Of a stretch of DNA of 28,401 nt, positions 1 through 28,401 are shown one piece after another. How positions within the stretch are numbered: the stretch's first letter is position 1; the number at the start of each line of letters is the position of its first letter. A program made the position numbers and the translations under genes. Origin of the DNA: a virus; the IMG/VR virus record IMGVR_UViG_3300047994_000167, positions 1-28,401 of that record. One strand, given 5' to 3'. Below the pieces are notes generated by a model that was not told the origin of the DNA, did no database searches, and saw only the letters and a program-made list of their open reading frames with translations.

Positions 1-1484
1 ATAACATCGACTTCACCGCTAATGAGAGTGAGCCCCAAACCGGCAGCCGAGGGATTCCCAATAAGAAATCGGCAGGTCGGGTCGTTGCAATAACGATCCT
101 CTGCGATAGCCCGGTCTTCTGGACTCGTACCGCCATAGTAAGTAACCAGTACTGATCCGCCATACTTTTCACGTATTGCCGAACATAGGAGTTCGATTTC
201 GGGGATGTATCGCGCCCAGATGATGAATTTAGATCCGACAGCATGATCATCGATAATCTCCATAAGAGCGTCGAGTTTCGGGTTCGACTTCAGGGGAATG
301 GTCTTTGTGACCTCAGTATCCGGATCGGTCACGGGTTCGAATCCGCCGATGACCTGCTGTAGCCGCAACATGCGCTCCAAGACATTCTTGACAGATATCT
401 GGGGACCGTCTCCCAGGCCGGTCATGATCCGCTTGAATAGAACCTTCTGCTCGGGACTCGGCTCGATGAAGATGGTCTTGGGGAGCTTGGGCGGGAGCTT
501 GAGCAGGGTCTTGTTGACCTCCAGCGAATACGGCGTGATGATCTTCATCAGTTCGTCGACATGAGAATAGCCGACAATCTGGCGCATTTCATAGCCGCCC
601 ATCACGATGTACCGGGTCTTGAATGCCCAGTAGTCACCGGAACCGATAATGTTCGGATCGATGAATTCGTATTGGGACCACAAATCCTGGATCCCCTTGG
701 CGATTGGCGTGCCGTTCAGGACCATCCGCCATTTTGCCTTCGAAGCAAGCTCGATGGCACGGCCCGTACGGACCGCTTTAGGATTCTTAATTCGGCTGGA
801 CTCATCACAGACAGCCATACCTCCCGATAGAGTAGCGCCCAGCGCAGTCTCGTAATACTTCTCACTGATCCCCAGTCCCTCGACACTGATCAGCAGAATG
901 TGGAGCTTCTCAGGGTCTTCGTTCATCCAGCGGGCAAGTCCCGGATCCCCCGTCTTCAATCGACGGGTTGTGAACGTGTCCGGGTTGCCGTATTTTGCGA
1001 ATTCTCGCTCCCAGGTCCGCTGCAGGGTGGCAGGCGAAATCACGTAGAGAAACTTCAAGCCGCAGTACTTGTGGCGGGCGAGCGCAAGATTCACAGTTAC
1101 GAATGTCTTACCGGTGCCCATCGCTGCCATCAGGGCATAACCAGCCAAACTCCAGCCGCGATTCAACATCAACCACTGATGTTCAAGTGGTTTGTACTTA
1201 GTATTTTCGAACCACTCGGCGGGCATCGGCGTATACACAGGCGGCGCGGTGAGCTTCTCAAGATCCTTGATTGCCGAATCCGCCTCAGGGGAGAGTGCGA
1301 ATGTCACCCCCTTGGTTTCTTGCATGTGCGTCACATTCTGCTTCGTGAGCGGCATTAGCCATGCCTTGCTCTTGGGTTCGAAGCGGCGGGAGGGGAAGCT
1401 CCGCAGGATATCGACGAAGTAGATTGGTGCCTTCATCACAAGGCGCATGTTCTTCGGGCTGAACCCGACTTCAATCGTATTCAT
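1..1484 (-). CDS. SNF2-type DEAD/DEAH-box helicase (partial, C-terminus outside window)
   Basis: Reading leftward from an ATG at 1484, an uninterrupted frame of 494 codons runs off the window edge. It carries the superfamily 2 helicase motifs in order: a KPLEHQ Q-like motif (residues 98-103), Walker A MGTGKT (122-127), a DES(S) motif II (227-230), NGTPI motif III (257-261) and an AGLGLTL motif V near 481-487. Motif VI would lie beyond base 1. This arrangement is that of SNF2/Rad54-like ATPases, which phages use in replication, recombination or DNA remodelling; the substrate here is unknown. The start has a good ribosome site (AGGA, 7 bases upstream) and abuts the stop of the small ORF upstream. 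N-terminal residues 1-90 form an extra domain before the ATPase core. Family assignment is firm; precise role is inference. Confidence 0.93.
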   Translation of the reverse strand, partial: MNTIEVGFSPKNMRLVMKAPIYFVDILRSFPSRRFEPKSKAWLMPLTKQNVTHMQETKGVTFALSPEADSAIKDLEKLTAPPVYTPMPAEWFENTKYKPLEHQWLMLNRGWSLAGYALMAAMGTGKTFVTVNLALARHKYCGLKFLYVISPATLQRTWEREFAKYGNPDTFTTRRLKTGDPGLARWMNEDPEKLHILLISVEGLGISEKYYETALGATLSGGMAVCDESSRIKNPKAVRTGRAIELASKAKWRMVLNGTPIAKGIQDLWSQYEFIDPNIIGSGDYWAFKTRYIVMGGYEMRQIVGYSHVDELMKIITPYSLEVNKTLLKLPPKLPKTIFIEPSPEQKVLFKRIMTGLGDGPQISVKNVLERMLRLQQVIGGFEPVTDPDTEVTKTIPLKSNPKLDALMEIIDDHAVGSKFIIWARYIPEIELLCSAIREKYGGSVLVTYYGGTSPEDRAIAEDRYCNDPTCRFLIGNPSAAGLGLTLISGEVDV

Positions 1485-1485
1485 A

Positions 1486-1599
1486 CTATTTCCTATCGAA
1501 CCAAAGACCGCCGATAATCAAAGCACAACCAAGGACATGCGCCCAGAATTGATTGGAGGCGAAGAGGCAGCAAGCCACCATGACTGCGGGAATAGTCAT
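1486..1599 (-). CDS. 37-aa single-span membrane protein
   Basis: A 37-residue ORF begins at an ATG at 1599 with AGGAG 8 bases upstream and stops one base before the helicase start. The chain is hydrophobic, with a likely membrane span over residues 5-33, and ends in charged WFDRK. Its start overlaps the stop of the preceding frame (ATGA), which is typical translational coupling. No family is recognised. Tight packing and the ribosome site argue it is real. It could be a small inner-membrane regulator or exclusion protein, but nothing in the sequence decides this. Confidence 0.6.
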   Translation of the reverse strand: MTIPAVMVACCLFASNQFWAHVLGCALIIGGLWFDRK

Positions 1600-1745
1600 T
1601 CCTGCTTCTCCTGCTTCGTGGCGAGCATGGCGGCGACCTTAGGGATGGCGCGGTAAATCACGATCTTCTCGATTCCAAGAGCCGCCAGCGAGCGAGCAAG
1701 CAAGCTCGGTCGCCCAGCGGTGGGTGTGCTGAATTGGCGTTTCAC
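1596..1745 (-). pseudogene. Displaced 3' end of the 1639-2100 gene, or separate GTG-start ORF (49 aa)
   Basis: This frame, open from a GTG at 1745 to a TGA at 1596, overlaps the 153-aa gene by 107 bases in another reading frame. Its C-terminal half reads like a normal amphipathic protein (…AALGIEKIVIYRAIPKVAAM…, then KQEKQE), and its stop couples as ATGA to the next gene, as elsewhere in this operon. There is no convincing ribosome site for the GTG. Removing one copy of a 4-base unit in the repeat tract at 1687-1706 would fuse the upstream frame into this one. It is therefore best explained as the original 3' end of the upstream gene after a frameshift. A standalone small gene is the alternative. 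Confidence 0.5.
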
Positions 1746-2100
1746 CAGCCGAGTTCAGTTCCCCCGCCTGCACAGGCGCTGGCACAGCAAGCGCATCAAG
1801 CAGGCTCGAAGGTGAGCCGCGAGTCGGATAGTCGTCGCGCGGCTTGTCGGTGCCATACCCGGTATCGACGCCCGCCTCGAACCTTTCGGCGGCGCGGACG
1901 GCGGCTTTATGGCGGATCAAAAAGCCAGTCGGCTGGGCTCCCGCACTGGTGGCGGCGACTCCAAGGGCGGCGTCGAATGCGCGGAGCATGTGCGCGGTAA
2001 GGTTGGTGGGTGCCGTGTCGGCCAGCACGTAGCGAGCCCATTCATCGGCAGCGTCTTCGATTGCCTCGCGCAGCGCGCTGGCTTGGGTGGTGGAGTTCAT
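1639..2100 (-). CDS. Hypothetical early protein, 153 aa as read; 3' end probably frameshifted
   Basis: The ATG at 2100 overlaps the preceding stop (TAATG) and has GGAG about 7 bases upstream. The first ~100 residues are helical and alanine-rich (ALREAIEDAADEWARYVL near residues 9-26), followed by a Pro/Ser-rich stretch. From about residue 139 the frame passes through five tetranucleotide units (1687-1706) and ends in an unconvincing tail (GGSWNREDRDLPRHP). The neighbouring frame reads more plausibly from the same point. No family is recognised. The gene sits in the leftward operon between a small basic protein and a tiny membrane protein; function is unknown. Confidence 0.65.
   Translation of the reverse strand: MNSTTQASALREAIEDAADEWARYVLADTAPTNLTAHMLRAFDAALGVAATSAGAQPTGFLIRHKAAVRAAERFEAGVDTGYGTDKPRDDYPTRGSPSSLLDALAVPAPVQAGELNSAGETPIQHTHRWATELACSLAGGSWNREDRDLPRHP
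1687..1706. repeat. Five-unit tetranucleotide tract (AGCN)
   Basis: AGCG AGCG AGCA AGCA AGCT in tandem; on the coding (minus) strand AGCT TGCT TGCT CGCT CGCT. Loss or gain of one unit shifts the reading frame of the 1639-2100 gene, making this a slippage hot spot. Confidence 0.75.
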
Positions 2101-2270
2101 TATTTCTCCTTTGGCTTGCGCAGTAGTGCGGCGGTAGCAAGTCCCTTGGCCTTGTCCGCCTCGGTGAACTCTTTGGCGACCGATTGTGGGACCCCGGCTT
2201 TCTTGGCGAATTCCGGATTGTGGGCAGCAGCCTGCATCAGGCGGGCTTGGGCAGGGGACTTGCTAGGCAT
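2100..2270 (-). CDS. Small basic conserved phage protein (56 aa)
   Basis: ATG at 2270, 56 residues, ending in a TAATG overlap with the next gene. The sequence starts MPSKSPAQARLMQAAAHNPE and continues with AKKAGVPQSVAKEFTEAD. This pattern of a basic, Ala-rich N-terminus, then a G-(V/I)-P-x-S-VAKEF block, recurs in short proteins of many proteobacterial phages and prophages and has no assigned function that I know of. It is predicted helical, soluble and possibly nucleic-acid-binding by charge alone. A GGAG ribosome site lies about 6 bases upstream of the start. Recognition of the pattern is from memory, not a search. Confidence 0.75.
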   Translation of the reverse strand: MPSKSPAQARLMQAAAHNPEFAKKAGVPQSVAKEFTEADKAKGLATAALLRKPKEK

Positions 2271-2280
2271 AATTCACTCC

Positions 2281-2745
2281 TTAGACAGGGTTGAACGAAA
2301 CCTCGGATTGCTGAACGAAGAAACGGCCGAAGTGCTTGAAGAAAATCTCCTTCGCCTCGTGGAGCTTCTCCAGTTCAATGCGCTTGTTCTCGATGGCACG
2401 ATTGAACGATGCGACAGTCTTGTCGAGCGTCAGGCTCATTTCATCGTCATCCTCATCGATTAGGATTTCGGTGTCCTTCGTCTCAGAATTGAAGGAAATG
2501 AACTTCATCGGATCGGAGGAATAGGAATTCGGGTCGACCCAAGCCATGCGGATCGTGGGGAGCTTTTCAAACGGTTCAAACCCAACGACCACGCCATGCC
2601 GAACCGCGTAATTACTGTACTCCTTCTGTAGAATCTTGACCTTCGTGCCGATCTTCAGCGTGTCGATGCGGGCGACCTTCGCGTGTCGCAGGTCGATTTC
2701 CATCTTGACGCCATTGATTTCGATGGTACGGGTATTCTGGTCCAT
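2281..2745 (-). CDS. Hypothetical early protein with beta-rich N-terminus and coiled-coil C-terminus
   Basis: 154 residues from ATG 2745, with an ATAGGA ribosome site 7 bases upstream. The N-terminal half (IEINGVKMEIDL, then KIGTKVKILQKEY…VRHGVVVGFEPF) looks like a small beta barrel of the type that binds nucleic acid or sets a fold around a ligand. A highly acidic DEDDDE patch follows near residues 97-102. A charged helix (ENKRIELEKLHEAKEIFFKH) then ends in a short hydrophobic tail. No family is recognised. The gene is the second in a series using the same ATAGGA leader, so it is probably expressed with the early operon. Confidence 0.8.
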   Translation of the reverse strand: MDQNTRTIEINGVKMEIDLRHAKVARIDTLKIGTKVKILQKEYSNYAVRHGVVVGFEPFEKLPTIRMAWVDPNSYSSDPMKFISFNSETKDTEILIDEDDDEMSLTLDKTVASFNRAIENKRIELEKLHEAKEIFFKHFGRFFVQQSEVSFNPV

Positions 2746-2821
2746 GGTAATATCCTATGTTGAACTATTGGGGCGGCCCGTGTCGTGGGCCAGTCGCCAT
2801 ATCTTTGAAACCGGTTCGGAG

Positions 2822-2849
2822 GAGTTCACACAGGGAGGATTGTGAACTC
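2822..2849. other. Intergenic inverted repeat (9-bp perfect stem)
   Basis: GAGTTCACA at 2822-2830 is exactly complementary to TGTGAACTC at 2841-2849, with a 10-base loop. There is no T-run on the leftward side, so it does not look like a simple intrinsic terminator. It lies in the 123-base gap between the tiny ORF at 2869 and the gene at 2745. It could be an RNA processing or stability hairpin, or an operator. Confidence 0.55.
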
Positions 2850-2868
2850 TCCAGGCCAAATGGGTGAC

Positions 2869-2937
2869 CTATCGCTTTCGGCGGTCATCTTCCTCACAGA
2901 TCAGGAGAAAGATGAAGAAGATGAGCCACCAGCTCAT
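2869..2937 (-). CDS. 22-aa putative membrane micro-protein
   Basis: An ATG at 2937, four bases downstream of the preceding stop, opens a frame of 22 codons. Residues 2-13 are almost purely hydrophobic (SWWLIFFIFLLI), followed by a charged tail CEEDDRRKR. That pattern is what a minimal membrane-anchored peptide looks like. The ribosome site is weak, so translation would depend on coupling to the upstream gene. No homologue is recognised. A chance ORF of this length is possible; the sharp hydrophobic-to-charged design and position are the only support. Confidence 0.35.
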   Translation of the reverse strand: MSWWLIFFIFLLICEEDDRRKR

Positions 2938-2940
2938 GGC

Positions 2941-3744
2941 TTAGGCCGCTTGCCGTTCAGACTGCTGGGTCAGTTCAGTGGCCGCAGCTTGAACGCGGGA
3001 CAGCAGGCCGACTTCGCCTTCAGGAACACCGGCTTTCTCTTCCTTGCGGATCGCGCCACGCAGACGGTTGCGCAGGTTCATCGACTGTTGACCATAATTC
3101 AGGACTGCGTACGGGTTCGATTCCAGGCCCAACACGCCGATGATCAGGCCGACCACCTTGGGGGCGGGGACTTCGGCCAGTGCGGTTGCCAGGGCATCGC
3201 CGCTGTGCAGTTGGCCATTCGAACCCTTGACGTACGCGCCGGACTTGACGCGGTCGGCCAGGGCGGTCATCGAGCCGGTGTAGGTCACACCTTCGGCTTT
3301 GCTTGCGGCGCGGGCTTCGCGGGCAGCTTCACGCTCAGCGGCTTTTGCTTCGGCAGCGGCCTGCTTGGCAGCGGCCTTATCGGCTTTCGCCTGAATGGCG
3401 GCTTCCAGCTTGGCCAGCTTTTCGGCGGCGGCCTTTTCTTCCTTCAGCTTCTTCGCTTCGGCGCGTTCGGCTTGGGACTTGACCAGCGCGGCCTGCTTCT
3501 CTTCGTGGGTCATCTTGCTCATGTCGGTTCCTGTGGTGGTTAGTTGGGAAGTGATGCCACCAAACATCGCGGCACCTACTTTGGATTCTACCACAGGCTC
3601 CGTGGTATCGTCAACCGGGCTTGCGCCCTCGACTTGAGGCACGGCGGCGGAAGTGTGCTTCGGCTTCTCGACGCCCCTGGCGCGGATGCGCTTCTCGGCG
3701 GATTTGACTTCGGATTTCTTTGATTGGGCGAGTGCTTTCGGCAT
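2941..3744 (-). CDS. Ala/Lys-rich coiled-coil protein with GQQSMNLRN domain (paralogue of 6269-6892)
   Basis: 267 residues from the ATG at 3744, chosen because GGAG lies 7 bases upstream. The open frame extends to a GTG at 3855 without a ribosome site, and an internal ATG at 3522 with AGGA would give 193 residues. Residues ~80-150 are a charged Ala/Lys/Glu helix (AEAKKLKEEKAAAEKLAKLE). From ~154 comes a compact domain starting TYTGSMTALADR and ending in NPYAVLNYGQQSMNLRN (210-226). The same domain, matching 14 of these 17 signature residues, is found in the protein at 6269-6892. The basic coiled coil suggests nucleic-acid or virion binding, but function is unknown. Confidence 0.8.
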   Translation of the reverse strand: MPKALAQSKKSEVKSAEKRIRARGVEKPKHTSAAVPQVEGASPVDDTTEPVVESKVGAAMFGGITSQLTTTGTDMSKMTHEEKQAALVKSQAERAEAKKLKEEKAAAEKLAKLEAAIQAKADKAAAKQAAAEAKAAEREAAREARAASKAEGVTYTGSMTALADRVKSGAYVKGSNGQLHSGDALATALAEVPAPKVVGLIIGVLGLESNPYAVLNYGQQSMNLRNRLRGAIRKEEKAGVPEGEVGLLSRVQAAATELTQQSERQAA

Positions 3745-3865
3745 GATCTCTCTCCAGGGTTTGACTTCAAAAGTCTTGGACGGCGCGGTTAGAACCCGGC
3801 GCGCCGACTGCATCAATTCGTCATCGGGCGCGCCGGGATGGTTCCTGCTTTTCACGTGGGATCGA

Positions 3866-4228
3866 TCAATGAGGGTCGCCGCGCAGTCGGCTGCGAAGGG
3901 TCATCGTTTCGGAGTCCGAATGGTTCGCCTCGATCATGTGGGCGACCTCAACCGGATGCACGCCAAGCGCGCTGCCGACATTCTTGAAATGTACCGACAC
4001 CATTTCAACCACCACGGGGCTGTCTTCCAGACTTTCGGGCACGGATTCGGCCGTCATCTGGCACATATATGCGAAGCTGGTGATGATGTTGGCCTTCTCC
4101 CTTCCGTGCTTCGCGGCGAGTTGGTCGGCATACTGTATCATTCGCATCTGTTGCGATTTCGGGTCATAGCAGGGGACGACCGGCTCGCCGAGGGCGGGGT
4201 TGTCTTGGGGCTTTTGATCTTGGTCCAT
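3866..4228 (-). CDS. Hypothetical early protein (120 aa)
   Basis: ATG at 4228 with ATAGGAG 8 bases upstream, 120 residues. The N-terminus is a polar Pro/Asp/Gln-rich segment (MDQDQKPQDNPALGEP), followed by an alpha-helical body (YADQLAAKHGREKANIITSFAYMCQM) and a second helix around VEMVSVHFKNVGSALGVHPVEVAHMIEAN. There are no membrane spans, cysteine clusters or recognised motifs. It belongs to the leftward operon and shares the ATAGGA leader with its neighbours. Function is unknown. Confidence 0.78.
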   Translation of the reverse strand: MDQDQKPQDNPALGEPVVPCYDPKSQQMRMIQYADQLAAKHGREKANIITSFAYMCQMTAESVPESLEDSPVVVEMVSVHFKNVGSALGVHPVEVAHMIEANHSDSETMTLRSRLRGDPH

Positions 4229-4270
4229 GTGGTGGGTCTCCTATCGGGCGATCTTTGCTTCCGCTTGTGA

Positions 4271-4768
4271 TTACAGGGGGATCAGGATGTCGGCGGTCGG
4301 GGTCTTGACGCGCAGGCCGACCGGGGTGAGGGCAATGCCGAACTGCAGGTCGGTGGCCTCGATCAGTCCGTGTGCCAGCAGGACGCGCTCCACGCGGGCA
4401 CGGGCGACGAGGACGCGCTCGTCGGTGGCCAGATGCACGCCCAGGTCCATCCCTTCGGGTCGATTGCGGGCGATGGCGCGGTACTTCAACGATGCGTCGA
4501 GGATCGCAGCGCGGGCCTGCAGGCCGGCTTCAATCAGCGGGTTCATCGGGTGACCGGAGCTGCCGCAATGACCGTCTTTCGGGGCAAACCGGCCCGAATT
4601 TTGGGCATTCTGCTCGGCGCGTTCCATCAGGATGTTACCAACGGTGACCTGTTGCTGCGCCGGTTCGGCTTGCTCGCGCATGTCGTCGGCAGCCTCGACG
4701 GTTTCCACGTGGTGGTCACGGGCGGAGGCGAGGATCGGCTTGACTTCTTCGAGGGTTTTCTCGTTCAT
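4271..4768 (-). CDS. Hypothetical early protein (165 aa)
   Basis: The start at 4768 (MNEKTLEEVKPILASARDHH) is preferred over the in-frame ATG at 4804 because GGAG lies 5 bases before it. The chain has a helical N-terminus, a Gln/Ala-rich segment (EQAEPAQQQVTVGNILMERAEQNAQ), a Gly/His patch (GHCGSSGHPMNPL) and an Ala-rich helical C-terminal half. It ends in a beta-like LTPVGLRVKTPTADILIPL. No known family is recognised. The neighbouring small gene at 5637-5933 has a loosely similar segment (LLAHGVMRPTEAVEE versus LLAHGLIEATDLQF) followed by a beta-strand end, so the two may share an ancestor. That link is tentative. Confidence 0.75.
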   Translation of the reverse strand: MNEKTLEEVKPILASARDHHVETVEAADDMREQAEPAQQQVTVGNILMERAEQNAQNSGRFAPKDGHCGSSGHPMNPLIEAGLQARAAILDASLKYRAIARNRPEGMDLGVHLATDERVLVARARVERVLLAHGLIEATDLQFGIALTPVGLRVKTPTADILIPL

Positions 4769-4852
4769 GTTCACTCCAATTGGATGTTGGCGTTGCGAAT
4801 GCAACCCAGAACCCCATATATTGACTCCATACGAGGGGCTCGGCGGTTGGAC

Positions 4853-5314
4853 TCAGGTCGCTGTTTGGTAGTCCGTGATCGCTTGGATCAAGAATTGTTT
4901 GTTCTTTTCTCGCTGCTCTTGTCGAGCAGCATCAGCAGCGGCAACAGCATCAGCGGCAGCAGCAGCAGCGGCAACAGCATCAGCAGCAGCGGCAACAGCA
5001 TCAGCGGCAGCGGCAACAGCATCAGCGGCAGCAGCAGCAGCGGCAACAGCAGCGTAAGCAGCACGGACGTTTTTCAGGTGCGCCACACTGTCTGCACACA
5101 TCCTTGCGAACCGGACACAGATATGGACTTCGACTTTTCTCTTCCCGAGAAGCCAGCAGACATCGGAGATTGAATTACTGTCAACACACTCGATCAGGGG
5201 GAACAGTTCATCGTCTGCCGCAGTCTTCCCGCGACCACTAAGGATGTCTCGCCAGCCGCTGGCACACGGGTTAAAGGATTTGATCTCGGCCAGAGATGTA
5301 TAGAGAATGGGCAC
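4853..5314 (-). CDS. Phage protein with Ala-rich heptad tandem repeat (153 aa)
   Basis: A GTG start at 5314 follows ATAGGAG by 7 bases. The N-terminal domain (residues 1-80) has a FNPCxxGW…LLG…ADDELFPLIECVDSNSISDVCWLLG pattern, which I recall from small phage proteins of unknown function. Residues ~85-130 consist almost only of Ala, Asp and Val, as DAVAAAA heptads. They are encoded by a GCN-codon tandem repeat at about 4926-5062. The C-terminus is a charged helix (ARQEQREKNKQFLIQAITDY). In related proteins this alanine region varies in length. The repeat probably forms a long rigid helix. Function is not known. Confidence 0.8.
   Translation of the reverse strand: MPILYTSLAEIKSFNPCASGWRDILSGRGKTAADDELFPLIECVDSNSISDVCWLLGKRKVEVHICVRFARMCADSVAHLKNVRAAYAAVAAAAAAADAVAAAADAVAAAADAVAAAAAAADAVAAADAARQEQREKNKQFLIQAITDYQTAT
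4926..5062. repeat. Tandem repeat encoding Ala-rich heptads
   Basis: The tract is built of a degenerate 21-base unit (GGCAACAGCATCAGCGGCAG plus one base, with CAG/CGG interruptions), present about six times. On the coding (minus) strand each 21-mer encodes DAVAAAA. The unit is trinucleotide-based, so copy-number changes keep the frame open and only alter helix length. Confidence 0.8.
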
Positions 5315-5386
5315 GGTAATCTCCTATCGGGGGCTATGGGTGGACTAAAAAGACATTAAACCACGGGGGCGAGGAGCTGTCAACCC

Positions 5387-5623
5387 CTATTCGGGCTCGG
5401 TCGTGTTGATGCGGGCGCGGACTGCTTCACGATGTGCGAAATATTCGTCACGGGTCGACAGTTCGTAGGTCGCGTTAAGGCGGCGATCCTTCGCCAGCTT
5501 ATTCAGCCGGGCGATCTGCTTATTGACGTCCGCATGGGTCTGGACGCAAGTATTGATCGATACCGCGCATTCACCCAGTTCGGGCAGGGTGGTTTTGATG
5601 TAGACGATTTTGAGTTGGGGCAT
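5387..5623 (-). CDS. Hypothetical early protein (78 aa)
   Basis: ATG at 5623 with AGGAG 7 bases upstream; 78 residues. A beta-like N-terminus (LKIVYIKTTLPELGECAVSI) is followed by helices rich in charged residues (VNKQIARLNKLAKDRRLNATYEL). No family is recognised. The gene upstream (5637-5933) ends 13 bases before this start, and the ribosome site sits directly after that stop, indicating co-translation in the operon. Confidence 0.72.
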   Translation of the reverse strand: MPQLKIVYIKTTLPELGECAVSINTCVQTHADVNKQIARLNKLAKDRRLNATYELSTRDEYFAHREAVRARINTTEPE

Positions 5624-5636
5624 AGTCGGCTCCTGG

Positions 5637-5933
5637 TTAGGCGGTGAAATGGGCGACCGAGTATTCGCCGGTCGTGGCGTCGATCAGGATGGTCGCGCCG
5701 GATTCAAGCACGATGCAGACTGCGGGCTGGTCGTCGGACGCGTAAATCTCCTCGACTGCTTCGGTTGGGCGCATCACGCCGTGTGCGAGCAGGTGGACTT
5801 CAAGCGTGATGTCTGCCTCGTGGCACTCCTCCTCGGTCGGCTTACCGAATCCATAATTACAGTTCACGGCGATCCAGGCTTCGGCAGCGAGGCCGAGTTG
5901 GAGACTGGTCGGATTGGGTGTGATATCGGGCAT
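5637..5933 (-). CDS. Hypothetical early protein (98 aa)
   Basis: The start at 5933 (MPDITPNPTSLQ) is chosen over a longer in-frame ATG at 6035 because AGGAG lies 7 bases upstream and the longer form would overlap the neighbouring gene. The protein is acidic, with helices (LGLAAEAWIAVNCNYGF; HEADITLEVHLLAHGVMRP) and a beta-strand C-terminal end (CIVLESGATILIDATTGEYSVAHF). No family is recognised. A 15/16 match to parS lies immediately upstream of its ribosome site (5944-5959), so binding there could affect expression. Confidence 0.75.
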   Translation of the reverse strand: MPDITPNPTSLQLGLAAEAWIAVNCNYGFGKPTEEECHEADITLEVHLLAHGVMRPTEAVEEIYASDDQPAVCIVLESGATILIDATTGEYSVAHFTA

Positions 5934-5943
5934 GGTGTTCTCC

Positions 5944-5959
5944 TGTTTCACGTGAATCA
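5944..5959. promoter_or_regulatory. parS-like site (15/16 to TGTTTCACGTGAAACA)
   Basis: The 16 bases TGTTTCACGTGAATCA differ at one position from the conserved bacterial centromere site bound by ParB. It covers the stop codon of the 5957-6196 gene and lies just before the AGGAG of the next gene. No ParB gene is in this window. The match is seen directly; ParB binding is inference. Confidence 0.55.
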
Positions 5960-6196
5960 GACGGCGAGGGCGGATTTCATCCAGAATCGGGCCTCCCATT
6001 GCGGCATGCGGGCCGAATAGTAGGCCAACGCCCAACGGATGCCGTGCGTGTCGATGGTGTCGCGTACGAGTTCAATGAACGGGACTCCGACGCGGCCAGC
6101 AGGCGAGGGGAGCAGGGGCTTAGCGATGACCGGGTTGACGGGCCGGCCGCCTTGGACGGGTTGGAGGGCGAGATTGGCAGCGAATTCTGAGCGCAT
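5957..6196 (-). CDS. Hypothetical early protein (79 aa)
   Basis: ATG at 6196 with ATAGGAG placed as in the neighbouring early genes. 79 residues: a Pro/Val-rich first half (LQPVQGGRPVNPVIAKPLLPSPAGRVGVP), then a helical segment (FIELVRDTIDTHGIRWALAYYSARMPQWEARFWMKSAL). There are no cysteines and no membrane span strong enough to call. It is unrecognised. Its stop codon lies inside the parS-like site. Confidence 0.72.
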   Translation of the reverse strand: MRSEFAANLALQPVQGGRPVNPVIAKPLLPSPAGRVGVPFIELVRDTIDTHGIRWALAYYSARMPQWEARFWMKSALAV

Positions 6197-6235
6197 GGGG
6201 TTCTCCTATTAGACTATGGTGAGCGAATTGCTCGC

Positions 6236-6259
6236 GATGCCCCCGGTTAGAGGGGCATC
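6236..6259. other. Intergenic hairpin (8-bp perfect stem)
   Basis: GATGCCCC at 6236-6243 pairs with GGGGCATC at 6252-6259 around an 8-base loop, in the 72-base gap between the genes at 6269 and 6196. No T-run follows in the leftward direction. It may be an attenuator or mRNA-processing structure. Confidence 0.5.
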
Positions 6260-6268
6260 AGGCGCAAC

Positions 6269-6892
6269 TCAGGCCTTCAGGGCGCTGGTGGCGCGGAGGC
6301 ATGCGTCGATGTCGGCGATCTGGACGGTACCGGATTTCAGGGCGTGGCGTGCCTTATTCCGCAGATTCATCGACTGCTGACCCGGGTTCAGGGCGAGGTA
6401 CGGATTAGACGGCAGGCCCAGGGCCTTGATCAGGGCGGTCACCACCGTCTCGCGGCTGTACGCGCCGCACAGGGCTGCCAGATTATCAGCGCAGCACGGA
6501 TTGCCGTTGGGTGCCTTCAGGTAGGCCTTACGTGCCGTGACCAGGGCGAGCATCGGGCCGCTGTAACGCTGCTTCTCGTTGGACTCCAGGATTCGGCCCT
6601 CGGCGTCGCAGCCCATGTCGGCGAGGATTTGTTCGACCGGCAATTCGGTTGCGGCGGCGTCCTGCTGGGCGGTGGCGAGGCGATTGAGGCGGTCTTGTTC
6701 GGCACGGTCGGCGACGCGTTGGGCAACATCCTCTTCGACGATCTTTTTGATCGATTCGTCGGAGGGGGTCTGCTTCGCGGCCTTCAGGGCGGCGCGGCTG
6801 TCGGCCTTGCGCTGCTTCTCGGCGGCGGCCTGCTTGGCGATGCTGGTGGCGTTGCCACGGGGGGCGCGGGGGGTGGACTTGGTATTGGCCAT
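6269..6892 (-). CDS. Ala/Lys-rich protein with GQQSMNLRN domain (paralogue of 2941-3744)
   Basis: 207 residues from ATG 6892, with ATAGGA 7 bases upstream. The N-terminus is basic and Ala-rich (residues 1-45, TSIAKQAAAEKQRKADSRAALKAAKQ), followed by an acidic coiled-coil-like stretch (EEDVAQRVADRAEQDRLNRLATAQQD). A C-terminal domain begins RYSGPMLALVTARKAYLKAPNG near 109 and ends in NPYLALNPGQQSMNLRN (163-179). This domain aligns throughout with residues 154-235 of the other protein. A basic tail plus a compact domain would suit a nucleoid-like or recombination accessory role; no homologous family is known to me. Confidence 0.82.
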   Translation of the reverse strand: MANTKSTPRAPRGNATSIAKQAAAEKQRKADSRAALKAAKQTPSDESIKKIVEEDVAQRVADRAEQDRLNRLATAQQDAAATELPVEQILADMGCDAEGRILESNEKQRYSGPMLALVTARKAYLKAPNGNPCCADNLAALCGAYSRETVVTALIKALGLPSNPYLALNPGQQSMNLRNKARHALKSGTVQIADIDACLRATSALKA

Positions 6893-6981
6893 GGTGGTAT
6901 CCTATCGGGCTATTGGGGGCTGATCACTGCGACCGGCCCTACTAAAAAAGTAGCAAGCGGCGTGCCAATACAGAGAGGGCC

Positions 6982-6997
6982 ACGCAAACGTTTGCGA
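6982..6997. promoter_or_regulatory. PurR-type palindromic operator candidate
   Basis: CGCAAACGTTTGCG at 6983-6996 is a perfect 14-bp palindrome. With flanks, ACGCAAACGTTTGCGA matches 15 of 16 bases of the symmetric PurR box of enteric bacteria (a LacI-family repressor). It lies in the 218-base leader upstream of the 6892 gene. The palindrome is certain; the binding protein is inference. Confidence 0.5.
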
Positions 6998-7025
6998 GGG
7001 GGATATTCAAGAAGCGTGCCAGCTT

Positions 7026-7065
7026 GATATGACAAAACGTGTCACCACGATATGACAAAACATGT
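7026..7065. repeat. Two 17-bp direct repeats, 23-bp period
   Basis: GATATGACAAAACGTGT (7026-7042) and GATATGACAAAACATGT (7049-7065) differ at one base and start 23 bases apart, about two helical turns. On the minus strand each carries TTGTCA, similar to a -35 hexamer. The pair sits between the genes at 7111 and 6892 and is probably a regulatory binding site. Confidence 0.6.
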
Positions 7066-7110
7066 TAGTATGTGACGTCCGTGGTTATATAAAGCAAGAG
7101 TCATGCCAAA

Positions 7111-7383
7111 TCACTCCGGCATAGGGTGCTCACGGAACCACCGGGCCGAACGGCTACTCTGAACACTGTCCCGGGTGCACTGGACACATTTATAACTCTT
7201 TACCCGGCGCTCGCCGTCGAGTTCAGGATGCTTAGGACAGGGGCGACCGATATACCGAGTTACCCCAGCCGCAATAGCTGTTTCACGTGAAGCATGGCTG
7301 ACTTCCCACTGTTCGCGGGGGATGGGCCTGTAGTTCTCAGACGGGTGCTTAAATTCTTTACAATCTTTGATTCCATTAGACAT
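7111..7383 (-). CDS. Small zinc-binding protein (90 aa), first gene of leftward operon
   Basis: The start at 7383 (MSNGIKDCKEFKHPSENY) has AGGAG 8 bases upstream; an ATG at 7521 in the same frame would run through the repeat region and is rejected. Residues 41-71 carry a probable zinc site: C49-x2-H52 and C66-x2-C69, in the context TRYIGRPCPKHPELDG…YKCVQCTRD. This pattern is the zinc-binding N-terminal module that often precedes an HNH nuclease or stands alone in phage proteins; no HNH core is present here. As first gene behind the control region it may be a regulator. A parS-like site lies inside its coding sequence at 7279-7294. Confidence 0.8.
   Translation of the reverse strand: MSNGIKDCKEFKHPSENYRPIPREQWEVSHASRETAIAAGVTRYIGRPCPKHPELDGERRVKSYKCVQCTRDSVQSSRSARWFREHPMPE
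7279..7294. promoter_or_regulatory. parS-like site (15/16 to TGTTTCACGTGAAACA)
   Basis: TGTTTCACGTGAAGCA differs from the parS consensus at one base, at the same position as the site at 5944. It lies inside a coding sequence, where it encodes HASRETA on the minus strand. The two sites are 1.3 kb apart. The match is seen; function is inferred. Confidence 0.55.
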
Positions 7384-7419
7384 GGTGGATACTCCTAGGA
7401 TGAGGGGGCATGGACCCCG

Positions 7420-7428
7420 ATCATACCA
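7420..7428 (-). promoter_or_regulatory. Candidate leftward early promoter (extended -10)
   Basis: On the minus strand TGGTATGAT forms a TG-n-TATGAT extended -10 element. A start about 7 bases further on would give a leader of about 30 bases before the ATG at 7383, with its AGGAG site. There is no good -35. The same bases belong to a 13-bp repeat copy (7421-7433), so a protein bound to the repeat would block or control this promoter. Confidence 0.4.
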
Positions 7429-7441
7429 CAGACAGGGGCGG

Positions 7442-7534
7442 GTCACCAGTATGATTCTCTGGTATGATTCTCTGGTATGATTCTCTGGTATGCCTGCCAG
7501 GGGAGTCTCTGGTATGACCACTCCACTGGCATGA
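7442..7534 (+). repeat. 13-bp repeats, + orientation (left array)
   Basis: Unit consensus KYCYCTGGTATGA. Copies start at 7442 (10/13 to GTCCCTGGTATGA), 7455, 7468 and 7481 (a tandem head-to-tail run with TATGATTCTCTGG repeated exactly three times, 7450-7488), 7505 (12/13) and 7522 (weak, 9/13). The same element reappears inverted at 7805-7856. Confidence 0.85.
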
Positions 7535-7572
7535 CCGAGGGGGACGATAGTCGCCGCCTATCGGCGCAGCAG

Positions 7573-7590
7573 AGTCCATAGCTATGGACT
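7573..7590. promoter_or_regulatory. 18-bp perfect palindrome
   Basis: AGTCCATAGCTATGGACT is identical to its reverse complement over all 18 bases. It lies between the left repeat array and the 11-bp repeats, and is a candidate operator for a dimeric regulator or part of an origin. Confidence 0.65.
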
Positions 7591-7605
7591 ATGATACTTG
7601 ACCAC

Positions 7606-7638
7606 CCGCGCTATCCCCGCGCTATCCCCGCGCTATCC
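7606..7638. repeat. Three exact 11-bp direct repeats CCGCGCTATCC
   Basis: CCGCGCTATCC occurs three times head to tail at 7606, 7617 and 7628. The last copy runs into an inverted repeat (CTATC, two bases, GATAG). The 11-bp period puts each copy on the same face of the helix, as expected for cooperative protein binding. The segment is directly followed by a short A/T-richer stretch. Confidence 0.8.
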
Positions 7639-7734
7639 AGATAGCATAAAGCTCGCCCCGGGACACTCCCCCACTCCTATACCACTCCTATTCTTTTTTG
7701 TGTGTGAGGTGTCCAGCGTCGGTCATATCGGTGA

Positions 7735-7747
7735 GTCCCTGGTATGA
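7735..7747 (+). repeat. Isolated 13-bp repeat copy
   Basis: GTCCCTGGTATGA is an exact inverse of the right-array unit TCATACCAGGGAC. Together with GGTCATATC just upstream (7721-7729) it forms an imperfect inverted pair, GGTCATA…TATGACC. Confidence 0.75.
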
Positions 7748-7804
7748 CCGTCCTCGTCGTAGACTCCACGGGGCGGGGTATCACTCCATAGCGCATAGGA
7801 GTGG

Positions 7805-7856
7805 TCATACCAGGGACTCATACCAGGGACTCATACCAGGGACTCATACCAGGAGC
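7805..7856 (-). repeat. 13-bp repeats, - orientation (right array, four copies)
   Basis: TCATACCAGGGAC repeats exactly at 7805, 7818 and 7831, with an imperfect fourth copy at 7844 (TCATACCAGGAGC). The reverse complement, GTCCCTGGTATGA, is the same element as the left array, so the two arrays face each other about 270 bases apart. Confidence 0.88.
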
Positions 7857-7888
7857 ATCGTCAGCCATGGGGCCTGGGGCCTAAGTTA

Positions 7889-7900
7889 GTTAGCGCTAAC
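7889..7900. promoter_or_regulatory. Palindrome GTTAGCGCTAAC (LacI-family-type)
   Basis: A perfect 12-bp palindrome with a central CG-type step (GCGC), the design of operators bound by LacI/GalR-family repressors. A further inverted pair GTTACA (7918-7923) / TGTAAC (7940-7945) follows. The binding protein is unknown. Confidence 0.45.
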
Positions 7901-8126
7901 GGGGGCGCTTACATCTTGTTACATGATTTTGTATCTAAGTGTAACAGAGTTCGCGCTCGGGCGAATCCCCTCCCCTCTACTTGCGCGATTCGCGGGTCCT
8001 CCGGCCCGGTCGTGGGGGGCAGGCAAAAGTTCTGGAGCCAGCACTGCGTTTGCCCACAAACAAGATATCGTGAAAATTTCACAATCAACCGGGTCCCATC
8101 GTCCCTTCTCTGGGTCCCTTCTGTAT

Positions 8127-8142
8127 GGTATACTCGCGCATA
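8127..8142 (+). promoter_or_regulatory. Rightward promoter for terminase operon (extended -10), probable leaderless start
   Basis: TGGTATACT at 8127?-8134 (TG at about 8126-8127, TATACT at 8129-8134) is a strong extended -10. Transcription would begin about 7 bases later, at or next to the A of the ATG at 8142. No -35 and no ribosome site are visible, which fits an extended -10 and a leaderless message. Confidence 0.5.
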
Positions 8143-8603
8143 TGACGTCCGAACTCGCTCTCATTTCCACGGAGGAGGATACTTTCTGCTTGGCTGTGAT
8201 CGAGCATGGGGGTAATCTTCCCGCCGCATATCGAAGTGTTTTTGGTCCTGACGCTATTAATCCCGGTACCAAGGCTCGGCTCCTGATCACTCGTCCCGAG
8301 ATTGCGAAGCGTATCCAGGCGTTGACGGTCGCGGTCGAAGAACACGCACTCGTGTCGCTTGGGTCCCATCTGATCAAGTTGGCCGAGATTCGGGATCTGG
8401 CGATCCATACCGATCAGTTGAAGGTCGCGCTCGCGGCGGAGAAGTCACGTGGTGAAGTTGCCGGGTTCTATCAAGGCAAAGCGGGTCCCCAGGCGACGCC
8501 CGGGTCCTCCCCAACCGTGAATGTTTTTATTGGTCGCACCCCCGCATCGGTTGATGAATGGGCGGCGAAGCATGGTAATGCGCCGATGGTCGTCGATGTA
8601 TGA
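8142..8603 (+). CDS. terS: Terminase small subunit
   Basis: 153 residues. The N-terminal part (EEDTFCLAVIEHGGNLPAAYRSVFG) is the helix-turn-helix-like DNA-recognition region of phage small terminases. A middle helical oligomerisation region (AVEEHALVSLGSHLIKLAEIRDLAI…LKVALAAEKSRGEVAGFY) and a disordered tail ending in DEWAAKHGN follow. It binds the packaging site and hands DNA to the large subunit, whose ATG overlaps its stop (ATGA). The frame is open upstream to 7923, but that extension is low-complexity and lacks a ribosome site. The start at 8142 has no Shine-Dalgarno sequence either and appears leaderless. Confidence 0.88.
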   Translation: MTSELALISTEEDTFCLAVIEHGGNLPAAYRSVFGPDAINPGTKARLLITRPEIAKRIQALTVAVEEHALVSLGSHLIKLAEIRDLAIHTDQLKVALAAEKSRGEVAGFYQGKAGPQATPGSSPTVNVFIGRTPASVDEWAAKHGNAPMVVDV

Positions 8604-10099
8604 GCGAAGTTGCGGATTTCGTCCCCCAATTGGAGTTGCAGCCAACTGCACTCCAGGAAGCGTTCATCAATTCGCCCGCTGACGAGACACTTTACGGGGG
8701 CGCACGTGGGGGCGGAAAGACATTTGCCGTCATCATCGATTGGCTCATTCATTCGGACGCATATGGAAAATACGCGCGAGGCATCGTATTTCGCAGGACC
8801 TTGGTCGAGTTGGACGACTTTATCGAGGCGGCACGCGACGTCTTGGAGGCTGCTGGACACAATTGGAACGAAGGGAAGAAATTCTTTCGATCCCCGAAAG
8901 GTGCTGTATTCCGTTGCCGTTACCTGGAAAATGATGCCGATGCCGGAAAGTACCAAGGCCACGCCTACTCCCGCGTCTACGTGGAAGAGATCGGCAATTT
9001 CCCGTCAGAAGCGCCGGTTCGGAAACTCCTCGGTTGCTTACGTCCACCCATCGCGTCGGGTCCTCCGATCCGTTGTCAACTGAAAGCAACGGCAAACCCG
9101 GGCGGTCCGGGTCAGACCTGGGTGAAAGCGCGGTATATTGATCCCGCCCCGGCGATGACGCCATTCTCGACAGACGCCGGGAAACGCTTCAAGATATTTA
9201 TCCCCGCGAAGCTGCAGGATAATCCGCACTTGATGCAGAACGACCCCGGCTACGTTGACCGGCTGCGGGACGCGGGCAATGAGGATCTGGTTAAGGCATG
9301 GCTGGAGGGCGACTGGAATACGGTCGTCGGCCAATATTTCCGCGAATTTGATAAGGAAAAACATGTCATTCCTACCCTTGAACTACCGCCACATTGGAAG
9401 ACGCGTTATCGTGCTATGGATTGGGGCAGTTCTCGACCATTTGCCGTCTATTGGTTTGTGGTTTCTGATGGCACTGGGATTCCTGGCTGCGATCGCGTTA
9501 TTCCACGAGGCGCTCTGGTTATTTATCGAGAGCTTTACGGATGGAATGGAAAGCCAAACGAAGGGGCACGAAAACACGCCTCCGAAGTAGCGCGAATGAT
9601 CAAGCTGGTCGAGAATGATCATCAGATTATCGACGCGAATTATGAATTGAACAAGATCGACCCCGCGACATTCGCGACAAACGGGGGTCCCTCCATTGCC
9701 GAAGAAATGGCACGAGGCGGGATATGGTTCAAGCGGGCGGACAATCGCCGCGTGGGCGGTCAGGGGCCAATCGGGGGGTGGGACCAAGTCCGAAAGCGTC
9801 TCAAGGGTGAAGACGGCACCCCGATGCTGTTCATCATGGATAATTGCCACCACCTGCTGCGCACCCTTCCGATGATTCCGACCGATCCGGTGAACCTGGA
9901 CGATGTTGACACGGACTCGGAAGACCACGCAGCGGACGCGTTGCGATATGGGTGCATGGCAAGGCCATATATTCCACCCCCTCCACCGGCCCAAAAGGAC
10001 CCGAATAGCATGTTCGACCGGGCGATGACGAATTTCACGATGAACGACGCATGGAAATGCGGGTTCGGCGGAAGCAACAATATTATTGCCCGAAATTAA
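8600..10099 (+). CDS. terL: Terminase large subunit (packaging ATPase/nuclease)
   Basis: 499 residues, a usual length. ATPase domain: Walker A GGARGGGKT at 33-41, Walker B VYVEE at 126-130, coupling motif ATANPGG at 163-169. Nuclease domain: RAMDWGSSRP near 271-280 supplies the first catalytic aspartate, and DSEDHAADALRYG near the C-terminus another. The protein cuts concatemeric DNA and drives it into the prohead through the portal encoded next door. It is translationally coupled to terS by a 4-base overlap. Identification is firm. Confidence 0.97.
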   Translation: MSEVADFVPQLELQPTALQEAFINSPADETLYGGARGGGKTFAVIIDWLIHSDAYGKYARGIVFRRTLVELDDFIEAARDVLEAAGHNWNEGKKFFRSPKGAVFRCRYLENDADAGKYQGHAYSRVYVEEIGNFPSEAPVRKLLGCLRPPIASGPPIRCQLKATANPGGPGQTWVKARYIDPAPAMTPFSTDAGKRFKIFIPAKLQDNPHLMQNDPGYVDRLRDAGNEDLVKAWLEGDWNTVVGQYFREFDKEKHVIPTLELPPHWKTRYRAMDWGSSRPFAVYWFVVSDGTGIPGCDRVIPRGALVIYRELYGWNGKPNEGARKHASEVARMIKLVENDHQIIDANYELNKIDPATFATNGGPSIAEEMARGGIWFKRADNRRVGGQGPIGGWDQVRKRLKGEDGTPMLFIMDNCHHLLRTLPMIPTDPVNLDDVDTDSEDHAADALRYGCMARPYIPPPPPAQKDPNSMFDRAMTNFTMNDAWKCGFGGSNNIIARN

Positions 10100-10110
10100 G
10101 GGAACATTAA

Positions 10111-12030
10111 ATGAATACCGCAGCAGATCAACCTGAAGTCGCCCCGCTGGTTCAGACCCCTCAGCTGGCCCAATTGAACTCCCAGAAATGGCTCAATCAG
10201 GTCAAGAATGCGTATAAGAACCAGGAAAAATGGCTCACGCAGGCTGACAGGATCGTCAAGCGATTCCTGGACAAGCGCGACTCGTCCCAAGAGGCATCGA
10301 ACAAGATCAACCTGTTCACTTCGAACACTCAGATCCTGATTTCAACACTCTACGCACGTTTCCCGAAGCCGCTGGTGACCCGTGAATTCGATGATCCGAA
10401 CGACGATGTTGCCCGCGTTGGCGGGGAAATCATCGAACGATGCCTCCGGATCAAGCCGAGGGACGATTTCGACTCCGCGATGCGTTACGTGGTCCAAGAT
10501 CGACTTGTTCCGGGCCTTGGGACTGTTTGGATGCGCTATGAAAGCGATATTGAACAGAAACAGACCGAAGCAGTGATGGACGAAACGGGCACGGTTGAAC
10601 TCGTGCCCGCCTCCCAATACGAAGAAATTACAGACGAACGGGTCTGTACTGATTACGTATACTATCGGGACCTTTCTTGGTCACCTGCCCGCGTCTGGGA
10701 GGATGTCCGTTGGATCACCCGCCGCTGCCGGATGACCAAACAGGATGTCACGAAGCGCTTCGGCAAGAAGATCGCAGACCAGCTGACCTATTCGAAATCG
10801 GATTCGACCAATCAGACCGCCGCGAAGGACACGAACCGCCCCGACCACGACGATACGCGTTATGCGGACGTCTATGAATGCTGGGACAAGCCGACGAAGA
10901 AGGTCTACTGGTTCTGCGAAGGTTTCGACTACTTCCTCGATATGCGCGACGACCCGTTGGGCCTCGATGGATTCTTCCCGACGCCGCGTTTCTTGATGGC
11001 ACTGACCTCGACGGGCAATCTGATGCCCCGCCCGGACTATCTGCTGGCCCAAGACCAGTACGAAGAGCTCGATCTGGTCAACAATCGCATCACATGGCTC
11101 GAGCGGGCTATCAAAGTTATTGGTATTTATGACGGGAACAACGAGGAAATCACCCGCCTGCTGGAAGAAGGTGTCGAGAACAAGATCATCCCGACCCGAA
11201 GCTTTAACGAGTTCGCCGAGAAGGGCGGCTTTAAGGGTGCTATTGACTGGTTCCCGCTGGACCAGCTGGTGTCGGCCATGGACAAGCTCCAGAGTTACCG
11301 ACAAGTTCTCGTCAGCCAGATTTATGAGTTGACAGGCATCAGTGACATCATGCGCGGCGCGACGAAAGCGTCCGAAACCGCTGCGGCCCAACAATTGAAG
11401 GCCCAATACGGCTCGGTGAAACTTCAATTCCTGCAGATGGAAGTCGCGGCCTTCGTCGAGGAGACTCTGAAGATCAAGGCACAAATCATCACCAAGATCT
11501 TCCAGCCTGAGACGATCATCCGGATCGCGAATGTCGCGTACATGTACGACCAAGAGTTGATCCAGCAGGCGGTCCAGCTAATCAAGTCGCCGGATTGGGA
11601 CTACCGAATCGAAGTCCACGCCGATTCGATGGCGGTCCCGGAATTCTCAGCCGAACGCGATGATCGCATGGGCTTTATGCGCGCCATTGCCGAAATGATG
11701 ACCGCCGCCGCGCCTGTGATCCAACAGGATCCGGCGGCGGGCGCTGCGATGCTTGAAGTGGTCAAATGGGGTGCTGCGAGCTTCCGCAGTGGTCGCTCGA
11801 TTGAAGGTGTCCTGGACAAGGCAATCCAGTCGATCCAGAAAGCTGCCGCACAGCCGAAGCAACCGCCTGCGCCGGACCCCACGAAGATCGCTGCCGCTAA
11901 GAAAGACGAATCCCAGGCCAACCTCAACACGGCCAAGGCAAACAAGGAGAATCTGGAAACCCAGATCCTTGCGGCCACCGGATATCAACCGGGTACGCCC
12001 CCAACCACAAGCCCCGCTTCTGCAGGGTGA
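10111..12030 (+). CDS. Portal protein
   Basis: 639 residues from ATG 10111 with AAGGGA upstream. The N-terminal helices (WLNQVKNAYKNQEKWLTQADRIVKRFLD) and the segment TSNTQILISTLYARFPKPLVTREF are typical of podovirus portal proteins. The YRDLSWSPARVWEDVRWITRR and ITGISDIMRGATKASETAAAQQLKAQYGS regions (about 407-433) correspond to the conserved clip/stem part. The C-terminal 65 residues are Ala/Lys/Pro-rich. Twelve copies form the DNA channel at the capsid vertex and the docking site for terminase and tail. Position directly after terL supports it. Confidence 0.95.
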   Translation: MNTAADQPEVAPLVQTPQLAQLNSQKWLNQVKNAYKNQEKWLTQADRIVKRFLDKRDSSQEASNKINLFTSNTQILISTLYARFPKPLVTREFDDPNDDVARVGGEIIERCLRIKPRDDFDSAMRYVVQDRLVPGLGTVWMRYESDIEQKQTEAVMDETGTVELVPASQYEEITDERVCTDYVYYRDLSWSPARVWEDVRWITRRCRMTKQDVTKRFGKKIADQLTYSKSDSTNQTAAKDTNRPDHDDTRYADVYECWDKPTKKVYWFCEGFDYFLDMRDDPLGLDGFFPTPRFLMALTSTGNLMPRPDYLLAQDQYEELDLVNNRITWLERAIKVIGIYDGNNEEITRLLEEGVENKIIPTRSFNEFAEKGGFKGAIDWFPLDQLVSAMDKLQSYRQVLVSQIYELTGISDIMRGATKASETAAAQQLKAQYGSVKLQFLQMEVAAFVEETLKIKAQIITKIFQPETIIRIANVAYMYDQELIQQAVQLIKSPDWDYRIEVHADSMAVPEFSAERDDRMGFMRAIAEMMTAAAPVIQQDPAAGAAMLEVVKWGAASFRSGRSIEGVLDKAIQSIQKAAAQPKQPPAPDPTKIAAAKKDESQANLNTAKANKENLETQILAATGYQPGTPPTTSPASAG

Positions 12031-12061
12031 TTGAACCACCCCCACCACAAAGAGGAAAATC

Positions 12062-13171
12062 ATGCCGAACCCCAACACCACCAACGAAGTCCCTGAAGAA
12101 TTGGAAATCCTGGAACCGGACAGCCCGGTATCCTTGCGCGAGTCGCTGGACGCCGCCATCGACCTGCACGAAGAGGGTTCCGATGATACTTCTGCTGCGA
12201 ATGATACTGCCCCTCCGGGTACTACCCCAGCTGAGGGTGCCTCCGCGCCCAGCCCTGCCCCCGCGCCTGCGGCGAGCGCCCCATCCGCGCCCCCCGCTGC
12301 CCCTACCGGCGAGCAGCCTGCGGGCATGCCCCCGGCCGCAGATGACCAAATGGCTCGTGCTCCGGGGTCTTGGACCGCTGTTGCCCGCGAGAAGTGGAAC
12401 AATGTTGACCGGGAAGTACGTGCCGAAATTTGGCGCCGTGAAAAAGAAGTTTCCCGTGCAATGACGCAGTCGACGAATGCCCGTCGATTTGAACAAGAGT
12501 TCGGCCAGATGGTCCAGCCTTACCTGGGTTTCATCGCTGCTGAACGGTCGACTCCGCTGCAAGCTGCCCAAAACATGATGCAGACGGCGGCCACCCTTCG
12601 CGTCGGTACTGACCAGCAGAAGGTCGCACTTGTCGCGGACATCATCAAGAATTACAAGGTTGACCTCCAGGCACTCGACAGTGTCTTGGCCGGTCAGACC
12701 CCGGAATTCAACCCGCAAGTCCAGATCGAGCAGATCGTCAATCAGCGCATCCAGGCCGCGATGGGGCAGCAACAGCAAAGCTGGCAGCAACGCCAGCAAC
12801 AGTCTGTCATGCGGGATGCTGAAACCACTATCACCCAGTTCGCCGCCGACCCCAAGAATGAATTCTACGAAGATGTCCGCCACATCATGGGGGACTTGAT
12901 CGCGGGGGCTTCGCAACGCGGCGAACAGATGGAATTGTCTGACGCCTACAGCCGTGCTATACTCATCCATGAGCCGGTTCGTCGAGTCATCGAGGGGCGT
13001 CGGGCGCAGACCGAAGCTGCAACCCGCAGCGCGGCTGCACAGAGGGCACGCCGTGCGAGTGGTGGCGTAGTCCCTTCTGCTGCGGCCACGGGGGGCAATA
13101 ATACAGCCCCAGCGGATGATTCAATTCGGGCTGCCCTGGAGTTCGCAATCGACCAACAACAGGGGCGTTGA
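12062..13171 (+). CDS. Capsid scaffolding protein
   Basis: 369 residues; GAGGA 6 bases upstream. An acidic N-terminus (EELEILEPDSPVSLRESLDAAIDLHEEG) is followed by a Pro/Ala-rich linker (about 45-100), then a long helical Gln-rich core (QAAMGQQQQSWQQRQQQS near 230-247) and a basic C-terminus (RRAQTEAATRSAAAQRARR) that would contact the coat protein. Composition and location between portal and capsid genes are the classical signature of a scaffold, which guides prohead assembly and then exits. There is no protease gene nearby. Assignment is by context and composition. Confidence 0.85.
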   Translation: MPNPNTTNEVPEELEILEPDSPVSLRESLDAAIDLHEEGSDDTSAANDTAPPGTTPAEGASAPSPAPAPAASAPSAPPAAPTGEQPAGMPPAADDQMARAPGSWTAVAREKWNNVDREVRAEIWRREKEVSRAMTQSTNARRFEQEFGQMVQPYLGFIAAERSTPLQAAQNMMQTAATLRVGTDQQKVALVADIIKNYKVDLQALDSVLAGQTPEFNPQVQIEQIVNQRIQAAMGQQQQSWQQRQQQSVMRDAETTITQFAADPKNEFYEDVRHIMGDLIAGASQRGEQMELSDAYSRAILIHEPVRRVIEGRRAQTEAATRSAAAQRARRASGGVVPSAAATGGNNTAPADDSIRAALEFAIDQQQGR

Positions 13172-13191
13172 TGGCCTTACCAGGGCCGACA

Positions 13192-13206
13192 GGATCGTAA
13201 CGATCC
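13192..13206. other. Short hairpin before capsid gene
   Basis: GGATCG, three-base loop TAA, CGATCC: a perfect 6-bp stem in the 81-base gap before the major capsid gene. With no T-run it is more likely an mRNA stability or processing element than a terminator. Confidence 0.4.
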
Positions 13207-13252
13207 CTGCCAAACACGGTAACACCTTCAACTTCTTTCTGAGGACCAAATC

Positions 13253-14230
13253 ATGGCATTCGCCAATTATTCCGACATCGTCGCCACGACGATCCAGCAG
13301 CGTTCGCGTAAGATCGCGGACAACGTCACCCAGAACAACGCCATCTTGGCCAAGATGAGCGCTGGCGGCAACATCAAGACTTTCGGTGGTGGTTCGTCCA
13401 TCCTGGAAGAAATCTCGTTCGCGCAGAATGGCAATGCCGGCTGGTATTCGGGTTACGACCTATTGCCCGTCGCCGCCCAAGACGTCATCAGCGCTGCCGA
13501 GTACGACATCAAGCAGCTGGCTTGCCCGGTCATCATGTCCGGCCTGGAAGGCTTGCAGAATTCGGGCCGCGAGCAGATGATCGACCTGATGGAATCGCGT
13601 CTGTCGGTCGCTGAAGCCACCATGGCCAACATGATGTCGCAAGGCATGTACGGCGATGGTAGCGCTGCTGGTGGCCGTTCGATTGTCGGCCTGGATGCTG
13701 CGGTTTCGACCACTCCGAATACTGGCACCTACGGCGGCATCAACCGCGCCAATTGGAACTTCTGGCGCAACAAGTACACCAGCGTTGCTGGTCCACTGGC
13801 GTCGGCCACGGCTGTCGCCTTGCTCGGCGCGATGAACACGATGTGGGCGTCGCTGGTCCGTGGTTCGGATCGCCCGAATCTGATGATCATGGATTCGCTG
13901 TTCTGGTCCGCCTATACCGGCGCGCTCCAGTCTCAACAGCGTTTCAGCGATCCGAAGATGGCCGAGTTCGGCTTCCCGTCGATCAAGTTCATGGACTGTG
14001 ATGTCGTTCTGGATGGTGGTATCGGTGGTTACGCCACCGCGCGTACCTGCTACTTCCTGAACACGAAGTACCTGAAGCATCGTCCGCATCGTGACCGCAA
14101 CATGGTTCCGCTGGCCCCCAATCGCCGCTACGCGATCAACCAGGATGCCGAAGTGCAAATCCTGGCATGGGCAGGCAACATGACCTGCTCCGGTGCCCAG
14201 TTCCAGGGCCGTCTGACCTACGCTTCTTAA
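13253..14230 (+). CDS. Major capsid protein
   Basis: 325 residues; GAGGA 7 bases upstream. The start MAFANYSDIVATTIQQRSRKIADNVTQNNAIL followed by a glycine-rich GGxxxILEEI segment is the pattern of HK97-fold coat proteins in podoviruses that use a separate scaffold. GGRSIVGLDAAVS (about 142-155) and the closing VQILAWAGNMTCSGAQFQGRL are also conserved-looking. Strong codon bias and the hairpin terminator directly after the gene fit a highly expressed structural product. Hundreds of copies form the shell. Confidence 0.93.
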   Translation: MAFANYSDIVATTIQQRSRKIADNVTQNNAILAKMSAGGNIKTFGGGSSILEEISFAQNGNAGWYSGYDLLPVAAQDVISAAEYDIKQLACPVIMSGLEGLQNSGREQMIDLMESRLSVAEATMANMMSQGMYGDGSAAGGRSIVGLDAAVSTTPNTGTYGGINRANWNFWRNKYTSVAGPLASATAVALLGAMNTMWASLVRGSDRPNLMIMDSLFWSAYTGALQSQQRFSDPKMAEFGFPSIKFMDCDVVLDGGIGGYATARTCYFLNTKYLKHRPHRDRNMVPLAPNRRYAINQDAEVQILAWAGNMTCSGAQFQGRLTYAS

Positions 14231-14249
14231 TCCCCGGATGGAAGCTCTA

Positions 14250-14283
14250 GGGGATCCCGGGCCAACTGGGATCCCCTTTTCTT
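14250..14283 (+). terminator. Intrinsic terminator/attenuator after capsid gene
   Basis: GGGGATCCC (14250-14258) pairs perfectly with GGGATCCCC (14268-14276), followed by TTTTCTTT. The hairpin plus T-run lies 20 bases beyond the capsid stop and just before the ribosome site of the next gene. It would lower expression of downstream genes relative to the capsid protein. Confidence 0.88.
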
Positions 14284-14296
14284 TAGGAGAAAGAAC

Positions 14297-14941
14297 ATGC
14301 CAGCTACTTACGCGACGGACGGGGCAATCAACAATGCCCAGGCCGGGAACGACATCGGGGGTGCCAGTACTGGCATCGGCATCGGTGCGAATCATGCGGG
14401 GGTTGCCCCCCGTGCTTTTGTCGACAACGTTGCTGACCAATTGGCTTGGCACATCGGTGGTGGCGACAATGTTGCCGGTTCCGCTAGCAACACGGGACCG
14501 ATCCTGCAAGTCCCTGTCACTGTGACAGCGGGTAGTGGGTACACCAACGGCACTTACCGTGTCCAATCGACCGGGGGCGGCGCTCCTGACGGCAGTGCTG
14601 AAGTCGAGTTTGTGATCACGGCGGGTGCGTTGGCTTCTGCCCGCGTTGTCCGCGCTGGCGCGAAGTTCACCAGCGCCCCGACGTTCACGGTGGCGAACGC
14701 CAAGAACGTGCAAGATGGCACCGGCCCCGGTGCTGGTACTCTCGGCGCTCTGATCGTTTCTGTCGGGCTGTTGTCGCAAATCTACGCACTGGGCGCAGCG
14801 TTCGGCGCGAACAAGAACACCCAGTCGTTGACTGCGACCGGCGCTGTCGCCATCAATGCGGCGGTCACCCCGTCGACCTACCTCAACCGGTCGGGTCGTG
14901 CGATGGTCGCTGGCGAAGCAGTATGGGCCGTTGAACCCTGA
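14297..14941 (+). CDS. Head accessory/decoration-type protein
   Basis: 214 residues with AGGAG upstream. The chain is Gly/Ala/Thr-rich and beta-predicted. It includes a VPVTVTAGSGYTNGTYRVQSTGGGAP block of the kind repeated in phage capsid or tail surface proteins. Glycine-rich N-terminal region (INNAQAGNDIGGASTGIGIGANHAG). Position right after the capsid terminator suggests a capsid decoration or head-fibre protein. No catalytic motif is seen. Function is inferred from place and composition. Confidence 0.65.
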   Translation: MPATYATDGAINNAQAGNDIGGASTGIGIGANHAGVAPRAFVDNVADQLAWHIGGGDNVAGSASNTGPILQVPVTVTAGSGYTNGTYRVQSTGGGAPDGSAEVEFVITAGALASARVVRAGAKFTSAPTFTVANAKNVQDGTGPGAGTLGALIVSVGLLSQIYALGAAFGANKNTQSLTATGAVAINAAVTPSTYLNRSGRAMVAGEAVWAVEP

Positions 14942-14984
14942 TCCATAAAAATAAAACCTCCCCCACCCACCACAAGGAATTATC

Positions 14985-15551
14985 ATGCAAGAACTTGACT
15001 TCGACCATACAATGTACGAGCGTGAATACGCTGGTGATGATCGCATGTTGGTCTATTTCTTCACCGAGGTCATCCCCGACGAAGAGGCCAGCAAGGTCGC
15101 GGGCATCCGCAAGTTCCGTGAAGCGGAAATGATCCATATTGCGGCCCCCGGCGCGAAGAGCAGCATTATCATCCGGGAAGTCCGTGAAGATGACAAGCAT
15201 CGCTTCGCGGCCAAGTATGAGAAGTTCCAAAAGGGGATGGTCGACGAGCAAGTCGAAGGTTACCCTCTGAAGGAATGGTCGATTCTGTCCCGGTCGATGG
15301 TCGAGGAACTGAAACACCTGGGTTTCCGTACTGTTGAGCAGATCGCGTCAGCATCTGACAGCGTGGTCAGCAAGTACCCGGGTCTGCGTGAACTTCAGAG
15401 CCGCGCCAAAACTTGGCTCGAGTCGCAGAAATCGACTGTCCCGCTGGAAAAGCTCCATACCCAGGTCGAGGAAATGAAAAAGCAGATGGATGCTCTACTG
15501 AAGGCCAACGAAGATCTGGTCGCTGCGGCCAAGGCCAAGAAAGCCGCCTGA
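14985..15551 (+). CDS. Phage head-region protein with C-terminal coiled coil
   Basis: 188 residues; AAGGA upstream. The N-terminal part is beta/alpha (DDRMLVYFFTEVIPDEEASK; IIIREVREDDKHRFAAKYEKFQKG). A helix-hairpin-helix-like segment (HLGFRTVEQIASASDSVVSKYPGL, near 108-131) is followed by a long charged helix (VPLEKLHTQVEEMKKQMDALLKANEDL). I recall similar proteins encoded at this position in other podoviruses without an assigned role. It may be a minor virion or assembly protein. Confidence 0.7.
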   Translation: MQELDFDHTMYEREYAGDDRMLVYFFTEVIPDEEASKVAGIRKFREAEMIHIAAPGAKSSIIIREVREDDKHRFAAKYEKFQKGMVDEQVEGYPLKEWSILSRSMVEELKHLGFRTVEQIASASDSVVSKYPGLRELQSRAKTWLESQKSTVPLEKLHTQVEEMKKQMDALLKANEDLVAAAKAKKAA

Positions 15552-15553
15552 TC

Positions 15554-15958
15554 ATGGCCTGCTACCCATATTTCTGCCAGGAATGTGGGCACGAGGAGGA
15601 GGTCATTCAATCGATCTCCTCCTACTGCAAAGCCCCAATCCGTCCGATATGCTGTGGCAAAGACATGGGGCGCAAGATGACGCTCCCCATGGTGTCTTTC
15701 GATATCCCGAACTGGGGGTCGTTCCAGTCCACCATTGACGGCACGGTCATTGATTCGAAGTCGAAGCAGCGGGAACACATGGCCAAACATGGTGTCGTGC
15801 TCTACGATGATATTGCCCCCGACATCGAGCGCAATAAAAAGCGCATCCAGGCCACAGCGGTCGCTGATATCAAGCAAGATCTGATCGAGGCCACCCACCG
15901 TGTCGAAGCAGGGTACAAACCCCAACTGGAGAGCGCGGACAATATTGTCCCGGCATAA
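15554..15958 (+). CDS. FmdB-type zinc-ribbon protein
   Basis: 134 residues, ATG two bases after the preceding stop. The N-terminus YFCQECGHEEEV (C8-x2-C11) and the later RPICCGKDMGR (C33/C34) form a treble-clef zinc ribbon as in the FmdB regulatory-type family, common in this genome position in phages. Instead of a CxxC second knuckle it has adjacent cysteines. Residues 50-134 are polar and helical. Its role in head or connector assembly is unknown. Confidence 0.78.
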   Translation: MACYPYFCQECGHEEEVIQSISSYCKAPIRPICCGKDMGRKMTLPMVSFDIPNWGSFQSTIDGTVIDSKSKQREHMAKHGVVLYDDIAPDIERNKKRIQATAVADIKQDLIEATHRVEAGYKPQLESADNIVPA

Positions 15959-15961
15959 ATC

Positions 15962-16696
15962 ATGGCAGACTTCAATCGCCGAATCAGTGGGTATGACTGT
16001 GTGAAGCGGGTCTTGGGCGGTCAAGGCCTCCCTATTCCTGTTTCGGCGTCTGGGTCACAGAATGCTTTGGATCGTCAGATATGGGCGCTGCTCACTGAGG
16101 TCGGACAAGACCTGCTTGAGAAGCACAACTGGCAGGGCTTGAACAACACCTACACAATCACGACTGTCCCGGGGCAAACCACGTACCCCCTCCCCAATGA
16201 TTTCCAGTCGTTCATCGATTCCACGGCATGGAATAATAATGCACGTCTTCCATTGATTGGCCCAATGTCGGACCAGGACTGGGCGCTGTTACAGGCGCGG
16301 CAACTCGGCGGCACGACTCTCCGCATGCAATATATCATCCAAGATGATAATGTGGAGTTCTACGCCGTTCCGACTGAGGTACAGACCATCACAATGCCGT
16401 ACATTTCACGTGGCTGGGTTCGCGATGCGACGAATCCGTTGTTGTACCGTGATTACGTGGCGAACGACGGCGATACTATCATGTATGCTCCCAGGCTGAT
16501 CATCGCAGCCCTCAAGCGTCGTTTCCGGATTGAGAAGGGGTTCGATGCGACTGCTGCCGACGAAGAGTACAGGCTCGCGCTTGAAGCGGCCAAGTACAAT
16601 GACTCTCCGAAGAAGGATTTGAGTCTGAATTCTCGCGCCGGGTATCCGTATCTCGGTTATTGGAATATGCCGGATACGAACTATGGCACGCCCTAA
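15962..16696 (+). CDS. Head-tail adaptor / tail tubular-A-like connector protein
   Basis: 244 residues. The N-terminal helical part (CVKRVLGGQGL…NALDRQIWALLTEVGQDLLEKHNWQGLNNTYTITTVPGQTTYPLPNDFQSFID) is the recognisable pattern of podovirus gatekeeper/adaptor proteins, which sit under the portal. A beta segment and a C-terminal LIIAALKRRFRIEKGFDATAADEEYRLALEAAKYND helix pair follow. It ends overlapping the next gene by 14 bases. Twelve copies would close the portal and attach the tail hub. Confidence 0.85.
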   Translation: MADFNRRISGYDCVKRVLGGQGLPIPVSASGSQNALDRQIWALLTEVGQDLLEKHNWQGLNNTYTITTVPGQTTYPLPNDFQSFIDSTAWNNNARLPLIGPMSDQDWALLQARQLGGTTLRMQYIIQDDNVEFYAVPTEVQTITMPYISRGWVRDATNPLLYRDYVANDGDTIMYAPRLIIAALKRRFRIEKGFDATAADEEYRLALEAAKYNDSPKKDLSLNSRAGYPYLGYWNMPDTNYGTP

Positions 16697-18290
16697 TCCT
16701 TCTGATCGTCCCCGTCAATCATCGTCTTCGATGTCGGCCCCCATTGGGGGTCTGAATGTCCGCGACGCTATCCAGTCGATGCCGTCGAACGATGCTGTTG
16801 AACTGGTGAATTGGATCGCGCAGCAGTACGGTGTCCGATCCCGCAAGGGATATAAGGAATGGTGTACAGGTCTTGGCGCTCCTGTCAGAACGGTCATGGT
16901 CTACCAACCCGACCGCCAGAATCTGACCAATTTCAAATTGTTCGGGGTGACCGACGCAGCGGTCAAGGACATCACCGCGCCATCATCTTCCCCCGCAACA
17001 TCATTGGCTCTCCCAGGTACTGACGGATACGGGTATTTCAGTTCGACCATGTACGCAAATACAGCGGGAAATTTCCTGATGTGTTGTTCGCATGAGGGCG
17101 GGTACCGCTACTTCAACGGGACTACCTGGACCACCCCGGCCATGGGATCTGGTGCGGGGCAAATTGCTAATGTTGACCCGGGGAACCTATGCTTCGTGGC
17201 CAGCTGGAAGCGCCGCGCGTGGTTCATCGAGAAAAATTCCGCTAGGGTCTGGTATCTCCCGACTGACCAAATCGTTGGCGCGGCGAACATGCTTGACCTT
17301 GGTCCCTTTATGCGTAAGGGGGGAAAGCTTTCATTCATTGCTACCTGGACTATCGATGCAGGCGAGGGTATCGACGATTTCATCGTGTTCGGCAGCGAGA
17401 ATGGCGAAATTCTGATATACAAGGGTGTGAACCCTGATTCAGCGAGTTCATTCAGCCTGCAGGGTGTTTACTATGTCGGGGCGCTCCCGGTCGGTCGTCG
17501 GGCGTATGTCGAAATGGGGGGAGATCTTCTAATCCTCAGCGAACTGGGCATCCAACCGCTATCATATGTGACCCGTGGTGGTCAAAGCATGTTACGGTCG
17601 AGTTCGGTTGACTACCTCGCCAAGATCCAGCCGAAGCTCGCAGAACTTGTCTCCCAGTACGCGAACGTGCTCGGGTGGTCACTGACTTTCTTTCCTCGTG
17701 AAAATTTCATGATTGTCGATGTTCCCACGGGGGTGACGTCACAGTATGTCCAATATACGCTATATACGAACACCAACACGTGGTGCGTATTCAATGGCAT
17801 GCCCATGAACGGATCGGCGTGCATTGCGAACAACCAGCTTTATTTCGGGGCCGATGACGGGAAGGTCTATCTCGGCCACGAAGGGTACTTTGATGCGGTC
17901 CCCCTGGGCCAGTCGGTGGGGAATGGTATCTACGGGAAGATCCAGCCTGCGTACAGTTATTTTGGCAGGGTGGGCGCGAACAAACAATTCCTGATGGCGC
18001 GGCCCAATTTCATGGCCACAGACCGCCCCAGTGTGGTCTGTACGATGCTTGCGGACTTTCAGACCATCCCTCCTGCTGGCAATCCGGTGGCATCGGCTCC
18101 AGTTGGTGCTCGTTGGGATATTTCCAAGTGGGATGAGGCAGTATGGGCTGGCGCGCTCAATGTTTTCTCGGATTGGTACGGCGTTGAAGCCCTTGGATAT
18201 ACCGGGTCGCTGGTGATTGACACGACATGTCCTGGCGACACGTTCTTGGCGTCGATCGATTACTTATACGAGACGGGCGGCGTGCTATGA
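16683..18290 (+). CDS. Tail hub / packaged-DNA stabilisation protein (P22 gp10-type)
   Basis: 535 residues, overlapping the adaptor by 14 bases; an in-frame ATG at 16731 (MSAPIGGLNVRDAIQSMPS) is an equally plausible start. The sequence is beta-rich with recurrent short strands and WxxxNxxxW-like turns, and includes IGGLNVRDAIQSMPSNDAVELVNWIAQQYGVRSRKG, which is characteristic of this family in podoviruses. It plugs and completes the tail hub beneath the adaptor. It ends ATGA-coupled to the next gene. Assignment is by family pattern and gene order. Confidence 0.85.
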   Translation: MARPNPSDRPRQSSSSMSAPIGGLNVRDAIQSMPSNDAVELVNWIAQQYGVRSRKGYKEWCTGLGAPVRTVMVYQPDRQNLTNFKLFGVTDAAVKDITAPSSSPATSLALPGTDGYGYFSSTMYANTAGNFLMCCSHEGGYRYFNGTTWTTPAMGSGAGQIANVDPGNLCFVASWKRRAWFIEKNSARVWYLPTDQIVGAANMLDLGPFMRKGGKLSFIATWTIDAGEGIDDFIVFGSENGEILIYKGVNPDSASSFSLQGVYYVGALPVGRRAYVEMGGDLLILSELGIQPLSYVTRGGQSMLRSSSVDYLAKIQPKLAELVSQYANVLGWSLTFFPRENFMIVDVPTGVTSQYVQYTLYTNTNTWCVFNGMPMNGSACIANNQLYFGADDGKVYLGHEGYFDAVPLGQSVGNGIYGKIQPAYSYFGRVGANKQFLMARPNFMATDRPSVVCTMLADFQTIPPAGNPVASAPVGARWDISKWDEAVWAGALNVFSDWYGVEALGYTGSLVIDTTCPGDTFLASIDYLYETGGVL

Positions 18291-18760
18291 AGTGTTTCGC
18301 GAACTCAGATCCGTCACTCGTATCCGCATTTTTTGTTAGTCGGATGGGGCTTGCTGTCGGGTATCGTTTCAAAGGCATCCTATGGGTCCCGGAGGAATGC
18401 AGGGCCAACAGGATGTCGATGGATGATGTTGCGGTTGCGGTCGGCTTCGATGGTTGGATTGGTCACACGTGTCTTATGCACGTGGTCATCCAAAAGCCCG
18501 ACATGCTCACCCGGCACATGATCCGAGAAGCGTTTGATTACATCTTCAACACTTGCGGCATGAATTGTGTGCTGGGGATGGTTGACAGCACGAACCATCC
18601 TGCGGTAGAATTCGACACGAGGCTAGGCTTCCGAGAAGTACACCGGATCTCCCAAGGCGGAATCGACGGCGATATGATAATCTTCAGCATGCAGAAACAA
18701 GACTGCCGCTGGATTCGCAAGGAGATTCGACATGGGGAAGAGTGCACCAGCGGCACCTGA
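18287..18760 (+). CDS. GNAT-like acetyltransferase fold protein
   Basis: 157 residues, start overlapping the upstream stop (ATGA). The middle and C-terminal pattern (HVVIQKPDMLTRHMIREAFDYIFNTCGMNCVLGMVDSTNHPAVEFDTRLGFREVHRISQGG) matches the GNAT acetyl-CoA fold: beta strand, helix, then the N-x2-A…LGF-x-E motif near residues 103-116. Similar proteins occur between tail and internal virion genes of many podoviruses; target unknown. A dedicated toxin or modification role is possible. Its 3' end overlaps the next gene by 29 bases. Confidence 0.78.
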   Translation: MKCFANSDPSLVSAFFVSRMGLAVGYRFKGILWVPEECRANRMSMDDVAVAVGFDGWIGHTCLMHVVIQKPDMLTRHMIREAFDYIFNTCGMNCVLGMVDSTNHPAVEFDTRLGFREVHRISQGGIDGDMIIFSMQKQDCRWIRKEIRHGEECTSGT

Positions 18761-20138
18761 TTATACCGGAGCTGCCAAGGAACAGGCAACGGCTTCGGCG
18801 GACATCACCAATCAGCAAACGTGGGCAAATCGCCCTACGCTGAATACGCCATGGGGGTCCCAGACATGGGATACCTCAAGTGCTGTTGACCCGGCCACTG
18901 GGAAACCCGTCACCCAGTGGACCAGTAACATCAATCTGACTCCTGAACAGCAAGCGGCGCTGGATTCACAGCAGAACATCCAACAGGGGCGCTCCAACGC
19001 TGCTGAAACGTTACTCGGTCAGGCCACCAGCAATTTCCAAAAGCCCATTGACTGGAATTCGCTTCCCGCGCAGGCCGGATCGGTTACCCCCGGCCAGATG
19101 GGAACATCCCCGACAGGGGCCGATGCCACAGTCCGCAATCTGGATGCCCCCACTTCGTCTCGCCCCTTCAGCTTCGGGGTCGACCAAGGGAATATCCAAA
19201 CGTCGGTCGGCGCGACCCCCGAAGCTGTTCGCCAGCAAGCTCAAGACGCGGTATGGAATGCCCAAAAGGGCGGGCTGGATCAGCAGCGATCGGACCTGGA
19301 GAATCAACTCGCCAATCAGGGGCTTTCCCGTGGTTCCGAAGCATGGAATCGCGAAGAAACCCGGATGGACGATGCGTACGCGCGCGCCCGATTGCAAGCT
19401 GTCGATGCAGGCCGTCAAGAAGCTGCCCAGATGTTTGGCCAGAACCTCCAGTCCGGCCAGTTCACGAACGCTGCCCAGGCCCAGGATTTCGGCCAAGATT
19501 TCCAGAACGCTGGAATGAACAATCAGGCCATTCAGCAGCAGTTCGCGCAGGACATGTCCGGAAAGACTTTCGAAAACCAGGGGCAGCAACAGGAATTTCA
19601 GAATTTGATGTCGCTCGCCCAGCAGGGCGACAAGCAAGCCCTGCAACAGTTGCAGATGCAGATTTCTGCAGGCGGATTCAATAACCAGAACCGGCAGCAG
19701 GCAATCGCTGAAATGCTACAGCAGCGCGGCACGACTCTGAATGAATTGAACGCCCTGCTCACTGGTCAGCAAGTCAACATGCCGCAGATGCAGAATTTCA
19801 GTCAAGCGTCGAAGTCCGAGACTCCTGACCTGATGGGCGCGGCCCAGAATCAGTATAGCGCTTCGATGGATGCGTTCAATGCGAAGCAGGCTCAAATCGG
19901 CCAATTGGCGCAGCTTGGTGGATCAGCAGCGATGATGTTCTCCGATATCCGACTGAAGGAAAACATCGAGCAGGTGGGTATTCTCTCCAGCGGGCTGCCT
20001 ATGGTAGAATGGTCCTACATCGGCCTCCCGGGCCGTCATGTTGGTGTCATCGCGCAGCAAGCCCTCAAGTTCTGTCCTGAGGCCGTGGAGCTGGACCCGA
20101 GCGGCTACCTCAAAGTCGACTATTCGAAGGTGCACTAA
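18732..20138 (+). CDS. Gln-rich virion protein with C-terminal S74-type chaperone domain
   Basis: 468 residues. The N-terminus MGKSAPAAPDYTGAAKEQA and TWANRPTLNTPWGSQTW are a widespread pattern in podovirus virion proteins encoded before the ejection genes. A long Gln/Asn/Ala-rich helical middle follows (about 60-390). From ~404, SDIRLKENIEQVG…GRHVGVIAQQALKFCPEAVELDPSGYLKVDYSKV is the intramolecular chaperone (endosialidase-type, peptidase S74), which in fibres trimerises and self-cleaves before the Ser. Here the domain is short, about 65 residues, without the usual C-terminal helices. Exact location in the virion is inference. Confidence 0.85.
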   Translation: MGKSAPAAPDYTGAAKEQATASADITNQQTWANRPTLNTPWGSQTWDTSSAVDPATGKPVTQWTSNINLTPEQQAALDSQQNIQQGRSNAAETLLGQATSNFQKPIDWNSLPAQAGSVTPGQMGTSPTGADATVRNLDAPTSSRPFSFGVDQGNIQTSVGATPEAVRQQAQDAVWNAQKGGLDQQRSDLENQLANQGLSRGSEAWNREETRMDDAYARARLQAVDAGRQEAAQMFGQNLQSGQFTNAAQAQDFGQDFQNAGMNNQAIQQQFAQDMSGKTFENQGQQQEFQNLMSLAQQGDKQALQQLQMQISAGGFNNQNRQQAIAEMLQQRGTTLNELNALLTGQQVNMPQMQNFSQASKSETPDLMGAAQNQYSASMDAFNAKQAQIGQLAQLGGSAAMMFSDIRLKENIEQVGILSSGLPMVEWSYIGLPGRHVGVIAQQALKFCPEAVELDPSGYLKVDYSKVH

Positions 20139-20504
20139 ATGAGCATGACCCCCGAAATGATCCAAAACCTGATGCAGAGTGGCGCGGATGATCCGCAACT
20201 CGCCCAGTTGAAGCGTCAGCAAGCAATGGCCGACTCCCTGCGCAAACAGTCCATGGGTTCTCCAGGAATGGTCGACGCGGGGCGGTTGCGTGTTGCTCCC
20301 ATCGGTCAGATTGCCTCCAACGCGATGGCCGGATATCAGGCGAATCAGATGCAACCGGGGATCGACACTGGTATGCAGCAAGCCGCGCAGCGTTCGGCCC
20401 AGTCGCGCCAAGCGCATGCCGATGCGGTCGCCATGGCCTTGCGTCGAAACTACCCCCAATCCGCCGCCCCGACACTGCCACCTGATGGTTATGAGGACCA
20501 ATAA
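20139..20504 (+). CDS. Small internal virion / ejection protein candidate
   Basis: 121 residues, starting directly after the previous stop and ending in a TAATG overlap with the next gene. It is Met/Gln/Ala-rich and helical (MIQNLMQSGADDPQLAQLKRQQAMADSLRKQS), with an AGYQANQM…GMQQAAQRSAQSRQAHADAVAMAL segment. No catalytic motif. The gene order (S74 protein, small protein, two larger proteins) matches the internal-protein cluster of P22-like podoviruses. Confidence 0.72.
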   Translation: MSMTPEMIQNLMQSGADDPQLAQLKRQQAMADSLRKQSMGSPGMVDAGRLRVAPIGQIASNAMAGYQANQMQPGIDTGMQQAAQRSAQSRQAHADAVAMALRRNYPQSAAPTLPPDGYEDQ

Positions 20505-21688
20505 TGGGCGTCTTCGACCAAGCGCTGGGTCGCGCACCGGGGGTTACAGGTAATCAGTCTGACCCTTCCACGAATGCCTATCAGATGCTTCTGCAGGAGT
20601 TGCAGAATCCTGTTAAGGTAGCGACTGGACCATCTTTCTCGCCTGAGGAAGTGCGCCAGCGTATCGCCCAGAACAACCAACTCATCCAACTCGGTGCGCT
20701 TGGTTCGGTGGCGGGCGATGAACGTGTCAACAAGTTTGGCGGCACGGTTTTCAAGCAGGCCCTGTCGGATCGCGATGAACGGCAGACGGACAGGGGCATT
20801 CAAGATCCATTAACGGGCGAAACCAAAATTGATCCTGAGTATGCGGCCGGTCAGGAACGTGCACGGCGTGGACAGGTCTTGCAGCAGGCGTTGGGTTACC
20901 AGAAGTCCCGTGAAGACGCGGCGGACCGGATGGCCCGTGAAAAAGCGGCGGAAGCTGCCCGACTGCAACAGGCTCGTGAGCACAATGAGACGCTTCGGGC
21001 GGTTGCCTCCACCCGTGCTGGTGCAGCGGGCGCGGGCGGCAAACCTCCTCCGGGATTCCGTTGGACGCCTGACGGTAACCTGGAAGCGATTCCAGGCGGA
21101 CCAGCTGCGAACAGAATCGTTACAGCGGAAAACAAGGCCGTCCTGGGCGAGAACGCCCTTCTGGGTAATATCGATAATGTTATTGCCAAGGCCCAAGACG
21201 CAGCCGGCAAGACTGGATTCTGGACCACGGGCACTCCGGGGCAAATTCTGGGCAAGGTCCGGGGCAGCGAAGCATATGACCTGCGGAAGACCCTCGACAC
21301 TGTCAAAGCGAACCTGGGCTTCAATGAGTTGTCGGCGATGCGTCAGGCTTCTCCGACTGGCGGTGCACTGGGCCAAGTCGCGGTCCAGGAGTTGAATTAC
21401 TTGCAGGCTGCCCGGGCGAATCTCGATGCTGAACAGAGCGAGGATCAACTCAAGAAATCCTTGTCCGATGTTATCGGCCACTACACCAAGTGGAAAAATG
21501 TCATCCAGCAGCACCAGCGCGAACGACAGCAGGCCCCGGGCTATCCTACCCCCAGCCTGTCCCCTGGAGCCATGCCCGTGGGCGGCGCGGGGGCTGCGCC
21601 TGCCGGTCCGACGCCGCAGCCGGCTGCCCCCCAGGGCACTCCGCGACGCCGCTATGATCCCGCTACCGGCCAATTGGTCCCGATGTAA
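20504..21688 (+). CDS. Internal virion / DNA ejection protein
   Basis: 394 residues; the ATG overlaps the previous stop (TAATG). A helical N-terminus and a charged coiled coil (REDAADRMAREKAAEAARLQQAREHNETLRAV) lead to a conserved-looking domain near 250-330 (LRKTLDTVKANLGFNELSAMRQASPTGGALGQVAVQELNYLQAARANLD). The same block is found in many phage internal proteins. The C-terminus is a Pro/Ala-rich tail. It likely leaves the capsid with DNA at infection. Role is by context. Confidence 0.78.
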   Translation: MGVFDQALGRAPGVTGNQSDPSTNAYQMLLQELQNPVKVATGPSFSPEEVRQRIAQNNQLIQLGALGSVAGDERVNKFGGTVFKQALSDRDERQTDRGIQDPLTGETKIDPEYAAGQERARRGQVLQQALGYQKSREDAADRMAREKAAEAARLQQAREHNETLRAVASTRAGAAGAGGKPPPGFRWTPDGNLEAIPGGPAANRIVTAENKAVLGENALLGNIDNVIAKAQDAAGKTGFWTTGTPGQILGKVRGSEAYDLRKTLDTVKANLGFNELSAMRQASPTGGALGQVAVQELNYLQAARANLDAEQSEDQLKKSLSDVIGHYTKWKNVIQQHQRERQQAPGYPTPSLSPGAMPVGGAGAAPAGPTPQPAAPQGTPRRRYDPATGQLVPM

Positions 21689-23424
21689 TGCCCATCGAAA
21701 TCCAAGCCCCTGACGGTGGAGTCATTGAATTCCCGGACGGCACTCCTGACGACAAGATCCAGGGGGTGATGAAGGGGATTGTCCAAAAGCAGCAAGCGGA
21801 CAAATTCTACGGCGGGGACGCCAAACAAGCCAATGTGTTCATGCAGGCTCTCGGCGGCGCGAAGCACGGCTGGGACCGGGGCGCTCTCGGTTTGAAGGGC
21901 TTGGTGACCGATCTCAGCCCGGAAGACAAGGAGCAACTTGCTCAAGGCAAGGCATTCGTTGACCAGACCAGCAAGGCATCCAATGTTGGCGAAATCGCTG
22001 CGGATGCCCTGATCACATCCGGTCCCGCAATGCGTCTTATCAAGGGGGCTAAATGGGCCGGGACCCTGCTCCCGAAGGCAGTCCAGGCGCTTCGCGGCGC
22101 GCAAACGGTCGGCGCGGGTACTGCCATTGCTGGGGCTGGTGCGGCGACCGGGGCTTTGACCTCCCCCGAAGATCGTGAAAGCGGCGCGGTTGGGGGCGCG
22201 GTTGGGGGCCTTGTGGGGGCCGGTGCTGGTAAAGTCCTGAACAAAGCTGTTGGCGGTGTCGCCCGGAACATGATGTCTGAAGACGCCAAGGCGCTCGCTG
22301 AACAAGGCATCAATGTTCCACTCTGGAAGGCCACTGACAACCCGGTCGTTCGCAAAATCGCTGAAGCTGGGAAAGCTTTCCCGGTCATTGGCGGCATCAT
22401 GCAAGGCCAAGAGCGCAAGTCGGTTGAGGAATTCAACAAGGCGCTGATCAAGCAGTCGACACCTATGCAGCCGGTGAAAGACGAGGTTGGCCGGATTATC
22501 CGCTGGGAGAACAAATCTGTTGAGGGCACCGGGCAACAGGCTGTTTCTGAGTTGAAGAATCGGTTCAACCGTGCTTACGACGCACTATACGAGGGTCGAA
22601 CAGTTCCGCTGGACGGTCTGGACGCAAATCTCAATCGGATTGTCGGCGAGGTCGAGAAATACAATCCCGGGGTTGCTGCCGAAGTTAAGGGGGCTGTTGC
22701 CAAGCTGAATGACACCATTCGGCCCGGTCAGACGGGTCAGCCGACCCCCGCTGGCATGATCGTGAATGAACAAGGGGTACCCTTCATTCCACAGGGTACT
22801 CCGGTGAATCATGGCGGTGTCACCTATGAGACAATCAAGCGGGGGCGCTATGACCTCGATGATCGGATTTCGGCTGCGTGGCGCGCTGGCGACGAAGAGA
22901 AAGCTACTGCTTTGGAAATGGTCCGCAGTTCCTTGAATGATGTTCAGAATCGGGCGCTGCCCCCTGAAGTTCAGTCGATGAAAGCCGAAATCGACAAGGC
23001 GTACACCACCTACAAGCGGCTGGAGCGTGCCGCTGCAAGTTTGGGTGGTATGAAACAGGGCGGCGTTGTCACACCAGCCCAACAAATGAATGCTGTCCGC
23101 GCCCTTGACAGTTCGGCCGGCAAATCTGCCTCTGCGACCGGGCGCGCTCCCGGCCAACAGTTCGCGACCTTGGCGCATGATGTCATGGGTTCGCAGCTTC
23201 CGGAGGTTGGTCCGGGTACTGCCGAAAAGATGGGTGTTCTGACCGGGTTGGCGCTCAACCCGAAGGCTATCCCATTCGCGCTTGCAGCTACTCCAACCGG
23301 GCAAAAAATCATGATGGGCAATACCGGTATTCAGAAATATGCCCGGTCCAAAGCAGATGTTATCGCGGATATCCTTCGAACTGGCGGGCAGGTCGACGGC
23401 ATCGAGCGCAACACGGATCAATAA
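21688..23424 (+). CDS. Large internal virion / DNA ejection protein
   Basis: 578 residues, TAATG-coupled start. The beginning (IEIQAPDGGVIEFPDGTPDDKIQGVMKG) is a recurrent N-terminal domain in phage injection proteins. A Gly/Ala-rich hydrophobic stretch (about 141-184, AIAGAGAATGAL and GAVGGLVGAGAGKVL) could insert in membrane, as expected for a protein forming a trans-envelope channel. The rest is helical. Downstream gene is the tail fibre. No lytic transglycosylase motif was found. Confidence 0.78.
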   Translation: MPIEIQAPDGGVIEFPDGTPDDKIQGVMKGIVQKQQADKFYGGDAKQANVFMQALGGAKHGWDRGALGLKGLVTDLSPEDKEQLAQGKAFVDQTSKASNVGEIAADALITSGPAMRLIKGAKWAGTLLPKAVQALRGAQTVGAGTAIAGAGAATGALTSPEDRESGAVGGAVGGLVGAGAGKVLNKAVGGVARNMMSEDAKALAEQGINVPLWKATDNPVVRKIAEAGKAFPVIGGIMQGQERKSVEEFNKALIKQSTPMQPVKDEVGRIIRWENKSVEGTGQQAVSELKNRFNRAYDALYEGRTVPLDGLDANLNRIVGEVEKYNPGVAAEVKGAVAKLNDTIRPGQTGQPTPAGMIVNEQGVPFIPQGTPVNHGGVTYETIKRGRYDLDDRISAAWRAGDEEKATALEMVRSSLNDVQNRALPPEVQSMKAEIDKAYTTYKRLERAAASLGGMKQGGVVTPAQQMNAVRALDSSAGKSASATGRAPGQQFATLAHDVMGSQLPEVGPGTAEKMGVLTGLALNPKAIPFALAATPTGQKIMMGNTGIQKYARSKADVIADILRTGGQVDGIERNTDQ

Positions 23425-23433
23425 GGAATAAAC

Positions 23434-25422
23434 ATGCCACGCAATAGCTCTGGTAGCTACACTCTGCCGTCTGGAAACCCGGTTGTCACTGGTACGACTA
23501 TTACGTCTACATGGGCAAACGCCACAATGGCGGATATCGGAAGCGAACTCACAAATTCTCTCGACCGGCAAGGTCGTGGCGGCATGCTTGCTCCCTTCAA
23601 GGTTGCTGACGGTACAGTGTCGGCCCCCGGTGTTGCGTTCAGCAATGAACCTTCTTCTGGCTGGTGGCGCCAATCAGCCGGTAGCCTAGCGCTGTCGATT
23701 CTCGGCACCCAGGCGATGTCGGTCAACGCAACTGGATTAACTGTTGCGCAGGGACTAGGGGTTGGCGGTGCCACGAATCTCTCTGGGATTCTGACGGTGA
23801 GCGCTACGGGCGGTGCGCAAGGCGTCCGGTTAGTTAACGCTGACGGCGCGTCAATGACAGTCGACACCACGGGGACAAATAGTTTTTCGTCGTATCGTCT
23901 AAATAACGGGCCGGGAAATTCTGCTCCTGTCGGTGCCGCTTTCCATTATTTTGGTTCAACATACCCGGGCGTCAACCAAAACCGCCCAAGCTCAGGTAAT
24001 ATCACGACTTGGGGCGCTGGCGGCTTTTCTATTTCAGCTGAGAATCCGACCGGAAATATCACTTTCCACACTGGCGGTGTCGCTACTGCTCGGATGGATA
24101 TCAGCGCTGCTGGTAATGTAAACATTCCAGCGAGCCTTAGTGTCGGTGGCTTTACTACTGGCGGCGCTAATTTCAATGGTGCCGTTGATATGACCGGGGC
24201 TTTCCGTGCGCGCGGGCCAATTGCGCTTGATGCCGCAACAAGCGGTTTTTATGCTGGCAATGCCGGAACGTTTGGCACCTTTGGGCTAATTAATGCGGGC
24301 GGCCCGCTTGATGCAAAAATCTGGCAGGAACATACAGACGGCGCTAGCCTTAATTTTCGTACTATTAACGACACAAATAGTGTTGGCAACATCTGGTTGC
24401 AGGTATTACGTACTGGCGCAAATCCCACTAGTGTCGCCTTCCCCCTCTCACGTTTTGGCATCGGCACGCTAACCCCGAATAAAAACCTGCAAGTTGAAAG
24501 CAGCGGCGCAAGCGTAAATGTTGGCGTCAATAACACGACCACAACCGGCTTTGCTTCGCTGCGCATTAACGACCCGGGGGCAAATGCCGGTGCCAATGGG
24601 GCCGCGCTGCATCATATGGGGACGGCGTATGCCCCTGCTGCCGGGTATTTTGCTGACGGCACGACGCTGACGGGATTTGGCGCCGGCGGCTTGAATATGA
24701 ACGCCAGCGCGAATTACCGCATTTTCCAGGGAGCCGCCGGGACATTGCGCGTTGACCTGAACGGTTCGACATGGGCTAGCCCGACGCTGACCTATACAGT
24801 TGATCGGATTTTGCCGGCTGCTGGAGAACTAGGAAATCTCAGCGCCGCGCGCAATCAGTTCATCTCATACAACGCTGGTTCTGCGCCTATTGCTGGCGGC
24901 TGGATTGCCGCCGCGTTTGGTGACACAACCGCTGACCGTGTTGTTATCGGGCAAGCTGCTGGTCGCACCATTCTCGGATCACACAACGGCGCTTTGTCTG
25001 ATTGGTCAACGCTGAACATGCAGGCGGCCGGCTTCAATTTCCGCAGTCCCCTTGATGCTGTTCAAGCTGCTATTTCCGCGACCGGTGTTTTTACTTATGG
25101 CGGCCTGGAAGTCGGCTACCGTGATATCCCGATCAACCTACAAGGCAGTAACTATGCAATAGTAGATTCAGATCGTGGCAAGCACATCGCGACGGCAACT
25201 GCTGGTATCACATATACAGTGAACACACTGCCGACCGGCAGTGTTGTTTCTGTTATGAATTCCTCCATTGGAAATATCACTATCGCGCAGGGCAGTGGTA
25301 TGACCATATGGCTCGGCGGGACACAATTGACGGGCAATAGGACCTTGATTTCTCGTGGGATCGCCACACTGTTGTGGCTGTCACCCACGGTTGTTATTGC
25401 GACCGGTGCAGGTCTGACATGA
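23434..25422 (+). CDS. Tail fibre protein with duplicated beta module
   Basis: 662 residues; AAGGA 7 bases upstream. The N-terminus (SSGSYTLPSGNPVVTGTTITSTWANATMADIGSELTNSLDRQGRGGM) is a known virion-attachment type in podovirus fibres. The body is Gly/Asn/Thr-rich, beta-structured and repetitive. A module at about 130-230 (FSSYRLNNGP…AAFHYFGSTY…WGAGGFSISA) reappears diverged at about 362-450 (FASLRINDPG…AALHHMGTAY…FGAGGLNMNA). It recognises the host surface. Codon use shifts to A/T-ending codons in the body, suggesting recent acquisition. Confidence 0.9.
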   Translation: MPRNSSGSYTLPSGNPVVTGTTITSTWANATMADIGSELTNSLDRQGRGGMLAPFKVADGTVSAPGVAFSNEPSSGWWRQSAGSLALSILGTQAMSVNATGLTVAQGLGVGGATNLSGILTVSATGGAQGVRLVNADGASMTVDTTGTNSFSSYRLNNGPGNSAPVGAAFHYFGSTYPGVNQNRPSSGNITTWGAGGFSISAENPTGNITFHTGGVATARMDISAAGNVNIPASLSVGGFTTGGANFNGAVDMTGAFRARGPIALDAATSGFYAGNAGTFGTFGLINAGGPLDAKIWQEHTDGASLNFRTINDTNSVGNIWLQVLRTGANPTSVAFPLSRFGIGTLTPNKNLQVESSGASVNVGVNNTTTTGFASLRINDPGANAGANGAALHHMGTAYAPAAGYFADGTTLTGFGAGGLNMNASANYRIFQGAAGTLRVDLNGSTWASPTLTYTVDRILPAAGELGNLSAARNQFISYNAGSAPIAGGWIAAAFGDTTADRVVIGQAAGRTILGSHNGALSDWSTLNMQAAGFNFRSPLDAVQAAISATGVFTYGGLEVGYRDIPINLQGSNYAIVDSDRGKHIATATAGITYTVNTLPTGSVVSVMNSSIGNITIAQGSGMTIWLGGTQLTGNRTLISRGIATLLWLSPTVVIATGAGLT

Positions 25423-25841
25423 GTGGTATTCACCAAATGATGTTGGGCGGCGGGCGCACCGTGATATTCGACATCGCGGCTGTTAATGACCTCCGTGTAT
25501 CACCCACCACGGCAACTGGTCGCGTCTTCTTTGTAAGCGACGGAACGATTACATATACTGGCAACGGTGCGGGCGGGTCAGCAAGTTGGACGATACCAGC
25601 CCCCGCGAGGGGTATAGGCGCGAACTACTGGATTAAGCTCGTTGTCAACACTGGAGCAGCTCCGACTATCGGGGACGTTGCCGGATCTGTCCTAAGCCTG
25701 TCTGTGAATCGTTCGTGGGGCTGGACTGCAAGCGCTGGACAGTCACGGATAGCGAATTGTACTATCAGCATTTACTCTGATGCTGGCGGCACTAATCTCT
25801 TGGCGTCGGATACGTTCACCGTCGACGTCGAAAGTACATAA
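25419..25841 (+). CDS. Hypothetical protein coupled to tail fibre (140 aa)
   Basis: ATG overlaps the fibre stop (ATGA). 140 residues, beta-rich, Gly/Ser/Thr-rich (NGAGGSASWTIPAPARGIGANYWIKLVVNTG; SLSVNRSWGWTASAGQSRIANCTISIYSDAGGTNLL). No family recognised. Position and composition suggest a fibre accessory, distal fibre subunit or chaperone. It has no hydrophobic segment that would make it a lysis gene. Confidence 0.75.
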   Translation: MSGIHQMMLGGGRTVIFDIAAVNDLRVSPTTATGRVFFVSDGTITYTGNGAGGSASWTIPAPARGIGANYWIKLVVNTGAAPTIGDVAGSVLSLSVNRSWGWTASAGQSRIANCTISIYSDAGGTNLLASDTFTVDVEST

Positions 25842-25854
25842 TTGGAGTTGTACC

Positions 25855-26154
25855 ATGCAACAAGATCAGGTGGGGGAGCGTCGATCCATGGTGAACATAG
25901 AAAGGCACGTTCAAACCGTGCTGATCTCAGTTGTGACGGGGGCACTTGTATTTGCCGCATCGTATTTCTATAATGACAACAGCACGAAAGCTGTGCTTGC
26001 CAATCAGCTGTCCGCCCTGAACCAGCAGGTAGCCGAAATGCGTGGAGAAATCCGCGCCATGCAATCCAATTATGTCTCAAAGGATGATTTCAGAGATCAT
26101 GAGTTGCGCTTGCGCAGGACTGAAGAAGCTCTTGCCGTGCACAAACGCAATTGA
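25855..26154 (+). CDS. Membrane-anchored coiled-coil protein (lysis cassette candidate)
   Basis: 99 residues from ATG 25855 with GGAG 8 bases upstream. One membrane span (about 21-40, VQTVLISVVTGALVFAASYFY), then a coiled coil (LANQLSALNQQVAEMRGEIRAMQ and FRDHELRLRRTEEALAVHKRN). The N-in, C-out layout with a periplasmic coiled coil resembles an inner-membrane spanin, but proteins of this design in phages are also called holin-like or of unknown function. No lipoprotein partner is recognised downstream. Confidence 0.75.
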   Translation: MQQDQVGERRSMVNIERHVQTVLISVVTGALVFAASYFYNDNSTKAVLANQLSALNQQVAEMRGEIRAMQSNYVSKDDFRDHELRLRRTEEALAVHKRN

Positions 26155-26164
26155 TACCTGAATT

Positions 26165-26335
26165 GTGGCATCCTGCCATTTTCCGACGTTGCATCCGCTG
26201 TTGTGTCACGCCGGCAATCTGAAGCAGCGCGTGGGAATCCTTATGGAACTTCACGAATTGTCCGATCAATTGAGCAGCCAATCCGACCAACGTCAACGCG
26301 TAATCGCACAGGCGGCACCCACCCCGCCTTTTTAA
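26165..26335 (+). CDS. Possible small ORF in lysis cassette (56 aa from GTG, or 30 aa from ATG)
   Basis: Open from a GTG at 26165 to TAA at 26333-26335. An internal ATG at 26243 would give 30 residues (MELHELSDQLSSQSDQRQRV then IAQAAPTPPF). Neither start has a strong ribosome site. It fills the gap between two membrane-protein genes; it has no lipobox and is not an obvious outer-membrane spanin. A chance ORF is likely. Confidence 0.25.
   Translation: MASCHFPTLHPLLCHAGNLKQRVGILMELHELSDQLSSQSDQRQRVIAQAAPTPPF
26311..26333 (+). terminator. Weak intrinsic terminator candidate
   Basis: GGCGG (26311-26315) and CCGCC (26324-26328) can form a 5-bp stem, followed by TTTTT. It precedes the holin gene; the short stem makes it a weak terminator or attenuator at best. 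Confidence 0.4.
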
Positions 26336-26353
26336 TCACCGTAGGAGAATGAA

Positions 26354-26617
26354 ATGACAAAGTATATCGACAAAATGTTGCACTTCTTGATCGGCATGGT
26401 GATTGCTGTTCTGGTCTGGTATGTGACAAAGAACCCCGCTTTCGGCGTCCTCGCCGCTGCAGTCACAGGCACACTGAAAGAAGGTTACGACGCCTGGGAC
26501 AACAAAAAGAGGATCGATGCCGGGGTACCCCCTCGGCATGGGGTGGAATTCCTCGACTTCCTGGCCACCTTCTTGGGCGGCGTAGCGTGGTACGTCTTCG
26601 TGATGGTGGTGAAATAA
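26354..26617 (+). CDS. Putative holin (87 aa, three hydrophobic segments)
   Basis: GTAGGAGAATGAA precedes the ATG at 26354. 87 residues with hydrophobic stretches at about 8-25, 30-41 and 66-86, charged loops between. The stop overlaps the start of the endolysin gene (TAATG). Small size, membrane topology and direct coupling to the endolysin make a holin likely. An annotation as phage membrane protein of unknown function is the alternative. Confidence 0.72.
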   Translation: MTKYIDKMLHFLIGMVIAVLVWYVTKNPAFGVLAAAVTGTLKEGYDAWDNKKRIDAGVPPRHGVEFLDFLATFLGGVAWYVFVMVVK

Positions 26618-26991
26618 TGGACTGGACATTATTTCCGAACTTCACCGAAGCAGAATTTCGGTGCAGTCATACCGGGCGCTGCGATATGAACTTGGAGACG
26701 ATGAAGCGCATTCAGCGGCTCCGACACATATTTAGCAAGCCGATGATCGTTACCAGCGGCTACCGTGACCCGTCGCACCCCGCCGAACAGGGGAAGGACG
26801 AACCTGGAGCGCATACAATGGGTCGGGCCGTGGATATTGCAATTCGTGGGGCTGACGCTTTACAGCTTGTCGGCTTAGCGATCGCAGAGGGATTCACCGG
26901 GGTCGGTGTCAGCCAGAAGGGTGCTTCCCGCTTTATTCACTTGGACGATGTTGAAGTAGGCCTTCCTCGCCCCATGATCTGGAGCTACTGA
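26617..26991 (+). CDS. Endolysin, M15-family D-Ala/L-Ala-type peptidase
   Basis: 124 residues from the ATG at 26617 overlapping the holin stop; a longer in-frame start at 26587 has no ribosome site of its own. SGYR (47-50) and GAHTMGRAVDI place zinc ligands H66 and D73; RFIHLD supplies H108 and D110. These are the metal/catalytic residues of the M15A_3 peptidase family, which cleave peptidoglycan stem or cross-link peptides. No signal peptide is present, so release needs a holin. Identification is firm. Confidence 0.92.
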   Translation: MDWTLFPNFTEAEFRCSHTGRCDMNLETMKRIQRLRHIFSKPMIVTSGYRDPSHPAEQGKDEPGAHTMGRAVDIAIRGADALQLVGLAIAEGFTGVGVSQKGASRFIHLDDVEVGLPRPMIWSY

Positions 26992-27507
26992 ATGGTTCCG
27001 CTTGTCCCTGTTGCTCTTGCTCTGGCGCAGTACGCGCCGAACATCATGCGCTTCTTCGGTGCGGGTGAGAATTCAACTGCGATCGCTGAAAAGGTGGTGA
27101 GCGCCGCCCAAGTCATCACGGGTGCGGAGACCCCTGAGGAGGCGTTGGCGGTAATGAAGGCGGACGCGGTGGCTCAGGCAGTATTCCAGACCCAGATGCT
27201 GGCCGCTGATACGGAACTTGAGAAGGCTTTCCTAGCCGACCGGCAGGACGCCCGTAAGCGTGACGTTCTACTTGCCCAGGCCGGATTTCACAATCGACGG
27301 GCGGACATTATGGTTGGCCTCGATGTTCTGGGCATCATTGCCTGCCTACTGGTCCTGGTGTTCTTCCGAACGAACCTCCCAGGCGAAGTAGTCGGCCTGC
27401 TGTCGGGTATCGTGGGTATCTTCGGGGCAGGACTTCGCGATGCTCACCAGTTCGAATTTGGCTCCAGTCGTGGGAGCCAATTGAAGGATTTGCGCGAACC
27501 TAAGTAA
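26992..27507 (+). CDS. Holin of the 3TM / gene-transfer-agent release type
   Basis: 171 residues, ATG directly after the endolysin stop. Two clear C-terminal membrane spans (about 106-125 and 131-148) and a hydrophobic N-terminus surround a soluble region with the pattern AxKVVSAAQVITGAETPEEALAVMKAD…ELEKAFLADRQDARKRD. This is characteristic of the 3TM holin family first named from gene transfer agents. Together with the 26354 gene there are two holin-like proteins, possibly a holin/antiholin pair. Last gene before the terminator. Confidence 0.82.
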   Translation: MVPLVPVALALAQYAPNIMRFFGAGENSTAIAEKVVSAAQVITGAETPEEALAVMKADAVAQAVFQTQMLAADTELEKAFLADRQDARKRDVLLAQAGFHNRRADIMVGLDVLGIIACLLVLVFFRTNLPGEVVGLLSGIVGIFGAGLRDAHQFEFGSSRGSQLKDLREPK

Positions 27508-27540
27508 TTTCAGTTGTGGTGGGTCCCTAGCAATAGGGTT

Positions 27541-27568
27541 GTGGGGGGCTTCGGCCCCCCCACTTTTT
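27541..27568 (+). terminator. Strong intrinsic terminator between convergent operons
   Basis: GTGGGGGGC, loop TTCG, GCCCCCCCAC (one bulged C), then TTTTT. A UUCG-type tetraloop and GC stem make it highly stable. It lies 33 bases after the last late gene. On the other strand the stem is followed by AACCCTATT rather than a T-run, so it mainly stops rightward transcripts. Confidence 0.92.
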
Positions 27569-27695
27569 ATCTGAATTCACCTTTGTTCATCGCCCGACAC
27601 ACGGGGCAATACCCGGCAAAGCGCAGCACGGTTTGCCTGTCACACCCGAGACACCGGGGCAGGTCAGGAGTTGAGATCTTCCGGCTGGAATTCAC
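27567..27695 (-). CDS. Small zinc-ribbon protein candidate (42 aa)
   Basis: Leftward frame from a GTG at 27695 to a stop at 27567. Residues 15-33 hold CLGC-x11-CPVC, a clear two-knuckle zinc ribbon. The upstream in-frame ATG at 27854 would give 95 residues but overlaps the primase/helicase gene for most of its length. Start is uncertain, with no good ribosome site. It is the last gene of the leftward unit, coupled by a 32-base overlap to the gene upstream. Confidence 0.45.
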   Translation of the reverse strand: MNSSRKISTPDLPRCLGCDRQTVLRFAGYCPVCRAMNKGEFR

Positions 27696-28401
27696 CAAGC
27701 TTGGCAGATTTGCTTGCTGCTTCGATTGCAGACCAGAGGTGTGGCATTTGCTGTCGTGAGAGTTCATACGCATAAGTGCTGTCGACCCAACCACCAGCGG
27801 GCCGGATCCGTTTGAATTGAAGTGCCCGCATGATGTTGCGGACTCGGAGAACATCGCCCGGACCTTGTTTGTCAGTGTCGATGTTCAAAACCATCTGGAG
27901 CAGGTCGGATATTGCCCCCAACCGAACTGTGAATTGTCCCAGGACTTCTTGACCATTCTGGAACATCCTGCAGGTCCGCCACACGCCGTTCACATAGAAG
28001 TCAGCGTTAGTCATCGAACTGCGGACCGCAGAGTACCACGGGTCGGTCGATTCCACCGTCAATTGGCGGGATTCTTGCTCTTCAGCGACCTGCTCGTCGG
28101 GTACTTTATACCAGTCTTCACCGTCTTCGTACGCTTCGACCGCTTCGGCCCACAGTTGATCGCGGACTTCCTTGAGGACGTCCAAGCGTACGGATCCGTG
28201 TTCACCCACAGTACATGGCCAGAATCGCCTCGCCCCCGATTGATCGGCAATATACGCTTGCCCGACTTCATTCGTAGTACCACTGAACACAGCAGTGCGA
28301 GGGTATGCTTTGGAATCGCGCTCATAACTTAACCTCACTTCATCCACGGTGGTGGTCAAGATCGCCTTTAGGGATTCGATGTCGGAGCGCTTGATGGTGG
28401 C
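27664..28401 (-). CDS. VapE-type primase/superfamily 3 helicase (partial, N-terminus outside window)
   Basis: 245 residues in frame from the right edge (begins ATIKRSDIESLKAILTTTVD) to a TGA at 27664. The core RLSYERDSKAYPRTAVFSGTTNEVGQAYIADQSGARRFWPC is the characteristic C-terminal part of virulence-associated E (VapE) proteins, which are D5-like helicases joined to a primase domain. GTTN and RRFWP carry the sensor and arginine residues. It would start or drive phage DNA replication, fitting the leftward replication block. The extra C-terminal 120 residues are less typical. Confidence 0.9.
   Translation of the reverse strand, partial: ATIKRSDIESLKAILTTTVDEVRLSYERDSKAYPRTAVFSGTTNEVGQAYIADQSGARRFWPCTVGEHGSVRLDVLKEVRDQLWAEAVEAYEDGEDWYKVPDEQVAEEQESRQLTVESTDPWYSAVRSSMTNADFYVNGVWRTCRMFQNGQEVLGQFTVRLGAISDLLQMVLNIDTDKQGPGDVLRVRNIMRALQFKRIRPAGGWVDSTYAYELSRQQMPHLWSAIEAASKSAKLGEFQPEDLNS

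Follow-up and report, generated by a model that had tools for sequence, protein, structure and literature searches.

The terminase operon head

The DNA analyzed here, referred to as the window, is a stretch of 28,401 nucleotides covering positions 1 to 28,401 of the IMG/VR virus record IMGVR_UViG_3300047994_000167. A putative promoter and the two terminase genes lie on its plus strand as follows.

8106..8111, plus strand: position of the -35 hexamer, TTCTCT, matching TTGACA at 3 of 6 bases, 17 nt upstream of the -10 hexamer
8126..8134, plus strand: extended -10, TGG-TATACT, kept in 23 of 25 clusters of relatives
8135..8141, plus strand: 7-nt spacer CGCGCAT from the -10 to the start codon, without a Shine-Dalgarno (SD) sequence
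8142..8144, plus strand: ATG, predicted to be both the start codon of the terminase small subunit (TerS) and the point where transcription begins
8142..8603, plus strand: TerS gene, 153 aa, directly before the large subunit gene, assigned by profile matches
8600..10099, plus strand: terminase large subunit (TerL) gene, matching PHROG 2 (E=1.3e-39)

The match of the window's own TerS to PHROG 51 is weak (E=0.087), and its relatives match both PHROG 51 (E=1.6e-10) and PF03592 (E=9.9e-6), placing the protein in the TerS family. Its position immediately ahead of TerL is also that expected of a small subunit gene. The TerL ATG overlaps the TerS stop codon (ATGA) and has no clear SD sequence, and translation of TerL is probably coupled to that of TerS.

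The window reads T8126, G8127 and G8128, then TATACT from T8129 to T8134, CGCGCAT from 8135 to 8141 and ATG at 8142-8144, which bears out the proposal of a first-pass annotation that an extended -10 ends 7 bases before the start codon. TATACT begins 13 nt ahead of the ATG, in keeping with the distance of roughly 10-12 bp that characterizes TA-led leaderless genes. The same annotation held that this start lacks an SD sequence while nearly all other genes have one or are coupled, and here too the data agree: pairing with the anti-SD upstream of the ATG is predicted at -2.8 kcal/mol, and the printed starts of the other likely genes on both strands mostly show motifs of the AGGAG, AGGA or AAGG type or overlap the preceding stop codon.

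Extended -10 elements with at least 5 of 6 matches located 5-8 nt ahead of an ATG are rare, occurring at 5 of the 933 ATGs on both strands of the window; a first-order Markov resample with 4082 ATGs contained none. A looser search for TGnTAnnnT before ATG, GTG or TTG returned eight entries; only that at 8142 opens a frame longer than 35 aa, and the remainder include a 13-bp repeat array. A scan requiring two hexamers found no promoter between positions 6500 and 10500. Because the -35 matches at only 3 of 6 positions, the promoter depends on its extended -10 and, taken by itself, is no more than suggestive; it is the relatives that make the case.

Several repeats occur nearby. The 13-bp direct repeats CTGGTATGATTCT (plus strand) and their inverted counterpart CTGGTATGAGTCC lie at 7449-7516, 7732-7747 and 7805-7853, in the divergent intergenic region. 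Each holds a GANTC in which N varies, and two relatives, L003 and L022, carry analogues of the form CTGGCACGAGTCTTG. A phage regulator or a replication protein probably binds at these repeats. We considered whether the extended -10 is simply a copy of this repeat (CTGGTATGANTC), as TGGTAT is common to both, and rejected the idea because L003 and L022 have a different form of the repeat yet keep the promoter. Elsewhere, among the minus-strand genes, TGTTTCACGTGAA is present twice (5944-5956 and 7279-7291) with a partial third copy at 3850-3859, a sequence that we take to resemble a parS partition site. A simple repeat of the CAGCAGCGGCAACAG type at 4919-5060, inside a minus-strand gene region, coincides with a sub-threshold match to isrG. 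A search of the window, L003 and L022 against Rfam gave sub-threshold matches only, none of them at the TerS start.

Conservation of the promoter across relatives

Successive searches of viral contigs for TerS returned 1, then 16, then 37 loci, in overlapping sets. The window and the 37 loci, less L314-L316, which carry too little upstream DNA, gave 35 records, in which we sought the best sigma-70-like promoter within 330 nt upstream of TerS, leaving its distance from the gene free. In 32 of the 35 records, 5-8 nt separate the end of this promoter from the TerS ATG. Because the records include near-copies, we count clusters at 90% protein identity, of which 23 of 25 have the promoter at this distance; these sequences are related and not independent of one another, with a median pairwise protein identity among clusters of 45%. 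An automatic count yields 22 of 25, its criterion being stricter, against 0.044 expected from resampled upstream sequences. None of 52 control ORFs has such a promoter, these being mechanical ORFs, 120 aa or longer, taken from downstream of TerS at the same loci, rather than verified genes. Together with the N-terminus described below, these counts lend strong support to the earlier suggestion that the TerS mRNA is leaderless.

Anchoring the upstream sequences on the -10 brings out TTGAC at 17 nt, TGTGn and TATACT as conserved; most of the remaining columns fall below 0.3 bit. Most relatives have TTGACA or TTGACG as the -35, and 16 of the 23 representatives match at 5 or 6 positions as judged by eye, the window being among the other seven. 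These observations bear on the possibility that the main transcript originates farther upstream, in the 7400-8100 intergenic region, leaving TerS with a leader that lacks an SD sequence and TGGTATACT as a minor or unused promoter. Consistent with such an origin, the upstream region spans about 1 kb and is rich in repeats, some of them resembling an extended -10 (TGGTATGAT), and the -35 of the window is poor. However, the promoter at its fixed distance is the conserved feature of upstream regions that otherwise cannot be aligned, in 34 of the 35 records the runner-up site has a lower score (the exception being a tie in L294), and there is no SD sequence to serve a leadered mRNA. We therefore regard an upstream origin as very unlikely.

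An SD-like motif at -18 to -5 is found at none of the 22 leaderless-type starts, compared with 12 of 36 control ORF starts; L311, whose frame is broken or short at 52 aa, is counted among the 25 clusters and left out of these 22 starts. In all 22, RNA structure over the first 40 nt is weaker than in windows farther inside the gene, and the deficit is larger than in control ORFs (p=0.003). The first 40 nt of the window's TerS fold at -7.1 kcal/mol, more strongly than the clade mean of -3.4 kcal/mol, which counts against the leaderless reading.

The distance from the -10 to the ATG is 6 nt in 13 of the 23 clusters, 7 nt in 7, 8 nt in 2 and 5 nt in 1, and since it varies the exact start base cannot be fixed from sequence. 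The RNA could thus begin at A8140 or T8141 and carry a leader of 1-2 nt, (A)U-AUG, which would in practice be leaderless and constitutes a sub-variant of the main explanation. A8140 is a purine 6 nt past the -10, and the 5-8 nt range of the clade would accommodate such a start. On the other hand, the two commonest spacings, 6 and 7 nt, place the A of the ATG at the usual distance from a -10 to the transcription start, and in 16 of the 23 clusters a T or C precedes the ATG, a pyrimidine ahead of the A being the expected preference for an RNA that starts at A. On this balance we consider the short leader unlikely.

The relatives also support this ATG as the point where the protein begins. They share an N-terminus, MTSEL or MSTEL, that starts at ATG 8142. 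Although the frame is open to 7890, so that TerS could in principle start at ATG 7923 or GTG 8070 with the -10 inside the gene, we reject this as almost certainly wrong, since the upstream extension is not conserved: relatives have a common N-terminus only from ATG 8142, and their extensions are unrelated and closed by stop codons at varied short distances.

Two clusters with leaders

The two exceptional clusters, L022 and L029/L030, have leaders and both belong to the window's own branch. L029 and L030 keep TTGACA-17-TGATATACT, with the ATG 24 nt downstream behind the SD sequence AAGGGG. L022 keeps the extended -10 TGGTAGAAT and has a leader of about 90 nt before TerS (L022:3895-4003). Within it, an ATG 5 nt after the -10 opens a six-codon ORF in frame with TerS, and the leader ends GGACGGTGG and CCACCGTCC can pair over 9 bp. 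The single-sequence fold of this leader has a z-score of -0.9; it has no match in Rfam, and our searches found no similar phage DNA. In the TerS tree, the leadered members fall inside a four-member branch that includes the window (96/96) and require one change, with weak support (69/76). The simplest reading of the tree would be leaderless ancestry with leaders gained in the window's branch.

Named phages, host and wider phage DNA

The nearest named relative of the window's capsid protein, at 65% identity, is that of Stenotrophomonas phage BUCT555. The head of its late operon has the same layout as the window, TTGACT-17-TGCTATACT-7-ATG, except that the first gene is a 65-aa hypothetical ORF and TerS is second. 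No relatives of this first ORF were found in viral contigs. The occurrence of the layout before a different gene indicates that the arrangement can persist when the first gene is replaced. BUCT555 also contains a second promoter of the same type (L023:7872-8001), TTGACA-17-TGTTAGAAT-7-ATG. It precedes the annotated capsid start by 93 nt, in the same frame, and may give rise either to an extended capsid protein or to an mRNA with a leader.

In MW202510, the ORF that precedes TerL has TATATT 8 nt ahead of its ATG, with a -35 matching at 5 of 6 positions. Alteromonas phage ZP6 has TTGACG and TGCTATAAT, then ACCAAAATGGAGGACGTATG, giving a very short leader with an SD sequence. The other capsid and terminase relatives that were scanned, including Mx8 and Bradyrhizobium, Ruegeria and Rhizobium phages, show no such terminase head. 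Among TerL relatives, 17 of 19 loci were scanned (L013 and L014 begin inside TerL), and besides L003 these gave scattered weak matches only.

Turning to bacterial DNA, a TerS profile search of genome contigs found no relative, and a capsid profile search found 19 loci, mostly Rhizobium. None of the seven loci that were scanned (L258-L261, L263, L274 and L276) has such a head. GANTC occurs 112 times in the window, below the 134 expected (sd 11), and the count therefore gives no support for a GANTC-methylating host.

We also scanned viral contigs for TTGAC-N15-16-TGNTATACT with an ATG within 3-33 nt. The matches listed cover 80 loci, a sample and not a census, and contain 85 promoters with an ATG in this range. 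Among these matches, 14 ATGs are at a distance of 6 nt, 2 at 7 nt, 1 at 8 nt and 7 over the whole of 9-19 nt, and 11 of the 14 at 6 nt open an ORF of at least 50 aa without an SD motif. The peak at 6 nt in this sample indicates that leaderless-type starts form a distinct class beyond the clade. In L043-L227, among the matches listed, many unrelated contigs have a strong extended promoter at a distance of exactly 6 nt from a long ORF that lacks an SD motif. Four of these loci (L065, L088, L096 and L154) have similar ORFs of this kind, all beginning MKYVLIDTAN.

A proposed mechanism

We consider it very probable that a leaderless packaging-operon head is conserved across this phage clade. The promoter-like element, its spacing, the absence of an SD sequence, conservation across the clade, the shared N-terminus and the clade-wide weak RNA structure at the 5' end can be read directly from the DNA, and from them we infer the actual 5' end of the TerS mRNA. 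The host's RNA polymerase, carrying the main sigma factor, would recognize the extended -10 at 8126-8134 and begin RNA synthesis at A8142 or up to two bases before it, so that the transcript of the packaging and structural genes would begin with the TerS AUG and have no leader. Ribosomes, probably as intact 70S particles, would then initiate at the 5'-terminal AUG without SD contact, and TerL would be reached through coupling, by way of the overlap of its ATG with the TerS stop.

More tentatively, and with considerable doubt on our part, the leaderless head may be a kept regulatory device and not an accident of compaction. It might allow terminase to be made by 70S ribosomes at a late stage of infection, when initiation at SD sequences is altered, set the levels of both subunits through the ATGA overlap, and be part of a broad and little-described class of leaderless phage operons. 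If so, this class would be what is visible in viral contigs as the promoter peak exactly 6 nt before ATGs.

Comparison with known systems

Leaderless phage mRNAs are already known, best from repressors. The cI and cro genes of PY54 are leaderless by RACE (PMC4488713) and lambda cI is cited as leaderless (PMC3342100). These genes resemble the window in that RNA starts from the AUG with a promoter directly upstream and no SD sequence, the start in the window being predicted. They differ in being regulatory genes of temperate phages, whereas the window gene stands first in an operon of packaging and structural genes, with a layout that is clade-wide. The first-pass view that leaderless starts are known mainly from a few phage repressors is too narrow, given the viral contig class with promoters at 6 nt and cluster O mycobacteriophages, in which leaderless genes are predicted at operon heads (promoters PL1, PR2 and PL2), with PL2 serving a leftward gene inside the structural operon (PMC4351075). 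Cluster O comprises five closely related phages of a mycobacterial host type in which leaderless genes are common, and the section of that paper covered has no terminase gene among them. A paper on AR9 describes phage transcripts as often leaderless (PMC5312081).

Among bacteria, a survey of TA-led genes reports that leaderless genes are marked by a TANNNT-like signal some 12 bp ahead of the start (PMC3160421). The position of this -10-like signal is like that in the window, although the survey concerns chromosomal genes and not phage operons. Leaderless mRNAs account for 9.6% of coding sequences in Caulobacter (PMC4117421) and are said to be rare in enterobacteria (PMC9031893); the latter counts against the leaderless reading. 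The full-text literature searches made here returned no report of a leaderless terminase gene. What appears to be new is a probable clade-wide leaderless packaging-operon head. The expectation that a leaderless structural operon would be unusual is too strong inside this clade, where the layout is the rule. The arrangement also cautions against gene finding that depends on SD sequences. A clade in which this operon is nearly always predicted to be leaderless, and in which two natural exceptions with leaders are near relatives of the window, offers a ready comparison set for the role of leaderless initiation in infection.
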